The notes under the pieces: model-generated
Told to the model about the DNA's origin: nothing
Databases searched by the model: none
The model's input: only the letters and a program-made list of their open reading frames with translations
Program-made: the position numbers and the translations under genes
Part shown: positions 1 to 64,000 of the stretch, in pieces
Layout: each line of letters starts with the position of its first letter
Position numbering within the stretch: position 1 is the stretch's first letter
Assembly (NCBI RefSeq): GCF_900163645.1
Contig: NZ_FUKM01000007.1
Location: 1 to 64,000 of the forward strand
Length of the DNA: 64,000 nucleotides
Source: Halomonas citrativorans
GTDB taxonomy: Bacteria; Pseudomonadota; Gammaproteobacteria; Pseudomonadales; Halomonadaceae
Direction: 5' to 3'

Positions 1-712
1 GCTGGGTACTACGGGTAAGGTCGCCATCCGCAATATAACGCACCACCGTTGCCGCGTAGCGCGGGTCGCCGCCCAAGCGGCGAGAAACATCACGAATGAC
101 CCAGCTCATCAGCACCGCAACAGGAATGCCAATAATTAACAGCGCAATCAGCGAGCGAATGATACTGCTAACAAAAGCAGTTCTAATATCATCTACATAC
201 ACACCTGCGCCAAAGGCCCAGTTCCATTCGGGAATATAGGCAAAATAACTGATTTTAGGGAACTGTTCGTCACCGGAGATTCGGCGCGAAAAGTAATCAA
301 CGTGCCCACCCCCTGAGCGTGCAGCATCAAGAAACGCGGCGTACAAATGCATGCCTTGTGTGTCTTGGTAACCACTCATGTCCTCGCCAAGCGGTCGATT
401 TGGATGTGATACGATCTTTAGTTGGTCGTCAAAGGCAAACAGATACTCCCCTTCAGCGAAGCTGGCGTTTGCTAGACTGTCAATTCCGCGTTGCTGCGCT
501 TCGGCGAGAGTGAGTTCGCCGCTGGCTACCTTGTCTTGAAGTGCCCCTAGCTGAGAGTGAAGACTTTCAACGACGTTTTGAATAGTGTTACGACGTTCCT
601 GCTCAATGGTTTGACGAGTCTCCCAGGTTAGCCAGCCAACCAGCGTTAGCATGGCAAGGCAAATAATTCCCAGGATGCTCCAGAGTTTTTGATTCGTGGT
701 TAATCGTGTCAT
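1..712 (-). CDS. Methyl-accepting chemotaxis protein, N-terminal part (cut by window edge)
   Basis: The 237 residues visible are the sensory half of a chemoreceptor. A first membrane helix spans about residues 10-30 (LWSILGIICLAML). A periplasmic region of roughly 150 residues follows, with the look of a single Cache domain (FDDQLKIVSHPNRPLGEDM; WNWAFGAGVYVDDI). A second helix is at about 184-206, and the start of a HAMP linker (RLGGDPRYAATVVRYIADGD) is at the edge. Cache receptors of this type usually bind small organic acids, but the ligand cannot be read here. The signalling domain lies outside the window. ATG start at 712. A sigma-28-like promoter lies 43 bases upstream, which fits co-expression with flagella. 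Confidence 0.9.
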   Translation of the reverse strand, partial: MTRLTTNQKLWSILGIICLAMLTLVGWLTWETRQTIEQERRNTIQNVVESLHSQLGALQDKVASGELTLAEAQQRGIDSLANASFAEGEYLFAFDDQLKIVSHPNRPLGEDMSGYQDTQGMHLYAAFLDAARSGGGHVDYFSRRISGDEQFPKISYFAYIPEWNWAFGAGVYVDDIRTAFVSSIIRSLIALLIIGIPVAVLMSWVIRDVSRRLGGDPRYAATVVRYIADGDLTRSTQ

Positions 713-754
713 GGTGTTCTTATCATAGCCTTTCAAATAATGATTGAAGCTTGT

Positions 755-781
755 ATATCGGCCGAATTGGCGATGTATTTA
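755..781 (-). promoter_or_regulatory. Probable sigma-28 (FliA) promoter for the chemoreceptor
   Basis: On the minus strand TAAA is followed after exactly 15 bases by GCCGATAT. The FliA consensus is TAAA-N15-GCCGATAA, so one base differs. It sits just upstream of the chemoreceptor start at 712, in the right orientation. FliA control of chemoreceptors is well established in flagellated gammaproteobacteria; its action here is inferred. Confidence 0.7.
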
Positions 782-822
782 AGAGAAAGGCCGTTTAATT
801 TTTCAAGAAGGGGACAAAAACG

Positions 823-845
823 AAATGCCTGCGGTGCAGGCATTT
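823..845 (-). terminator. Rho-independent terminator after dsbG
   Basis: Perfect 10-bp inverted repeat (AAATGCCTGC, loop of 3). It lies about 45 bases beyond the dsbG stop and before the chemoreceptor promoter. On the minus strand it is followed by a broken T-run; the plus strand also has a short T-run. Confidence 0.65.
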
Positions 846-889
846 TTAAAACAGCACGTTAGCTATTTTTGTTAAGAAAAATTAATGTG

Positions 890-1771
890 TTATTGTGTTT
901 CTGGCGCCGGGCTGCCCATCAGTTCGATCAACTGTGCTTCCTCCGGCATTCCTTGAATGCGATCAATGCGCACAACGCCGTTGGCTACTTCACGCTGAAA
1001 AGCGCTGGTGGGTGTTGCGTAAAGCCCTAATGCGTCAAACAGCTGGTTATTCGTGTACACCTGCTCTTCAATATCACGGGGTTGTGCGCTGGCTGTTATT
1101 GCTTCCCCCTCTTCATGACGCTTGAGGGCTGCACTTGGGTCATCAGCCGCCAGCAGCGTTGCGGCTTTGGCAGGGCTGTCAGGCGCTAAAACACCCACCA
1201 TGATATGGCGTAACTGTACCTCTCCTGCCTCTACCCACGGGCGGGTTTTCTTCCAAAATGCCTGACAGTAGGGGCAGTTGGCATCAGTGAAGGTATATAT
1301 CACCCTGGGGGCTTCGGTGCTGCCATCCTGTATCCAGTGACTATCTTCGAGTAGTTGCCATGTTTCGGCTTCCAATGCTGCGCGGACATGCTGGTCCAGC
1401 TGGGCTTCCGTCAGGTTCTCGCCCTGGCGATCCGTTAGCGTGCCGACAATCGCGTGCTCACCATCTGGTGTTAAATAAATGGCTATTTCCTGGCCCTGGG
1501 CGCTCGCACCGAAACCGCTTAGCCCTCCTGGCGCTTCAAACTGACCATGAATTTCCCAGCCCTGGTCGGCCAATGCCTGCACCGGTGCAGGTAACTCGTT
1601 AGCTTGGCTGATATTGAAGCCTGCTAACAGTATCAAGCCGCTGAGCGCGGCAGGCAGCGTGAGCGCAGAGCCTTGGAAGGCAGGAAGTTTAAACGCAAAC
1701 AATGTAAAAGCAGGGCGTTTTTTAATAGAGTATTTAATAGAGTAGTTTGATGTGCCAAACGTAAGCGGCAT
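890..1771 (-). CDS. dsbG: Thiol:disulfide interchange protein, DsbG/DsbC family
   Basis: Periplasmic disulfide isomerase/reductase with a thioredoxin fold, 293 residues. The active site CPYC is at 166-169 (FTDANCPYCQAFWKK) and the cis-proline loop at about 253 (ATPTS). CPYC rather than CGYC points to DsbG, which protects single cysteines from over-oxidation and is kept reduced by DsbD. The hydrophobic signal segment is at about 36-58 (cleavage near SQA/N), after a long basic N-terminal stretch. The ATG at 1771 was chosen because AAGGA lies 7 bases upstream; the frame stays open to 1912. It is a single gene with its own terminator. DsbB is encoded in this window at 28.0 kb. Confidence 0.85.
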   Translation of the reverse strand: MPLTFGTSNYSIKYSIKKRPAFTLFAFKLPAFQGSALTLPAALSGLILLAGFNISQANELPAPVQALADQGWEIHGQFEAPGGLSGFGASAQGQEIAIYLTPDGEHAIVGTLTDRQGENLTEAQLDQHVRAALEAETWQLLEDSHWIQDGSTEAPRVIYTFTDANCPYCQAFWKKTRPWVEAGEVQLRHIMVGVLAPDSPAKAATLLAADDPSAALKRHEEGEAITASAQPRDIEEQVYTNNQLFDALGLYATPTSAFQREVANGVVRIDRIQGMPEEAQLIELMGSPAPETQ

Positions 1772-2116
1772 TACAACATCCTTGCGTAAGAACCAGAATA
1801 AGGTGACTAACTTATCAGAGCTTGTTCTGGTGGCATACCTTAACCCCCCGTGAACGTGTTGATAGAAGAAAAGGCAAACGCAGGTATTGAACCAATGCAG
1901 CGTGTGTGTCAAATCGTTACAATGGCGGGCTAGACACTGCTGTTATTGCATCATGGTCTGCGCTTAAACGCTGCAGGCATAATGTTTGGGCGATTGATGA
2001 ATGAAAACGCGTTTGAGAACAGTCTTGAAAAAGTCTTGAAAAACAGTGAGTGATAACAGGTTGTAACATGCTTACTCGTGCGGCTTACAGCACGGACTGA
2101 CAACAGGTTGACCGCT
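1772..2116. other. Intergenic region between dsbG and nrdR
   Basis: About 345 bases separate these divergent genes, so it should hold both promoters, but none is clear enough to call. One oddity is an 11-bp direct duplication, AGTCTTGAAAA twice in a row at about 2020-2041. The same GTCTTGAAAA core recurs in the tandem repeat at 26.2 kb. Confidence 0.5.
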
Positions 2117-2605
2117 ATGCATTGCCCTTTTTGTGGTGCTAATGATACTCGAGTGAGCGATTCGCGCTTGGTAGCGGATGGTGATCAGGTGCGTCGGCGC
2201 CGACAGTGCGCCAGTTGCCAGGAGCGCTTTACTACCTATGAAACGGCAGAGCTTTTGATGCCAAGGGTAGTAAAATCGGATGGCTCGCGCGAAAGCTTTA
2301 ATGAAGTAAAGCTACGTGACGGAATGTTGCGCGCCTTAGAGAAGCGCCCGGTCAGCGCTGAAGCCATTGAAGCGGCGGTTGAGCGTATTCGCCAAACCCT
2401 GCGCGCCCGAGGCGATCGTGAAATCAATGCGCGTGATATTGGTGAATCTGTGATGCAGGCATTAAGCAACCTGGATCAGGTGGCGTATATCCGGTTTGCC
2501 TCGGTCTATCGTAAGTTCCAGGACATAGACGAGTTTCGCGCTGAAATTGATCGTCTCTCCCAAGCGCCCTCTTTGCCATCGGAGCGTGACAAGGAAGATA
2601 CGTAA
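2117..2605 (+). CDS. nrdR: Transcriptional repressor NrdR
   Basis: ATP/dATP-sensing repressor of ribonucleotide reductase operons, 162 residues. The N-terminal zinc ribbon has C3, C6, C31 and C34 (HCPFC; CASCQER), followed by basic RRRR. The ATP-cone domain covers about 49-139. The ATG at 2117 gives the standard N-terminus MHCPFCGA; an in-frame start at 2078 would add residues not seen in the family. It opens the conserved nrdR-rib-nusB-thiL-pgpA order and overlaps ribD by one base (TAATG), so the two are probably translationally coupled. No NrdR boxes are expected here because its targets are nrd promoters. Confidence 0.95.
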
Positions 2606-3765
2606 TGAGCACCGTTGCCGCGTTTAGTGACGCTGACCACCGCTATATGGCTCGTGCCTTGCAATTAGCCAGGCAAGGGCTTTATACCACTGACCCTAAC
2701 CCGCGCGTAGGCTGCGTCATTGTACAGCAGCCGTCTGGCCAGCCCGGGCATATTGTGGGGGAGGGTTTTCATGTGCGGGCGGGCGAGCCGCATGCGGAAG
2801 TTCATGCGCTTAACGCTGCGGGTGAACAAGCCAAAGGGGCAACGGCTTACGTCACGCTGGAGCCCTGTTCCCATACAGGGCGGACAGGACCATGTGCGTT
2901 GGCGCTTAAAAATGCCCAGGTGGCACGTGTTGTGGTCGCCATGGTCGACCCTAATCCGCAAGTCAGTGGGCAAGGAGTTGAGCTACTAAAGGCGGCCGGT
3001 ATCGACGTGCAAATCGGCTTGTTAGAGCAAGATGCACGGGCGTTAAATCCTGGTTTTATCGCTCGTATGCAGCATAAACGGCCCTTTGTGCGTCTAAAAA
3101 TGGCCATGAGCCTGGATGGGCGTACGGCGATGGGGTCGGGTGAATCGCAGTGGATAACGGGTCCTGAAGCGCGCAGCCATGTTCAGCGCCTACGTGCGCG
3201 TTCGAGCGCTATTTTGAGTGGCGTTGACTCGATTATTATGGATGATTCACGGTTGACGTTGCGGGCTGATCAACTGCAAGTAGAGCATGCTGATATCGTG
3301 GCGTTACGTCAGCCGCTGCGCGTTATTGTGGATACGCGTTTGCGCCTGCCTTTAGCGGCGGCCTGTTTAAGTGAGCCTGGCCGTACCTTGATAATGACCA
3401 CGCCCGCACACTCGTCAGAAAAACGCGCCAAGTTAACGGTGGCTGGCGCAGAGGTGCATGTGTTTGAGGCGGGGAGCGATGGGCGTCTTCCGCTGGGCGA
3501 ATTGCTTGGTTGGCTGGCTGAAAACGAACAGGTCAACGAGCTGCTGGTGGAGACTGGCGCCACGTTAGCTGGGGCGCTGCTGGATGCCAGGTTGGTGGAT
3601 GAGCTGCAGCTTTTTGTGGCGCCTACTTTATTGGGTGGTGAGGCAAAGCCGCTCTTTGCGCTACCTGGGCTCTTACAAATGGCGGATCAGCGGCGTTTAA
3701 CCATTCATGATATACGAGCGATAGGGCGAGATTGGCGTATTATTGCCTCTCCAGAGCCCGACTAG
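2605..3765 (+). CDS. ribD: Bifunctional riboflavin pathway deaminase/reductase RibD
   Basis: Catalyses steps two and three of riboflavin synthesis from the GTP ring-opening product: pyrimidine deamination, then NADPH-dependent side-chain reduction. 386 residues. The deaminase domain is at 1-145, with the zinc site HAE at 63-65 and PCSHTGRTGPC at 87-97. The reductase domain runs from about 155 to the end (SLDGRTAMGSGESQWITG; ATLAGALLDARLVDEL). Length is normal. The next gene in most gammaproteobacteria would be riboflavin synthase. Here a 212-base gap with tandem repeats follows, then ribB. Confidence 0.96.
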   Translation: MSTVAAFSDADHRYMARALQLARQGLYTTDPNPRVGCVIVQQPSGQPGHIVGEGFHVRAGEPHAEVHALNAAGEQAKGATAYVTLEPCSHTGRTGPCALALKNAQVARVVVAMVDPNPQVSGQGVELLKAAGIDVQIGLLEQDARALNPGFIARMQHKRPFVRLKMAMSLDGRTAMGSGESQWITGPEARSHVQRLRARSSAILSGVDSIIMDDSRLTLRADQLQVEHADIVALRQPLRVIVDTRLRLPLAAACLSEPGRTLIMTTPAHSSEKRAKLTVAGAEVHVFEAGSDGRLPLGELLGWLAENEQVNELLVETGATLAGALLDARLVDELQLFVAPTLLGGEAKPLFALPGLLQMADQRRLTIHDIRAIGRDWRIIASPEPD

Positions 3766-3787
3766 CGCAGGCGGCGATAGCAAGGTA

Positions 3788-3850
3788 CTCTGTCGCAATT
3801 AATCGTGTCGCAATTAATCGTGTCGCAATTAATCGTGTCACAATTCAGAG
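3788..3850. repeat. 15-bp tandem repeat between ribD and ribB
   Basis: TGTCGCAATTAATCG occurs three times without interruption (3791-3805, 3806-3820, 3821-3835), then a decayed 10-base copy TGTCACAATT. The block is bracketed by CTCTG (3788-3792) and CAGAG (3846-3850), a 5-bp inverted pair. It occupies the gap where ribE usually lies. I see no FMN riboswitch motif in the gap. Function unknown; it may be a variable-number repeat. Confidence 0.9.
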
Positions 3851-3977
3851 GGTCGCTATCGGTCATTGATGGTTGCCCGCTTATTGTCATCAACGTGGTG
3901 TCACGATGGTTACGTAGTGCGCAGCCCAAGTGTTGCGCAGCATCGCATACTCTGCGAACTCATATTTAGGAGCTTCC

Positions 3978-5144
3978 ATGGCGCACTCTTCCTCGGGGGG
4001 CTTGGCCTCTATTGCTGAACTGATAGACGATATCCGCCAAGGCAAGATGGTGATCCTTATGGATGATGAGGGTCGCGAAAATGAAGGCGATATCATCATG
4101 GCGGCCGAAAAAGTTCAGGCCGAGCATATCAACTTTATGGCGCGGTTTGCCCGTGGCCTGATTTGTATGCCGATGACGCGTGACCGGTGCGAGCAGCTTA
4201 ACCTGCCATTGATGGTACGCGACAATGGCTCAGGGTTTGGTACCAAGTTCACGCTCTCTATTGAAGCAACCCAAGGCGTGACCACAGGTATTTCTGCGGC
4301 AGACCGTGCGCGAACGGTTCAAGCGGCCTGTGCGCCTTATGCCAAACCGACCGACCTTGTTCAGCCGGGGCACATTTTTCCGTTAATGGCTGAACCCGGC
4401 GGAGTGTTGCGTCGTGCAGGTCATACCGAGGCGGCCTGTGATCTGGCGGCGCTGGCGGGCTGTGATCCTAGCGGCGTGATTTGTGAAGTGATGAACGATG
4501 ATGGCAGTATGGCGCGCCGCCCGGAGCTTGAGGCGTTTGCCCAGCAGCATGGTATCAAAATCGGTACCATTGCCGACTTGATTCATTACCGTATTATTCA
4601 TGAGCAAACCGTTGACCATGTTGAAACATCAACGGTAATGACGTCCCAGGGCGAGCTGGCGTTGCATGTTTTTCGTGATCGTATTCAAGGCGCACATCAT
4701 TTGGCGCTGGTGAAAGGGCAGCCGACGCCTGAGCAGACCACTACCGTACGCGTTCATTTAGCCGATACGCTGCGTGACGTGCTTGGTTTGGCGAAAGATG
4801 ATCAGGGGCGCTGGAATGCCCATCGTGCCCTGGAAGAGGTCGCGAGTTCTTCCGCCGGTGTGCTGGTGCTTATTGATGACGGCCGCCCACATCAGGATTT
4901 GAAAGACCAGTTGGATGTGTTTTTAGATCGTGTGCGCACCCCGCGCACCAGTGAATCTGATGGCACAGGCAACTATTTAACGATTGGTACTGGCTCGCAA
5001 ATTCTACGCCATCTAGGGGTAGGTAAGATGCGGCTACTAAGCTCACCGTGGAAATTTTCAGCGCTCTCGGGCTTCGACCTTGAAGTGGTCGAGCTTGTGG
5101 GGCCTGATGACATCACGTGTGAGCCAATTTCTCAGCAGGAATAA
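3978..5144 (+). CDS. ribB: 3,4-dihydroxy-2-butanone-4-phosphate synthase with degenerate GTP cyclohydrolase II domain (RibBX type)
   Basis: The N-terminal domain (1-about 210) is a complete DHBP synthase, making the four-carbon unit for lumazine from ribulose 5-phosphate; the acidic [10 protein letters not shown] loop is at 29-38 and [10 protein letters not shown] is present. The C-terminal half (about 218-388) aligns with GTP cyclohydrolase II, but the zinc-binding Cys-x10-Cys-x-Cys region is absent, so I infer it cannot hydrolyse GTP. Such RibBX proteins are known in Proteobacteria and need a separate ribA. ATG at 3978 has AGGAG 5 bases upstream; the in-frame start at 3930 lacks a site. ribH follows after 4 bases. 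Confidence 0.92.
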
Positions 5145-5148
5145 ATTG

Positions 5149-5637
5149 ATGCAATCCCTCTCTCAAGTAGAAGGCACGTTTGTCGACGTCGATGGTCGCT
5201 ACGTTATTGTGGTTGGCCGGTTCAATCACCATGTGGTTGATAGCCTTGTAGAAGGCGCGATTGATAGTTTGACGCGTCATGGCGTAGACGCCGAAAACAT
5301 TCACCTTGTTCATGTGCCGGGCGCCTGGGAATTGCCGCTCGCTGTGAAGCGTGTTCTGAAGGTCATGAAACCTGATGCAGTGATTGCGCTGGGCGCGGTT
5401 ATTCGTGGCGGTACGCCGCACTTTGAGTACGTGGCGGGCGGCTGTAATACGGCTATCAACCATTTGCAGCTGGAGTTTGATACACCGGTTGCCAATGGCG
5501 TTTTAACCGTTGAGTCCATCGAGCAGGCAATTGAGCGTGCGGGTACCAAAGCGGGTAATAAAGGAACGGAAGCTGCAATGGCCGCGATGGAGATGGTCTC
5601 ATTGCTGCGTGCGTTACCGCTAGGAGAGTCACAATGA
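5149..5637 (+). CDS. ribH: 6,7-dimethyl-8-ribityllumazine synthase
   Basis: Penultimate riboflavin enzyme: joins the RibD product with DHBP to give lumazine; members form pentamers or 60-mers. 162 residues. Substrate-binding GRFNHHVVD is at 23-31, VPGAWELP at 57-64, and the catalytic histidine H91 in [10 protein letters not shown]. Start at ATG 5149, just after the ribB stop, with GGA upstream; the longer frame from 5080 would overlap ribB. The stop overlaps the nusB start (ATGA). Pairing with nusB is conserved across gammaproteobacteria. Confidence 0.96.
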
Positions 5638-6137
5638 GCGAGCGCCGTGAGCGTAAGGCCTCTGCTGCCCAGCAGAGCCGCCATGCTGCCCGTGAGCTTA
5701 CCGTCCAGGGTCTTTACCAGTGGCAGATGACGGGTAAATCAATCACCGCCGTTGAAGCCGAGTTCCGCAGCCAGGTCGCCGATGACGATCTGGAAGATCA
5801 TGAAAATTGGGTTAAGGTAATGGAGATTGCTGACAAGGCACTCTTTCATGAGCTTTTGCACAATACGGCACGCTATAAGACCGAGCTGGATCGCGAAATA
5901 TCACCGTTGCTGGATCGCCGTCTGGAAGACCTGGACGCCGTCGAACTGGCTATTCTACGCTTGGGCGCCTATGAGCTTTCTCGCCGTATGGAAGTGCCGT
6001 ATCGCGTGGTGATTAACGAAGGCGTTGAACTGGCCAAATCCTTTGGCGCAACCGACGGCCATAAATACGTAAATGGTATTCTCGACAAGCTGGCTAACCG
6101 CTTGCGAAGTGCCGAGGTCAGCGCCCGCCGCCTGTAA
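5634..6137 (+). CDS. nusB: Transcription antitermination factor NusB
   Basis: Binds BoxA RNA with S10 (NusE) to keep RNA polymerase elongating through rRNA operons. 167 residues, all-helical; the typical [15 protein letters not shown] segment is near the N-terminus and [19 protein letters not shown] and [10 protein letters not shown] near the C-terminus. A basic arginine-rich start is usual. It overlaps ribH by 4 bases, so it is co-transcribed with the riboflavin genes. The next gene, thiL, begins 36 bases later. Confidence 0.96.
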
Positions 6138-6173
6138 CGGCGCGCCGTCTGGTACTGTGGTTAAGGGGCCTTT

Positions 6174-7151
6174 GTGCTTGCTGAATTTGATTTGATTCGC
6201 CGTTATCTGATGCCGTCGCAAGCGCCACTCCCGGCAGATGGTGTCGCACTGGGTGGTGGCGACGACGCCGCACTGTTAGTGCCTAAAGCGGGTCATCAGC
6301 TAGCGGTGAGCGTTGATACCTCTGTCGTTGATGTTCACTTCCCGCATGATGCGCCCGCCTTTGCGGTAGGGCATCGTTCGCTCGCCGTCGCATTAAGCGA
6401 TTTGGCGGCCATGGGGGCAGACCCTCGCTGGTGTTTTATGGCGCTCACGCTTGATCAGCGTACCTTTGCCAATGATCAAGCGATTCATGCCTGGCTTGAA
6501 GCGTTCGCCAAGGGGTTTCATACGCTTTGTCAGCGTCATGCCACCACCTTGGCCGGTGGCGATGTTACCTCAGGTGCGCTTACGATTGGCGTTACCGTGA
6601 TGGGAGAGGCGCCTACGGGGCATGCCTTGACCCGCTCTGGGGCGACGCCTGGCGATATGATCGCCGTGACCGGCGCCTTGGGCGGCGGGGCGGGTGGGCT
6701 AGCCCTTTGGCAACGTGGCGAGCGTGATCTTCAGCATCCCCTGCTACGTCGTTATCTCCTGCCTGAGCCACGTTTGGCCGCAGGCGTTGCGCTTCGAGGG
6801 CTAGCCAACGCCGCTATTGATATTTCTGACGGGCTGCTGGCGGACCTTGGTCATCTACGCAAGGCATCAGGCGTTGGGGCGGCGCTTGATATGGCATCGC
6901 TGCCGCTGGCTGAGGCGCTGGAAAGTACCCTTGGCCGTGACGCTGCCTGCAACGCTGCGCTCTCGGGGGGGGATGATTATGAACTGTTGGTTACTCTGCC
7001 TGCTGAGAACGTTGCCAGCGCGCAGCGTGCGCTTGGCAAGCTGGGGCTACCCTTAACCGTTATTGGCCAATGCAGCGACACGTTGGGTGTAAAAGGGATT
7101 TCACCTAACCTGGATACTGGCTGGCAGCATTTTCATGAGGGGGCGCCATGA
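6174..7151 (+). CDS. thiL: Thiamine-monophosphate kinase ThiL
   Basis: ATP-dependent phosphorylation of thiamine monophosphate to thiamine diphosphate, the active cofactor. 325 residues of the PurM/AIR-synthase-like fold. GGGDDAALL and the SVDTSVVDVHFP loop bind magnesium and nucleotide; LAGGDVTSG and AIDISDGLLADLGHL are further family motifs. Start is GTG at 6174 with AAGGGG upstream. The final codons overlap pgpA (ATGA), giving tight coupling. The nusB-thiL-pgpA order is standard in this class. Confidence 0.95.
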   Translation: MLAEFDLIRRYLMPSQAPLPADGVALGGGDDAALLVPKAGHQLAVSVDTSVVDVHFPHDAPAFAVGHRSLAVALSDLAAMGADPRWCFMALTLDQRTFANDQAIHAWLEAFAKGFHTLCQRHATTLAGGDVTSGALTIGVTVMGEAPTGHALTRSGATPGDMIAVTGALGGGAGGLALWQRGERDLQHPLLRRYLLPEPRLAAGVALRGLANAAIDISDGLLADLGHLRKASGVGAALDMASLPLAEALESTLGRDAACNAALSGGDDYELLVTLPAENVASAQRALGKLGLPLTVIGQCSDTLGVKGISPNLDTGWQHFHEGAP

Positions 7152-7621
7152 ACCGTGCACCACCAAGTGTGTGGCGTCGCCCAACGCATTTTTTTGCGTT
7201 TGGTTTAGGCAGTGGAACGGTGCCCTGGGCGCCAGGCACCTTTGGCACGCTGGCCGCTATTCCTTTCTACTGGATTATGGCGGAGCTGCCCTTGGGTTGG
7301 TATTTGGGCATCGTGTTCGTGGCCTTTGTGGTTGGCGTTTGGCTCTGTGATAAAACATCGCACGATTTAGGGGTACATGATCATTCCGGCATTGTTTGGG
7401 ATGAGTTTGTCGGCTACTGGATCACCATGGCTGCCGTTCCCTTCTCCTGGGAGGCGGCGCTGTGGGGCTTTATTGTATTTCGCATTTTTGATGTGTTTAA
7501 GCCTTGGCCTATCCGCTGGGCTGACCGACGTGTGGCTGGTGGCTTTGGTATCATGATTGATGATGTCATGGCCGGGATCTATGCCTGGAGCACCATGCAC
7601 TTATGGTATTGGTTGCACTAA
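7148..7621 (+). CDS. pgpA: Phosphatidylglycerophosphatase A
   Basis: Inner-membrane phosphatase that converts phosphatidylglycerol phosphate to phosphatidylglycerol. 157 residues with about three hydrophobic helices. The conserved start FGLGSGTVPWAPGTFG and the acidic IVWDEFVGYW and WADRRVAGGFGIMIDDVMAG motifs carry the catalytic acids. The ATG is preceded by a GAGGGGG ribosome site inside thiL. It is the last gene of the nrdR-pgpA cluster; the DUF945 gene begins 66 bases later on the same strand. Confidence 0.95.
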   Translation: MNRAPPSVWRRPTHFFAFGLGSGTVPWAPGTFGTLAAIPFYWIMAELPLGWYLGIVFVAFVVGVWLCDKTSHDLGVHDHSGIVWDEFVGYWITMAAVPFSWEAALWGFIVFRIFDVFKPWPIRWADRRVAGGFGIMIDDVMAGIYAWSTMHLWYWLH

Positions 7622-7687
7622 AACGCAACCGCAGGTGACACTGGGCAGCACTCACTTCCTATTCGTGCGGTTGCTCAAGGAGATGGC

Positions 7688-8944
7688 ATGCGCAAGGAAC
7701 GCTTAATTGTCCCTATTGTGGCAGCACTAGCCATTGTTTGGATGGCGGGGCAGCTGCTATCCAGCGTACTGTTTGAGCGTAGCCTCCGCCAAGCGCTGGA
7801 AGACCTGGAGGCACGAGGCGAGTGGCGCGTGTCTCGTGTTGAGAGCAGTCGGGGATGGTTAAGTTCTCAGGGGCGCCTTCTGCTTTCCCCCCTGCTGGGA
7901 CGCCCCTGGCAGTTGGAGCTTACTTACCGTGCACGTCACGGTATTTTAAGCACGGACGTCGAAGGTACTTTTTTGCCCCGGTTGGATACGGCGTTACAGC
8001 GTGCGGTAGGGGAGGTAACCGCCGCCTCCGCACCACGTTGGAAAGGCCGTTACCACACGCTTACTGGGCATAGTGAGCTACAGCTGGCGCTGGCGCCGTT
8101 TATCATTCAGCAAAGCGGGCGGGAGCTTGAGGTCCGTGGGGGGCGGCTGCGGTTGGAGGGCGTGTTTGGCGATTGGCGATTACGCGTTCGCATGGACCAG
8201 TTGGCGCTAACCGATGGTGCGGCACAGTTAACCCTGGGACCGCTGCTGCTTGAAAGCCGTTACACCTATATCGAAGATGCCCACCACTTCGCTCAACGCG
8301 ACCATCTGCATATTGAGGCCTTGTCACTTCACTACCCAGCGTATGACGTAAAACTGGCACCGCTGGATATACACAGCTACATGGTGCTGGATGAAAGTGA
8401 GTTGCGCCTCACCGGAGAACTCATTATGGGCGACGTTATGGTGCCTACGGAGGCACCCGATACGGCGCTGCTTAATGGGCATATTGTCATGGAACTATCA
8501 CGCCTTAACGCTGATGCGATACGTCAGGCTATCCGTCGGCTGCGCCAGGAAGCTGCTTGGGGAGATGCCAGCTTGCCGATGGCCGAAGGGCTGCTATCCC
8601 GGCTTGAACCTGATCTACTGAAAATATTGAGTGACTCTCCGCGATTGGATGTTCTCACCGTGGACGTGGATAGCCCGCTGTTGGGAATTCGTGTTGACGC
8701 CGATGGCGCTCTCTTTTTCGATGCTCGAAAGCTGGATCAGCTCAATGTCACCTTGCTTGATAAGCAGGAAGAACGTGACCGTTGGCTTGAGCGCCTTGAT
8801 GGCGATTTTATTTGGCATGATGCACCGACGGTGGCCGCCTTATGGCTGGGCTTGCCGTTAGGAACCCGTGAGCTGCAGTTTGACGTTATACGCGGGAATT
8901 GGCGTGTGAATGGTCGTCCCATGCCGGACCTCTGGTCGCAATAG
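7688..8944 (+). CDS. DUF945 (YdgA-type) family protein
   Basis: 418 residues with one N-terminal hydrophobic segment at about 7-26 (LIVPIVAALAIVWMAGQLL), then a long soluble, presumably periplasmic region rich in beta-strand patterns. N-terminal SRGWLSSQGRLLL resembles the Ser-Arg-Gly-Trp start of DUF945/YdgA proteins, whose function is not established; envelope or motility roles have been proposed for some. ATG at 7688 has AAGGAGAT upstream. It is not an obvious part of the riboflavin operon and is followed by the lon promoter region. Confidence 0.75.
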   Translation: MRKERLIVPIVAALAIVWMAGQLLSSVLFERSLRQALEDLEARGEWRVSRVESSRGWLSSQGRLLLSPLLGRPWQLELTYRARHGILSTDVEGTFLPRLDTALQRAVGEVTAASAPRWKGRYHTLTGHSELQLALAPFIIQQSGRELEVRGGRLRLEGVFGDWRLRVRMDQLALTDGAAQLTLGPLLLESRYTYIEDAHHFAQRDHLHIEALSLHYPAYDVKLAPLDIHSYMVLDESELRLTGELIMGDVMVPTEAPDTALLNGHIVMELSRLNADAIRQAIRRLRQEAAWGDASLPMAEGLLSRLEPDLLKILSDSPRLDVLTVDVDSPLLGIRVDADGALFFDARKLDQLNVTLLDKQEERDRWLERLDGDFIWHDAPTVAALWLGLPLGTRELQFDVIRGNWRVNGRPMPDLWSQ

Positions 8945-8956
8945 GCGGCTCCAAGG

Positions 8957-8984
8957 GTTGAAGTTTAAGCCGGTTGCCCGCATT
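8957..8984 (+). promoter_or_regulatory. Candidate sigma-32 heat-shock promoter for lon
   Basis: GTTGAA and CCCGCATT are separated by 14 bases, 53 bases before the lon start. The sigma-32 consensus is CTTGAA-N13-17-CCCCAT, so both boxes match imperfectly. lon is a classic heat-shock gene, which is the main reason to take the match seriously. Confidence 0.4.
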
Positions 8985-9037
8985 CCATAAGCAATGCTAA
9001 GCGGTATATCCGCTAGTCACTGTTTACCGGAGGGTAT

Positions 9038-11500
9038 ATGAGCGACCAGGATTACGACCGCGATGATGATAATCTCGGCTGGCTGGGAGAAGATGTCCCG
9101 TCATCTGCTGAGACTGAACATACAGGTGAAGAGCATCATCGCTCCGATGGCGAGCGGACAAATTCGCTTGTTCCTGCCAGTGATATGCTGCCTGAACGTA
9201 TTTATTTACTGCCCATTCATAACCGCCCTTTTTTCCCCGCCCAGGTTCAGCCACTGGTCATTAACCGTGAACGCTGGGAAGAGACCATGCGTCGTGTAGG
9301 TAATACGCCCCATAAAACATTGGGCGTTGCCTTTGTGGGTGAGGGCGGTGTGGAGTCGTTAGGTCATGACGATTTTCCCGAGATAGGCACCGCCGTTAGA
9401 GTGCATAAACTAAAGGGCGAAGATCAGCAGATTCAGTTTATTGCCCAAGGCGTGCAGCGTTTTCAAATCAAACGCTGGCTGTCTAAAGAGCCGCCGTATC
9501 TCGTTGAAGTTACCTATCCCAAAGAGCCCGTTGATGCGGAAAACGAGGAGACGCGTGCGTATGCCATGGCGATTATTAACGGCATCAAAGAGCTGCTGCC
9601 GATTAATCCGCTGTATGGCGAAGAGTTAAAGCACTATCTGAACCGTTTTAGCCCTCATCAGCCAGGCCCCCTTACCGATTTTGCCGCCGCAATTACGTCA
9701 GCCAAAGGTCCTGAGCTTCAGGATGTGCTGGATACGTTGCCGGTGGAAGAGCGGATGCACAAGGTGCTGCCACTGCTGCGTAAGGAAATTGAAGTCGCGC
9801 AACTGCAAAGCGAGATCAGCGAGCAGGTTAATGCGCAAATGCAGGACCGACAGCGTGAATTCTTCCTGCGCGAGCAGTTAAAGGTCATTCAGCGTGAGCT
9901 GGGTATTTCCAAGGATGACCGCGAAAACGACGTTGATACCTTTAAAGGCCGTTTGGAGTCGCTGGTTGTTCCTGAGCGCGTCCAGAACCGTATCGATGAT
10001 GAGCTTAATAAGCTAAGCGTGTTGGAAACCGGGTCACCCGAGTACGGTACGACCCGCAACTACCTGGATTGGCTAACGTCATTGCCTTGGGGAGTCACCA
10101 GCCAGGATAAGCTTGATCTAAGCCATGCCCGTGAGGTGTTAAACCGCGACCACGATGGTTTGCAGGACGTTAAAGAACGCATTGTCGAGTTTCTCGCGGA
10201 AGGCACATTTAAAGGCGATGTAGGCGGTTCCATCGTTTTGCTCGTGGGCCCGCCAGGGGTCGGCAAGACGTCTATTGGCCGTTCTATCGCAGAGGCGCTG
10301 GGCCGCGAGTTTTATCGTTTCTCTGTCGGCGGAATGCGCGATGAAGCCGAGATTAAAGGCCATCGACGTACCTACGTGGGCGCCATGCCCGGTAAGCTGG
10401 TGCAGGCGTTTAAAGAAGTCGAAGTCGAGAATCCGGTGATTATGCTGGATGAAATCGACAAGCTGGGGCAGTCGTTCCAAGGGGACCCTGCCTCAGCACT
10501 GCTTGAAGTGTTAGACCCTGAGCAGAATGTCGACTTCCTGGATCACTACCTGGATGTCCGGATGGACCTTTCCAAGGTGCTGTTTATCTGCACGGCTAAC
10601 ACGTTGGACTCGATCCCCGGCCCGTTGCTGGACCGCATGGAGCAAATTCGCCTTTCAGGTTATATCGCGGAAGAGAAGCAGGCGATTGCCAAGCACCACC
10701 TGTGGCCGAAGCTTCTTAAGCGCAATAACATGCCTAAAAAGTGTATTAACTTAACCGAGGCAGCGTTAAAGCAGGTTATTGAAGGCTACGCCCGTGAGGC
10801 CGGGGTTCGGCAACTCGAAAAGCAGCTTCACCGTATTGTACGTAAAGCGGCGGTTAAGCTTCTGGAGGAGGAGATCGAAACCGTCAAGATTTCGGTCAAC
10901 AATCTGGAAGAGTTTTTGGGAGCGCCTCTTTTCCGTAAGGAAAAAGTACTCAAAGGCGAAGGCGTGGTAACAGGGCTTGCCTGGACATCCATGGGTGGGG
11001 CAACCTTGCCTATTGAAGCGGGTAAAGTTCACGCGCTGGACCGTGGGTTCAAGCTAACCGGCAAGCTTGGCGATGTCATGAAAGAGTCTGCCAACATTGC
11101 CTACAGCTACACCCTGGGCCACCTGCAGGAGTATGGTGCAGATGCTGACTTCTTTGATTCAGCCTTTGTTCACCTGCACGTGCCCGAGGGCGCAACGCCC
11201 AAGGATGGCCCTTCAGCGGGTGTCACCATGACCACGGCATTACTCTCGCTTGCCAAGCATCAACCGATTACTCGGCCACTGGCAATGACGGGAGAGCTAA
11301 CCCTGACAGGTCAGGTGCTTCCTGTTGGCGGCATTCGTGAAAAAGTGATTGCAGCCCGGCGTAGCGACATTTTTGAGGTGATACTGCCCGAGGCCAATCG
11401 CCGCGATTACGAAGAGCTCCCTGATTATCTTAAGAAAGGTATGACGGTACACTTCGCTAACCGCTATAAAGACGTGGCTAACGTTGTCTTTAAGAATTGA
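9038..11500 (+). CDS. lon: ATP-dependent protease Lon
   Basis: Cytoplasmic AAA+ protease degrading misfolded and regulatory proteins. 820 residues. An acidic N-terminal extension (about 1-45) precedes the substrate-binding LON domain (about 50-245). A coiled-coil linker follows, then the AAA+ module with Walker A GPPGVGKT at about 404 and Walker B VIMLDEIDK. The C-terminal protease has the catalytic Ser726 (KDGPSAG) and Lys769 (GGIREKV), 43 residues apart as in the E. coli enzyme. ATG at 9038 follows GGAGG. It is a single gene with its own terminator. It is not preceded by clpX here, unlike in E. coli. Confidence 0.97.
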   Translation: MSDQDYDRDDDNLGWLGEDVPSSAETEHTGEEHHRSDGERTNSLVPASDMLPERIYLLPIHNRPFFPAQVQPLVINRERWEETMRRVGNTPHKTLGVAFVGEGGVESLGHDDFPEIGTAVRVHKLKGEDQQIQFIAQGVQRFQIKRWLSKEPPYLVEVTYPKEPVDAENEETRAYAMAIINGIKELLPINPLYGEELKHYLNRFSPHQPGPLTDFAAAITSAKGPELQDVLDTLPVEERMHKVLPLLRKEIEVAQLQSEISEQVNAQMQDRQREFFLREQLKVIQRELGISKDDRENDVDTFKGRLESLVVPERVQNRIDDELNKLSVLETGSPEYGTTRNYLDWLTSLPWGVTSQDKLDLSHAREVLNRDHDGLQDVKERIVEFLAEGTFKGDVGGSIVLLVGPPGVGKTSIGRSIAEALGREFYRFSVGGMRDEAEIKGHRRTYVGAMPGKLVQAFKEVEVENPVIMLDEIDKLGQSFQGDPASALLEVLDPEQNVDFLDHYLDVRMDLSKVLFICTANTLDSIPGPLLDRMEQIRLSGYIAEEKQAIAKHHLWPKLLKRNNMPKKCINLTEAALKQVIEGYAREAGVRQLEKQLHRIVRKAAVKLLEEEIETVKISVNNLEEFLGAPLFRKEKVLKGEGVVTGLAWTSMGGATLPIEAGKVHALDRGFKLTGKLGDVMKESANIAYSYTLGHLQEYGADADFFDSAFVHLHVPEGATPKDGPSAGVTMTTALLSLAKHQPITRPLAMTGELTLTGQVLPVGGIREKVIAARRSDIFEVILPEANRRDYEELPDYLKKGMTVHFANRYKDVANVVFKN

Positions 11501-11577
11501 AACATACGCCAGGGAAGGGCTGAGCGAGGATAGATGAGTTAAAACATATTTTCTTATGTATAAATAAGAGCTTATTA

Positions 11578-11607
11578 AACGCCGCACAGAAGTGCGGCGT
11601 TTTTTTA
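11578..11607 (+). terminator. Terminator after lon
   Basis: Perfect 10-bp stem AACGCCGCAC with a 4-base loop (AGAA), followed by a run of seven or more T. Classic Rho-independent form, 77 bases past the lon stop. Confidence 0.93.
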
Positions 11608-11698
11608 TAGCTATTTTTGGATTTAATGGCAGGCTAAGTAGAGATTAAGTAAAGATAATGGTGTAAATAAAAAGAAGTAATCTTTCCGAGGGTCCCTA

Positions 11699-13861
11699 AT
11701 GCGAAATAATCAACCTGTTACTCAGCGCGAATATGTGTTGGATGAAGAGGCGGTGCTGATTTCACGCTCTGATTTAAAAGGGCGGGTAACCTTTGCCAAC
11801 TCTACGTTTGTCGAGGTCAGTGGTTATACGCGGGATGAGCTTTTGGGAGCACCGCATAATTTATTACGACATCCCGATATGCCTGAAGCGGCATACGCTG
11901 ACTTCTGGAAAACCATACAGTCAGGGGCAACATGGCAGGGGGTAGTCAAAAATCGTCGTAAAAATGGCGATTACTATTGGGTCAATGCCACGGTGGCGCC
12001 GCTCCGTGATGGTGACAAGGTCGTAGGGTATACCTCCGTTCGGCGCAAGGTTGCACCTGAAACCGTAGCATTAGCAGCGCCCGTTTATGCTGAAATGCGC
12101 GAGAAAGGCTGTGCCAAGCGCTATACGCTGGTGCAGGGTGCATTACGCCGCAAAGGCGTGATTGGCCTGTGGTCACGGTTCAGTTTGGTCAGTTTGAAAG
12201 CCAAGCTGATCGCCATGGTGATCGCGGCGCTGACGCTGCTTTGCCTTGCGGGAGGCCTGGGTATTTATGGTGTGGTGGTGTCAGGTGAGCGGCTGGATAC
12301 GCTTAATCAATCAGGTCTTGAGTCCATTGCCAACCTGCAGCAAATCGAGCGCCACTTGGGGCAGGTGCTTGAAACGCTTGAACCCGCCGTACGTAATCCA
12401 CGTCGGGCTGATATAGAGGCGCTTGGCATAAACATTGAGCAGCACATCGAAGCCATGAGCGCGACGTGGCAGCAGTTCAGGTCCGTTGAAGAGAGCACGG
12501 CGCAAGTGATGGCCTTCGATGCGCTCTTCGCTGAGTGGCTGGATAGCGTTAACGTGGCGCTAGAGGCTGTTCAAACCGGCAATGGGTTTGTCGCCTTTGA
12601 AGCCCTGACCGACACCCTTCAGCCCCAAACCGCAGCGCTACGCGAGATAAACAGTGAACTGGTCGACGATGAGCGTGTGCAAGCCCAAGTGTTAGTGTCC
12701 GATGCACAACGCAGCCGCCAGCAGATGCTGATAGCTCAGCTGGCGCTGATCGCGATTGGCATGCTGGTTCTTATTGGCCTGAGTACGTTTATTCTACGCA
12801 ATGTACTCAACGGCTTAGCGGGTGCGCGCCACCTGACCTTTCAGATTGCGGCAGGGAACCTGGCGGCCAGCAACAAGCAAACCAGCCACGACGAGCTCGG
12901 GGAACTGCTCTACTCGCTGGATACCATGCGCTTTAGTTTGGCCAGTATCGTCACTGATCTGGATAGTCGAGTGTCTATCGTGACTCCGGCCGTTAGGCAA
13001 ATTGCTGCTGAAAACGAAGAGCTTTCATCACGTACCGAGCAGCAAGCATCATCGCTTCAGCAAACCGCTGCCAGTATGGAAGAGATGACCTCCACCGTGC
13101 AGCAGAATACTGAAAACGCGCGCCAGGCAACCGAGCTTGCCATGCAAAATGCCGACAGCACACGCGATACCGGCAAACAGATGGAAGCCCTGGTTGAGCG
13201 TATGCAGCGCATTGCTCAAAGCGCAGAAAAAATGACCGAAATGATCAGCGTGATTGATGGCATTGCCTTTCAGACCAACATACTGGCGCTCAATGCCTCT
13301 GTCGAGGCTGCCCGCGCGGGCGATCATGGCCGCGGCTTTGCCGTTGTCGCCAGCGAAGTGCGTAATCTAGCGGGGCGGAGCGCGACGGCCTCCCAGGAGA
13401 TCCGCAAGATGATCGACAGTACTACTCAAGAGGTCAGCGGCGGGCGGAGTGCTGTAGAGCAGGCAGAGCGCGCCATTGAAAATGTGATGCAGCAGGTAAG
13501 CCGTGTCAGCGTGTTAATGGAATCCATTAGTACGGCCTCTAATGAGCAGAGCAGCGGTATCGGACAAATTAATTCAGCCGTCGCTGAAATGGATCATGTG
13601 ACACAGCAAAATGCATCAAAAGTGCAGTCAATCGCGGCGTCAGCCGACAATCTGGCGCTAGAGGCCTTTGAGCTGGCCAACGTGGTCGATGCGTTCCGGT
13701 TAAAAGGCTTTCAAGAAGAGAGTGCCAAGGCCGCCCGCGATAAGCTTTCGTTTACGCATAAGGCTCAGCAGAAAACAACCAGGCAGCTGTCCGCCGCCAG
13801 TAATGCCGCGCCTAATAAACTCGCCGCCCAGCCTCAGCACGACCAGTGGGAAGAGTTTTAA
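11699..13861 (+). CDS. PAS-type methyl-accepting chemotaxis protein (Aer-like)
   Basis: 720 residues. A cytoplasmic N-terminal PAS domain (about 15-115; [26 protein letters not shown]) resembles the FAD-binding PAS of the aerotaxis receptor Aer. Two membrane helices at about 170-190 and 340-362 flank a periplasmic segment of about 150 residues, unlike E. coli Aer, which has almost no periplasmic loop. HAMP follows, then the signalling hairpin with [19 protein letters not shown]. The C-terminus ends in QWEEF, like the NWETF-type docking pentapeptide for CheR/CheB. ATG at 11699. No sigma-28 promoter is seen upstream. Likely senses redox or oxygen, by family inference. Confidence 0.9.
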
Positions 13862-13895
13862 GCGTCTAACGCCTCAATACTCGCTTACGTGATAG

Positions 13896-13920
13896 ATGCC
13901 ACCCTAGTGGGTGGCATTTT
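13896..13920 (+). terminator. Terminator after the PAS chemoreceptor
   Basis: 9-bp stem ATGCCACCC / GGGTGGCAT with loop TAGT, then TTTT. It lies 34 bases after the chemoreceptor stop and well before ilvD. Confidence 0.85.
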
Positions 13921-14059
13921 AGAAACGCGTCAGCGGATTAATCTCGTCGGACGCTACATCTGGTCTGTTGGCAGCGCTCATGCCACAATCATGGGCGCTG
14001 GATTCATCTGCCCACCGCCGAGTTGGCAGCGGGCCAAAAAAAAAGATGTAGAGGACACT

Positions 14060-15904
14060 ATGCCTGAGTATCGCTCTCGTACGACCACCGCTGGCCGCAA
14101 TATGGCTGGCGCCCGCGCTTTATGGCGCGCCACGGGTATGAAGGATGAAGATTTTCACAAGCCGATTATCGCGGTCGCCAACTCCTTCACCCAGTTTGTA
14201 CCCGGTCATGTCCACCTGAAAGATATGGGCCAACTGGTGGCGCGTGAAATTGAAAAAGCCGGTGGCGTTGCCAAGGAATTCAACACTATTGCCGTCGATG
14301 ACGGCATCGCGATGGGCCACGATGGCATGCTGTACTCGCTGCCCAGCCGCGACATTATCGCCGACAGCGTTGAGTACATGTGTAACGCGCACTGTGCAGA
14401 TGCGTTGGTATGTATCTCCAACTGCGACAAGATCACCCCTGGAATGTTGATGGCCGCTATGCGCCTGAATATTCCGGTCGTCTTTGTCTCAGGCGGACCC
14501 ATGGAAGCCGGCAAAACCAAACTGTTAAATCATGGCCTGGATTTGGTAGACGCCATGGTAATGGCGGCTGACGACAGCGTGGATGATGAAACGCTGGCCG
14601 AAGTTGAGCGTAGCGCTTGCCCCACCTGCGGCAGCTGCTCAGGCATGTTTACCGCTAACTCAATGAACTGCCTGACCGAAGCGCTTGGCTTGGCGCTTCC
14701 GGGTAACGGCACCGTGCTGGCGACGCACTCGGACCGTCGTCGTCTGTTTGAAAACGCGGGCCACAAGATTGTTGAGTTGGCCAAGCGTTACTACGAAGGC
14801 AATGAGGTGCACCTGCTGCCTCGCGCGATTGGCTCGAAAGCCGCTTTTCGTAACGCGATGACCCTGGATATCGCCATGGGCGGTTCCACCAATACCATTT
14901 TGCACCTGCTGGCGGCCGCGCAAGAAGCGGAAGTCGACTTCACCATGTCGGATATCGATCAGCTTTCCCGTGAAGTGCCTCAACTGTGTAAAGTGGCGCC
15001 CAACACTCAAAAGTACCACATTGAAGATGTGCACCGTGCGGGCGGGATCATGGCGATCCTGGGCGAGCTTGATCGCGCGGGCGTGCTGGATACCTCGGTA
15101 CCCACGGTTTACGGTGATAGTCTCAAGACCGCGCTGGACGAGTGGGACATCATGCGCTCACCCAGCCCGGAAGTGGTTGAGTTCTTTAAAGCAGGCCCAG
15201 GCGGCGTGCCCACCCAGACGGCCTTCTCGCAAAGCACGCGCTGGCCGAGCCTGGACGGCGACCGAGCGACTGGCTGTATTCGTAACCTGGAGCACGCGTT
15301 CTCAACCCAGGGTGGCTTGGCCGTGCTTTACGGCAACATCGCGCTGGACGGCTGTGTGGTTAAAACCGCCGGTGTTGATGATTCGATTCTACTGTTTGAA
15401 GGCACTGCTCACGTCGTGGAGTCCCAGGACCAAGCGGTCGCCAACGTACTGGATGGCAAGGTAAAAGAGGGCGATGTCGTGGTAATCCGCTACGAAGGTC
15501 CTAAAGGCGGTCCCGGCATGCAGGAAATGCTATATCCAACCTCATACCTTAAATCCAAAGGGCTGGGCAAAGCCTGCGCGCTACTGACCGATGGTCGTTT
15601 CTCGGGTGGTACCTCGGGTTTGTCCATTGGTCACGTATCGCCTGAAGCGGCAGCGGGTGGCGCAATCGGCCTGGTGGAACAGGGCGATACCATCATCATT
15701 GATATCCCCAACCGCACGATTAACGTCAAGCTTTCTGATGCTGAGCTTACCGCTCGTCGCGAAGCGATGGACGCCAAAGGAAAAGAGGCTTGGAAACCGG
15801 TCGAGCAGCGCCCCCGCAAAGTGACGCCTGCGCTAAAGGCTTATGCACTGTTAGCGACGTCCGCTGACAAAGGGGCGGTGCGCGATCTTTCCAAGCTCGA
15901 TTAA
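14060..15904 (+). CDS. ilvD: Dihydroxy-acid dehydratase
   Basis: Iron-sulfur enzyme of valine, isoleucine and pantothenate synthesis; dehydrates 2,3-dihydroxy acids to 2-keto acids. 614 residues, the normal size of the long form. Cluster cysteines are in [10 protein letters not shown] (C122) and CPTCGSC (187-193). [13 protein letters not shown] and [19 protein letters not shown] are family signatures. ATG at 14060 has AGAGG 5 bases upstream and gives the usual [14 protein letters not shown]; the frame is open back to 13889, but that part overlaps a terminator. The oxidoreductase gene starts 18 bases later, so the two may be co-transcribed. Confidence 0.97.
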
Positions 15905-15922
15905 ACGTTCGCAAGGAGCTTT

Positions 15923-16978
15923 ATGAAAGCAACGATCAATGTGGGCCTGGTAGGTTATGGGTTCGCGAGTAAAACGTTTCATGTACCGCTCATTCAGGCC
16001 ACGGAAGGCCTGGATTTGGTCGCGGTGTCCTCAAGCGACGCCGCTAAGGTGCAGGCGGATTTGCCTGATGTAGAGGTCGAGAGCGAGGCGCGGGCATTAT
16101 GCCAGCGTTACGATATTGACCTTATTGTGATTCCTACCCCCAACGATACCCACTTTCCGCTTGCCAAAATGGCGCTTTCTGCGGGCAAGCACGTTGTGGT
16201 GGATAAGCCGTTTACCGTGACGCTGTCAGAAGCCAAGCAGTTAAAATCGCTGGCCGTGGTGAAAGAGCGTTTGATCTCGGTGTTTCATAATCGCCGTTGG
16301 GATAGCGACTTTTTAACGGTTAAGGCTTTGCTTGAGACAGGCACACTAGGACGTGTGACCGGTTTCGAGTCGCGCTTTGATAGGTTCAAGCCAGAAGTAC
16401 GCGACCGCTGGCGAGAGAAAGCCGCGGCGGGTGGCGGTCTCTGGTTTGATCTGGGGCCACATCTGCTGGATCAGGCATGTGAGCTGTTCGGGATGCCCAA
16501 CGCCATTTTACTGGAGTTGGGTACGCGCCGCGATGGCGCGCAAGCCGATGACGATTTTCTCGCGCTGCTGGCCTATGATGACCGGCGCGTTCAGTTAAGC
16601 GCCAGTGCGCTAGTGGCCGAAGCGACACCACGATTTCGACTTCATGGCACGCAAGGCAGCTATGTAAAGTACGGACTTGACCCTCAAGAAGACCGTTTGA
16701 AGGCAGGAGAAGTGCCTGCCGTTAATTGGGGAGAAGATACCCCAGGCACGTTGACGCTGCGCGATGGGCAGGGTGAAAAGGCATCACTGTCAAGCCATGA
16801 GCATCCTACTCAGCCGGGTAACTACCTGGCCTATTACCAGGGAATCGTCGAGGCTATTCAAGGCCGTGCTGCGCTACCGGTAGATATCGAAGCCGCGCTA
16901 CGCTCGATGACGCTTTTGGAAGCGGGGCAGGATAGCTTCCGCCAGCGCCGCTGGATAGCGCTTAAACCCCACTTTTAA
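15923..16978 (+). CDS. Gfo/Idh/MocA-family oxidoreductase (YdgJ-like)
   Basis: 351 residues. The N-terminal Rossmann domain binds NAD(P) (VGLVGYGFASKTFHVPLI). EKP-like KHVVVDKPFT is at about 91-100, and the C-terminal alpha/beta domain has the DLGPHLLDQACELFG region carrying the likely catalytic histidine. Closest in form to E. coli YdgJ and related scyllo-inositol dehydrogenase-like enzymes; the substrate cannot be told. AAGGAG upstream of ATG. It follows ilvD closely but has no clear role in branched-chain amino acid synthesis. Its transcript probably ends at the hairpin at 16995. Confidence 0.85.
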   Translation: MKATINVGLVGYGFASKTFHVPLIQATEGLDLVAVSSSDAAKVQADLPDVEVESEARALCQRYDIDLIVIPTPNDTHFPLAKMALSAGKHVVVDKPFTVTLSEAKQLKSLAVVKERLISVFHNRRWDSDFLTVKALLETGTLGRVTGFESRFDRFKPEVRDRWREKAAAGGGLWFDLGPHLLDQACELFGMPNAILLELGTRRDGAQADDDFLALLAYDDRRVQLSASALVAEATPRFRLHGTQGSYVKYGLDPQEDRLKAGEVPAVNWGEDTPGTLTLRDGQGEKASLSSHEHPTQPGNYLAYYQGIVEAIQGRAALPVDIEAALRSMTLLEAGQDSFRQRRWIALKPHF

Positions 16979-16994
16979 CCCCAATACGAATGTC

Positions 16995-17017
16995 GGCACC
17001 CGCTTCACGCGGGTGCC
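16995..17017 (+). terminator. Terminator-like hairpin overlapping the REP array
   Basis: GGCACCCGC, a 5-base loop (TTCAC), then GCGGGTGCC, followed by TTATTT. The right arm is also the first arm of the first REP-like unit, so a repeat end appears to serve as terminator for the preceding oxidoreductase gene. Confidence 0.6.
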
Positions 17018-17463
17018 TTATTTGCTCGTTCCTCGCAAAACGTTACCACGCGCAACGATTCTTGCTAGATCCGAAAGTAGCGCAAATTTGTAGCGCGTGG
17101 TAAGCGCCAGCGCACCCGCAGCGGCGGCCCGGCGCGGAAGCAACGCGAAGCGTTGCCGGGGTTGGGTGGCGGGGTGCAATGGCATAGACATAAGCACGGT
17201 GGCACAGCCAAGGCGGCTTGGCGCCGCCACCCGCGGGTGCCTTATTCGCTCGTTCCTCGCAAAACGTTACCACGCGCTACGATTCTCGCTGGATCCGAAA
17301 ATAGCGCAAATTTGTAGCGCGTGGTAAGCGCAGCGCACCCGCGGAAGCAGCGCGAAGCGCTGCCGGGGTTGGGTGGCGGGGTGTAACACAGCCAAGGCGG
17401 CTTGCGCCGCCACCTGCGGGTGCCTTATTTACTCGTTCCTCGCAAAACGTTACCACGCGCTAC
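17008..17463. repeat. REP-like palindrome array A
   Basis: Forward units (GTAGCGCGTGGTAAGCGC... ending CACCCGC) are at 17090-17119 and 17314-17342. Inverted units (GCGGGTGCC... ending CCACGCGCTAC or a variant) are at 17009-17056, 17233-17280 and 17416-17463. Each forward unit starts with GTAG and can fold as an imperfect hairpin (CGCG stem with a bulged T, then GGTAAGC against GCGCACC around a GCA loop), the architecture of REP elements. The first two inverted and both forward units repeat with a 224-base period. The about 35-base spacer between facing units (GATTCT.GCT.GATCCGAAA) is nearly identical within the array. No protein-coding gene is credible here. Confidence 0.9.
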
Positions 17464-17487
17464 GATTCTTGCTAGATTCGAAAATCG

Positions 17488-17511
17488 GGGCCCGCGCTGA
17501 AAGGCGGGTCC
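17488..17511 (-). terminator. Terminator after nudE
   Basis: 8-bp stem (GGACCCGC / GCGGGCCC, one G-T pair) with an 8-base loop. On the minus strand it is followed by CGATTTT. It lies 10 bases beyond the nudE stop. Confidence 0.65.
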
Positions 17512-17520
17512 GACATTACC

Positions 17521-18120
17521 TCACAACAAATCAGCAGCGTCCTGGCGCTTCTCGTCACGTAATTTATCGCGGGCGATATACAGGGCTGCTATGGCACGCC
17601 CTTCATGAAAATCGTCGCGTAGCAAAAGGGCAGGCAGCTCTTCGATGGGGTGGGTCTCGACAATAAGCGGCTCTGGCTCATCACCCGGCAGCCGTTTGGC
17701 ATACAGGTCGGTCGCGATTAATACCTGCATGCGATGGCGCATATAGTTGGGGGCCAGTGAAAGCTCAACTAAAGGCTCGATGCGGTGAGCGCCAAAGCCG
17801 CACTCTTCCATCAATTCACGGTTAGCCGCGGTAATAATATCCTCGCCCGGGTCCACCAGTCCTTTGGGAAGCGTTAATACGTAGTCTTCAAAACCTGCCG
17901 CATACTCGCGAATCAGTAACACATGATCAGGGTCAGGCATGGCCACAATCATTACCGCACCACGGTCGGCGCCAGTTAAGCGCTCAAACTGGCGCTCTTC
18001 GCCGTTTGAGAAGCGTAAATCCAGTGACTCGATATGAAACAAGCGGCTTTTGGCTACGCTCTCACGGGCCAGTATCTGCGGCTTGCGCAGGTAGCCGGTG
18101 GGAGAATCAGATGCTGACAT
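17521..18120 (-). CDS. nudE: ADP-compounds hydrolase NudE
   Basis: Nudix hydrolase that cleaves ADP-ribose, NADH and diadenosine nucleotides to AMP plus a phosphorylated product. 199 residues. The Nudix box (GLVDPGE then RELMEECG, matching Gx5Ex7REUxEExGU) is in the middle of the protein. The start was placed at ATG 18120 because GGAGG lies 5 bases before it; an in-frame ATG at 18132 would place that ribosome site inside the gene. It is divergent from yrfG, the same neighbourhood as in E. coli (nudE, yrfG, hslR, hslO, pckA). Confidence 0.9.
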   Translation of the reverse strand: MSASDSPTGYLRKPQILARESVAKSRLFHIESLDLRFSNGEERQFERLTGADRGAVMIVAMPDPDHVLLIREYAAGFEDYVLTLPKGLVDPGEDIITAANRELMEECGFGAHRIEPLVELSLAPNYMRHRMQVLIATDLYAKRLPGDEPEPLIVETHPIEELPALLLRDDFHEGRAIAALYIARDKLRDEKRQDAADLL

Positions 18121-18191
18121 AAGGGCCTCCATGGCTGCTAAATAAGGGTTAGGCTACAATAGCACGCTTACTCTTTTAGACTGGAGCGGCA

Positions 18192-18869
18192 ATGATTGAT
18201 TGGCGCGAAATTGATACCGTGCTGCTGGATATGGACGGTACGCTGCTGGACCTACACTTTGACAGCCACTTCTGGTTGGAGCATCTCCCGCGCCGTTATA
18301 GAGAGCTTCATCAGCTTGATGAAGCATCTCAAAATGCACTCCAGCAGCGCATTATGGGCGAACAGGGCACGCTAAACTGGTACAGCCTGGCGTACTGGAG
18401 CCGAGAACTGAATGTCGACGTCGTTGCGCTCAAACGGGAAGTGCAGCATCTAATTGGTCTACGTAGCGATGCACTCGACTTTTTAACGTGGCTAAAGCAG
18501 GCCCATCCCCGAGTGATATTGGCCACTAACGCTGATAGAGCCAGTCTATCGCTTAAATTGCCGTTAACAGGGTTGGAAAACTACCTGGATGCCATCATCT
18601 CCTCTGAAGATGTAGGGGCGGCGAAAGAGGAGCAGGCGTTTTGGTTTGCACTGCAAGACATCGAACCCTTTGACCCTGCCCGTACCCTGTTTATAGACGA
18701 TAACTCCCGCGTGCTGGAAAGCGCCCGCGAATTTGGTATCCGGCATTTGTTGGGTATTAAACAGCCAGACAGCCAGCGCCCTGAAAAAGAGCTGCAGGAA
18801 TTTATCGCTTTGGATCGATTTGCCCAACTGCTGCCAGAAAACCTACCAGGGCAGCAAGGAGAGCGTTAA
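18192..18869 (+). CDS. yrfG: HAD-type GMP/IMP nucleotidase YrfG
   Basis: Haloacid-dehalogenase phosphatase of 225 residues. Motif I DMDGTLLD has the nucleophile D13 and D15; motif II is VILATNAD and motif IV FIDDNSRVLESA. Homologues dephosphorylate purine 5'-nucleotides. The start has GGAG at proper distance. The stop overlaps the hslR start (TAATG), so the Hsp15 gene is translated from the same message. A TACAAT box at about 18153 may be the -10 of this operon, but no good -35 is visible. Confidence 0.9.
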   Translation: MIDWREIDTVLLDMDGTLLDLHFDSHFWLEHLPRRYRELHQLDEASQNALQQRIMGEQGTLNWYSLAYWSRELNVDVVALKREVQHLIGLRSDALDFLTWLKQAHPRVILATNADRASLSLKLPLTGLENYLDAIISSEDVGAAKEEQAFWFALQDIEPFDPARTLFIDDNSRVLESAREFGIRHLLGIKQPDSQRPEKELQEFIALDRFAQLLPENLPGQQGER

Positions 18870-19258
18870 TGAGCGACGCCGTTCGCTTGGATAAGTGGTT
18901 ATGGGCAGCGCGGTTTTTTAAAACCCGCGCGCTCGCTAAAAAAGCCATTGAAGGTGGCAAGGTGCATTACGACGGTGCGCGTGTCAAAACCAGTAAAAAT
19001 GTTGAGTTGGGGGCGCTTATTCGCGTGCCTCAGGGGTGGGAAATTTACGAGGTCGAGGTAACAGAGCTTTCTGACCAGCGTCGTGGTGCGCCTGAAGCAC
19101 GAAAACTCTATGCAGAGACCGCCGAGAGTACCGAGCGGCGCGCCCGTGAGACCGAAGCTCGCAGGCTTACTAATCAAGCCATGCAGCACCCCCTCAAACG
19201 GCCTGATAAAAAGCAGCGCCGCGATATACAGCGCTTTCAGCGTCAGCCCGGCGAGTAG
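18869..19258 (+). CDS. hslR: Ribosome-associated heat-shock protein Hsp15
   Basis: Binds 50S subunits that carry a stalled nascent chain with tRNA and helps recycle them. 129 residues. The S4 RNA-binding domain covers about 6-65 (VRLDKWLWAARFFKTRALA, GKVHYDGARVK), followed by a basic helical tail (RRARETEARRLTNQAM, KRPDKKQRRDIQ). It lies between yrfG and hslO as in E. coli. Confidence 0.95.
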   Translation: MSDAVRLDKWLWAARFFKTRALAKKAIEGGKVHYDGARVKTSKNVELGALIRVPQGWEIYEVEVTELSDQRRGAPEARKLYAETAESTERRARETEARRLTNQAMQHPLKRPDKKQRRDIQRFQRQPGE

Positions 19259-19351
19259 CTGACGCTTCCTGCCTTGGGCTGTCTTCACGGCCAAGGCAGA
19301 CTAGCCCGCCAAGCGCCCATTTTAAGTACCCTTTTACTGCAGGACCTTGTT

Positions 19352-20227
19352 ATGTCTGATCAAATTCAGCGGTTTATGTTTGACCAAACCAACGTACGTG
19401 GCGAAATCGTAACGCTAGCCACTGCCTACCATGAAGTGCTCACGCGCCACGCGTATCCGCCCGCCGTTAATGAACTGTTGGGTGAGCTGTTGGCCGCTGT
19501 CGCGCTACTAACCGATACCATTAAGTTGGACGGCACCTTAAGCATTGAAGTGCGTGGCCAGGGCGTGTTGTCGCTATTAATGGCGGAGTCCAACCCAGGT
19601 GGTGAGCTCCGTGCGATTGCGCGTGTGGCGGAGGATAGCCACTTGCCCAGCGAGCGGGCAGATTTTCGTGAGTTGGTCGGAGAAGGGCAAATTGTCATTA
19701 CGCTCGACCCGCGTGAAGGCAATCGCTACCAGGGCATTGTCGCGCTGGATCACGAAACGCTCAGTGGCTGTCTGGAAGCCTATTTTGGCAAATCCGAACA
19801 GCTGCCTACTCGCTTGTGGTTAGCGGCAGACGGCGAGCGCGCCGGTGGCTTGCTGCTGCAGCGCCTGCCAGATGCCTCGCAAAATCAGGACGTCGATGCG
19901 TGGGAGCGCAGCGTCGCGTTGGCCGATACGATCAAGCCTGAGGAGCTTTTGGGGTTAGAGCAGCGCGAAGTACTTTATCGCCTTTACCATGAAGAGACGG
20001 TTCGGGTCTTTGATCCTAAAGCGTTGCGCTTTGGCTGTACCTGTTCGCGGGAGCGGATGGCGGGTGGGTTGATCACGTTAGGCGCTGATGAACTGCGCGA
20101 TATTGTGCGTGAACATGGCGCTATTGATACGCAATGCCACTTCTGTCACACGAAATATCACTACACTGCGGCTGATGTTGAGACATTATTGGAGAACCCG
20201 GATGCGCCATCACCGGTTATTCACTGA
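19352..20227 (+). CDS. hslO: Redox-regulated chaperone Hsp33
   Basis: Holdase activated by oxidation plus heat: zinc leaves the C-terminal four-cysteine centre and the linker unfolds to bind clients. 291 residues. The centre is intact, with C229 and C231 (CTC) and C262 and C265 (CHFC). The N-terminal part contains typical [16 protein letters not shown] at 19352 gives the family N-terminus ([11 protein letters not shown]); the frame stays open upstream to 19274. The 93-base gap after hslR contains no obvious terminator. pckA follows after a terminator. Confidence 0.96.
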
Positions 20228-20357
20228 TTATGTAGTCGTTTATCAAGGTGCTGATTAACAGGTTCCTCTCGTAAGGGGCAGCAGTTACAGCGCTTGTAGC
20301 GATTCCAACCTAAAAACATTTGAAAACTCACTGCGCTGCAACAAGGAATGTTGTGTA

Positions 20358-20379
20358 TTTGTAGTAGTTTAACTACAAA
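20358..20379. other. Perfect inverted repeat upstream of pckA
   Basis: TTTGTAGT and ACTACAAA flank a 6-base centre. It is too AT-rich for a strong terminator and lies just before the terminator stem at 20391. It could be a protein binding site or an RNA stem in the hslO 3' region. The rest of the 20228-20538 gap holds no gene that I can support. Confidence 0.5.
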
Positions 20380-20390
20380 ATGTTTGGTCA

Positions 20391-20418
20391 AAGCCCCCGT
20401 TCCCCGGGGGCTTTCTTT
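20391..20418 (+). terminator. Terminator between hslO and pckA
   Basis: 9-bp stem AAGCCCCCG / CGGGGGCTT with loop TTCCC, followed by TCTTTTT. Confidence 0.9.
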
Positions 20419-20538
20419 TTGTAATAATGCGCCTGACTTCAGCACCCCCAGCACAATGTATGTTGTTGGGGCGACCTTTTTTGGTGGCGTTAATGACGCC
20501 CGGTAACGAGAAAATGGCCGCAAGGCCCAGGAATCGAA

Positions 20539-22095
20539 ATGACCACGACTCAAGCTGCTCCCCAAGCCCATGTGAATCTTAGCAGCGCCGAATTAATCGA
20601 GCGCGCCGTGGCCCGTGGTGAAGGCCGCTTGTCGGCGGATGGCGCCTTGGCCGTCAATACTGGCGTACGGACGGGGCGTTCGCCAGCTGACCGCTTCATT
20701 GTCGATGAGCCGTCGACGCGTGACAGTATTGATTGGGGCAGCGTCAACCGCCCGTTTGATGCCGTTAAATTCGATGCCCTATGGACGCGGGTTGAAGAGT
20801 ATCTAAGCCGTCGTGAGTATTTTGTATCTGAGCTGCACGTGGGTAGTGATTCCACCCACTATCTGCCGGTTCGCGCAACCACTGAAACGGCTTGGCAGAA
20901 TCTTTTCGGCCGCACCATGTTTGTACGTCCGAGCTCTTACAACCCAGCGGGTAAAGATGAGTGGGTCATTCTCAACGCGGCAAACTTTGAGTGCGAGCCG
21001 AGCCGTGATGGCACCAACTCTGACGGTTGTGTGATTATCAATTTCGCCGAGAAAAAAGTGCTGATCGCCGGTATGCGTTACGCAGGCGAAATGAAAAAAG
21101 CCATGTTCTCGGTACAGAACTTCCTGCTGCCAGCGTCGGACGTGCTGCCTATGCACTGCTCGGCCAACGTGGGTGAAGATGGCGAAACCTGCCTGTTCTT
21201 CGGTCTTTCCGGTACGGGTAAAACCACGCTTTCCGCTGACCCGGCACGTTACCTGATCGGTGATGACGAGCACGCTTGGGGCGACGGTATCGTCTTCAAC
21301 ATGGAAGGTGGTTGCTACGCCAAATGTATCGACCTTTCCGAGAAAAACGAGCCGGTTATTTGGAACGCGATTAAGTTCGGCACGGTGCTTGAAAACGTGG
21401 TGCTTAATGACCGTCATGAGCCGGACTACGCCGACGACAGCCTAACCCAGAACTCGCGTGCCGCGTATCCGCTTGAGCATATTGAAAAGCGCGTTCTGGA
21501 AAATCTGGCGGGCGAGCCTAACGCCATCGTCTTTTTGACCTGCGACATGTCGGGTGTGCTGCCGCCGGTGTCCGTTCTTTCTAAAGAAGCTGCGGCGTAC
21601 CATTTCCTTTCCGGTTACACCGCTAAGGTTGGCTCTACCGAAATGGGCTCTTCAGAAGGCCTGGCCGCTACGTTCTCTACCTGCTTTGGTGCACCGTTCT
21701 TCCCACGCCCGGCGCGTGAATACGCTGATCTTCTGATCAAGCGTGTTGATAAGAAAGACGCTCAGGTTTACCTGGTCAATACCGGTTGGACGGGCGGCGC
21801 GTTTGGGGAGGGCGGTTCACGCTTCTCTATCCCAACGACGCGCGCCATCATCAGTGCGATTCAGTCAGGCGTGTTGCGCGATGTAGAAACTCGACATATC
21901 GAAGGCTTGAACCTTGACGTGCCTGTCGCTGTGCCAGGCGTTGACGCCAGCCTACTTGACCCGCGCGAGACTTGGCAAGACCGCGCTGCCTACGATCAGC
22001 ACCTGAAAGAGCTAGCGACTAAATTCGTGGATAACTTCAAGAAGTTTGAAGGGGTGAGCGAAGCGATCCTCAAGGCAGGCCCGCAGTTGGGTTGA
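20539..22095 (+). CDS. pckA: Phosphoenolpyruvate carboxykinase (ATP)
   Basis: Gluconeogenic enzyme turning oxaloacetate and ATP into phosphoenolpyruvate, CO2 and ADP. 518 residues, slightly shorter than the E. coli protein. P-loop GLSGTGKTT is at 222-230 (Lys228), the metal-binding kinase-2 region [11 protein letters not shown] at about 240, and GRSPADRF near the N-terminus binds substrate. ATG at 20539 with GGAA upstream. It sits downstream of hslO as in enterobacteria but is separated by a terminator, so it has its own promoter. Strong preference for GC-ending codons suggests high expression. Confidence 0.97.
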
Positions 22096-22124
22096 TATTG
22101 AGTAGGGTGCAAAGCACGTCTTCC

Positions 22125-22155
22125 AGAAAGCCGCCTCACTTTGAGGCGGCTTTCT
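22125..22155 (+). terminator. Terminator after pckA
   Basis: Very strong 14-bp stem AGAAAGCCGCCTCA with a 3-base loop (CTT) and its perfect complement. The T tract is inside the stem end (CTTTCT). Confidence 0.9.
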
Positions 22156-22723
22156 GCTATCCGCGTCGATGAACGACGGGTAATGAGCAAGCCTTTGCTG
22201 AACAATGCTTGAATACTGCAACTGTGTTATCGGTATCGCTGTACATTGGGTACTCATTAGTATGTGTTGTTGACATAAGTTTAATCATGATTAAGGTTAA
22301 GTGTGCCGTTGATGGTCTCTAGAGGTAATAACGTAAAGAGAAATACCGCGCAGGGAGATAGCGTACGGCGGTAATTGCCTCTATGGGTTTTTAAACGACA
22401 GTGTTCTATCCGTTCGATATAACGTATTAGCGAGAACTGTAAAAATCCTTCAGTGGATTTTTTTAAACGTAGTTTTTCAAAGACCACTGATTAAAAAAAT
22501 GCTTAGAAGCAAGGAATAAACGAGACTTACAGAGAATAAATGAGTATTCCGAGCTGATGTTTAACGCAGTAGTATCAGGCGCAGCCACGCTATCAACGGT
22601 AGCTAATGCGCTCAACCGTTCTGGCACGACGATCATGCTTCAGTATAAGAAGCAGCGCTGGTAAATGGCTTCCATGATAACTGTCCAGAGCTGAATGAAA
22701 TATGCCATTGAAGAGGCAAGCGA
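22156..22723. other. 568-base region without a supportable gene
   Basis: AT-richer than its neighbours. No frame here looks like a known protein. One plus-strand frame, about 22494-22664, is open for 56 codons. It reads as INEYSELMFNAVVSGAATL and then TVANALNRSGTTIMLQYKK, with only an internal ATG and no ribosome site; it may be a gene remnant. A 14-bp palindrome lies at 22281. The glutaminase promoter must be in this stretch but is not clear. Confidence 0.5.
22281..22294. promoter_or_regulatory. 14-bp perfect palindrome upstream of glutaminase
   Basis: TTAATCATGATTAA is self-complementary over its full length. TTGACA lies 7 bases before it, so it would overlap a spacer if that is a -35 box. 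It could be an operator for a dimeric regulator; the regulator is unknown. Confidence 0.4.
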
Positions 22724-23677
22724 ATGGGGCTATCTACTGGAATGAAAACGGATATCGAAAGCGCGTTAAAGGCAGGCATGGAGGCGGGGCGAGCAGCGCA
22801 TGGAGGTAAGAACGCTGATTATATCCCCTATCTAGCCTCTGTTGATCCTGAGCTGTTTTCACTTGCCATCATAACGGCAGATGGCCAAGTCTATACCGAA
22901 GGGGATTGCGACTACGCGTTTGCAATTGAGTCGATCTCAAAAGTATTTACGTTGGCGATGGTCATGGAGAATATCGGCCCTGACGCTGTTCGCGATAAAA
23001 TTGGAGATAGCCCAACGGGACTGCCCTTCAATTCCATCATCGCACTGGAGTTAAATAACGACAAGCCTCTCTCTCCGCTTGTCAATGCCGGCGCTATAGC
23101 GACGGTAAGCCTTGTGCCAGGGGAGAGTGCAGACGAATGCTTTGAGGCTATTCTCCAGTGCCAGCGTGAATTTGCGGGACGAGATCTTGCCATGAGCGCC
23201 GAGATTAATGCATCCGAGCAGTCTACCAACGCCCATAATCGGGCTATCGCATGGCTGCTTGAAAGCGCTGGTGCGTGTTATAGCGACCCGGTACGCACTG
23301 TCGATGTCTATACACGGCAATGCTCTACCCTGATTAATTGCAAGGATCTTGCCACGATGGGAGCAACGCTTGTTGCAGGTGGTATTAATCCGTTAACCAA
23401 GCGACAGGTCATGGATGCGCGTTATGTCCATTATATATTGGCTGAAATGATGATGGAGGGACTTTACACGGCTTCTGGAGACTGGGCTTATGAGGTAGGC
23501 TTGCCCGCGAAGAGTGGTGTTGGTGGGGGTATTCTCGCTGTCATGCCGGGGCAGCTTGCGATAGCTGCTTTTTCTCCTCGCTTGGATGAGGCTGGCAATA
23601 GCATTCGTGGTCAGGCCGCCGTCAAGGCTGCTGCGGCATCGCTGGGTCTCAATCTCTTCAAGGCTCCTTGCCAGTAA
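22724..23677 (+). CDS. glsA: Glutaminase A
   Basis: Serine-dependent hydrolase converting glutamine to glutamate and ammonia, related in fold to beta-lactamases. 317 residues, close to the usual 308. The SxxK active pair is Ser70-Lys73 (AIESISKVF); other conserved parts are PLVNAGAI, TNAHNRAIAWLL and AKSGVGGGILAV. ATG at 22724 has AGAGG upstream; a second ATG lies six codons later. It stands alone. In halophiles glutamate is a major osmolyte, which may matter here (inference). Confidence 0.93.
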   Translation: MGLSTGMKTDIESALKAGMEAGRAAHGGKNADYIPYLASVDPELFSLAIITADGQVYTEGDCDYAFAIESISKVFTLAMVMENIGPDAVRDKIGDSPTGLPFNSIIALELNNDKPLSPLVNAGAIATVSLVPGESADECFEAILQCQREFAGRDLAMSAEINASEQSTNAHNRAIAWLLESAGACYSDPVRTVDVYTRQCSTLINCKDLATMGATLVAGGINPLTKRQVMDARYVHYILAEMMMEGLYTASGDWAYEVGLPAKSGVGGGILAVMPGQLAIAAFSPRLDEAGNSIRGQAAVKAAAASLGLNLFKAPCQ

Positions 23678-23848
23678 ATGCCTTGAAGAAAGAAGGTGAC
23701 TGTTCATGGCAATTAAGGGGGCGGCCACGACCTGAACGATCTTTTATCCCCATTGCTATAAAGGGAGCCTTGTGCAGATAAAGCGGTAGTAGGCTGATTG
23801 TGATACCTTGTCAGCACTAAAAAATGCTGCATGAGTTAGTTGCAATTT

Positions 23849-26191
23849 ATGGATGTCAATCAGCGAATTATTTCCCGCTTAGCCGGCGAGCTAGGCGTGC
23901 GTACCCAGCAAGTAGCGGCCACGGTAGAGCTGTTGGATGGCGGTGCCACCGTGCCGTTTATTGCCCGTTACCGTAAAGAAATTACCGGGGCATTAGATGA
24001 TACCCAACTGCGTCAGTTGGATGAGCGGTTGCGCTACCTGCGTGAGCTTGAAGAGCGCCGTGTCGCCGTTCTGGCAGCCATTGATGAGCAGGGTAAGCTG
24101 GATGCATCGCTCAAGGCGAGCATTGACGCGGCAGAAACCAAGCAACGCCTTGAAGATCTCTATTTACCCTTTAAGAAAAAACGCCGTACCAAGGCACAAA
24201 TTGCCCGTGAAGCGGGGCTTGAGCCGTTGGCGGATGCGCTGTTAGCGAACCCCGCGCTTGATCCTGAAACAGAAGCAGCCGGTTACCTGTGCCCGGCAGA
24301 GGGTGATGTTCCCGCCATTGAAGATGCCAAAGCGGCGCTAGACGGCGCTAAGCAAATCCTGATGGAGCGTTTTGCCGAAGACCCAGAACTGATTGGGCGA
24401 CTGCGCGAGCGGCTCTGGCAGGAAGGCGAGCTTAGCGCCCGGATGTTGGATGGCAAGGAGCAGGAAGGCGCTAAATTCGCGGACTACTTCGAGCACGATG
24501 AAAAGCTTGCCAAAGTGCCTTCACACCGTGCGCTTGCCATGTTCCGTGGCCGTAATGAAGGCGTGCTGAGCCTCGCTATTCGCCTGCCCGGTGAAGATGA
24601 TGCCCCTATTCATCCCGCTCAGGTGGCAATTGCCAAACAAGTCGGTATTAGCGATGAGGGCCGCGCTGCTGATAAATGGTTGGGCGAGGTGGTCCGTTGG
24701 ACGTGGCGTGTAAAACTCTACACAGCGCTTGAAACCGAGCTGCTTGGGCGTTTGCGCGAGCAGGCTGAGCAAACCGCCATTGAGGTGTTTGCCGCCAATC
24801 TGAAAGATCTGCTGTTGGCCGCGCCCGCTGGGCAAAAAATCACCCTGGCGCTTGATCCTGGTTTGCGTACCGGCTGTAAGGTGGCGGTCATTGATGCAAC
24901 CGGGCAGTTTATTGATCAGGCCACCATTTACCCGCATGCGCCACAAAACCGTTGGGATGAGTCGCTCAACGTGTTGGCTAAGCTCGTTAAGCAGCATGGC
25001 GTTCAACTGGTTGCTGTTGGGAATGGTACCGCCAGCCGTGAAACCGACAAGCTGGCAGGGGAGCTACTGAAAGCACTGGCGCCCGAGTATCGGGTCAGTA
25101 AAGTGATGGTGTCGGAAGCTGGAGCGTCTGTTTACTCCGCTTCGGAATACGCTTCTCGTGAATTGCCGGATCTTGATGTCACCATACGCGGTGCGGTGTC
25201 GATTGCTCGTCGCTTGCAGGACCCGCTGGCTGAGCTGGTTAAAATTGAGCCCAAGTCGATTGGCGTAGGCCAGTATCAGCATGATGTTTCTCAGGTGCAG
25301 CTATCGCGTAGCCTGGAGGCTGTCATTGAAGATTGTGTTAACGCCGTGGGGGTTGACCTTAACACGGCGTCCAGCGCCTTGCTCTCTCGGGTGGCAGGCC
25401 TAAGCGCAGCGATAGCTGAGAATATCGTGGCCCAGCGCAATAGCCTTGGTGCGTTTAAAAGTCGTAAAGCACTGCTGGATGTTAGCCGCTTGGGCCCCAA
25501 AACCTTTGAGCAGTGCGCCGGCTTTTTGCGCATCAGCAATGCGGGTAACCCGTTGGATGCAAGCGCCGTTCACCCGGAAGCCTATACCCTGGTCGAGCGC
25601 ATCGCCAAACAGAGTGGCCGTGATGTTAAGGGCTTGATTGGCGATAGCGCTGCGCTGAAAGCGTTAAAGCCCGCTGATTTTGCCGATGAGCGCTTTGGTG
25701 TGCCCACGGTCAGCGACATTCTGAGCGAGCTTGATAAGCCGGGTCGTGACCCACGGCCTGAATTTAAAGCTGCGGAATTCCGTGAGGGCGTAGAAACGCT
25801 CAAGGATCTGAAGCTGGGCATGGTGCTGGAGGGTACCGTGACGAACGTAACGCCCTTTGGTGCGTTTGTAGATATTGGCGTCCATCAGGATGGCCTGGTG
25901 CATATTTCCGCACTGTCTGATCGCTTTATTGACGACCCGCGCAGCGTGGTTAAAGCGGGTGATATTGTGTCGGTAAAAGTGATGAGCGTGGATATTGCCC
26001 GTAAGCGGGTGGGGCTTTCCATGCGCCTGAATGATGAGCCGGAGAGTGAGCAAGAGCGCGCGTCATCAGCCGTTAATAAAGGGTCGCAAAAATCACCACG
26101 TAGCCAACGACCTGCCAGTAAGAACGCGGAAACTTCGGCGCCAATGGGGGCGCTGGGGGCGGCATTGCTGAAAGCCAAGCAGGGCAAGTAG
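23849..26191 (+). CDS. tex: RNA-binding S1 protein Tex
   Basis: 780 residues in the Tex order: N-terminal helical region (about 1-320), YqgF RNase-H-like domain (about 325-450, beginning LALDPGLRTGCKVAVID), helix-hairpin-helix region (about 490-560, VGVDLNTASSALLSRVAG), and S1 domain (about 650-720, GTVTNVTPFGAFVDIGVHQ). A basic tail follows. Tex binds nucleic acids and interacts with transcription; its exact role is unsettled. Start set at ATG 23849; a TTG three codons upstream is possible, and neither has a strong ribosome site. Confidence 0.95.
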   Translation: MDVNQRIISRLAGELGVRTQQVAATVELLDGGATVPFIARYRKEITGALDDTQLRQLDERLRYLRELEERRVAVLAAIDEQGKLDASLKASIDAAETKQRLEDLYLPFKKKRRTKAQIAREAGLEPLADALLANPALDPETEAAGYLCPAEGDVPAIEDAKAALDGAKQILMERFAEDPELIGRLRERLWQEGELSARMLDGKEQEGAKFADYFEHDEKLAKVPSHRALAMFRGRNEGVLSLAIRLPGEDDAPIHPAQVAIAKQVGISDEGRAADKWLGEVVRWTWRVKLYTALETELLGRLREQAEQTAIEVFAANLKDLLLAAPAGQKITLALDPGLRTGCKVAVIDATGQFIDQATIYPHAPQNRWDESLNVLAKLVKQHGVQLVAVGNGTASRETDKLAGELLKALAPEYRVSKVMVSEAGASVYSASEYASRELPDLDVTIRGAVSIARRLQDPLAELVKIEPKSIGVGQYQHDVSQVQLSRSLEAVIEDCVNAVGVDLNTASSALLSRVAGLSAAIAENIVAQRNSLGAFKSRKALLDVSRLGPKTFEQCAGFLRISNAGNPLDASAVHPEAYTLVERIAKQSGRDVKGLIGDSAALKALKPADFADERFGVPTVSDILSELDKPGRDPRPEFKAAEFREGVETLKDLKLGMVLEGTVTNVTPFGAFVDIGVHQDGLVHISALSDRFIDDPRSVVKAGDIVSVKVMSVDIARKRVGLSMRLNDEPESEQERASSAVNKGSQKSPRSQRPASKNAETSAPMGALGAALLKAKQGK

Positions 26192-26233
26192 ACGCATACG
26201 TTGAGTGCTAACGTAACTTGAAGGCTTGCGTGG

Positions 26234-26278
26234 CTTGAAAATACGTGTCTTGAAAATACATGTCTTGAAAATATTAGG
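26234..26278. repeat. 15-bp tandem repeat between tex and gshA
   Basis: CTTGAAAATACGTGT at 26234, CTTGAAAATACATGT at 26249 and a decayed copy CTTGAAAATATTAGG at 26264. A further diverged CTTGAAGG element lies just upstream. Function unknown; CTTGAA also resembles a sigma-32 -35 box, but no matching -10 boxes follow. Confidence 0.85.
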
Positions 26279-26384
26279 GTTGCCGCCATATCCTGCCTTT
26301 TATTATTGATGGATATGCTGGCGATGCCACCTGATTTCACCATGGCTCGTCCAAAATGGGCCTTACTGACAAGGAGTGTTCACC

Positions 26385-28025
26385 TTGCCTGAACCACTCA
26401 CTGTGCCATCTTCGTTGACCTCTCAGGTTGAGCGCTTGTTGCCCAGCGCGCGCTTGGGCCGCATGGGTCGCTTACGCCGCGGGCTGGAAAAAGAAGGACT
26501 GCGGGTTGATGCAAACGGCCATATTGCGCAAACCCCGCACCCAAGAGCTTTGGGTTCCAAGCTAACGCACCCGCATATCACCACTGATTATTCAGAAGCG
26601 TTGATTGAATACATTACCCCGGTGTATTCGCAGCCACGTGAAGCCTTGGCCTTTTTATCGGATCTGCACACCTTTACCTATCAGCACCTTGACCAGGAGT
26701 GGGTCTGGCCGGGGAGTATGCCGTCACGGCTTTCAGGTAATGCCAGCGTGCCCATTGCGGATTACGGCTCTTCCAACGTCGGCACCATGAAGCACGTCTA
26801 CCGTAAAGGGCTGGACGTACGCTATGGGCGGATCATGCAGGCAATTGCTGGCGTACACTACAACGTCTCGTTACCTGATGATATGTGGCACGCGCTGCGC
26901 GAGCTGGAAGGTGCGAATAATATCCCGTTTAACGACTATCGTTCGACGCGCTATTTTGGCCTTATCCGTAATTTTCGACGTCATAGCTGGCTGCTGCTTT
27001 ATCTGTTTGGCGCTTCGCCTGCGGTAGATAAAAGCTTTTTGCCTAACGGCAATGTGCCTGAAAAGTTGAAGCCACTCAACGACGATACGTTTTATGCACC
27101 GTTCGCTACAACGCTGCGTATGTCGGATTTAGGCTATCAAAACAAGGTCCAGGCTCAGCTTAAAATTTGTTTTAACTCGCTATCCAATTATGTGAACACG
27201 TTGCGCCATGCGATTTCAACGCCATGGCCGGATTATGAAAAACTCGGCGTTAATGTAGAGGGTAACTGGCAGCAGTTGAATGCCAATATTCTCCAGATAG
27301 AGAACGAGTACTACAGCGATATTCGTCCCAAGCGCGTCGCCAAGCATAACGAAACGCCTAGCCAGGCGCTTGAAGCGCGCGGTGTTGAGTATATTGAAGT
27401 GCGCTGTTTGGACCTGAACCCCTTTGACCCGCTGGGTGTCACCGAGACACAGATGCGCTTTGTAGACACCTTCCTGATGTGGTGTTTACTCAGCGATAGC
27501 CCGTGGATTTCTGATGATGAGTGCGACCGCCTGGACGACAACCGTCGTTGGGTGGTGGAGCGCGGCCGTGACCCAGAGTTAACGCTGATTCGTAATGGCC
27601 AGACCACCTCGGTTAGTGAGTGGGGCGAGCAGATTTTTGCAGAATTGCACGAAGTCGCCCGCCTGCTGGATGCTGTGGAAGACGATGCGCCTCACGCGGC
27701 AGCACTCAAGGAGCTGGCCCCGCGTTTGCGAGATCCTTCGCTGACGCCCTCGGCTCAGCTGTTGGCGCTTATGAAAGAGGGTAATGGTTCGTTAAGTGAT
27801 ACGCTGCTTGGGCTGGCCAAGGAGCAGAGCGAAAAGCTTAAAAATACACCCATGCAACGCTCACGCGAAGCCTTGCTTGACCAGTTGATTGAGACCTCGC
27901 ATCAGCAGCAGAAAGATATAGAAGCGGCAGACCAGGAGAGTTTTGCTGACTTCCTCGATACGTACTTTACCAAAGCGCGTGAATCGCGCGCGTTGTCTGC
28001 GTTACTACTTGAGGAGAGGCAATGA
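26385..28025 (+). CDS. gshA: Glutamate-cysteine ligase
   Basis: First, rate-limiting step of glutathione synthesis: ATP-dependent joining of glutamate and cysteine. About 546 residues of the gammaproteobacterial GshA type. RRGLEKEGLRV near residue 30 and TDYSEALIEYITP are nucleotide/substrate regions; also GVHYNVSLPD, NSLSNYVNTLR and EVRCLDLNPFDP. Start placed at TTG 26385, 8 bases after AAGGAG; an in-frame GTG at 26376 overlaps that site. The gene overlaps dsbB by four bases, linking glutathione synthesis with disulfide formation. Confidence 0.93.
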   Translation: MPEPLTVPSSLTSQVERLLPSARLGRMGRLRRGLEKEGLRVDANGHIAQTPHPRALGSKLTHPHITTDYSEALIEYITPVYSQPREALAFLSDLHTFTYQHLDQEWVWPGSMPSRLSGNASVPIADYGSSNVGTMKHVYRKGLDVRYGRIMQAIAGVHYNVSLPDDMWHALRELEGANNIPFNDYRSTRYFGLIRNFRRHSWLLLYLFGASPAVDKSFLPNGNVPEKLKPLNDDTFYAPFATTLRMSDLGYQNKVQAQLKICFNSLSNYVNTLRHAISTPWPDYEKLGVNVEGNWQQLNANILQIENEYYSDIRPKRVAKHNETPSQALEARGVEYIEVRCLDLNPFDPLGVTETQMRFVDTFLMWCLLSDSPWISDDECDRLDDNRRWVVERGRDPELTLIRNGQTTSVSEWGEQIFAELHEVARLLDAVEDDAPHAAALKELAPRLRDPSLTPSAQLLALMKEGNGSLSDTLLGLAKEQSEKLKNTPMQRSREALLDQLIETSHQQQKDIEAADQESFADFLDTYFTKARESRALSALLLEERQ

Positions 28026-28522
28026 AGCCCACAGCACTTCGCCCCGTGGCCCTTGCAGGCTTGGCATTTTGTGTCTTGATGATGGCCGTCGCGCTGGGCC
28101 TTGAGCATATTATGGGTCTTGAACCCTGCCCGCTGTGCATTTTTCAGCGCGTAGCGGTCATTGCTGCAGGCGTGATCTTTGCGGTTGCGGCTATCCACAA
28201 CCCAAGCGGCTGTGTGGGAAAAGGCATTTACGGCGTGTTGGGGTTGATAGCGGTATCCGCCGGAGCGTTTATTGCAGGTCGTCATGTGTGGCTGCAAACC
28301 CTCCCGGCCGACGAGGTACCGTCCTGTGGCCCAGGCCTTGGCTACATGATGGATATCTTGCCCATGCAGGATGTCGTTGCCATGGTGTTGACCGGCTCGG
28401 GTGAGTGCGCCGAGATTGATTTTACGTTCATGGGAGCTTCTCTGCCTGCCTGGACATTCCTCGGCTTTGTTATCCTGGCGCTTGTACCTCTGCGGATATT
28501 GTGGCTAGCTATCAAGCGGTAG
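28022..28522 (+). CDS. dsbB: Disulfide bond formation protein B
   Basis: Inner-membrane quinone reductase that re-oxidises DsbA. 166 residues with four membrane helices. The first periplasmic pair is C36-PL-C39 (EPCPLCIFQR) and the second C102 and C129. The CPLC pair with FQR after it fits DsbB rather than DsbI. It overlaps gshA (ATGA). No dsbA is visible in the window; a DsbG-type partner lies at 0.9 kb. Confidence 0.94.
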   Translation: MKPTALRPVALAGLAFCVLMMAVALGLEHIMGLEPCPLCIFQRVAVIAAGVIFAVAAIHNPSGCVGKGIYGVLGLIAVSAGAFIAGRHVWLQTLPADEVPSCGPGLGYMMDILPMQDVVAMVLTGSGECAEIDFTFMGASLPAWTFLGFVILALVPLRILWLAIKR

Positions 28523-28534
28523 ATGGCTGTTTGT

Positions 28535-28558
28535 GCGGCCAGCGTTTTGGCTGGCCGC
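28535..28558 (+). terminator. Hairpin after dsbB
   Basis: Perfect 9-bp stem GCGGCCAGC / GCTGGCCGC with loop GTTTTG, 12 bases after the stop. There is no T-run, so it may stabilise the transcript end or act with Rho. Confidence 0.5.
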
Positions 28559-28653
28559 GAGTATCAAGGAAACGGCCCCTAATAGAATTGACAGAGAAAG
28601 GTGGAAAAGCGAGCCTTACTCGGTTGTAGGTGGCTATTAGCAAGGAGAAGCCC

Positions 28654-29124
28654 ATGCTCGAAGATTGCAAAAATGCCCAAGAGCGCTGGGGAGGCGTTCA
28701 TGGCTTGATTGACCGCTGGCTGGAGCAGCGCCGCGCACTTTTGGTGAGTTTTATCGAGCTAAAGGATGCCTGCGACACTGAATTAGAAGCCGTTAGCAAA
28801 GAGCGCATTGATACCTTTAGCCAAACACTAATGGATTATATCAGCGCTGGGCATTTTGAGATTTACCCACAACTCGCGGAAGAAGCGAAAGCCTTTGATG
28901 ATGAGAGTGCGCTGCACATCGCATCACGGCTTTTAGAACGCCTTGAGATGTCTACGCAAATGGTGCTTGAGTTCGACCAGGATTACGAGTCACCTGTGCG
29001 TTGCCAGCAGCATTTGGTGCGGCTACCCGCCTGGATTGACCGCTTGGCAAAAGGCCTCACTGAGCGTTTTGCGTTAGAAGATCAACTCATTGCCCGTTTG
29101 CACGCCGCCAATACCCCCAATTAA
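28654..29124 (+). CDS. rsd: Rsd/AlgQ-family anti-sigma-70 factor
   Basis: 156-residue all-helical protein that binds region 4 of sigma-70 and shifts RNA polymerase toward alternative sigma factors; in Pseudomonas the homologue AlgQ affects alginate and virulence genes. The N-terminus CKNAQERWGGVHGLIDRWL is the family signature, and the segment around YPQLAEEA fits. ATG at 28654 follows AAGGAG with 6 bases between; an in-frame GTG at 28630 has no site. A TTGACA at 28588 may be its -35 box. Its own terminator follows. Confidence 0.9.
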   Translation: MLEDCKNAQERWGGVHGLIDRWLEQRRALLVSFIELKDACDTELEAVSKERIDTFSQTLMDYISAGHFEIYPQLAEEAKAFDDESALHIASRLLERLEMSTQMVLEFDQDYESPVRCQQHLVRLPAWIDRLAKGLTERFALEDQLIARLHAANTPN

Positions 29125-29163
29125 ACCGTTTTCGGCTTAATTGCTTTACTTAGCGCCAGATAT

Positions 29164-29187
29164 AAGCACCCTTGAAGGTGCTTTTTG
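29164..29187 (+). terminator. Terminator after rsd
   Basis: 7-bp stem AAGCACC / GGTGCTT with loop CTTGAA, then TTT. Confidence 0.8.
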
Positions 29188-29379
29188 CCGAGCCCCTCCC
29201 GAATGATATTCCCTGACGCCCTAGTGTAACTGGGCGATACCTGCTGCTTAATTGAGGCTAAACGAGCCAATACTGTTTCTTTTTATGAAGGAGACGTTTA
29301 CGTAAGTTGATTTGGTAATAAATAAGCTATAGTTTGCCTGAAGTGTGGTTTAACTATTAATAAGATGAGGAAGAGTAGT

Positions 29380-30534
29380 ATGCGACGTTTTTCCAAGCCT
29401 TGTTTAGCAGGTTTTTGCCTATCGGCGATCAGTATCGCCCTCGCGCCCACAGTGGCCGCATGTACTTCCCTTCTTTATAGCGACGCAAATGACAAATTTT
29501 ATGCAGGTCGTACCATGGAGTTGCCCATGGAGCTACCTTATAAAGTGTCCTACTTTCCAGCAGGCACAAGCTTTGGCTCGCAGGCTGACAAACATCACGT
29601 GCTGGACTTTACCGGCCAAAACGCCTTTGTCGCCGTTACGGTGCCGGACCCCGTATCAAAAGATTTAAAAGTAGCTGAAGGCGTTAACGACAAGGGTTTG
29701 ACGTTTGGCTTGCTGGCGTATGCCAGCACCGAAGGCCCCGCCGATATGGTTAACAATACGCAGGCGGTGTTGGCAGCTATCGACCTCGGCGCTTGGACGC
29801 TTTCTCAGTTTTCTACCGTTGACGAAGTAAAGCAGGCGTTAGAAGAACAACCTGTTATGGTGACGTCGCTACTGCCGATGGGCGTGCTGGATACGCCGTT
29901 TCACTACACGTTGCACGATGCCACGGGCAAATCCATCGTGATTGAGTTTGCCAATCACGAGCAGAATGTTATCGACAACCCGCTAGGGGTCATGACCAAT
30001 GGGCCAGAATTTTCCTGGCACATGACCAACCTGAATAACTACACGTTTTTAAGTAACATTGACCAATCAAAGCTGGAACTGAGTGGGGTAAAACTTGCTC
30101 AGCCTGACTCAGGAATTGCGACGGCCGGGCTGCCTGCATCAAATACGTCAGTTGGGCGCTTTGTCCGCGCTATTTACTACTCCCAGTTTGCTGAAAAAGC
30201 GGAAAATGCAGACAGCGCCATTACGACGCTTGCCCATGTCATGAATAACTTTGACCGGCCGCGCGGTATTACCATCGACAACCGGTTCCGCGATTCGATT
30301 GAAAATATTGCTGCCCCCGGCGTTAATGATGACCGTGTCTACACCTCGGAGTACACCTCATGGACGTCACTGATTGACCTTCAACAGCGGACGCTTCACC
30401 TACGCTCTTACGATAGCCTTAACTACATCCATTTCGATCTGGATGAGCTCACGGATATTGATGAGATCCGTCATGTTGAACTCAAGGATGTGGTTCATGG
30501 CCCGCAAGATGCCACGCTGGCCCTGAGTCAATAA
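29380..30534 (+). CDS. Secreted linear-amide C-N hydrolase, choloylglycine hydrolase family
   Basis: Ntn-hydrolase of the penicillin V acylase / bile salt hydrolase superfamily, 384 residues. A signal peptide (about 1-27, ending TVAA) is removed to expose Cys28 as the catalytic nucleophile (AACTSLLYS); Arg44 in YAGRTMELP and the asparagine in VMTNGPEFSWHMTNL match other active-site positions. Gram-negative members of this group cleave acyl-homoserine lactones or penicillin V; the substrate here is unknown. ATG at 29380 was preferred since GAGGAAG lies 6 bases before it. It converges with the RND efflux genes. Confidence 0.85.
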   Translation: MRRFSKPCLAGFCLSAISIALAPTVAACTSLLYSDANDKFYAGRTMELPMELPYKVSYFPAGTSFGSQADKHHVLDFTGQNAFVAVTVPDPVSKDLKVAEGVNDKGLTFGLLAYASTEGPADMVNNTQAVLAAIDLGAWTLSQFSTVDEVKQALEEQPVMVTSLLPMGVLDTPFHYTLHDATGKSIVIEFANHEQNVIDNPLGVMTNGPEFSWHMTNLNNYTFLSNIDQSKLELSGVKLAQPDSGIATAGLPASNTSVGRFVRAIYYSQFAEKAENADSAITTLAHVMNNFDRPRGITIDNRFRDSIENIAAPGVNDDRVYTSEYTSWTSLIDLQQRTLHLRSYDSLNYIHFDLDELTDIDEIRHVELKDVVHGPQDATLALSQ

Positions 30535-30541
30535 GCTAGCG

Positions 30542-30581
30542 TTTACAGGGCTGGTATTTACAGAGCTGGTGTTTATAAGAG
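30542..30581. repeat. 15-bp imperfect tandem repeat between convergent genes
   Basis: TTTACAGGGCTGGTA (30542-30556), TTTACAGAGCTGGTG (30557-30571), then TTTATAAGAG. Two differences between the full copies. It fills most of the 86-base gap between the acylase stop and the RND stop, where no ordinary terminator is visible. Confidence 0.75.
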
Positions 30582-30620
30582 AAAGGGGGCCGCTCAAATG
30601 CCCCTGTGTTCGTCTGGCCT

Positions 30621-33600
30621 CTACGGCTTGTGGCGGTGTAGTTTGCCACCCAGCACCAGCATGCAGGGCGTCAGCAGGAGGGTGAGGGCGGTCGCGAAGG
30701 TAAGTCCACCGGCAATGGCGCTCGACATCTGTGTCCACCACTGCGCTGAAGGGGCGTTGAACCCAAGTGACGGTGCGAACAGGTTGACGTTCATGCCCAG
30801 TACCATCGGCATCAAACCCAGTACCGTGGTGATTGCCGTTAACAGTACAGGGCGAAGCCGCAAACAGCCTGCTTCCAATGCGGCCTCGCCCGGTGCCATC
30901 CCTTCAAGACGTAGCTCATTATAGGTATCGATTAATACGATATTGTTATTCACCACGATACCGGCCAGCGCAATGACCCCCATACCGACCATCACAATGC
31001 CAAAGGCCTGGCCCGTGATCAGCAGCCCTATCAATATTCCAGCTGTCGAGAAGACGATGGCCGAAAGCACTAGAATCGCTTGGTAGAAGCTGTTGAATTG
31101 AGTCACCAGGATCAGCGACATCAGCCCAATAGCGACAAAGAACGCGCTAATCAAGAACTGCATCGCCTCTAGTTGGTCCTCTTGCTCACCGGCCACATTC
31201 ACCATCAAATCATCGGGCAGCTTGTCTTGCGCTGCCTGAAACAGTGCCCTTAAACGTTCATCTGCCAGATACCCCGGCGCCAAATCAGCTTCGACGGTAA
31301 TGGCTCGGCGCCCATTAATACGATTAAGTGTGCCTACTTTGGATGCTGGAGTAATCTCCACGAAGTGAGAAATAGGCACCTGCCCGCGCGGTGTGTTTAT
31401 CGTCATGCGGCCGAGTTGGTCGAGTGAGCGCCAACCTTCCGGTAACCGAATTCGAATATCGACCTCATCACTAACGTCAGGCGGCCGGTAGCTGGCCACC
31501 TGTAAACCGTTGGTAAGCAGTTGCACCGCACTGCCAATGGTCGTGATATCAGTGCCCATGCGCGCGGCCGCTTCCCGGTCAACATTGACCTGCCACTCCA
31601 CGCCTGGCAGGCTACGGTTATCCTGAATGGCCACGAAGCCCCCGAGCTCATGCATGATGGCTTGTAACTGGTCCACCCCCGCATCGGCAACGGCTGGGTT
31701 CATGGCGCTGACTTCCAGAACGATAGGCTTTCCGCCTCCTGGCCCCATCTCCTGCTCCTGGAACTCCAAGCGAATGCCGGGAATGTCGCTGGCGCGTTCG
31801 GCCATGTCGGCCAAAATTTCTCGGGAAGGGCGGCGTTCATACCAATCAATAAACTGAAACTGGAGCACGCCGATAACATCGTTACCCAGTTGCTCGTTTG
31901 GAACAGCAAACGAACGCGCATAGAGCGCCTGTACTTCGCTCATCCCTGATAGTCGTGCCTCCACGCGCTGAACAATGGCATCCGCCTCCAGAGCAGAGAA
32001 GTCGCCACGGGCGCGTACCAACACCTGGGCGCTGTCCGGCTCAACGTTGGGGAAGAAGTCGACCCCGTGATTGAGGCGCCCGTAGGATGTGTAAATTAAC
32101 GCCAGCAGCAGCACGGCAATGATAAGTACCCAGCCAGGGCGGGCCAGTAGGCGGGAAAGTAAGCGCCGGTAGGCGCGCCCCAGCCGAGTACTTTGGTCGG
32201 GGCGAGCTCCGCCCTGTGTCGGCTCGGTTGCCGTACGGGTAAACAGTCGCCCAAGCGTGGGTAAGAAAATCAGCGCCATGGCCAGCGACGCCAGTAAACA
32301 GAGAATAACGGTTGCAGGCAGGTACTTCATAAACTGACCGACCATGCCGGGCCAAAACAGCAGGGGGATAAACACCGCGAGTGTCGTGGCGGTAGAGGCG
32401 ATAACCGGCCAACTCATACGTGAGGCGGCATTCAGCCATGCTTGGTGAGGCGATTGCCCCTCGCGCAGATGACGATCCGCCAGCTCGCTCACCACAATTG
32501 CCCCATCTACCAGCATGCCCGCGACCAGAATCAAGGCGAAGAGCACCACAATGTTGAGCGTGAACCCAAACGCCCAGACCAGCAGAATACCGGTTAAAAA
32601 GGCGCCAGGAATAGTCAGGCCCACCAGAAGCGCCATGCGCAAACCCATCACGGCAACCACCACGATGAGCACCAGTACTACGGCGGTCAGTACGTTATTG
32701 AGAAGCTCTGAGAGCATATCCTCAACCGTGACCGATTGGTCGAGAATGGTGGTGATATTTAACTGCTCGGGCAGCAAATCACTTGCCTGGTCGAGTGTCT
32801 CGCGCACAGCAGCAATGGTGGCAATAATGTTGGCACCAGCGCGTTTGGATATTTCCAATACTACGGCGGGCTGGTCATCAATACGCGCAAAGCCTGCGGG
32901 GTCTTTAAAGGTTGGGTGAATCCAGGCGACGTCGCCAAAGGTAACAACGCGGTCCTCATCCACCTTCACCGGCATATTCATAACATCTTCAAGCGACTCG
33001 ATAACGCCGGGCACCTTCAGCGCCATACGGCCTGCGCCAGTATCCAAGCTGCCTGCCGCTACCAGCCGGTTGTTATTGGAGACGATGTTAAACAGCTCAT
33101 TGAAATCGATGCCGTAACTCTCCAGCACCAGTGGGTCGACCACGATCTCCAGCAAGTCCTCCTGTTCACCACCAATATCCACTTCCAGAACATCAGCGAT
33201 GCCTTCAATCTCCTCCTTTAGGCGGCGCGCCACGGTAATCCGTTCTCGGGTATCCAACTGCCCCGAAAGGCCAATGCTGAGTACCGGAAACTCTGACACA
33301 TTGACTTCCATAACCCGTGGTTCATCCGCTTCGGAAGGTAAGTCGCTGCGGGCGATATCAACGCGGTCACGAACGTCGGAAAGCGCCGTGTCAGGGTCAA
33401 AGCCTGGGTCAAACTCCAGTGAAATAGAGGCGTGGCCTTCGTTGGATTGGGCCGTGAACTTGCGCAGTCCTGCAATGCCGCGCAGTTCCTGCTCCATAGG
33501 ACGAATCAGCAGGCGCTCGCCATCCTCCGGGCTCACACCCTCCAGCGTTAGCGAAACGTAAATCAGCGGAATCGTAACGTCGGGGTTGGCTTCCTTGGGA

Positions 33601-33698
33601 ATGACCTGCCAGGCAACCACGCCTGCCAGCAGCAGGCTAACCAGCAGAAACAGCGTGGTGCGCGTATGGTGAAGCGCGGCATCAATCAACTGGCGCAT
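30621..33698 (-). CDS. RND efflux transporter permease, AcrB/HAE1-like subfamily
   Basis: 1025 residues with the RND pattern: helix, large periplasmic domain, six helices, second periplasmic domain, five helices. EISKRAGANIIATIAAV and the helix 4 motif identify it. The motor residues differ from AcrB: helix 4 reads MLVDGAIVVSE, keeping one aspartate (D398) but with glycine 399 at the place of Asp408, and helix 10 has NNN at 917-919 where AcrB has Lys940. The proton path must therefore differ from the classical one. It overlaps the fusion-protein gene by one base. No outer-membrane channel gene is adjacent. Confidence 0.9.
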   Translation of the reverse strand: MRQLIDAALHHTRTTLFLLVSLLLAGVVAWQVIPKEANPDVTIPLIYVSLTLEGVSPEDGERLLIRPMEQELRGIAGLRKFTAQSNEGHASISLEFDPGFDPDTALSDVRDRVDIARSDLPSEADEPRVMEVNVSEFPVLSIGLSGQLDTRERITVARRLKEEIEGIADVLEVDIGGEQEDLLEIVVDPLVLESYGIDFNELFNIVSNNNRLVAAGSLDTGAGRMALKVPGVIESLEDVMNMPVKVDEDRVVTFGDVAWIHPTFKDPAGFARIDDQPAVVLEISKRAGANIIATIAAVRETLDQASDLLPEQLNITTILDQSVTVEDMLSELLNNVLTAVVLVLIVVVAVMGLRMALLVGLTIPGAFLTGILLVWAFGFTLNIVVLFALILVAGMLVDGAIVVSELADRHLREGQSPHQAWLNAASRMSWPVIASTATTLAVFIPLLFWPGMVGQFMKYLPATVILCLLASLAMALIFLPTLGRLFTRTATEPTQGGARPDQSTRLGRAYRRLLSRLLARPGWVLIIAVLLLALIYTSYGRLNHGVDFFPNVEPDSAQVLVRARGDFSALEADAIVQRVEARLSGMSEVQALYARSFAVPNEQLGNDVIGVLQFQFIDWYERRPSREILADMAERASDIPGIRLEFQEQEMGPGGGKPIVLEVSAMNPAVADAGVDQLQAIMHELGGFVAIQDNRSLPGVEWQVNVDREAAARMGTDITTIGSAVQLLTNGLQVASYRPPDVSDEVDIRIRLPEGWRSLDQLGRMTINTPRGQVPISHFVEITPASKVGTLNRINGRRAITVEADLAPGYLADERLRALFQAAQDKLPDDLMVNVAGEQEDQLEAMQFLISAFFVAIGLMSLILVTQFNSFYQAILVLSAIVFSTAGILIGLLITGQAFGIVMVGMGVIALAGIVVNNNIVLIDTYNELRLEGMAPGEAALEAGCLRLRPVLLTAITTVLGLMPMVLGMNVNLFAPSLGFNAPSAQWWTQMSSAIAGGLTFATALTLLLTPCMLVLGGKLHRHKP

Positions 33699-34780
33699 TA
33701 GCGGGCCTCGGATGCAGCGTCAACAGAAACAGGCTCGACAACCTCACCTGCATTCACCAGGCCTGCGCCCAGCGTGATTAAGCGCACCTGATCGGGCAGC
33801 CCACTGACGTAGGCACTTTCAATCGTCGCGCTAACCAGCTCCACCGGCGTCTCAATCACTTCGTTATCGGCATTGATATGCTTGATAGTCAGCTGGTTTT
33901 CATGGCCAAGAGACAGCAGCGCAGGTGAGAGGCTGTGTACAGAGCGGGGCGGCAGGGTAATCGTAAGCTCCGCGCTACCGCCGGACATGGGCAGCTGCAA
34001 AGGGTTATCCAGCGTTGCTTCGACATAGAACGTACGCGTCGCTTCATTGGCCCGGCGGCTAATAAAGCTCAGCTCGCCATCAAGATGAGCGCCATTGAGC
34101 AAGCGAGCCGTAACGGGCAGGCCGACGGCCAAGTCACCTACTTGCTGTTGAGACACCCAAGCGGTGCCGGTTAAACGGCGATCATCTACCAGTCGTCCCC
34201 ACTCTTCGCCGGGTTGAACAAGGTCACCCAATTCAACCTCAATACGGTCCAGCGTGCCGCTAAACGGGGCTTGGGGGCGTGAGTCGGCCAGCTGTTTTTC
34301 AAGCTGAGCGACTTGCGCTGCACTCGCGCTTAACGAGGCTTGTAAGCGTAGGAGTTCGGGCTGGGAAATAAGCTGACGATCACGCAAATTCTGGGCGCCG
34401 GAGTATTCGGCTTGGGCGAGTTCAAGCTCATCGCGGGCTTGCTGCAAGCGTTCTGGCAGGGCGTCGTTATCCAACACAAGCAGCGTATCCCCGGCCTCAA
34501 CAGGGCTCCCCTGGGCAATAGGTTTTTCAACGACAAACCCGCCGACGTTGGCGCGCAGGGTGACCTCACGCTCGGCAGTTAGCTGGCCTTGAACCAATTG
34601 CTGAGGGATGTAAGGCATGCTGTCGAGTGTCATCACTTCAACGCGAGGGCCACTTACTGAACTACTTTGTGCCTCGGGAGGCGCAGCTTGAAAGCGCTGA
34701 AAATCGCCCAGCACTAACCAAATGACCAGACCCAATACCAGTAAGCTGGCCAGCATATAAGAAGAGGGAAGTTTGCGCAT
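33698..34780 (-). CDS. RND efflux periplasmic adaptor (membrane fusion protein)
   Basis: 360 residues. The N-terminal anchor helix is at about 8-27 (SYMLASLLVLGLVIWLVLG), followed by a lipoyl half-motif, a short coiled-coil hairpin (about 105-165), the second lipoyl half (SRPQAPFSGTLDRIEVELGD) and beta-barrel domains. There is no lipobox cysteine, so it is anchored by the helix. The ATG at 34780 was chosen to start directly before the anchor; the frame stays open far upstream. Partner of the permease at 30621, one operon. No regulator gene lies beside it; the divergent neighbour is mdh. Confidence 0.88.
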   Translation of the reverse strand: MRKLPSSYMLASLLVLGLVIWLVLGDFQRFQAAPPEAQSSSVSGPRVEVMTLDSMPYIPQQLVQGQLTAEREVTLRANVGGFVVEKPIAQGSPVEAGDTLLVLDNDALPERLQQARDELELAQAEYSGAQNLRDRQLISQPELLRLQASLSASAAQVAQLEKQLADSRPQAPFSGTLDRIEVELGDLVQPGEEWGRLVDDRRLTGTAWVSQQQVGDLAVGLPVTARLLNGAHLDGELSFISRRANEATRTFYVEATLDNPLQLPMSGGSAELTITLPPRSVHSLSPALLSLGHENQLTIKHINADNEVIETPVELVSATIESAYVSGLPDQVRLITLGAGLVNAGEVVEPVSVDAASEAR

Positions 34781-35002
34781 AAAGGGGGATCTATCCCTGG
34801 CAACTGTGTGCAACGACACACGAACAAGAAAAAAGGTGCAGCGATACAATAGCGCAACCAACGGCTTGCAGCGAGTGATTGGCAGGCCCGATGAAGGCAA
34901 AGTCACCGTATGGATGATTGAGTTTTTGCATGACTGCGCATAACATCTTGGCATCTTGAGTTCTGTCGACCCATTTGAAGGCGAACCAACCAAGGAGCAA
35001 TG

Positions 35003-35977
35003 ATGAAAGATCCAGTACGTATTGCGATTACCGGCGGTGCCGGCCAGATCAGTTACTCTCTTATTTTCCGCATCGCCGCTGGCGATATGCTGGGGCCGGA
35101 TCAGCCTGTCATTCTTCAGCTGCTCGAAATTCCGCAAGCAATGGACGCGCTGAACGGCGTAGTAATGGAAGTCAACGACTGCGCCTTCCCGCTGGTACAA
35201 GACATTGTTGCCACTGACGATGCCAACGTTGCATTTAAAGATGCTGACTTCGCCCTGTTAGTCGGTGCGCGCCCGCGTGGCCCGGGTATGGAGCGCAAAG
35301 ATCTGCTGGAAGCCAACGCCGCGATCTTCTCAGTACAAGGTAAAGCGCTGAACGATAACGCTAGCCGTGACGTTAAAGTGTTGGTGGTGGGTAACCCGGC
35401 CAACACCAACGCGCTGATTGCTTCCTGCAATGCGCCGGACCTGGACAAAGGTCAGTTCACTGCAATGACGCGCCTGGACCATAACCGCGCCCTGACGCAG
35501 CTGGCCCAGAAAACTGGCAAGCACGTGACCGACGTTGAAAACATGATCATCTGGGGCAACCACAGCGCGACCCAGTACCCCGATATCGCTCAGTGCAAGG
35601 TTGACGGTAAAGCGGCGTTTGATCTGGTTGAACGTGACTGGTACGAAAACGACTTTATCCCGACGGTACAGCAGCGCGGCGCGGCCATCATCAAAGCACG
35701 CGGCGCGTCTTCTGCCGCCTCCGCTGCCTCTTCAGCCATCGACCACATGCGTGATTGGGCACTGGGTACCAACGGCATCGTCAGCATGGCGATTCCATCT
35801 GACGGCAGCTACGGCATCGCCGAAGGTATCATCTACTCCTACCCGGTGCGTTGCCAGGGTGGCAAGTATGAAATCGTTCAAGGCTTTGAGCTTGACGAAT
35901 TCAGCCAAGAGAAGATGAAAGCAACCGAGAAAGAATTGCGTGAAGAGCGCGCAGCCGTTGAGCACCTGCTCGGCTAA
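35003..35977 (+). CDS. mdh: Malate dehydrogenase
   Basis: NAD-dependent oxidation of malate to oxaloacetate in the citric acid cycle. 324 residues of the type with an extended [12 protein letters not shown] nucleotide loop. Substrate arginines are in [13 protein letters not shown] (R91, R97) and the catalytic His187 in [11 protein letters not shown]. Glu42 (LLEIPQA) at the end of the second strand supports NAD over NADP. Two ATGs are adjacent; the second (35003) has the better distance to AAGGAG. A strong terminator follows. Confidence 0.96.
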
Positions 35978-36005
35978 ACGCTCGGCTGGCGCTGCTAGCT
36001 AATGC

Positions 36006-36040
36006 AAACCCCGCAAGCACTGCTTGCGGGGTTTTTTATT
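36006..36040 (+). terminator. Terminator after mdh
   Basis: 13-bp perfect stem AAACCCCGCAAGC with loop ACT, then a run of six T. Confidence 0.95.
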
Positions 36041-36055
36041 GCTGTTATTTAGCCC

Positions 36056-36642
36056 AGGGCGGCTTGGCGCCGCCATTCGCGGGTGCCTTGCCGCTCGTTC
36101 CTCACGGCGCGTTACCGCGCGCTACAATGTGTGCAGCCATCTGAGGGGATTCTTGTAGCGCGTGGTAAGCGCAGCGCACCCGCAAAAGCAGCGCGCAGCG
36201 GTGCCGGGGTCAATGCGGTGGCACATCAGGGGCGTCGTACCGCCGCCATTCGCGGGTGCCTTGCCGTTCGTTCCTCACGGCGCGTTACCACGCGCTACGA
36301 TATGTGCAGCTATCTGTTAGGTGGTTCTTGTAGCGCGTGGTAAGCGCCAGCGCACCCGCAGCGGCGGCCCGGCGCGGAAACAGCGCGTAGCGGTGCCGGG
36401 GTTGGTTATGTGCCTTTAGGCGGCTTGGCGCCGCCATTCGCGGGTGCCTTGCCGTTCGTTCCTCACGGCGCGTTACCGCGCGCTACGATGTGTGCAGCCA
36501 TCTGTTAGGTGATTCTCGTAGTGCGTGGTAAGCGAAGCGCACCCGCAAAAGCAGCGCGTAGCGGTGCCGGGGTTGATTATCTAGGCGCCGTACCGTCGCC
36601 ATCCGTGGGAGCCGTGTGCAGCCACCTGACAGGTGATTCTCT
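36056..36642. repeat. REP-like palindrome array B
   Basis: Forward units start at 36155, 36330 and 36518; inverted units are at 36079-36125, 36251-36298 and 36439-36486. A GGCGGC/GCCGCC hairpin precedes two of the inverted units. The spacer between facing units (GTGCAGC.ATCTG.TAGGTG) is shared by the copies here and differs from that of arrays A and C. The last copy, about 36595-36642, has decayed but keeps the spacer and runs up to the 3' end of the HAD gene. Periods are 175 and 188 bases. Open frames crossing this array are repeat artefacts. Confidence 0.9.
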
Positions 36643-36649
36643 TAAAGCG

Positions 36650-37306
36650 CTAATCACGAAGGCTCATGATTCGCCATTGGCGCTGTTCGGCTACCTGGCG
36701 AAGGGTGTTGTCCGGGTCAACGGCTACGGGGTGATCAACCTCTTCAAGCAGCGGCAGGTCGTTATGTGAGTCGCTGTAGAACCAAGCGCCGTCCAGCGTA
36801 AAGTCCTTGTCTTCTAACCATTCATGCAAGCGGGTAATTTTGCCTTCCCGATAACTGGGGATGCCGGAGACGCGCCCGGTATACCGGCCATTCTCCATTT
36901 CCGGGGTAACCGCGATCAAATAATCAACGCCCAAACGCTCAGCAATGGGGGCGGTAATAAAATGGTTGGTCGCGGTCACAATAAGTAGCGTGTCGCCCCG
37001 GGTGCGGTGCCGTGCCAATAGCTCTTCGGCCTTGGGCAGAATATGCGGTTCTATCTTGCTGGCCATAAATTGCTGATGCCAGGCCGCTAACTGTTCGGGC
37101 GTGTTATCCGCTAACGGTTTAAGTGCCACTTCCAGAAACGCCGCCATATCCAGCGTGCCCGCCTTGTAATCGGCCATAAAACGCTCATTGGCTTCGCGAT
37201 AGGCGATGGGGTCTACAGCGCCTTGCTCGAGTAAAAACTCACCCCATGCATGATCGCTGTCGATGGATATCAGCGTATTATCCAGATCGAAAATAGCCAG
37301 GCTCAC
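36650..37306 (-). CDS. HAD-IB family phosphatase (SerB-like)
   Basis: 218 residues. Motif I AIFDLDNTLISID supplies the nucleophile and the acid/base aspartate; motif II is IVTATNHF and the C-terminal DGAWFYSDSHNDLPLL is motif III/IV. HAD-IB proteins include phosphoserine and histidinol-phosphate phosphatases; the substrate is not determined by these motifs. GTG at 37306 is preceded by GGGGAG and places motif I at residue 5, as in homologues. It is divergent from rppH, a pairing I recall from other gammaproteobacteria. Confidence 0.85.
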   Translation of the reverse strand: MSLAIFDLDNTLISIDSDHAWGEFLLEQGAVDPIAYREANERFMADYKAGTLDMAAFLEVALKPLADNTPEQLAAWHQQFMASKIEPHILPKAEELLARHRTRGDTLLIVTATNHFITAPIAERLGVDYLIAVTPEMENGRYTGRVSGIPSYREGKITRLHEWLEDKDFTLDGAWFYSDSHNDLPLLEEVDHPVAVDPDNTLRQVAEQRQWRIMSLRD

Positions 37307-37505
37307 GGCGCTCCCCTTGTGGTCGATTGTCGTTTGAAATTTATAGGTATGAACGGCAAAACAAAGGGGCGGATTATCGCAGAGTCCTTGGTTCTTTCCC
37401 ACCCGAGCCGCGCACGCGTTCACGACTTAGCGTTATATTGTATTGATACGCTTGTCGCCCTTGTGGAAAAATGGGGATAACTGAAAATTTAATAAGGTGA
37501 TGTCC

Positions 37506-38000
37506 GTGATCGACGCTGACGGCTTTCGCCCCAATGTTGGCATTATAATTGCCAACAGCCAGGGGCAGCTGCTTTGGGCGCGTCGTGTAGGACAGAATGC
37601 GTGGCAGTTTCCCCAGGGAGGCATTAACGCAAGCGAAACACCGCAACAGGCTCTTTTTCGTGAGCTTTTTGAGGAAATCGGCCTAACCGCCGATGATGTT
37701 GATATTATCGCCTGTACCCGGGGATGGCTGCGCTACCGTCTACCACGACGCATGATTCGTACCCATTCACGGCCAGTGTGTATTGGCCAAAAACAGAAAT
37801 GGTATTTGCTAAAAATTCGCTGTCAGGAAAATCGAATTTGTATGACGGCAACGCCCAAACCTGAATTCGATGGTTGGCGGTGGGTGAGCTATTGGTACCC
37901 ACTCGGGCAAGTGGTACCGTTCAAACGAGAGGTGTATCGGCGCGCGCTAAGAGAGCTTTCTCCCCGCGTTCAGCGCTTGGCACAAGATGATGAAAGATAA
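37506..38000 (+). CDS. rppH: RNA pyrophosphohydrolase RppH
   Basis: Nudix enzyme that removes the 5' diphosphate of mRNA and so triggers RNase E decay. 164 residues. The Nudix box [20 protein letters not shown] is near residue 40; WQFPQGG before it and the WLRYRLP and [13 protein letters not shown] regions are typical. GTG at 37506 gives [13 protein letters not shown], matching the family N-terminus, with AAGG 8 bases upstream; ATG 37500 is an alternative. ptsP follows after 65 bases, the conserved rppH-ptsP order. Confidence 0.94.
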
Positions 38001-38065
38001 CGTGCTCCACGGCTCTGGATGAGCGGTGAAAGTCTGTCGAAAAGATCCTCAGCGAGGCAAACAAT

Positions 38066-40345
38066 GTGAAAAGTAAAACGTCCATGCTTGAGGTATTGCG
38101 TCGTGTTATTCAGGAAGTAAATGGTGCACGCAACCTGGACGTCGCGCTGTCGACGATGGTGCGTCGTATCCGTAAGGCCATGCAGACCGATGTGTGCTCA
38201 TTCTACCTTTATGATAAAGAGCTTGAGTCGCTCGTTTTAATGGAAACGATTGGTCTGCGTACTCAAGCGGTAGGACACGTTGTGCTGCCGTTAGGGGAGG
38301 GGCTGGTGGGCCTGGTAGCCAAGCGCAGCGAGCCCTTGAACCTGGAAGACGCACGGCTCCACCCTCATTTTCGCTATTTTGAAGCGACCGGTGAGGAGCG
38401 CTATTCCAGCTTTCTAGGCGTCCCGATTATTCACCAGCGCCATATGCTGGGTGTGCTGGTTGTTCAGCAAGCTGAAAAACGCCGCTATGATGATCAAGAT
38501 GAAGCCTTCCTGGTCACCATGGCCGCTCAGTTGGCAGGCGTGCTGGCTCATGCGCTGGCAACGGGTAACCTTGCGCGGCCTGCATTACCGGGCGGGCAGG
38601 CCATGTTTAAAGGGGTCGCGGCGTCACCTGGTATTGCCATGGGCGAGGTGGTCGTTATTACGCCACCGGCTGACCTTAATAGCGTGCCAGACCTTATTCC
38701 CAATAATGAAGCGTATGAAATTGCGCGTTTAAAAGAGGCGATCGGTAAAACGCGCGATGAAATTCGTGCAGCGGCCGAGCGGCTAGCCAGTCGAATCTCC
38801 ACCCAGGAACTGGCGCTTTTTGATGTTTACCAGCAAATGCTGGGTGAAGCAGCCCTTTCTGAAGAGGTCGAAAAGCGTATTCGTGAAGGGCAATGGGCGC
38901 CAGGTGCGCTGGCCGATGTGGTGCGACGCCACGTTCAATATCTGGAGCGGGTAGATGACGATTATCTCCGCGAGCGCGCTGCGGATATTCGTGATTTAGG
39001 CCGCCGGGTATTAGCCCATTTGCAAGAGGGGGCACCTTCAACGCCCGAAACCTACCCCGATAATGCCATTTTAGTGGGCGATGAAATTAGTGTCGCCATG
39101 TTGGGCGAAGTGCCGCGAGAGAAGCTCAAGGGGCTGGTTTCTGTGCGAGGTTCAGGTACATCGCACGTTGCCATTGTCGCCCGTGCTATGGGGATCCCCA
39201 CGGTGCTGGGCATGATGGATTTACCATTGCCACGCTTAAATGGCGCACCGGTTGTGTTGGATGGTCACCGTGGGCGGCTGTTTGTTCGTCCGTCGGCTGA
39301 GCTGACGTCGCGTTATGAAAGCTTAATTGCGGAAGAGCAAGCGTTAAGCGAGCTTCTGGAGCATGAGCAGGACCTGCCCAGTACGACCCCGGATGGCCAT
39401 GAAATGCCGCTTATGGTCAATACGGGGCTAGCGGTAGATGCCACCGCACTGCTTAAAAGCCGTATTGCAGGTGTTGGGCTTTATCGTACGGAAGTGCCGT
39501 TTATGATTACTGAGCGCTTCCCCGGCGAACAAGAACAGATGCGTATGTATCGCGAGCAATTGGAAGGGTTTGCGCCCTTGCCCGTGGTGATGCGTACGCT
39601 GGATATTGGGGGCGATAAAGACCTGCCTTACTTCCCTATTGAAGAAGCCAATCCTTTTCTAGGCTGGCGCGGGATGCGGGTAACGCTGGATCATCCTGAA
39701 GTGCTCATGGTGCAACTGCGTGCCATGCTGAAAGCTTCCCATGGTTTGAACAACCTCTATGTGCTTTTCCCGATGATTACCAATGTCGAGGAAGTGGATG
39801 AGGCGCTGCGACTATTGGATCGCGCGATTATTGAACTGGGGGAAGAGGGCATCATCATAAAACGTCCCAAAGTGGGCGTGATGATTGAAGTGCCAGCGAC
39901 TATTTATCAAATGGATGCGCTGGCAAAGCGGGTCGACTTCTTCTCTGTGGGCAGTAACGATCTAACCCAGTATTTGCTGGCAGTTGACCGTAACAATGCA
40001 CGGGTTTCCAGCCTTTATGATGCGATGCATCCAGCACTTTTATGCGCCCTGCAGGAACTTTCCCAGGATGCCAAACGGCTTAATAAACCCATTTCTTTAT
40101 GCGGCGAATTGGCCGGTGACCCAGCGGGGGCGCTGTTATTGATGGCTATGGGGTTTAACACGCTTTCAATGAACGCCCCCAGCTTACCCAAGGTGCGTGC
40201 GGCCATTCGACGCGTGACACTTCATGATGCCAAAACTCTACTGGCTGAAATCATGAACCTGGATACGCCTTCCCAGGTACACGAGCATCTTAATAAGCGC
40301 ATGGACGAGTGGCAGCTTTCGCATCTGTTGCCTCCACGCGATTAA
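38066..40345 (+). CDS. ptsP: Phosphoenolpyruvate-protein phosphotransferase PtsP (enzyme I-Ntr)
   Basis: First phosphotransferase of the nitrogen PTS; passes phosphate from phosphoenolpyruvate to NPr. 759 residues. An N-terminal GAF domain (about 1-165) senses glutamine in studied homologues. Then come the HPr-binding helical domain, the swivelling domain with phospho-His367 (GSGTSHVAIVARAMG) and the PEP-binding TIM barrel (GLYRTEVPFM, GVMIEVPA, FSVGSNDLTQY). Start GTG at 38066 with GAGG upstream. No ptsN or ptsO is next to it. Converges with the NRDE gene, with only 13 bases between stops. Confidence 0.95.
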   Translation: MKSKTSMLEVLRRVIQEVNGARNLDVALSTMVRRIRKAMQTDVCSFYLYDKELESLVLMETIGLRTQAVGHVVLPLGEGLVGLVAKRSEPLNLEDARLHPHFRYFEATGEERYSSFLGVPIIHQRHMLGVLVVQQAEKRRYDDQDEAFLVTMAAQLAGVLAHALATGNLARPALPGGQAMFKGVAASPGIAMGEVVVITPPADLNSVPDLIPNNEAYEIARLKEAIGKTRDEIRAAAERLASRISTQELALFDVYQQMLGEAALSEEVEKRIREGQWAPGALADVVRRHVQYLERVDDDYLRERAADIRDLGRRVLAHLQEGAPSTPETYPDNAILVGDEISVAMLGEVPREKLKGLVSVRGSGTSHVAIVARAMGIPTVLGMMDLPLPRLNGAPVVLDGHRGRLFVRPSAELTSRYESLIAEEQALSELLEHEQDLPSTTPDGHEMPLMVNTGLAVDATALLKSRIAGVGLYRTEVPFMITERFPGEQEQMRMYREQLEGFAPLPVVMRTLDIGGDKDLPYFPIEEANPFLGWRGMRVTLDHPEVLMVQLRAMLKASHGLNNLYVLFPMITNVEEVDEALRLLDRAIIELGEEGIIIKRPKVGVMIEVPATIYQMDALAKRVDFFSVGSNDLTQYLLAVDRNNARVSSLYDAMHPALLCALQELSQDAKRLNKPISLCGELAGDPAGALLLMAMGFNTLSMNAPSLPKVRAAIRRVTLHDAKTLLAEIMNLDTPSQVHEHLNKRMDEWQLSHLLPPRD

Positions 40346-40358
40346 TGCTGCTGCCTCA

Positions 40359-41117
40359 CTATATGGCCAGGGTCGTTTCGCCTTTGAAACGACCCATGGG
40401 CCCAAAGCGTTGCTCGGTGATGTCTATATGGCCTTGGTGATCAAGCGTTAACCAGCTCGTGGCGCGCGTGCCGTAAGTCTCGCCCAGAATAAACGCAGCA
40501 GAAAGCCTTCGCTCAAGCGCAAGCTCAACACCTGTCTTGGGTAGCTGGGAGTCCGGCGCTTGTTGAGCATTATGCAGCGCTTGGCTCAAAGGGGAGCGCC
40601 AGTTATCCGGCGAGCTTTGCGCTAGTGCTTCTCGCACGCTTTGCACTTTTGGCCAGGGAGTGTTCAATTCCGCATTGGAAAGGCCATGCACGCCGGGCGG
40701 CACATCGCAGAGCGTAATGCCGTGCTGGCCGCGATGGAGATACCAAAGTCGCTCTGTGGTGGCGACTAACAAATTAAACCCTGCGTAGCGTTGAGCTTTA
40801 TGGTGAGCAAGGTCGGTTAGCCACTGCTCAATATTGCTGCACTGAAGCGCATTAGCGACAAGTTCGCCTCGACTGGGCGCATCGGCTGGTGTCATCATCG
40901 CAAGGTCGCGTACATTGGTAAGCGCCGCGACTCTGCCGCCTCGTGTGGCAGCAAGCCATGAGCCGCCTGCTTCAAGGTCACGCCCGCCTAAAATGGAGGG
41001 TGCATCATCCCAATAGCCTAAAGGCGCCGTTGGCCGGACATGAAGTTCATCACGATTACCTGCCAAGCGTAAGGGCAGCGCTGTGCCAGGTTGCCAGGCG
41101 AATGCCATCAAGCACAT
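40359..41117 (-). CDS. NRDE-motif protein (TANGO2 family)
   Basis: 252 residues. The name-giving NRDE tetrapeptide is at about 21-24 (LAGNRDELHVRP), after the conserved start MCLMAFAW; ILGGRDLEAGGSWLAAT and ALTNVRD also fit. Cys2 could become an N-terminal nucleophile after methionine removal, since the fold is predicted Ntn-like. Bacterial function is not settled; haem trafficking has been suggested for homologues. A perfect 9-bp hairpin (GGTCGTTTC stem, 40371-40394) is embedded in its last codons. Confidence 0.85.
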   Translation of the reverse strand: MCLMAFAWQPGTALPLRLAGNRDELHVRPTAPLGYWDDAPSILGGRDLEAGGSWLAATRGGRVAALTNVRDLAMMTPADAPSRGELVANALQCSNIEQWLTDLAHHKAQRYAGFNLLVATTERLWYLHRGQHGITLCDVPPGVHGLSNAELNTPWPKVQSVREALAQSSPDNWRSPLSQALHNAQQAPDSQLPKTGVELALERRLSAAFILGETYGTRATSWLTLDHQGHIDITEQRFGPMGRFKGETTLAI

Positions 41118-41257
41118 AGTGAGTCCTCAGCGTTGGTCATTATCAACAAGCTCAGCATGACAGCTTAAGGGCATCGTCGTACACTTGTGCGAGTAACGTA
41201 ACACTCATCACCTCATCGGGGTGAATTGTCTCTAGCCAATCAGGAAGGCGCGAACGC

Positions 41258-42433
41258 ATGCAACGCAATCGCGAAGAGCATTTCTGGAACGCCATCATTT
41301 GGCCTATTCTCTGGCCAATATTGCTTATCCAGGCAGCGTTAATCGTGCTGTGCATGCTGGTTGGACTCGCCGTTTGGTGGATGTCGCCTACACAGGCGCC
41401 ATGGAGCACCACCTTGTGGATGGCGCTTGCACTGCTATTGGGCAGTTCCATGAATGTATCCGCCTTTCTGATGCTGGTTAAAGTACGCACAAAACAGGAA
41501 GAGGCCTATTTTATACAGGAACTGGACGAGCTTGAACGGCATAGTGAGTCGCTGCGTTTTAGTGTCTTGCAAATGTTGCCTGACAAAAAGCACACCCTGC
41601 CTGAAATCAGCAGGGCGCCTGTTCGACCGCTGAGACGCCTGGCCCAAATGAATGAAATGTTTTCAGGGCTTGGGCGCTATATTGAAAGCGCTCAGCGATC
41701 ACGCCACCCCACCGAGCAAGTAAAAGAAGATCAGGCACTGCTGGATGATATTCACCATCAACAGCAGCAGTTAAAGCGACTTGCTGCCGGGCGTGACCGG
41801 GCTCGAGAAGAGTCACGTTTAAAATCAGGTTACTTAACACTGCTTCAGCGTGAAACTGATGACTTGAATGAGCATTTAGGACGCATCCTGGAAAGTGACG
41901 AATGTTCGCAGTGTCGCCATCAGGTCGTGGATATCCGTGAGCACTTGGCGGATGTGCGCACGTTGCTGACCAATCTGGTTTATCAAAGTGTTAATGAAGA
42001 TGACGTGACACCTGCCAATACAGTATCAAACCACGTTTTACGCGTGCTTGTGGTTGATGATGGTCCGGTTAACCTGATGCTGGCGCGGCAAATGCTGGAA
42101 GTTCACGGGTTAGATGTCGAGGGTGTAAGTAGTGGCGAACAAGCGCTTGAGCGCCAACAATCTACCTCGTTTGATTTAGTATTTATGGATATTTTTATGC
42201 CTACTCTTGATGGCTTGGAAACCACCCGGCGCTGGCGGGCTTATGAACAGGCAAGCGGAAAGCGCCCTAGCATCCTGATTGCGCTAACGGCCAATGCGGA
42301 CAATGCAGGCATTGCCGGATGCAAAAAAGCAGGTATGAATGACTTGCTCACCAAGCCTTATCAACCTGAAAAACTACTGGGAATGATTTCCAAATGGCTG
42401 CCCGATAGCGCAATCAAGGCACTTGGCCAATGA
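41258..42433 (+). CDS. Membrane-anchored response-regulator protein with degenerate histidine-kinase core
   Basis: 391 residues. Two membrane helices (about 13-41 and 52-75) are followed by a helical, coiled-coil-prone region to about 250. A complete receiver domain (about 261-388) has acidic pocket D267/D268, phospho-acceptor D311, Thr344 and Lys366. Residues 186-204 (SRLKSGYLTLLQRETDDLN) align with the H-box region of BarA-type hybrid kinases (ARxKSEFLAxMSHExRTPLN), but the histidine is replaced by Arg198. No ATPase domain lies between it and the receiver. C216 and C219 form a CSQC pair. The gene overlaps the TauE permease gene (ATGA). Target unknown. Confidence 0.8.
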   Translation: MQRNREEHFWNAIIWPILWPILLIQAALIVLCMLVGLAVWWMSPTQAPWSTTLWMALALLLGSSMNVSAFLMLVKVRTKQEEAYFIQELDELERHSESLRFSVLQMLPDKKHTLPEISRAPVRPLRRLAQMNEMFSGLGRYIESAQRSRHPTEQVKEDQALLDDIHHQQQQLKRLAAGRDRAREESRLKSGYLTLLQRETDDLNEHLGRILESDECSQCRHQVVDIREHLADVRTLLTNLVYQSVNEDDVTPANTVSNHVLRVLVVDDGPVNLMLARQMLEVHGLDVEGVSSGEQALERQQSTSFDLVFMDIFMPTLDGLETTRRWRAYEQASGKRPSILIALTANADNAGIAGCKKAGMNDLLTKPYQPEKLLGMISKWLPDSAIKALGQ

Positions 42434-43227
42434 GTGTGATGTCTATCTTGCTGGGTTACTTAGCCTTGGGCGCGGCTGCAGGTACGATGGCGGGGCTCTT
42501 TGGTGTCGGTGGTGGGATTATTATCGTTCCGGTGCTGGTCGTTGCATTTGGCCTGCAAAACATACCGCCAGAGATCACCATGCATCTTGCCGTAGGCACG
42601 TCGTTGGCCACTATTGTCATCACCGGGGCCTCCTCTGCGCTGGGGCATTTTCGTCAAGGAAGTATTTATCGGCCCTGGTTTCTAGCGTTGCTCCCGGGTT
42701 TGATGGTGGGCGCCATTGGCGGCGTGTTTATTGCGGGTAGTCTTTCGGGTGGCGTATTGGGCACGCTCTTTGGCATCTTTGTTCTGCTGTTAGCAACCAA
42801 GATGGTTTTTGGTCTATCGCCCAAGCCAGACTCTATTGCCCCAGGAAAATTTGCGATGGTCGTGGCCGGCGGTATAGTAGGCGCCATATCCGCTTTATTT
42901 GGCATCGGCGGCGGCGCAATGACGGTACCATGGTTGTCTCGGTGTGGGGCCACCATGACACAAGCCGTAGGTACCTCTGCTGCATGCGGGCTGCCTATCG
43001 CATTAGTGGGCGCCATTACCTTTATTGTAATGGGGTGGGGTCATCCCCTCTTGCCTGCCTGGGCCACCGGGTTTGTGATGTGGCCTGCTTTTTTTGGCAT
43101 TGTCGTCACCAGCGTGCCATTTGCGCGTGTTGGCGTTCGCCTGGCCCATGTGCTACCTGCTCATGTATTAAGGTTGTGCTTTGCGCTGTTGTTGGCCGTG
43201 GTCGGTCTACGCTTCGTTTTGGCTTAA
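42430..43227 (+). CDS. TauE/SafE-family membrane permease
   Basis: 265 residues, about eight hydrophobic helices, with the repeated GLFGVGGGIIIVPVL and ALFGIGGGAMTVPWL signatures of this family (sulfite exporter TauE/SafE, formerly DUF81). Members export small organosulfur or sulfur anions; the substrate cannot be inferred. It overlaps the preceding receiver-protein gene by four bases, so the two are probably translated together, and lgt follows after 56 bases. In many gammaproteobacteria a permease of this type lies upstream of lgt and thyA. Confidence 0.9.
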   Translation: MSVMSILLGYLALGAAAGTMAGLFGVGGGIIIVPVLVVAFGLQNIPPEITMHLAVGTSLATIVITGASSALGHFRQGSIYRPWFLALLPGLMVGAIGGVFIAGSLSGGVLGTLFGIFVLLLATKMVFGLSPKPDSIAPGKFAMVVAGGIVGAISALFGIGGGAMTVPWLSRCGATMTQAVGTSAACGLPIALVGAITFIVMGWGHPLLPAWATGFVMWPAFFGIVVTSVPFARVGVRLAHVLPAHVLRLCFALLLAVVGLRFVLA

Positions 43228-43283
43228 CCGATGTAGTAATGGTCATAGTAACTTTCTTCTTCCTCCGTAATTAGAGTATTTCA

Positions 43284-44072
43284 ATGATTAATTACCCAGC
43301 AATTGATCCTGTGGTGTTCTCCCTCGGGCCGCTTCAAGTGCATTGGTACGGCCTTATGTATGTCGTGGGGTTTATCGCCGCGTGGTGGTTGGGCTGTCGG
43401 CGAGCTTCTCGGATAGGGCTTACTAAAGACGATATTGGTGACCTGATATTCTACTGTGCGATAGGTGTGGTCGCTGGTGGACGGCTGGGGTATGCACTTT
43501 TTTACGGATTAGGGCAGTGGTCGGCTGACCCGCTATGGATCTTCCGGGTGTGGGATGGCGGCATGAGTTTTCATGGCGGATTGCTCGGTGTGCTGCTGGC
43601 AGCCTGGTGGTTTGCGCGCCGCAAGCAGCTTGCCTTTTTTACCCTGACGGATTTTATTGCTCCGCTGGTTCCCATTGGTTTGGGCGCTGGTCGAGTGGGC
43701 AACTTTATTAACCATGAGCTTCCCGGGCGAGTAACATCGTTGCCGTGGGGGATGCCGTTCCCCGGGATGGGGCCAGAGCCACGCCATCCCTCAGCGCTTT
43801 ACGAAGGCCTGCTTGAGGGGTTGGTGCTGTTTGTGATTTTGTGGTGGGTATCTGCCAAACCTCGCGCGCGAGGATTTATTTCAGGGCTGTTTTTACTCGG
43901 CTACGGCGCATTCCGCTTCCTGGTTGAATTTGTCCGCATGCCCGACGCGCATATTGGCTATCTTGCATTCGGATGGGTCACCATGGGAATGTTGCTGACA
44001 GTGCCCATGGTCGCGCTAGGATTAGTGCTTATGGCATGGTCACGCTCGCAACCGGTGGATGCCAAGGTATAA
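43284..44072 (+). CDS. lgt: Prolipoprotein diacylglyceryl transferase
   Basis: Transfers diacylglycerol from phosphatidylglycerol to the lipobox cysteine of prolipoproteins; essential inner-membrane enzyme. 262 residues, about seven helices. Conserved [22 protein letters not shown] and the signature [17 protein letters not shown] contain the catalytic arginines and histidine. Start ATG at 43284. It lies upstream of thyA as in most gammaproteobacteria, but a 458-base gap with REP-like repeats (array C) separates the two here. Confidence 0.96.
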
Positions 44073-44141
44073 ACGTTAGTGGTGAAGTAAGCGCCAAAGC
44101 AACGGCGCGTACACCCGAATAATCAAAAAGTTAGCCAATTT

Positions 44142-44446
44142 GTAGCGCGTGGTAAGCGCAGCGCACCCGCGGGAGCACCGCGCAGCGGTGCAAGGGTAAA
44201 GGAGGTGCCAATGGGCGTCGTTCCGCCACCTCCCGCGGGTGCCTTGCCGTTCGTTCCTCACGACGCGTTACCACGCGCCACATTTAAATAATCAAAGCGT
44301 TAGGTGAAATTGTAGCGCGTGGTAAGCGCAGCGCACCCGCGAGAGCACCGCGCAGCGGTGCAGGGGTAAGGGCGCAAGGGTAAATGAGGTGCCAAGGTGA
44401 ACGAGGTATCAATGGGCGTTGTTCCTTACGCCTTGCGGATGCTTCA
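44142..44446. repeat. REP-like palindrome array C
   Basis: Forward units at 44142-44170 and 44312-44340 (period 170) and one intact inverted unit at 44235-44281. A decayed further copy can be followed to about 44446 (TCAATGGGCGTTGTTCC against CCAATGGGCGTCGTTCC in the intact copy). Spacers contain AATAATCAAA, different from arrays A and B. It fills the lgt-thyA gap; no gene is credible there. Confidence 0.88.
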
Positions 44447-44530
44447 TCAGTCATTAACCCCTCGCGCTAGACCCTCGCAGCCAAGCGGCCTAGAATACGC
44501 CTCTATATAGCCTGCAATTTTGGAAACTCT

Positions 44531-45385
44531 GTGACTGTTACCACGCCTACATCAAATATGACGATGAATGCCAGCGCTCAACCTGCGCTTGAACAGCCGT
44601 ATTTGGATCTAATGCGCACTGTGTTGGAGCATGGCGTAGACCGCGACGACCGTACCGGGGTGGGCACGCGCTCGGTGTTTGGTCATCAAATGCGATTTGA
44701 TTTATCACGCGGCTTTCCACTGATAACGACGAAAAAGCTGCATTTGCGCTCTATTATCCATGAGCTCTTGTGGTTTCTGAAAGGCGATACCAATATTGCC
44801 TATTTACAGCAAAACGGCGTACGCATCTGGGACGAATGGGCGGATGAACACGGCAATCTTGGCCCTGTTTATGGTTATCAATGGCGCAGCTGGCCTGGCC
44901 CTAAAGGAGGCAGCGTCGACCAAATTGCCAACGTATTGAAGCAAATTCGTACCACACCACAGTCGCGCCGGTTGATAGTCTCTGCCTGGAATCCTGCTCA
45001 GGTTGATGAAATGAAACTACCGCCTTGCCACTGTCTGTTTCAGTTCTATGTAGCAAATGGGCGCCTTTCCTGCCAACTTTACCAACGCAGTGCCGATATT
45101 TTTCTTGGCGTACCGTTCAATATTGCAAGCTACGCGCTACTGTTGGCGATGGTGGCGCAGGTAACGGGGCTTGAGCCGGGAGAGTTTATTCATACGCTGG
45201 GGGATGCACATCTCTATAGCAACCATTTTGAGCAAGCGAAAGAGCAGCTCACGCGTGAGCCGAAAGTACCGCCTCGGCTGGTGCTGAATCCTGAGGTGAA
45301 TGATCTATTTGCATTTACTTTTGATGATATTCACATCGAAGCGTATGACACCCACCCCCATATAAAAGCCAAGGTAGCGGTATGA
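44531..45385 (+). CDS. thyA: Thymidylate synthase
   Basis: Methylates dUMP to dTMP using methylene-tetrahydrofolate. 284 residues. The catalytic cysteine is in [24 protein letters not shown], the dUMP-binding [20 protein letters not shown] and the C-terminal IKAKVAV are standard. GTG at 44531 (GGAA 5 bases upstream) gives about 22 residues more than the E. coli protein; an internal ATG at 44558 is an alternative. It overlaps folA by four bases, placing the two folate-linked enzymes in one operon. Confidence 0.96.
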
Positions 45386-45921
45386 GCCTTACCAGCAATG
45401 AATTTGAATCTTTAGTCCCTGTTGCCATGATTGTAGCAATGTCCAAAAACCGTGTTATTGGTGTGGATGGTAAGCTGCCTTGGCATCTTCCGGAAGATCT
45501 TAAATTCTTCAAACGTATGACTCAGGCAAAACCGTTGGTCATGGGGCGCAAAACCTACGCCTCCATTGGCAAGCCGCTGCCGAATCGGCTTAATATAGTC
45601 GTAACGCATAATAATGAGTTCGCACCTGATGGTGTTCGCGTCTGTCATGACTTGCCCGCCGCTTTGGCACTGGCAGACCAGCAGGCAACGATTGATGCGG
45701 CTGAAGAAATTATGGTGATGGGGGGAGGAGAGATCTACCGCCAAGCGCTACCGTTTGCACAGCGGCTTTACATCACAGAAGTAGATATTGAAGTGGTAGG
45801 TGATGCTGCATTCCCCGCATTGGCAGCAGGTGAGTGGCGGGAAGTGCAGCGTGTGGCTGGAACACCTTCTGAAGGCAAGCCAGCGTACGATTTTGTAGTT
45901 TATGAGCGCACTGCTGACTAA
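45382..45921 (+). CDS. folA: Dihydrofolate reductase
   Basis: Regenerates tetrahydrofolate after thymidylate synthesis, with NADPH. 179 residues. [20 protein letters not shown] is the substrate and Met20-loop region, [14 protein letters not shown] binds NADPH, and [12 protein letters not shown] is the glycine-rich turn. The N-terminus has about 12 extra residues compared with E. coli. Overlap with thyA (ATGA). The ProQ-domain gene starts 21 bases later and may be in the same transcript. Confidence 0.96.
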
Positions 45922-45942
45922 AAAAAGGTCAAAGGAGAAGGT

Positions 45943-46743
45943 ATGGCCGCCAGCGTAATGCAGTTATTAGACAGCCTGGAGTCGCGCCTTGAGCAGGCTC
46001 AAGTAGAGTTGCAAGCCCTACGGCGGGAGAACGTGCAGTTAAAAGAGCAGCTCGCAACGCAAGCAGTTACGCAGCAACAAACGCCCGACGATTCCAGTGC
46101 GCCGAGTCAAAAAGCAAACACGGATGGCGTGCATGAAGGCACAGAACAGGTGACATTGGCTCAGCCTACGGTTGAGCCGCCCCGCCCAGTGTCAGCAAAT
46201 TCAAATCCCGAAGCAGATGTAGCTGAAGCCCTGGCTGCTCATGATGCGCAGCCACCGTCGCCTCATGCCCTTCTAAAAGAGTGGTATAAGCGTTACCCGG
46301 ATACCTTTTTCAAAGGCCACACGAAACCCTTAAAAGTCGGTATTCATCAAGACCTGGCGGCGCGCGAGCCCTGGTCAGGAAAGCTGATTCGCCGCGCCTT
46401 GGCTAATTACGTGAATTTACCGCGTTATTTAAAATCAGTACGTGAAGGGGTAGAGCGTATTGATCTGGATGGCCAGTTGGCCGGAAAGGTAGATAAAGAA
46501 GCAGCTTTGCACGCTGCGGAGAAGCGTAAGGCTAAACAAAAAAGAGTAGAGGCAACAGAGCGTGTAGAGCACACGCCACAAGGAAAGCCCTTAGAAAAAA
46601 AGAGTGCCCACCTCTCAATACCGGCGATAACGACGCAAACCATCCAGGCCAAGGGTGAAGAGGCGGATAAGGTTAGACAAGAAAAGCCGTTGAGCATGGA
46701 AGATAAATTAAAAGACCTACAGCAAAGGTTCAAAGCGCGCTGA
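45943..46743 (+). CDS. ProQ/FinO-domain RNA-binding protein with N-terminal coiled coil
   Basis: 266 residues. Residues 1-40 form a heptad-rich coiled coil (LESRLEQAQVELQALRREN), followed by a low-complexity Gln/Thr/Pro linker. The ProQ/FinO domain covers about 103-210 (LLKEWYKRYPDTFFKGH, PLKVGIHQDL, LANYVNLPRYLKSVREG), then a charged tail ending in DKLKDLQQRFKAR. ProQ proteins bind structured small RNAs and mRNA 3' ends. The E. coli protein has the domain at the N-terminus, so this arrangement suggests oligomerisation through the added coiled coil (inference). Confidence 0.88.
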   Translation: MAASVMQLLDSLESRLEQAQVELQALRRENVQLKEQLATQAVTQQQTPDDSSAPSQKANTDGVHEGTEQVTLAQPTVEPPRPVSANSNPEADVAEALAAHDAQPPSPHALLKEWYKRYPDTFFKGHTKPLKVGIHQDLAAREPWSGKLIRRALANYVNLPRYLKSVREGVERIDLDGQLAGKVDKEAALHAAEKRKAKQKRVEATERVEHTPQGKPLEKKSAHLSIPAITTQTIQAKGEEADKVRQEKPLSMEDKLKDLQQRFKAR

Positions 46744-46787
46744 GACCTGATTACGCTGGTGGGGTTCCTCAAAATTGCTTATTTCAT

Positions 46788-46807
46788 AAAAAAACACTGT
46801 TTTTTTT
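46788..46807 (+). terminator. Weak terminator candidate after the ProQ-domain gene
   Basis: AAAAAAAC, loop ACT, GTTTTTTT and one more T. The stem is nearly all A-T, so efficiency is doubtful. The remaining bases to 47007 should hold the porin promoter; no box pair has good spacing. Confidence 0.4.
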
Positions 46808-47007
46808 ATTGCGTTAACTGAAATCCCGGTATAGAGTTTGACGTGCGAGCATTGGACTATAACAAGGTTTGTTTGAGGATGTGCCACATACCACTGGGAA
46901 AAACCAGAGGATGAGAAAACGAGCACGGCCCGCGAGCCAACTGCTGAAGGCCCATATAAGCCCGGCAGCTACGATCGAAACAGTAAGCTAGTTAAGGAAC
47001 CTATATC

Positions 47008-48129
47008 ATGAAAAAGACACTTTTAGCGACTGCTATCATCGGTGCCCTGAGCGCCACGGCTGCCGCTCAAGCAGCTACCGTATATGACCAGGACGGCACC
47101 AAGCTGGATATCTATGGCCGTATTGGTCTGGGTGTTGAAGGTGGTGGCGCGCAGTACAACAATGATGGCGAGCGTATTAACCGTAGCGCTGAATTCGTCA
47201 ACGTTGGTTCTCGTCTTGGTCTGCGCATGAGCCAAGCGATCACTAGCGACATGACCGCGTTTGGTCGTCTTGAGTGGCGCTTTAAAGCCAACAGCCGGGA
47301 AGACGCTGATAGCGGCTTTGACGAGCTGCGTCAGAGCTACTTGGGTATTCAGAGCCAGCAGTACGGTACCTTCCAAGCGGGTAACTTCGATAGCTTCTAC
47401 CTGCAGTTTGTTTCCCAGCCGTTCGATGTTTACATCAACAATGGCCTGCACTTCGCTGGTAACGGCAAACAGTCACGTGGCGACTCCATTGGTTACTACA
47501 CGCCTGAACTGTCTGGTTTCACTGCCTTCCTGCAGCTAAAAAACTACAGCGAGCGTGGCCTGCGTGAAGTTGGTCAGCCGGATGGCGTTGTTCTTGATCG
47601 CGGAGACGGCGTTGTCTCTGAACAAGGTAACGTTATCGCACCGCAAGGTGGTGTTCGTTATGAGAACGGCCCTGTTACGGTAGGTCTGGGTTTTGTTGAA
47701 GACGTACGCCGTGGCGGCGGTAACGGTGAAATGATGTACGGCCTGATCGGTCAGTACGAGTTCACCGACCAGTTCTCTGCACGTCTTGGTTACGAAAATC
47801 GTCAAAATAATAACGACCAAGGCTACAAAGATAGCATGCGCGCGAAAGACGAAAATGGCTACAACACTGTTGGTTTAGGTGCTACCTACACCACTGGTCC
47901 TTGGGCATTCACGGGTGACTTCTACAACATCAACCGTGACGGCCAGGACAGCAGCAAAGCTTGGTCTCTGGGTGGTTACTACAAAGTTTCCAGCGCTATG
48001 GACGTGTTCGTGGAAGTTAACGATAACGATGCCAAAGCTGGTAGCGGCAGCGACAACAGCACTCGTCGTCAGGTTGATAACCTGACTGATGATGCATACT
48101 GGCTGACAGGCGTTCGTTACTTCTTCTAA
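47008..48129 (+). CDS. Outer-membrane porin (Gram-negative general porin type)
   Basis: 373 residues: a signal peptide of about 22 residues (ending AAAQAA), then a 16-strand barrel pattern starting VYDQDGTKLDIYGRIGLGVEG and closing with the C-terminal phenylalanine (TGVRYFF) required for BAM recognition. Loop 3 region SFYLQFVSQPFDVY is typical. The protein is acidic, as expected for a halophile surface protein. Alternating GC-ending favoured codons suggest strong expression. A strong terminator follows. It marks the left border of the polysaccharide cluster. Confidence 0.92.
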   Translation: MKKTLLATAIIGALSATAAAQAATVYDQDGTKLDIYGRIGLGVEGGGAQYNNDGERINRSAEFVNVGSRLGLRMSQAITSDMTAFGRLEWRFKANSREDADSGFDELRQSYLGIQSQQYGTFQAGNFDSFYLQFVSQPFDVYINNGLHFAGNGKQSRGDSIGYYTPELSGFTAFLQLKNYSERGLREVGQPDGVVLDRGDGVVSEQGNVIAPQGGVRYENGPVTVGLGFVEDVRRGGGNGEMMYGLIGQYEFTDQFSARLGYENRQNNNDQGYKDSMRAKDENGYNTVGLGATYTTGPWAFTGDFYNINRDGQDSSKAWSLGGYYKVSSAMDVFVEVNDNDAKAGSGSDNSTRRQVDNLTDDAYWLTGVRYFF

Positions 48130-48181
48130 GCCTGGTTTAATAACCTTGCTTTGAGAGTAACCTGCCTAGCAGACCTAATAG

Positions 48182-48210
48182 AACCGGCCTCTTTTGAGGC
48201 CGGTTTTTTT
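48182..48210 (+). terminator. Terminator after the porin gene
   Basis: 10-bp stem AACCGGCCTC with loop TTTT, then seven T. Confidence 0.95.
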
Positions 48211-48508
48211 ATACTTTTAAAAAAGAACCCTCATCGGGAGACTTCAGCTAGCTCAGAAAAATTTGTTTCGTAAGCTTTAGTCTGTTGGCGAGTAAAGAAG
48301 TTATCAATAAAGCGGAAGTGCAAGCGTCGAGCCTTTCTAGCTCGTGCATGCGCTCTATAAAAAAAAACCGGTTGTTCTTAAGCTTTATTAGCGGCAGGAG
48401 GGTAGGTTATGATACTTGGTTCAAACCCGTGACCATAATGCTCGAAAAAAATATGCTATATAAAATATGTTGCTTAATTACCTGTCGATAACTTTATAAA
48501 GAGTACCT
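48211..48508. other. Leader region of the polysaccharide cluster
   Basis: AT-rich stretch of 298 bases where base composition changes from the chromosome average to the AT-rich wzx region. It should hold the promoter of the operon, but no clear box pair is seen. GCGGCAGGAGGGTAG at 48391 resembles, but does not match, an ops element. The frames here code for nothing recognisable. Confidence 0.5.
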
Positions 48509-49825
48509 ATGAGTTTGGTTAAAAATCAGTTATTAACGACATTTGCTGCGAGAGGGGTGGCCGCGGGTGGCACTTTTTTACTCTCCTATGTGCTCGCTAC
48601 ACGAGTAAGCGTTCAGGATTTTGGCTCTTTCATGATATGTTTTTCTATTATGATTGGCTTACAGGTGTTTGCCAGTATAGGTACTGATAGAGCAACACTG
48701 AAATTTATGGGCGTTGCACTTTCAAATAATAGCAGAAACGAAGTGCGTTGGATTTATAAGCAAGCTTTTATTATAAATCTGATAGTTAGTGCTTTGTTGG
48801 CTATCTTGTTATGGCTATTGGCACCTATCGTATCCAAGTGGTTCTTTTCTACCCATGATTTGGGGGTATCAAGTTTAAGGATAACTGCGTTTGTTTCACC
48901 TTTATACACCATTATTTACCTATGTAACTTTATTCTAAAGGGGTGGGGAAGAGCTAATGTTTCATGCTTATTTGAAATAGGCTGCATCTCAATTGTGCTT
49001 AGCCTCATGATTGCCATTTTTACAATGCTATTAGAAGTTACATTAAATGTTGTTCATTTAATGTCGATGTTGTCAGTCGTGCTAGCAATATACCTATCAA
49101 TTGCGGTTGGGTTGGTAATAAGTGTTTATAAGAGAAGTGGTCTTCTTTCTACAAATAAAATAACATTTAATAAAAAGTTTTATGGTAGTTTGCCTGATTT
49201 TTTATTGGTAGGTGTTATATTTTTTTATACTCAATGGGGGTTAAGCATTGTTCTAGGCCTTTTTGAAACCGAGCGTCAAGTAGCGATATTTAGCCTTGGC
49301 TTAAGAGTAGCAATGGTCGTTGGGTTTATTCTAACGGTGTACGACAGTATTTTGGGGCCTCGGTTTTCGCGCTTGCATCATGAAAATGACCTACAAGCCC
49401 TAAAGCTGCTGGGGCAAAAAAGTGCTCTGCAGATGTTTTGCTTTTCACTTGTTCCTTCAATTGTTTTTTTGGTGTGGCCCGAATGGATACTATCCTTTTT
49501 TGGTCCTGAATATACCTCAGGTGAAGGTGTATTACGTATTATGGTTATCGCGCAGTTAGTCAATGTAATGACAGGCTCGGTTGTGTTGTTTTTATTAATG
49601 ACCGATAATCAAAAAGCAGCAAGAAGCATTCTCGTCTATTCAGCGCTGGCGGCGGGCGCCGCTTCTGTTATTTTAATTCCGAGGCTAGGTGCAGAGGGCG
49701 CCGCATACTCACTTCTTTTATGTTTGGTAATACAAAACTTTCTGGCTGTGTATATTGTTCATAAAAGGTTTGGTTTTATTATTATCGATTGGCGTGATGT
49801 TTTGAACTTCCGTAGGAAGTGTTAA
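48509..49825 (+). CDS. Wzx-type polysaccharide flippase
   Basis: 438 residues with about twelve membrane helices and the N-terminal LLTTFAARGVAAGGTFLLSY pattern of oligosaccharide flippases (MOP superfamily). It moves undecaprenyl-linked repeat units across the inner membrane. It is AT-rich with many A- and T-ending codons, unlike the housekeeping genes of the window, which suggests transfer. First gene of the cluster; the WecG-type transferase follows after 21 bases. Confidence 0.88.
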   Translation: MSLVKNQLLTTFAARGVAAGGTFLLSYVLATRVSVQDFGSFMICFSIMIGLQVFASIGTDRATLKFMGVALSNNSRNEVRWIYKQAFIINLIVSALLAILLWLLAPIVSKWFFSTHDLGVSSLRITAFVSPLYTIIYLCNFILKGWGRANVSCLFEIGCISIVLSLMIAIFTMLLEVTLNVVHLMSMLSVVLAIYLSIAVGLVISVYKRSGLLSTNKITFNKKFYGSLPDFLLVGVIFFYTQWGLSIVLGLFETERQVAIFSLGLRVAMVVGFILTVYDSILGPRFSRLHHENDLQALKLLGQKSALQMFCFSLVPSIVFLVWPEWILSFFGPEYTSGEGVLRIMVIAQLVNVMTGSVVLFLLMTDNQKAARSILVYSALAAGAASVILIPRLGAEGAAYSLLLCLVIQNFLAVYIVHKRFGFIIIDWRDVLNFRRKC

Positions 49826-49846
49826 TTATTAACCAGGAATACGGTG

Positions 49847-50521
49847 ATGATCAAAATAGAAAAGAAATTCCTTTTTAAGTTGGGAGAAAATTACAGCTTT
49901 ATAAACCCATACTCGCTTGGCGTAGTATGCCAGTCATTGACGGCATCAGAATGTCAGAAGATAAAGTTTCTGGCTGATGGTATTGCAATTGTTATCTATG
50001 CTCGATTGTTCAAAAAAAAATCTATTAAGCGCACTAGTTTTGATGATACCTCCTTGGCACCCATTGTTTTTCAGTATGCCTGTCATAATAATTTATCTAT
50101 CGCTCTGGTCGGAGGAACACCAGAAAACATTCGACAGGCAAAAAGTTTGCTGGAAAATAAATATCCTGGCTTAAGGATACTGTTTTCTGAGTCGGGCTAT
50201 TTTGCTAATCAGGACGCCTATCAAAGCTGCCTGGATAAGGTCGTATCTGCTGATATTTTGATTGTAGGTATGGGAGCAGGAAAACAAGAACAAGTGTTGC
50301 TAGATGCTCGTGCAAAGGGGTGGCAGGGGACTGGCTTTACCTGCGGTGGTTATCTGGACCAGATAGTGCAAGCACGTGGCGATGAATACTATCCAAGGCT
50401 TCTAAATAAACTTCATCTGCGTTGGCTTTATCGTCTATTAAAAGAGCCGCGCCGCCTGTCAAAGCGCTACTTTAAAGACTATCCTTATTTTTTAATCAAA
50501 TTTGGTAATAAAATAGAGTAA
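49847..50521 (+). CDS. WecG/TagA/CpsF-family glycosyltransferase
   Basis: 224 residues of the GT26 fold. The region FLADGIAIVI carries the conserved aspartate after which sugar donor binding occurs; LVGGTPENIRQA, DILIVGMGAGKQEQ and TCGGYLDQIV are the other signature blocks. Family members add ManNAcA or ManNAc to lipid-linked GlcNAc, or glucose/glucuronate in exopolysaccharide synthesis. ATG at 49847 was chosen; GTG one codon earlier is possible. The C-terminal LLKEPRRLSKRYF membrane-contact segment is present. AT-rich like its neighbours. Confidence 0.88.
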   Translation: MIKIEKKFLFKLGENYSFINPYSLGVVCQSLTASECQKIKFLADGIAIVIYARLFKKKSIKRTSFDDTSLAPIVFQYACHNNLSIALVGGTPENIRQAKSLLENKYPGLRILFSESGYFANQDAYQSCLDKVVSADILIVGMGAGKQEQVLLDARAKGWQGTGFTCGGYLDQIVQARGDEYYPRLLNKLHLRWLYRLLKEPRRLSKRYFKDYPYFLIKFGNKIE

Positions 50522-50524
50522 TTT

Positions 50525-51166
50525 ATGATACCCAAGAAAATTCATTATTGTTGGTTTGGTGGGCGTGAAATGTCCTCATTGTATAAACAATGTGTTGAGA
50601 CATGGCGCCAAGCTATGCCTGATTTTGAAATCATGGAGTGGAATGAAAGCTCTATCGATAGTACCCACCCCTTTATCGCTTCCTGCTTGAAAAAAAAACA
50701 GTGGGCGTTCCTTTCAGACTATATGCGGATGGTAGCGTTGCGTGACCATGGCGGGGTATACCTCGACGTAGATATTGAAGCCGTTAAAAGCGTAGCACCT
50801 CTATTAAAGCATGACTGCTTTCTAGGTTATGAAGATGAAGGTCGGCTCAATACTGCTGTATTGGGAGGTATAGCGGGCCACCATTTTTTCCATAATGCTA
50901 TTGATCTTATTGAAAGCCGGCACCGCAGGAACAAACCTTTCCTGATAGCGCCAGAAGTGGCCAATATATGTGTGGAGAAAGATGCATCAGGTATTGAACT
51001 GTTACCCTGGCCTTGCTTTTATCCTTATAATCCCTATGCCAAGGTACATGATAGAAAGCAGCTTATGTATAGCTATATAGAAAAAAATACTTATTTAATA
51101 CACCATTGGGGCAAAGGCTGGAAGATGAGCTTTGCAGAAAGACTTAAAAGAAAACTATTTAAGTAG
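50525..51166 (+). CDS. GT32-type glycosyltransferase with DXD motif
   Basis: 213 residues. The start IPKKIHYCWFGG is diagnostic of the glycosyltransferase sugar-binding DXD family (OCH1-like, GT32); the metal-binding motif is in GGVYLDVDIEAVKS, preceded by AFLSDYMRMVALRDHGG. The C-terminal HHWGKGW is also usual. It probably adds one sugar of the repeat unit; donor and linkage are unknown. Only 3 bases from the preceding gene. Confidence 0.88.
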   Translation: MIPKKIHYCWFGGREMSSLYKQCVETWRQAMPDFEIMEWNESSIDSTHPFIASCLKKKQWAFLSDYMRMVALRDHGGVYLDVDIEAVKSVAPLLKHDCFLGYEDEGRLNTAVLGGIAGHHFFHNAIDLIESRHRRNKPFLIAPEVANICVEKDASGIELLPWPCFYPYNPYAKVHDRKQLMYSYIEKNTYLIHHWGKGWKMSFAERLKRKLFK

Positions 51167-51228
51167 TTGAACGACTGTGCAAAAGGACCTGTTTTCAGAA
51201 AACTAACTACTCAGGAAATGAGAGTTGA

Positions 51229-52512
51229 ATGAAAAAAATTAATGTAACATTAATGTTTCTGGGAGGCTGGTTTTTTTTAAGCGGCGGAAGTATTGATGAT
51301 AGAATTTTATCATTTTGGCAGCAGTATAGTTTGATGCTTATTATATTGGCATACTTTGGTATTCTAATTTTCGCCAGAGGTATCGTTTTAAGCCCTTGGG
51401 TTTTTCTTTTTCCGGCCCTATTTGTCTATATGTTGGTGACTGGTTTTTTTGTTGGCGACGTAGGAATGGAAGTAATCAAGGTCATCGCTTATAGTTTTGT
51501 TGTTGTGATGGCTGCTTTTACGGCTAATAAGTTAACATTGCTGGCGTTTCTTGAAACGCTGGTTGTGTCACTTTTTTTATTACTAATAGCCAACATCGCT
51601 GTGTCCGAGTTTTTACCCCATATTGGGTTAGAAGTTGGAAAGTTTGAAGGTGACTGGAAGGGTATTTACGATCAGAAAAATGCACTGGGAAGAGTAGGCG
51701 CACTGCTGATGGTATTCTCTATGCTGCTAATGTTTTATAGCAAGGATCGAGCTGTACAGCTGTATTCTCTTTTTGCCTTGGTATCTGCTGTCATCGTCAC
51801 CTTAAATACAGGGTCACGCACTGGTCTGGCTACAGGAGTGTTAGTCGCTTTAATTACGTTTGCGTTCGGGTTGATATATTATGTGCTGAAAAGCAACTAT
51901 TTATATAAAAAGGCATTTATAACGATCCTGGCTGCAGAGCTTCTAATAGCCTCTTTACTTATCGCTATGAATATAGAAGTGATTGATTTATTTTCAGGTG
52001 ATGATGGGATTAGCATTTATGGTAATTTTTTGTCTCTAACGGGACGTCTTACTATTTGGGATTTTGCGCTCACACATACAAATGGCGTGCATTTTTGGTT
52101 TGGTTATGGATTGGATGGCTTTTGGACAAAGGAAAACTTTTACTTGTTTGGCCCGATTCAGGGGATGGGAGATTTTTTTCCGGAAGATGCTCATAACGGC
52201 TATATTGATATCGTTGTTCAGGGTGGCTTTTTAGGGGTGGTTTTATACGGGATTATATTTTATTTAATTATGAAGAAATTTATAAAAAATGATAATTTAG
52301 AATTTAAAGAAGTGATCGTTTGCTTCGCATTTTTAATGCTTTTTTTGATCTCAAATATAACTGAGTCCTACACAACAAAATCCACTAATATAATTGGTTT
52401 TCTATTTGTGTATATATCAGCCTTTGTTTTTTTCAACGATAGCTATGGCAAAAAAAATCACATTTCCCCTTTGGATTATATTAAAAAACACCTTAAATGG
52501 GATGGTGAATAA
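51229..52512 (+). CDS. Wzy-type O-antigen/exopolysaccharide polymerase
   Basis: 427 residues, about eleven membrane helices, with the long periplasmic loop near residues 265-325 and the conserved TGSRTG and EDAHNGYIDIVVQGGFLG patterns of the O-antigen ligase/polymerase superfamily. As the only such protein in the AT-rich block, next to the flippase, it is most likely the polymerase. The stop is immediately followed by the ATG of the next gene. Confidence 0.82.
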   Translation: MKKINVTLMFLGGWFFLSGGSIDDRILSFWQQYSLMLIILAYFGILIFARGIVLSPWVFLFPALFVYMLVTGFFVGDVGMEVIKVIAYSFVVVMAAFTANKLTLLAFLETLVVSLFLLLIANIAVSEFLPHIGLEVGKFEGDWKGIYDQKNALGRVGALLMVFSMLLMFYSKDRAVQLYSLFALVSAVIVTLNTGSRTGLATGVLVALITFAFGLIYYVLKSNYLYKKAFITILAAELLIASLLIAMNIEVIDLFSGDDGISIYGNFLSLTGRLTIWDFALTHTNGVHFWFGYGLDGFWTKENFYLFGPIQGMGDFFPEDAHNGYIDIVVQGGFLGVVLYGIIFYLIMKKFIKNDNLEFKEVIVCFAFLMLFLISNITESYTTKSTNIIGFLFVYISAFVFFNDSYGKKNHISPLDYIKKHLKWDGE

Positions 52513-53919
52513 ATGGGTGGCGCAACTAATCGACAAAAAAAAGGTATAGCCTTCTCAGAACGCTTCCCGCCAAAAGTCATATTCCCAGTGCTGGATATAC
52601 TGATTATTTTTCTTTGCGGGGTAGGGGTCTATCTGCTGAGGTTTGACACCATCGCTTTGCATGAACGATATGTTCTCGCTTTGACATGTATATCGCTAAC
52701 AGTCGTAATGGTTAATAGCTCCACAGGCAGCTATAAACGTTGGCGCGTATCCTCCACGATAGACTTACTCAGTAAGTTACTATTTGTATGGCTTGCCGTG
52801 GGGATCGTTGTTACATCAATTATATATTTTGCAGATGCGTCGGAGCGTTACTCTCGGTTATGGGTGGGGTTCACGCTGCTGAGTTCCTTTATGCTGGCCG
52901 CAATCGCCCGGGTGCTTGTGCAGCTTGGCCTGCATAGTATTCGTCTTCGTGGAGGGGCTCGACGGCCCATATTTTTAGTGGGCCCTGGTCAAAACGTGCT
53001 TAAGGTTGCCAAAGGAATGAGGGCCGCTGCTTGGGAAGGGCACTCTATCGCAGGGGTAGAGCGCTTTCATACAACATCAACCCCTACGGATAATCAACTA
53101 AGAAACATATCGAATAGGATTGGCCGCTCTGGCGCCGCTGAAATATGGATTTGTGCTCCGCTGGAGATGGGCGAAACAGTACATGCTCTGTTTTATGCGC
53201 TCAGGAACCATACCGAGGATATTCGACTAATTCCTGACTTTAAAGATATGCGTTTGCTGAATCATCGTACTAGCGAAATGGCTGGGCACTTGGTGATTGA
53301 CCTGAGTGTGTCGCCCATAAACGGCATGGCACGTTTTTCTAAACGTGCTGAGGACATTGTGTTGGGTACACTCATTACGCTTCTGATTTTGCCGGTATGC
53401 GCCGTTATCGCCGTGATCATTAAGATGACATCGCCAGGACCTGTCTTGTTTAAACAGTACAGAACTGGCTCAAGCGGTAAGATTTTTAAAGTATATAAAT
53501 TTCGCTCAATGAAGGTTCATAAAGAGAAGCGGGGGGTCGTGACCCAAGCGACCAAGGAAGACAGCCGCCTTACGCCGATAGGTGCTTTTCTGCGTAAAAC
53601 CTCATTAGATGAATTACCGCAATTTTATAACGTGTTACAAGGAAGAATGTCGATAGTTGGGCCACGACCACATGCACTCGCCCATAATGAGTATTACAAA
53701 GAGCTTGTCGAATCCTATATGCGGCGCCATAAGGTAAAACCCGGTATTACGGGTTGGGCGCAGGTCAATGGGTTAAGAGGCGAAACTGATACATTGGAAA
53801 AAATGCAAAGACGCGTTGAGTACGACTTATGGTATATCGATAACTGGTCCATCTGGCTGGATTTGAAAATTATCTGTATGACGATTTTTAAGGGATTCAA
53901 GCATAAAAATGCGTATTAA
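52513..53919 (+). CDS. Undecaprenyl-phosphate sugar phosphotransferase (WcaJ/WbaP-type initiating enzyme)
   Basis: 468 residues. Four or five membrane helices in the first 150 residues, a cytoplasmic Rossmann-like part, another membrane segment at about 275-300 and the C-terminal bacterial sugar transferase domain: KFRSMKVHKEKRG, LRKTSLDELPQFYNVLQG, SIVGPRPHA, KPGITGWAQVNGLRG. It starts repeat-unit synthesis by placing hexose-1-phosphate on undecaprenyl phosphate. It begins directly after the polymerase stop. G+C rises again within this gene. Confidence 0.92.
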   Translation: MGGATNRQKKGIAFSERFPPKVIFPVLDILIIFLCGVGVYLLRFDTIALHERYVLALTCISLTVVMVNSSTGSYKRWRVSSTIDLLSKLLFVWLAVGIVVTSIIYFADASERYSRLWVGFTLLSSFMLAAIARVLVQLGLHSIRLRGGARRPIFLVGPGQNVLKVAKGMRAAAWEGHSIAGVERFHTTSTPTDNQLRNISNRIGRSGAAEIWICAPLEMGETVHALFYALRNHTEDIRLIPDFKDMRLLNHRTSEMAGHLVIDLSVSPINGMARFSKRAEDIVLGTLITLLILPVCAVIAVIIKMTSPGPVLFKQYRTGSSGKIFKVYKFRSMKVHKEKRGVVTQATKEDSRLTPIGAFLRKTSLDELPQFYNVLQGRMSIVGPRPHALAHNEYYKELVESYMRRHKVKPGITGWAQVNGLRGETDTLEKMQRRVEYDLWYIDNWSIWLDLKIICMTIFKGFKHKNAY

Positions 53920-53931
53920 CGAGATGTTGTG

Positions 53932-54939
53932 ATGATGTTGTTAACGGGCGGTGCAGGTTATATCGGCTCTCATATCGCCGTAGAACTGCTTCATGCTGGC
54001 ATTGAAGTGATTATTGTCGATAACCTTTGCAACAGTAAACACAGTGTTATCGAGCGTATAAAGACGATCACACAGCGCTCGGTTTTATTTTACGAGGGCG
54101 ATATCCGCGATACTGCTTTTTTGGCTTCTGTCTTTGCTGAAAATTCGATTGATGCGGTGATTCATTGTGCAGGCTTAAAGGCAGTGGGAGAAAGCGTCCG
54201 CATGCCTTTGGCTTATTATGAAGTCAACGTCTATGGCACGGTATGTTTGTGCCAGGCCATGCAGCAAGCCAACGTCAAGAAGCTGATTTTTAGCTCATCA
54301 GCAACCGTATATGGACCCGAGTCAGAGGTGCCTTACCTGGAGAATATGCCAAGAGGTATCGCGGCAAGCCCATACGGCGTTTCCAAGGGAATGGTTGAAA
54401 AAGTACTTGAAGATTTGCACACAAGCGACCCGGATTGGTCTGTCGTTCTGCTGCGCTATTTTAATCCTATTGGAGCACACCCTACAGGGCTTATTGGTGA
54501 GTCTCCCCAAGGGGCGCCTAATAATTTGATGCCCTATATCAGCCAGGTAGCAGCGGGAGTGCTTCCACACGTCATGATTTTTGGTAACGACTACCCAACC
54601 CCGGACGGCACCTGCATGCGTGACTATCTGCACGTTGTCGACCTCGCCAAGGGGCACCGTGCTGCATTATGTGTATTGGAGGCGCCAGGAGTGAATTACT
54701 ACAATTTGGGTACTGGGTGTGGAACCTCGGTACTCAATATGGTGCAGAGTTTTATAGAGGTAACGGGGGTCAATATTCCTTATCAATTTGCGCCACGACG
54801 CCAGGGCGATCTTGCTGCTTTTTGGGCTAATGTCGCTAAAGCCGAGGAGGATTTGTCTTGGCACGCTGAAAAATCACTCGATGAGATGTTGTTAGACACA
54901 TGGCGCTGGCAGCAATACGCGATGGTTAACCATACCTGA
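53932..54939 (+). CDS. galE: UDP-glucose 4-epimerase
   Basis: Interconverts UDP-glucose and UDP-galactose (or the GlcNAc/GalNAc forms) to supply a sugar donor. 335 residues, short-chain dehydrogenase fold: GGAGYIGSH nucleotide loop at the N-terminus, SSSATVYG with the catalytic serine/threonine, and the YGVSK tyrosine-lysine pair. NPIGAHPTGLIGE, PDGTCMRDYLHVVDLA and RRQGDLAAFWA match GalE. Consecutive GTG-ATG-ATG codons make the exact start uncertain. Supports galactose in the polysaccharide. Confidence 0.93.
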   Translation: MMLLTGGAGYIGSHIAVELLHAGIEVIIVDNLCNSKHSVIERIKTITQRSVLFYEGDIRDTAFLASVFAENSIDAVIHCAGLKAVGESVRMPLAYYEVNVYGTVCLCQAMQQANVKKLIFSSSATVYGPESEVPYLENMPRGIAASPYGVSKGMVEKVLEDLHTSDPDWSVVLLRYFNPIGAHPTGLIGESPQGAPNNLMPYISQVAAGVLPHVMIFGNDYPTPDGTCMRDYLHVVDLAKGHRAALCVLEAPGVNYYNLGTGCGTSVLNMVQSFIEVTGVNIPYQFAPRRQGDLAAFWANVAKAEEDLSWHAEKSLDEMLLDTWRWQQYAMVNHT

Positions 54940-55132
54940 ACCTAAAAAGAGCAGATTCTCTCCCGCGAAAGTCCGTGGGCATATTGTAAGGCTGCAAGCC
55001 AAAAAGCGGCACGGGGTGCTTGGGGAGCACGCATGCTTTTCTTGGACAGGTTTTAATTGTGGTAGCATTCGCGCTCTTTCTGCTGCCGTTTATAGCAGCG
55101 CTTATCGAAGGGTGCTTGTCTTGAAGCCTGCA

Positions 55133-56398
55133 ATGAATATGCACGACCCCTGTGCGTCTCGCTCGTTTTCTGTGATGCTAACGGATGCCGCTGTTTTCCT
55201 ACTGGTCAGCATTGCACTCATTATTCCCAGCGGTTACTCACTAGGTGCCGCTGTTTTAATGCTAGCGGGTCTTTGCTTATTGTTGCGTTGGCACCTCCCA
55301 GCGCTTGCCCGTGAAGACTGGCTGATTGTGGCAGTGTTATGCGCTTATGCACTAGTAGGTATGGCCGAAGCGTTATGGGATGGACAAGGCAGTAGCGGAA
55401 TCGATAAGCCTGTACGCTTTATATTGGCCGTGCCTGCACTATGGTGGGTGCTACGCTACCCGCCCCATTTAAGTGTTGTATGGACCGGTATTGCGTTAGG
55501 AGGAATAAGCGCAGGAAGCTGGGCAAGCTGGCAAAAACTGGCCGAAGGTATTGAAAGAGCGCAAGGGTTTACGCACGTTATTCAGTTTGGCAATTTAAGT
55601 ATGCTGTTAGGTGTGCTCTGCTTAGCGGGGCTGGGGTGGGCGCATGCCCAGCGCCAGCATCGTATTCTATGGATAACGCTGCTCTTTGCCGGTTTTTTTG
55701 GCGGTGTGCTTGGGTCGCTTTTTTCTGGTAGCCGTGGCGGCTGGGTAGGTTTTCCCATCGTTTTACTTATACTCTACCGCGCTTACGGAAGCCTCTTTGT
55801 TACCTGGATGAAGCTCGCCATTGTTGGCACTGTTATAGCAGCGGGCCTGACTGTTTACTTGATTCCTCAAACAGGGGTTCAGGATAGGGTGCACTACACC
55901 TTTTACGATCTCAATAATTATATAAGTGGTGAGAACCGCACTAATTCGTTAGGTGCTCGCTTTGAAATGTGGCGGGGCGCCAGTCATTTAATAATGGAAA
56001 AGCCACTCACAGGGTGGGGCACGCAAGGCTACGTACAGGCAATGCAAACACTGGGCGAGCAAGGGATTATTGAACAGCAGGTCACTCAGTATGGGCACGC
56101 GCATAATGAATTTATAGACGCGTTTGCAAAGCGGGGCGTACTTGGTTTTGCCGTGCTGTTAGCGCTTTATCTAGTACCCATGCATTTATTTGCCAAACAA
56201 ATAAATGCAAAAGATTTAGCGACGCGTGCGGTTGCAACAGCGGGCGTGCTGCTACCGGTTACCTTTATGGACTTTGGATTATCGCAAGCATTTTTAACGC
56301 ACAACAGCGGCGTAATGATGTACGCGTTCTTGCTGGCTGTGCTCTGGGGGATCTACGCTAATCAAACGCAAATGACCCGTCAGGCACCAGTGTCGTAA
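55133..56398 (+). CDS. O-antigen ligase-like membrane protein (WaaL/Wzy superfamily)
   Basis: About 421 residues with ten or more helices. The periplasmic loop carries GARFEMWRGASHLIMEKPL and GHAHNEFIDAFAKRGVLG, signatures of the Wzy_C/WaaL domain, and FSGSRGGWVG. Since a Wzy-like protein already lies at 51229, this one may be the ligase that joins polymer to lipid A core, or a second polymerase. Start is uncertain: ATG 55133 has a weak site; TTG 55121 lies 8 bases after AAGGG. Base composition is closer to the chromosome than that of the wzx block. A terminator follows. Confidence 0.8.
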   Translation: MNMHDPCASRSFSVMLTDAAVFLLVSIALIIPSGYSLGAAVLMLAGLCLLLRWHLPALAREDWLIVAVLCAYALVGMAEALWDGQGSSGIDKPVRFILAVPALWWVLRYPPHLSVVWTGIALGGISAGSWASWQKLAEGIERAQGFTHVIQFGNLSMLLGVLCLAGLGWAHAQRQHRILWITLLFAGFFGGVLGSLFSGSRGGWVGFPIVLLILYRAYGSLFVTWMKLAIVGTVIAAGLTVYLIPQTGVQDRVHYTFYDLNNYISGENRTNSLGARFEMWRGASHLIMEKPLTGWGTQGYVQAMQTLGEQGIIEQQVTQYGHAHNEFIDAFAKRGVLGFAVLLALYLVPMHLFAKQINAKDLATRAVATAGVLLPVTFMDFGLSQAFLTHNSGVMMYAFLLAVLWGIYANQTQMTRQAPVS

Positions 56399-56436
56399 TC
56401 GGGTTTCTTGCCACTATTACAGAGTGTGCTGGTTAC

Positions 56437-56472
56437 AAGCCTACGCCTAGCCTCCCAGGCGCTTGGCTTTTT
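56437..56472 (+). terminator. Terminator after the O-antigen ligase-like gene
   Basis: Stem of AAGCC/GGCTT plus CGCCT/AGGCG with a small internal loop, then five T. It separates the ligase-like gene from the rml operon. Confidence 0.75.
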
Positions 56473-56578
56473 ACATCTATGTGTCGTTGCTAAAGAGCCT
56501 ACATGCCAAAACATTTGGCTTGAAGCGCAGGCGCATGCATAACGGTGAATCATTAAATTGACCTTTTGTGAAGAAACT

Positions 56579-57646
56579 ATGTCTACGAAAACTTTTTTAA
56601 TAACAGGCGGCGCGGGCTTTATTGGCTCGGCGGTTGTGAGAGCACTTATCAAAAAGACCGAGCACACGGTCGTCAATGTCGATGCGTTAACCTATGCCGG
56701 TAATTTAGAGTCGCTAGCAGCGGTTGAAGGCAGCGAGCGCTACGCTTTTGAGCAGGCCGATATTGGTGATGCATCGCGTATGGCGGCTATTTTTGAGCGC
56801 TACCAGCCGGATGTGGTGATGCACTTGGCGGCAGAGTCGCATGTAGACCGCTCTATAGATGGCCCAGCGGCATTTATTCAAACCAACATTGTGGGCACTT
56901 ACACGCTGTTGGAAGCGGCTCGTCATTACTGGAAAGGCTTGCAAACAAGCGCACCGGAAAAAGCCTCGGCGTTTCGCTTCCATCATATCTCGACCGATGA
57001 AGTGTATGGCGATTTAGAAGGCCCGGAAGACCTCTTCACCGAAGAAACGCCGTATGCGCCCAGCTCGCCCTATTCGGCCAGCAAGGCAAGCTCGGACCAC
57101 CTGGTGCGCGCTTGGCACCGTACCTACGGCCTGCCGGTACTGTTAACCAACTGCTCCAATAACTACGGGCCGTACCACTTCCCTGAAAAGCTGATCCCGC
57201 TGATGATTTTAAACGCCCTGGCGGGCAAGCCGTTGCCGGTATATGGCAATGGCCAGCAGGTGCGTGACTGGCTGTACGTAGAAGACCACGCCCGTGCGCT
57301 GGTAAAGGTCGCGACGGAAGGCGTGGTAGGCGAAACCTACAACATCGGCGGCCATAACGAGAAGGCGAACCTTGAGGTGGTCGAAACCCTGTGTGATTTA
57401 CTGCAGGAACTGGTGCCCGCTGAGCATTGTTACCGCGATTTGATCACCTTCGTACAAGACCGCCCAGGCCACGACCTGCGCTACGCGATTGATGCCAGTA
57501 AAATCGAGCGCGAACTTGACTGGCGCCCAGAAGAAACCTTTGAAACTGGGCTGCGCAAAACCGTTCAGTGGTACCTTGATAACCGCGCATGGTGGCAGCG
57601 CGTGCAAGACGGCAGCTACCAGGGCGAGCGGTTGGGTAGTTTGTGA
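56579..57646 (+). CDS. rfbB: dTDP-glucose 4,6-dehydratase
   Basis: Second step of dTDP-L-rhamnose synthesis. 355 residues. [11 protein letters not shown] binds NAD; the catalytic STDEVYG (Thr-Asp-Glu) and YSASK Tyr-Lys pair are intact, and [14 protein letters not shown] and [15 protein letters not shown] match RmlB. ATG at 56579; a longer frame from 56558 has no benefit. Its end is followed by the four-helix-bundle insert before rfbD, so the usual tight rmlB-rmlD junction is broken. Confidence 0.96.
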
Positions 57647-57665
57647 AGGGTGTAAGCGCTTCGCT

Positions 57666-58044
57666 TGTAAGGTGAGAGGAGAGAGTTCGTGAGAAAACAT
57701 CAACAGCTTCGCGCATGGCAACAAGCCATGGATCTTGTTGTGTTGATTTACTCAATGACCGCTAACTTTCCTTTGACTGAGCAGTGCGGACTTACGAGTC
57801 AAATGCAGCGTGCAGCCGTATCCGTAGCAAGCAATATCGCGGAAGGGGCAGCTCGTGGATCGCTCAGTGAGCTTGAAACGCAGTGCCAAATTGCCCAACG
57901 GCTAGGGTATACGGCTGATATTTCAGCTCTGGAAATGGCGATTAACGCACTATTTTCTCAGCTGGGCGGACTCATTAAGCACTTGAAGGCTTCATTATGA
58001 TATCTGAACGCTCACTATTAACCCCTCACACTTCACCCCTTACA
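57666..58044. repeat. Imperfect inverted repeats flanking the four-helix-bundle gene
   Basis: Left: TGTAAGGTGA at 57666-57675. Right: TCACCCCTTACA at 58033-58044. They pair except for two extra bases on the right. The surrounding sequence on both sides is a purine-rich (left) or pyrimidine-rich (right) GTGAGAGG/CCTCACAC-type stretch. They bracket the gene between rfbB and rfbD and look like the ends of an inserted cassette. Confidence 0.55.
57689..58000 (+). CDS. Four-helix-bundle protein (23S rRNA intervening-sequence family)
   Basis: 103 residues, all helical; the LRAWQQAMDLVVLIY start, MQRAAVSVASNIAEGAARGS core and LGYTADI segment are typical of the family first seen in 23S rRNA intervening sequences and related to the Avd protein of diversity-generating retroelements. 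Its role is unknown. GTG start with GGAGAGAG upstream. It is inserted between rfbB and rfbD, its stop overlaps the rfbD start (ATGA), and it is flanked by imperfect inverted repeats. Family members are often found inside polysaccharide operons. Confidence 0.85.
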   Translation: MRKHQQLRAWQQAMDLVVLIYSMTANFPLTEQCGLTSQMQRAAVSVASNIAEGAARGSLSELETQCQIAQRLGYTADISALEMAINALFSQLGGLIKHLKASL

Positions 58045-58932
58045 ATTCTTGTGACTGGCGGCAATGGCCAGGTTGGGTTTGAGCTCAAGCGCCAGTTGGC
58101 AACACTGGGTCATGTGCTGGCGCCCGGCAGAGCGGCGCTGGACCTTTCCGATGCCGATGCGGTTGCGGCGTATTTAGCAACGCATCAGCCCGATGTGGTG
58201 ATCAATGCGGCGGCTTATACGGCGGTGGATAACGCTGAGTCCGACCAGGCAATGGCTGAGCGCCTGAATACGGCGCTGCCCGCTCAGTTGGCTGAATACT
58301 GCCAGCAGCAGTCCAAATGGTTGATTCATTACTCTTCCGATTATGTATACACCGGCCAAGGCAGTGCACCCTGGCAGGAGAGTGACGCCACCGGGCCGTG
58401 CAACGTCTATGGCGCGACCAAGCTTGCCGGTGATGAAGCGGTGATGAATAGCAGCTGCCAACACCTGATCTTTCGTACCAGTTGGGTCTACAGTGCTTTT
58501 GGCAAAAGCTTTTTAGCCACCATGCTTCGCCTGGGAGCGGAGCGTTCGGCGTTAAGCATTATTAATGACCAGATGGGCGCGCCGACGCCAGCACGTTTGA
58601 TTGCGCTGGTAACGCAGCAGGCGCTAACGAGGTTGCTAAGCGAAGGTGCCACCCTGGCCAGCGGGGTGTATCATTTGGCACCGCGTGGCGAGACCAGTTG
58701 GCATGGCTTTGCCTGTGAGATTTTTAAGGCGGCAAAGCAGTGCGGTCTACCGTTGGTCATTACGCCTGATGGCGTTTCGGCTATTCCAACCACGGATTAT
58801 CCGACGCCCGCTGCGCGCCCGCTGAACTCGCGGCTATCCGTTGATAAACTTGAAAAAGCGCTAGCAGTACAGCTGCCGGATTGGCAAAGCCAACTGGCAC
58901 TGACAGTGGAAGAAATAGCCCGCTCGCGTTAA
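57997..58932 (+). CDS. rfbD: dTDP-4-dehydrorhamnose reductase
   Basis: Last step of dTDP-L-rhamnose synthesis, NAD(P)H dependent. 311 residues: [11 protein letters not shown] nucleotide loop, [13 protein letters not shown] active pair, and [13 protein letters not shown]. The first 16 residues ([16 protein letters not shown]) are not seen in typical RmlD and are encoded by the right flank of the inserted four-helix-bundle cassette, including the start codon. GTG at 58051 would restore a typical N-terminus. Confidence 0.93.
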
Positions 58933-58963
58933 CCGCGCAGCCATGAGCAAGGAGCAAAAAGCG

Positions 58964-59848
58964 ATGCAACGTAAAGGCATTATTTTGGCAGGAGGCAGCG
59001 GTACACGCTTGCATCCAATTACACGCGGTGTTTCAAAGCAGCTACTGCCTATTTATGACAAGCCAATGATTTACTATCCCATTTCGGTGCTTATGTTGGC
59101 CGGGATTCGGGAAATTCTGATTATTTCTACACCTGAAGATCTTCCTCAGTACGAAAACCTGCTGGGCGATGGCTGCGCGTTTGGCGTACGGTTTGAGTAC
59201 GCGGTGCAGCCAAGCCCGGATGGCCTGGCGCAAGCGTTTTTAATTGGTGAAGACTTTATTGGCGGTGCGCCGGTCTGTTTGGTGCTAGGCGATAATATCT
59301 TTCATGGGCAGCACTTTTCGGACCAGCTGAAACGAGCTTCTGAGCAGCAAAGCGGCGCCACGGTGTTTGGCTATTTAGTGAAAGACCCCGAGCGCTTTGG
59401 CGTGGTCGAGTTTAACGATGATGGCAAGGCGGTTTCCATTGAGGAAAAGCCTGCTACGCCGAAGTCGCCCTATGCCGTTACCGGCCTCTACTTCTACGAC
59501 AACGATGTGGTGGACATTGCCCGCCAAGTGAAACCTTCAGAGCGCGGCGAACTGGAAATTACCAGCATCAATAACGCGTATCTTGAGCGTGGTGATCTGC
59601 GTGTTGAACGCCTGGGGCGCGGCTTTGCATGGCTGGATACCGGCACCCACGATAGCCTGCTGGAAGCCAGTCAGTACGTGCAAACCATCGAGCATCGGCA
59701 AGGCCTGAAAGTAGCTTGCCTGGAAGAGATCGCTTGGCAGCAAGGCTGGTTGAGTGATGCCCAACTGCGCGAGAGCGCGAATGCACTGTCTAAAACCGGC
59801 TATGGTCAGTACCTGCTGACGCGGCTGGATGCCAAAGGGAGCCTGTAA
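58964..59848 (+). CDS. rfbA: Glucose-1-phosphate thymidylyltransferase
   Basis: First step of the rhamnose pathway: makes dTDP-glucose from dTTP and glucose 1-phosphate. 294 residues. [16 protein letters not shown] is the nucleotide-binding signature, followed by [23 protein letters not shown] and the [14 protein letters not shown] segment. Start at ATG 58964 after AAGGAG; the ATG seven codons upstream would place that site inside the gene. The stop overlaps rfbC by one base. Confidence 0.95.
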
Positions 59849-60396
59849 TGCAGATTGAAGAGACCTCGCTACCCGGCGTGGTAGCGTTAACACCCAAGGT
59901 ATTTGGCGACGAACGCGGCTTCTTTATGGAAAGCTTTAATCAGAAGGCGTTTGAAGAGGCTACGGGCTGCACACGTGAATTTGTGCAGGATAACCATTCG
60001 CGCTCCCGCCAGGGTGTACTGCGTGGCATCCATTACCAGTTAGAGCAGCCGCAGGGTAAGCTGGTGCGCGTGGTGCAAGGTTCTGTGTGGGATGTAGCGG
60101 TTGATTTGCGTAAACACTCGGCCCACTTCGGCCAATGGGTGGGGGTTGAACTTTCGGCTGAAAACAGCCGCCAGCTGTGGGTGCCGGAAGGCTTTGGTCA
60201 CGCGTTTGTGGTACTTTCCGAAACGGCTGACTTTTTGTACAAGACCACGGACTATTACCACCCAGCGTCAGAGCGCTGTATCCGCTTTGATGATCGGGAA
60301 CTGGCGATCCAGTGGCCAGCCTTACCGGTGGAGTTTGCACTGTCAGAGAAAGATCAGGCAGGCAGCGCGTTTAAAACGGCCGAGGTATATGGGTAG
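59848..60396 (+). CDS. rfbC: dTDP-4-dehydrorhamnose 3,5-epimerase
   Basis: Third step of the rhamnose pathway; a cupin epimerase of 182 residues. Catalytic histidine in VLRGIHYQ, phosphate-binding FQ/RG region DERGFFMESFN, and WVPEGFGHAFVVLS are typical. It closes the B-D-A-C set, so all four enzymes for dTDP-L-rhamnose are present and rhamnose is very likely a component of a surface polymer. Confidence 0.95.
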   Translation: MQIEETSLPGVVALTPKVFGDERGFFMESFNQKAFEEATGCTREFVQDNHSRSRQGVLRGIHYQLEQPQGKLVRVVQGSVWDVAVDLRKHSAHFGQWVGVELSAENSRQLWVPEGFGHAFVVLSETADFLYKTTDYYHPASERCIRFDDRELAIQWPALPVEFALSEKDQAGSAFKTAEVYG

Positions 60397-60428
60397 CTGC
60401 ATTAAAGTGGCTGGGCATCGCATAGCAT

Positions 60429-60458
60429 AACGTCGCTCTTGTAGTCAGTGCGGCGTTT
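60429..60458 (+). terminator. Possible terminator after rfbC
   Basis: AACGTCGC pairs with GCGGCGTT (one G-T pair) around a 13-base loop; only TTT follows. The 60397-60709 gap otherwise holds the leader of the capsule operon. Confidence 0.4.
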
Positions 60459-60679
60459 GGATGTCGTGTGTTGTGCTTGGCATTACAGGGCATTATTTGC
60501 TGAAATGTTGATGAACATTGACATTAGCGGGTCAGCTTAAAATGCGCAGCTAGCAAATACTCTCAAGTGTAGAGACAAACCCACTAATCCCTTACAATGC
60601 CTGAGCATTTAAATAGCATTGATTATCAAATTTTATCCGCACAGCGTTGGGCAAGGGAATGCGCCCGTTACAATCCCCG

Positions 60680-60691
60680 GGCGGTAGCGTG
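60680..60691 (+). promoter_or_regulatory. ops element (RfaH recruitment site, JUMPStart core)
   Basis: GGCGGTAGCGTG matches the 12-base ops sequence exactly and is followed by CCTTTTCTGG. In enterobacteria, RNA polymerase pauses at ops and recruits RfaH, which suppresses Rho termination in long surface-polysaccharide operons. It lies 18 bases before the first gene of the capsule export operon, in the transcribed leader and the correct orientation. The promoter itself should lie upstream, perhaps near TTGACA at about 60519, but no good -10 box is seen. Confidence 0.85.
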
Positions 60692-60709
60692 CCTTTTCTG
60701 GAAATTATT

Positions 60710-61120
60710 ATGCCAAAGACCTCATTTTTAGTAGTTCGACCGGCTCGCATGCTGCTAGCCGTGTTAAGTATGGCCGTAATAAGTGGGTGCGCTACGAGCT
60801 ACCCCTCTGGCAGCGCCTCCCAGCAGCAGCGCTATGTCCTTAATGATGACTCCGCAAAGCCCATTCTTGATGAAAGTGTAAACGGCTTTCTGGACCAAAC
60901 GCCTGCCGGTGGCGTTATCAGCGTGGCTGCAAGCCCATGGGGTGACAATGTCGAAATTGTGGCCGACGAACCCTACTTGGCAGCCAGTGGGCGTGAATGC
61001 CGTCGCCTACAAGTGATTGGCATGAGTGGTGAAGCACGCCGCGCGCTGGTATGCAAAGCGTCGTCAGAAGAGTGGGTAAACCAGCGAGTCATAACGCAAA
61101 CGGCAGAAGGGCGCCTTTAA
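60710..61120 (+). CDS. Small lipoprotein at the head of the capsule export operon
   Basis: 136 residues. A signal peptide ends in a lipobox (LSMAVISGC), so the mature protein starts at Cys28 and is lipid-anchored. The body is short, with VDEPYLAASGRECRRLQVIG-like sequence and a conserved-looking C-terminal part. I recall similar lipoproteins in capsule loci (DVU3141-like) but cannot confirm it. ATG at 60710 was chosen because the upstream frame runs through the ops element. It overlaps the next gene by one base (TAATG), so it probably works with the export channel. Confidence 0.75.
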   Translation: MPKTSFLVVRPARMLLAVLSMAVISGCATSYPSGSASQQQRYVLNDDSAKPILDESVNGFLDQTPAGGVISVAASPWGDNVEIVADEPYLAASGRECRRLQVIGMSGEARRALVCKASSEEWVNQRVITQTAEGRL

Positions 61121-62871
61121 TGAATCTCTTTGAAGCATACAAGCGCGCTTGCCTATCGAAAGCGCTGACTACCGTTTCGCTCGTCTTTTTGGTCGTGTTC
61201 TGTGCGCCTGCCTCCGCCCAGATTATCAGCCTGCCGGACGACACCCTTTCAGGCCAGTCAGGCCAGCGCAGCAGTCAGGCGCCATCGTCTCAAAGCCAGC
61301 AGCAAGGCCAGGTAGACGACATGCCCCGTGCCGACTGGCGCAGTGGCACTTATGGCCCCATTGCCACACCGCCCCGCGACCCGGATGCGCTGCCCCCCTT
61401 TGGATATAACCTCTTCACAGGTGGTTTTCGTGGCGCCATGGGCGATGGCTTGAACGCCGACTACCGCATTAAGCCAGGCGACCAAGTCACCGTGCGTGCC
61501 TGGGGCGCGTTTGAGTTAGACCGCGTGCTGCCAGTTGACGCCCAGGGCAATATCTTCATCCCTGGTTCTGGCCCCTTGAATGTGGAAGGCCAGAGTAGCC
61601 AAGAGGTCGATAACAGCGTTCGCCGCGCGATTACCTCGGTATACCCTGACAACGTTGAGGTTTACACCAATCTGCAAGGCGTCCAGCCCGTTGCCGTTTA
61701 TGTAACAGGTTATGTGCAAAACCCCGGACGCTATGCCGGTACGCCCGATGACTCGCTGCTCTACTTTCTTGATCAGGCAGGCGGGATCGAGCAAGACCTG
61801 GGCAGCTACCGCCAAGTACGCGTAATGCGTAACGATCGCCTGGTTGCAACGGTGGACCTCTACGACTTTTTACTTAACGGCACGATTGCACGCCCGCAAT
61901 TCCAGGACGGTGACACTATCGTTGTGGAAGAGCGCGGCCCGGCGATTGCGGTTACTGGAGACGTGCACCGCGAGATGCGCTATGAGCTGACCAGTAACAC
62001 GCTTAGCGGTGCCGAGCTTTTAAACCTGGCGCGATTGCGAAGCGGTGTCTCCAACGTGCTGCTGCGTGGTCATCGTACCGATGGTCCTATCGCCCACTAT
62101 TTCCCCGTCGCCCTGTTTGCTGGCCAAACCATTCGCAGTGGCGATGAAGTCACCTTCACTGCCGACCAGCGCAATGAAACTATCGTGGTTGAAATAGAAG
62201 GCAGCTACTTCGGGCCTTCGCTCTACGCCTTGCCGCGCAATGCTCGCCTAAGTGAACTGCTTGATGCCATTGCCGTGCCACAAGGGCTTACCGCCGTTGA
62301 AAGCGTTTCCCTGCGCCGTGAAAGCGTCAAGGAGCAGCAGGAACAGGCGCTGGAAGACAGCCTACGCCGCCTGGAAACCACCTACCTGGGTGCCACCTCA
62401 CGCACCGACGAAGAAGCCCAGATTCGTCTACGTGAAGCCGAGCTGATTGAACGCTTTATTGAACGCGCAGGTGAACTTGAGCCCAGTGGCCGCCTGGTAG
62501 TCGCGCAAGGCGGCAAGATTTCAGATATCCGCCTGCAAGACGGCGATGTCATTACCATTCCTGAAATCAGCGATTCGGTTCTGATCAGCGGTGAAATCGT
62601 GGTGCCCCAGGCCGTGGTGTATCGCCCCGGTCTGAGCGTGATCGACTACGTCAACGGCGCCGGTGGCTTTACCGAGCGTGCCGATGAGAGCCAGATTCTA
62701 CTGGTGCGCCAAAACGGTGCTGTGGAACACGCGCGTAATTCACCGCTACGCCCGGGGGATGAAATCCTCGTAATGCCCAAGGCGCCGGTACACAACTTGC
62801 AGCTGGCTTCTACGCTAACGCAGATCCTCTTCCAGATCGCCGTGACCACGCGCGTCGCGCTGGACCTGTAA
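61120..62871 (+). CDS. Polysaccharide export outer-membrane protein (KpsD/Wza superfamily)
   Basis: 583 residues with a signal peptide of about 33 residues (ending ASAQ) and a Ser/Gln-rich linker. The polysaccharide-export domain begins at about 112 (LNADYRIKPGDQVTVRAWG), and SLBB-type repeats follow (YVTGYVQNPGRY; VLISGEIVVPQAVVYRPG). No lipobox is present. In size and arrangement it resembles KpsD, the periplasmic/outer-membrane component of ABC-transporter-dependent capsule export, more than Wza. The following genes, a KpsM-type permease and a KpsE-type protein, support this. Confidence 0.88.
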   Translation: MNLFEAYKRACLSKALTTVSLVFLVVFCAPASAQIISLPDDTLSGQSGQRSSQAPSSQSQQQGQVDDMPRADWRSGTYGPIATPPRDPDALPPFGYNLFTGGFRGAMGDGLNADYRIKPGDQVTVRAWGAFELDRVLPVDAQGNIFIPGSGPLNVEGQSSQEVDNSVRRAITSVYPDNVEVYTNLQGVQPVAVYVTGYVQNPGRYAGTPDDSLLYFLDQAGGIEQDLGSYRQVRVMRNDRLVATVDLYDFLLNGTIARPQFQDGDTIVVEERGPAIAVTGDVHREMRYELTSNTLSGAELLNLARLRSGVSNVLLRGHRTDGPIAHYFPVALFAGQTIRSGDEVTFTADQRNETIVVEIEGSYFGPSLYALPRNARLSELLDAIAVPQGLTAVESVSLRRESVKEQQEQALEDSLRRLETTYLGATSRTDEEAQIRLREAELIERFIERAGELEPSGRLVVAQGGKISDIRLQDGDVITIPEISDSVLISGEIVVPQAVVYRPGLSVIDYVNGAGGFTERADESQILLVRQNGAVEHARNSPLRPGDEILVMPKAPVHNLQLASTLTQILFQIAVTTRVALDL

Positions 62872-62903
62872 TGAGTGGTTGGTGAGTCGCTAAGGGGGGC
62901 CTT

Positions 62904-62958
62904 GTAGCGCGCGGTAACGAGCGCAGCGAGGCGCCTGCCGCCCGAAGCCGCACCCGCA
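62904..62958 (+). repeat. Single variant REP-like unit inside the capsule operon
   Basis: Starts GTAGCGCGCGGTAACGAGCG and ends in CACCCGC, so it has the ends of the array units but a longer interior with GCCTGCCGCCCG. It lies in the 137-base gap between the KpsD-like and KpsM-like genes and could form a strong RNA hairpin that affects downstream expression. Confidence 0.75.
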
Positions 62959-63008
62959 CATGCAAAAATTCATGACAAACAACACGAACTTAAAGGCGGC
63001 AACCCGTC

Positions 63009-63818
63009 ATGGCTGATACTCAAACAGCACGCCGGGGCGCCCGCACGCCTTGGCAAGTGACCCGCAGCGTGTGGTACGCCATGTTCATGCGTGAAGCTAT
63101 TTCACGCACCATGGCCGACCGAATGGGCTGGTTCTGGATGATCTTTGAACCGGTCGCCATGGTAGGAATCATGGTGGCCATTCGCAGCTTTATCCGTGGT
63201 GATCGCTTAGTCGTTAACGCACCCTTTATTCCCTGGATGATTACCGGTTTATTGGGATTCTTTCTGGTGCGTGAAGGGATGATACGAGGCATGGGCGCTA
63301 TCAATGCAAATAAGGCGCTGTTTGCCTACCGTCAGGTGCAGCCTGTAGACCCGGTACTTACGCGCAACTTTCTTGAAGGGATGCTACGCACCTTTATCTT
63401 CCTGATTTTTATTATAGGCGGGCTAATGCTCGACCAGGAAATGTACCCGGATAATGCTGTTCGCGCGATGGCCGCCTGGTTCTCGCTCTGGTGTTTAGGC
63501 TTGGGGCTGGGGCTAGTTACTTCTGTTTCCGCAACGTTAGTGCCTGAGGTAGGGCGCGTCATCAGCATGATTTCTTTGCCGCTGCTGATTATTTCTGGCG
63601 TCATTCTACCGCTCAACAGCTTGCCGCACTGGCTGCTTGAATACCTGATGCTAAACCCCATCCCGCACGGTTTGGAAACACTGCGGCTGGGCTTTTTTGA
63701 AAACTACCATGTGGTGCCTGGCACCAGCATGCTCTATTTCTGGCTATTTACGTTTTCGCTTATTGCGCTAGGGCTTCTTATGCACCTGCGCTTTATTGAC
63801 CGTTTAAAGGCAAGCTAA
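63009..63818 (+). CDS. Capsule polysaccharide ABC-transporter permease (KpsM-like)
   Basis: 269 residues with six membrane helices and the ABC-2 layout. MGWFWMIFEPVAMVGIM near residue 40 and the C-terminal LLEYLMLNPIPHGLETLR are typical of KpsM/BexB-type polysaccharide exporters. It would move the completed, lipid-linked capsule polymer across the inner membrane with an ATPase subunit (KpsT) not visible here. The KpsE-type gene starts 3 bases after its stop. Confidence 0.88.
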   Translation: MADTQTARRGARTPWQVTRSVWYAMFMREAISRTMADRMGWFWMIFEPVAMVGIMVAIRSFIRGDRLVVNAPFIPWMITGLLGFFLVREGMIRGMGAINANKALFAYRQVQPVDPVLTRNFLEGMLRTFIFLIFIIGGLMLDQEMYPDNAVRAMAAWFSLWCLGLGLGLVTSVSATLVPEVGRVISMISLPLLIISGVILPLNSLPHWLLEYLMLNPIPHGLETLRLGFFENYHVVPGTSMLYFWLFTFSLIALGLLMHLRFIDRLKAS

Positions 63819-63821
63819 TTC

Positions 63822-64000
63822 ATGCAATCGTCTCTTCGTCGCTTTGGCACCCAATACCCTCAGTGGGCTATTGCCCTTGCCGCAATACTTTTGGTCTCCT
63901 TCTACTGGTTTATTTGGGCACAAGCCCGCTATGTATCCAGTGCAACCGTGGTGCTTGAAAGCCCTCAGGTAGCAGCGCCTGAGATCAGCTTTGCCTCGTT
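63822..64000 (+). CDS. Capsule export inner-membrane protein, KpsE/Wzz-like (cut by window edge)
   Basis: Only 59 residues are visible. A short cytoplasmic start is followed by a membrane helix at about 14-33 (WAIALAAILLVSFYWFIWAQ) and the beginning of a periplasmic domain (ARYVSSATVVLESPQ), a pattern typical of KpsE/BexC/Wzz co-polymerase-type proteins. It would link the ABC transporter to the export channel. Its position after the KpsM-like gene supports this call. Confidence 0.75.
   Translation, partial: MQSSLRRFGTQYPQWAIALAAILLVSFYWFIWAQARYVSSATVVLESPQVAAPEISFAS

Follow-up and report, generated by a model that had tools for sequence, protein, structure and literature searches.

The closest described counterparts of the locus presented here are the ops/JUMPstart leaders of enterobacterial polysaccharide operons (rfb, waaQ, wza; RF01707), in which ops is located on the non-template strand, in genomes that encode RfaH. 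In the parts of these papers available to us, ops is described as a backtracking pause, at which RfaH joins at C9, G10 and U11 (PMC5995543), and a conserved stem-loop is reported among JUMPstart elements (PMC2864571). The accessible text of PMC9765446 places 34 of the 42 ops sites of E. coli CFT073 in coding regions, with RfaH signal at 8 leader sites only, and names E. coli tssH as an RfaH target. RF01707 draws the JUMPstart region as one hairpin; with this model the rfb leader of K-12 scores 60 bits and its waaQ leader 55. Among further NusG paralogues, TaA, LoaP and UpxY are cluster-encoded, their genes being located in long polysaccharide or polyketide synthase operons. By title and opening of the abstract, the open-licence literature held no paper on RfaH and ops-led capsule export in Halomonas, and none on a pseudoknot at JUMPstart or with RfaH; the available part of PMC7593976 does not mention Halomonas, and a term search of PMC13015549 gave no occurrence of Halomonas, JUMPstart or pseudoknot.

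Here we describe a Halomonas leader with the identical ops 12-mer on the non-template strand, in front of a polysaccharide-export operon and in a genome encoding RfaH. We consider it quite probable that this leader is a composite RfaH-loading signal, consisting of an RNA pseudoknot and ops, through which RfaH would exert anti-termination on the kps operon. Beyond the ops site pointed out in the initial annotation, we observed a pseudoknot-like block abutting ops, an rfaH gene closing a capsule operon, and ops inside kpsD of relatives. The ops site itself is a member of the known RfaH/ops class; the new part is what surrounds it, namely an RNA fold that is likely the second half of the signal and a version within coding sequence.

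The ops element and the operon behind it

The window, that is the whole analysed stretch of 64,000 nt, contains a single exact copy of GGCGGTAGCGTG. It is located on the plus strand at the initially annotated position and is exact, with TG at positions 11-12. The features of the locus are as follows.

60570..60575, plus strand: -35-like hexamer TAGAGA of a putative promoter (promoter scan; GTAGAG conserved in genus leaders)
60593..60598, plus strand: -10-like hexamer TACAAT (promoter scan; conserved in genus leaders)
60680..60691, plus strand: ops element, exact match, putative RfaH recruitment and pause site
60710..61120, plus strand: DUF5061 (17-kDa common-antigen type) lipoprotein, first gene of the operon (Pfam PF16587, 54.9 bits)
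61120..62871, plus strand: KpsD-like polysaccharide export protein with Poly_export and SLBB domains (Pfam PF02563, PF22461, PF10531)
63009..63818, plus strand: KpsM-like ABC-2 permease (PF01061 over cut-off; NF050053 125 bits, cut-off 300)
63822..64000, continuing beyond the window, plus strand: KpsE-like inner-membrane export protein (TIGR01010 279 bits, cut-off 437.5; L034:18523-19620)

Gene order and Pfam domains bear out the earlier placement of ops in the leader of a lipoprotein/KpsD/KpsM/KpsE-like operon. Since the curated Group 2 models for KpsM and KpsE stay below their cut-offs (125 of 300 and 279 of 437.5 bits), while the KpsD and KpsM Pfam domains are above theirs, we call the operon Kps-like and not Kps proper. 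The frame of the lipoprotein gene is open from TTG at 60647; ATG 60710, located 18 nt downstream of the 3' end of ops, was chosen as the start because most relatives align there. TACAAT is present in 44 of 51 genus leaders (the G054 leader, outside the 44, has TACTGG), its 3' end lying 80-95 nt 5' of ops, and therefore ops would be situated about 75 nt into the leader. As expected of an ops element, the 12-mer is on the non-template strand and 3' of a promoter-like site, and the leader in which it stands belongs to a long surface-polysaccharide operon.

Two minor observations concern the surrounding DNA. Positions 60646-60674 also read as a second promoter in many genus leaders (GTAGGG-17 nt-TAYAAT), like the upstream GTAGAG-N17-TACAAT. 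Similar repeat-like DNA (TGTAGCGCGCGGTAACG..) occupies 62895-62990 in the kpsD-kpsM gap and occurs in two copies at L034:19691-19914, at the contig end after kpsE, together with short GTGAAGG repeats; this is perhaps the reason why the contig breaks there.

Copy numbers do not distinguish the site. The window holds six matches with up to two mismatches (chance mean 7.2), and the genome two exact copies (two for the reversed control), 40 copies with up to one mismatch (44 in the control) and 238 copies of the 8-mer GGCGGTAG (330 in the control). Neither the 8-mer nor the 12-mer with up to one mismatch is enriched, genome-wide counts were rejected as evidence, and the case rests on position and conservation. 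The initial annotation had asked for other ops copies, and the search gave one further exact copy, inside a 522-aa ORF (L004:1501-1512 = G000:C56:259924). A chance match of a 12-mer would fit the equality of the two exact copies with the control, but we regard it as having practically no probability, with the 12-mer exact at the same place in 50 of 51 genus leaders. The ops 12-mer before the capsule-export operon is, on sequence grounds, real, selected and strongly conserved, and a probable docking signal for RfaH.

RfaH and the distribution of the element

A specialised NusG paralogue encoded elsewhere had been predicted, and one is present. Two genes of the NusG family were found in the 65 contigs (3.98 Mb) of the genome, and the one for the housekeeping NusG adjoins secE and the L11 gene. 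The second protein scores 164 bits with TIGR01955 (cut-off 144.5) and 136.7 bits with NF006534 (cut-off 124), is below the cut-offs of the NusG, LoaP and UpxY models, and by these family models is a true RfaH. In alignment with E. coli RfaH, K10, R16, H20, Q24, E48 and R73 are kept, R23 is replaced by N and the HTTT stretch by NWRP. The direct ops contacts given in the available part of PMC5995543 are K10, H20, R23 and R73, so that three of the four are retained and R23 is N. For the autoinhibited C-terminal domain of RfaH, which switches its fold, the residue looked at was E48.

The rfaH gene is the last one of a run (L033:2592-17522, G000:C9) encoding two Capsule_synth proteins, an SDR, a sulfatase-fold protein, a 2452-aa polyketide synthase and a BioF-like enzyme; the second Capsule_synth protein is KpsS-like (270 bits, below the cut-off of 600). 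Rhizobial rkp loci have two Capsule_synth proteins, SDR, sulfatase-fold protein, polyketide synthase and BioF-like genes in a row, which we take to be the gene order that the present run resembles, here ending with rfaH. The run would be an rkp-like capsule operon for an rkp-like lipid or linker pathway. As with TaA, LoaP and UpxY, the paralogue is encoded in a long polysaccharide/PKS operon; unlike LoaP and UpxY, the protein scores as RfaH, and the operon headed by ops is not the one that encodes it. Allowing up to one mismatch, the search gave no ops in the leader of this rkp-like run. Some 40 kb separate the ops-led kps operon of G013 from its polyketide synthase, BioF-like and rfaH genes, and the two groups face each other.

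Conservation was followed in 82 genomes of the genus, among which 51 have a KpsD homologue and 72 have RfaH (71 over the equivalog cut-off); all 51 KpsD-bearing genomes have RfaH. Reading the leaders of all 51 answered the question of conservation in related strains, as the 12-mer is exact in 50, in front of the same lipoprotein gene, and the exception, G014, has one mismatch at the last ops base. When the 51 leaders are aligned on ops, GTAGGGCAAGGGAATnCGCCCGttanAATCCCTG stands directly 5' of it, and CCTTTT, TGGAA and ATG follow. Outside the genus 74 KpsD places were found and 60 stretches analysed; ops is present in 48 of them (47 exact, one, in G149, with one mismatch), 17 times in the leader and 31 times inside kpsD. 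The 12 stretches without adjacent ops all come from genomes with RfaH over cut-off, and absence of ops as a sign of RfaH absence in the family was therefore rejected. Operon position explains the missing adjacent element, because in 10 of 11 longer stretches an exact ops is found further 5', heading a cysDN-type gene run with KpsD downstream; of the remaining two among the 12, the G237 stretch is incomplete and that of G126 is at a contig edge. Plasmid KpsD relatives (44 records) are all below 60% identity. RfaH/ops control of capsule export would thus extend to a family outside the enterics.

A covariance model of the upstream block and ops (R1; strong match, E < 1e-10) has strong matches in 62 of the 72 RfaH-positive and none of the 10 RfaH-negative genus genomes (Fisher p 9e-8, kinship uncorrected), so that within the genus the element is confined to RfaH-positive genomes. 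Ten RfaH-positive genomes have no strong match (G019, G038, G039, G044, G051, G056, G062, G063, G072, G081), and two of these assemblies are less than 72% complete. Among 390 genomes of the order, R1 finds 10 of the 18 family genomes and none of the 372 others at that threshold.

Besides KpsD operons, the element heads other polysaccharide operons. The cys run behind it encodes a CitMHS transporter, an inositol-phosphatase (CysQ-like), a PAPS_reduct protein (CysD-like) and a GTPase-APS-kinase (CysNC-like), and other clusters begin with genes for Wzz, UDP-GlcNAc 2-epimerase or dehydratase; genes were assigned with Pfam at L186, L205, L208 and L210 and named by eye at the other loci. In several places two ops-pseudoknot elements are located 0.3-7 kb apart (L186:1496 and 4502, L187:1185 and 1503, L188, L205, L206, L211), in most cases at the head of a cys run and of a Wzz or sugar operon; such paired elements are just 5' of a divergent rfaH in G017, G024 and G006.

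The conserved block 5' of ops

The block ending 1-2 nt 5' of ops is conserved nearly as strongly as ops, and it is probably a folded RNA, an H-type pseudoknot, as far as can be judged from sequence. In this leader its arms would be the following.

60649..60652, plus strand: 5' arm of stem 1, GGGC (alignment, pair counts)
60655..60658, plus strand: 5' arm of stem 2, GGGA, in the loop of stem 1 (alignment, pair counts, scored search)
60663..60666, plus strand: 3' arm of stem 1, GCCC (alignment, pair counts)
60674..60677, plus strand: 3' arm of stem 2, TCCC, ending 2 nt 5' of ops (alignment, pair counts, scored search)

The outer fifth pair of stem 2 is A-C in this leader and unformed. Pairs were counted over 80 distinct elements, with the register chosen per element. 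Stem 1 is paired at each position in 79-80 of the 80, with pair types GC/AT, GC/GT/AT/CG and CG/AT/TG. In fixed columns 91.8% of cells are paired, against at most 59.3% when the columns are slid, and changes on both sides are seen in three of four stem-1 pairs and two of five stem-2 pairs. In stem 2 the three G-C positions are paired in 79-80 of 80 and hardly vary, the inner A-T pair is formed in 75 and the outer one in 41 of 80, a value reached by 10% of shuffles; variation within the genus is mostly from G-C to G-U. Covariation supports stem 1 well, and speaks for stem 2 weakly in the genus and better in distant relatives. Outside the genus, L223 combines GGGT:ACCC as stem 1 with GGGA:TCCC as stem 2, L222 and L224 GGGC:GCCC with GAGA:TCTC, L226 GCGTC:GACGC with CGGGA:TCCCG, and L236 GCGA:TCGC with AAGG:CCTT; further stem-2 versions are CAGGA:TCCTG and GAGG:CCTC.

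A scored search asked for a pseudoknot score of at least 20 ending 1-2 nt 5' of ops, with dinucleotide shuffles as control and kinship uncorrected. It found the fold in 73 of 77 distinct family leaders (4.1% of shuffles), against 2, 0 and 0 at other offsets, and at score 21 in 12 of 18 weak matches from other genera and families (5.3% of shuffles). None of the 28 one-mismatch ops sites of this genome has it (7.9% of shuffles); 23 of these sites are in open frames of at least 200 codons and 10 are on the minus strand. The second exact ops of the genome reaches a score of 18, below 20, and among the non-enteric pattern matches listed the fold was found in two of 11 (11.4% of shuffles).

These data bear on the view that only an ordinary ops is at work here, and that the block is a sequence signal which looks pairable, whether it is bound by a protein, belongs to the pause signal or serves translation. 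The GGG/CCC columns of stem 2, nearly invariant in the genus and changing mostly from G-C to G-U, are what it would predict; it is at odds with the compensating changes in stem 1, with the changes on both sides of stem 2 outside the genus (GAGA:TCTC, CGGGA:TCCCG, CAGGA:TCCTG, GAGG:CCTC, AAGG:CCTT) and with the lack of the fold at all 28 one-mismatch sites. We hold this view to be possible, though on balance unlikely.

A nested RNA fold of the leader was tried and rejected, as RNAfold, which is blind to pseudoknots, gave z +1.57, not better than shuffles. In this leader RNAfold favours a competing hairpin in which the first bases of ops take part. The GCCC arm could accordingly act as an RNA switch, pairing either with the upstream GGGC, as in the pseudoknot, or with the GGGC formed by one base and the first bases of ops, as in that hairpin, with something deciding between the two. 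We consider such a switch improbable: the changed arms (TTCCC, ACCC, GACGC, GACGG) track the upstream arm and not ops, and the upstream arm would be transcribed first.

The block could also be a promoter, the TAYAAT-like stretch serving as -10 box and ops starting at about +1. TACAAT is indeed present at 60669-60674, and TAnnnT is found there in 29 of 51 genus leaders, with GTAGGG 17 nt 5' of it in 38 of 51. Outside the genus, however, only 4 of 35 leader-type elements have TAnnnT, with the rest of the block kept; the first two -10 positions vary (T 37/51, A 37/51) while AATCCC hardly does; and a different promoter-like pair is retained 80-95 nt upstream. This reading is disfavoured and in our estimate highly improbable.

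Wider occurrence and proposed role of the fold

In five sister genera (27 genomes) ops is found within kpsD itself, in 31 genes. It coincides with signal-peptide codons 14-18 in all 31 and is exact in 30, as in the Poly_export/SLBB protein gene at L194:2792-2850 (MKRLSVIFRAMCLVAVACLNANFAHAQ). The codons are GTG (30/31), then GCG, GTA and GCG (each 31/31), then TG followed by C, T or G, and in three cases Cys is changed to Trp with the TG of ops retained. GTA makes up 14.7% of Val codons in the remainder of five such genes; the synonymous sites of the in-gene ops are, by these codon counts, frozen. In G122 and G084 the frame is also open further 5' of ops. Across the order, the in-gene pattern occurs in 2 of 390 genomes, G084, a true case, and G580, in which ops is near the start of a 128-aa ORF (L243). 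Conserved in-gene sites are unexpected, because in CFT073, according to the accessible part of PMC9765446, the RfaH signal is confined to 8 leader sites, and they call into question the rule by which ops acts in untranslated leaders only. All 23 distinct in-gene cases have a hairpin ending 1-2 nt 5' of ops (8.0% of shuffles), and a pseudoknot score of at least 20 is reached in 4 of 23 (11.3% of shuffles). The plain hairpin of the in-gene copies again speaks for ops without a pseudoknot.

RF01707 was of no use for collecting further elements, since across the class it gave weak matches in 2 of 369 genomes and none over cut-off. The enteric collection was therefore made by a pattern scan of genome contigs, which fixed the 3' arm of stem 2 and not stem 1 and gave at least 80 loci. 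L292 was too close to its end and was left out. Of 82 sites, 11 non-enteric and 10 tssH-type ones were run separately; among the 61 left, three lacked stem 2 and eight were duplicates, leaving 50 distinct enteric elements. L312 (labelled Arthrobacter) was counted as enteric and L301 (labelled Chryseobacterium) in the tssH class; in both cases the label points to contamination.

Within the 50 elements, among the matches listed, a 5' CAGY pairs with RCTG inside the hairpin in 171 of 200 cells; with the two slid against each other, the count reaches 132 at most. All four pairs are formed in 34 of these 50 listed elements (shuffle mean 30.3; 2.7% of shuffles reach 34). Among the same listed matches, the first pair is CG, TG, AT or TA and unpaired in 15 of 50 (C-A 8, G-G 3, G-A 2, A-G 2), and the fourth is TG, CG or TA and unpaired in 5 of 50. 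By eye, CAGC:GCTG would be possible with a shorter spacer in L267, L276, L305 and L316. The scored search found the fold in 40 of 59 enteric elements among the matches listed (6.4% of shuffles; 2, 6 and 1 at other offsets), the 3' arm of stem 2 being set by the pattern of the scan. Taken from sequence comparison, this is suggestive of a crossing stem in enteric JUMPstart elements.

The present leader would share with enteric JUMPstart a stem ending about 1-2 nt 5' of ops and a crossing topology that also fits many enteric elements; it differs in that both stem sequences are unrelated, stem 1 being GGGC:GCCC here and CAGY:RCTG there. The 3' strand of the RF01707 stem ends about 1 nt 5' of ops, and the proposed stem 2 would end 2 nt from it (1 nt if the outer pair forms). 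The leader (60642-60691) scores 22 bits with RF01707, whose gathering score is 35, and was not filed as a member.

The tssH-type leaders (L256, L264, L271, L279, L286, L290, L296, L301, L328, L329) likewise have ops in front of the first gene, here one for type VI secretion. In all ten, among the matches listed, an exact ops is located 6-32 nt 5' of an ORF start; the two ORFs tested are TssH. This position makes them a class of leaders without the fold and not a coding control. They have a conserved upstream sequence of their own, ACCTTATGGGC..CGG..CGGCC, and among the matches listed the scored search found a pseudoknot in none of seven distinct ones, though by eye a bulged version of the fold might be drawn. 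The search gave no hairpin either, which once more fits ops acting alone. As these leaders lack the fold and, in the available part of PMC9765446, tssH is an RfaH target, ops would be able to work without it.

Returning to the composite signal of pseudoknot and ops, we propose the following course of events. RNA polymerase would start about 75 nt 5' of ops and transcribe the block, whose RNA would fold into a compact pseudoknot ending 2 nt 5' of ops. The polymerase would then pause within ops, with the non-template strand displaying the 12-nt element; RfaH made from the rkp-like capsule operon would bind it and displace NusG on the polymerase. By analogy with the E. coli system, the RfaH-bound polymerase would traverse the long kps operon under anti-termination, and ribosomes would be recruited. 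The nascent fold, standing at the exit channel during the ops pause, would resist backtracking and keep the RfaH-ready register, and such a brake on backtracking is its most likely role. It resembles the his pause hairpin, for which the spacing is 11 nt. Ops alone works in vitro, and together with the tssH class this speaks for a fold that modulates the process without being a precondition of it.

A more general reading, which we put forward tentatively, would divide the RfaH-loading signal into two parts, ops as the DNA half and, as the other, a nascent-RNA fold touching the exit channel. This fold would be a pseudoknot in leaders of the family, in those of other families of the order and in the majority of enteric JUMPstart elements, whose CAGY/RCTG would be a crossing stem so far overlooked; it would be a plain hairpin in the five genera in which the signal has moved into kpsD signal-peptide codons and would recruit RfaH to a translated gene; the tssH-type leaders are excepted. 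Should the RNA fold be real, it would account for the conservation of JUMPstart 5' of ops that has been known for long, and one could test how the ops pause is made to last until a scarce factor arrives.

We know of no processed RNA like RirA from this leader; in the E. coli waaQ leader, the annotated span of the RirA sRNA (L246:14167-14239) contains the waaQ JUMPstart match.
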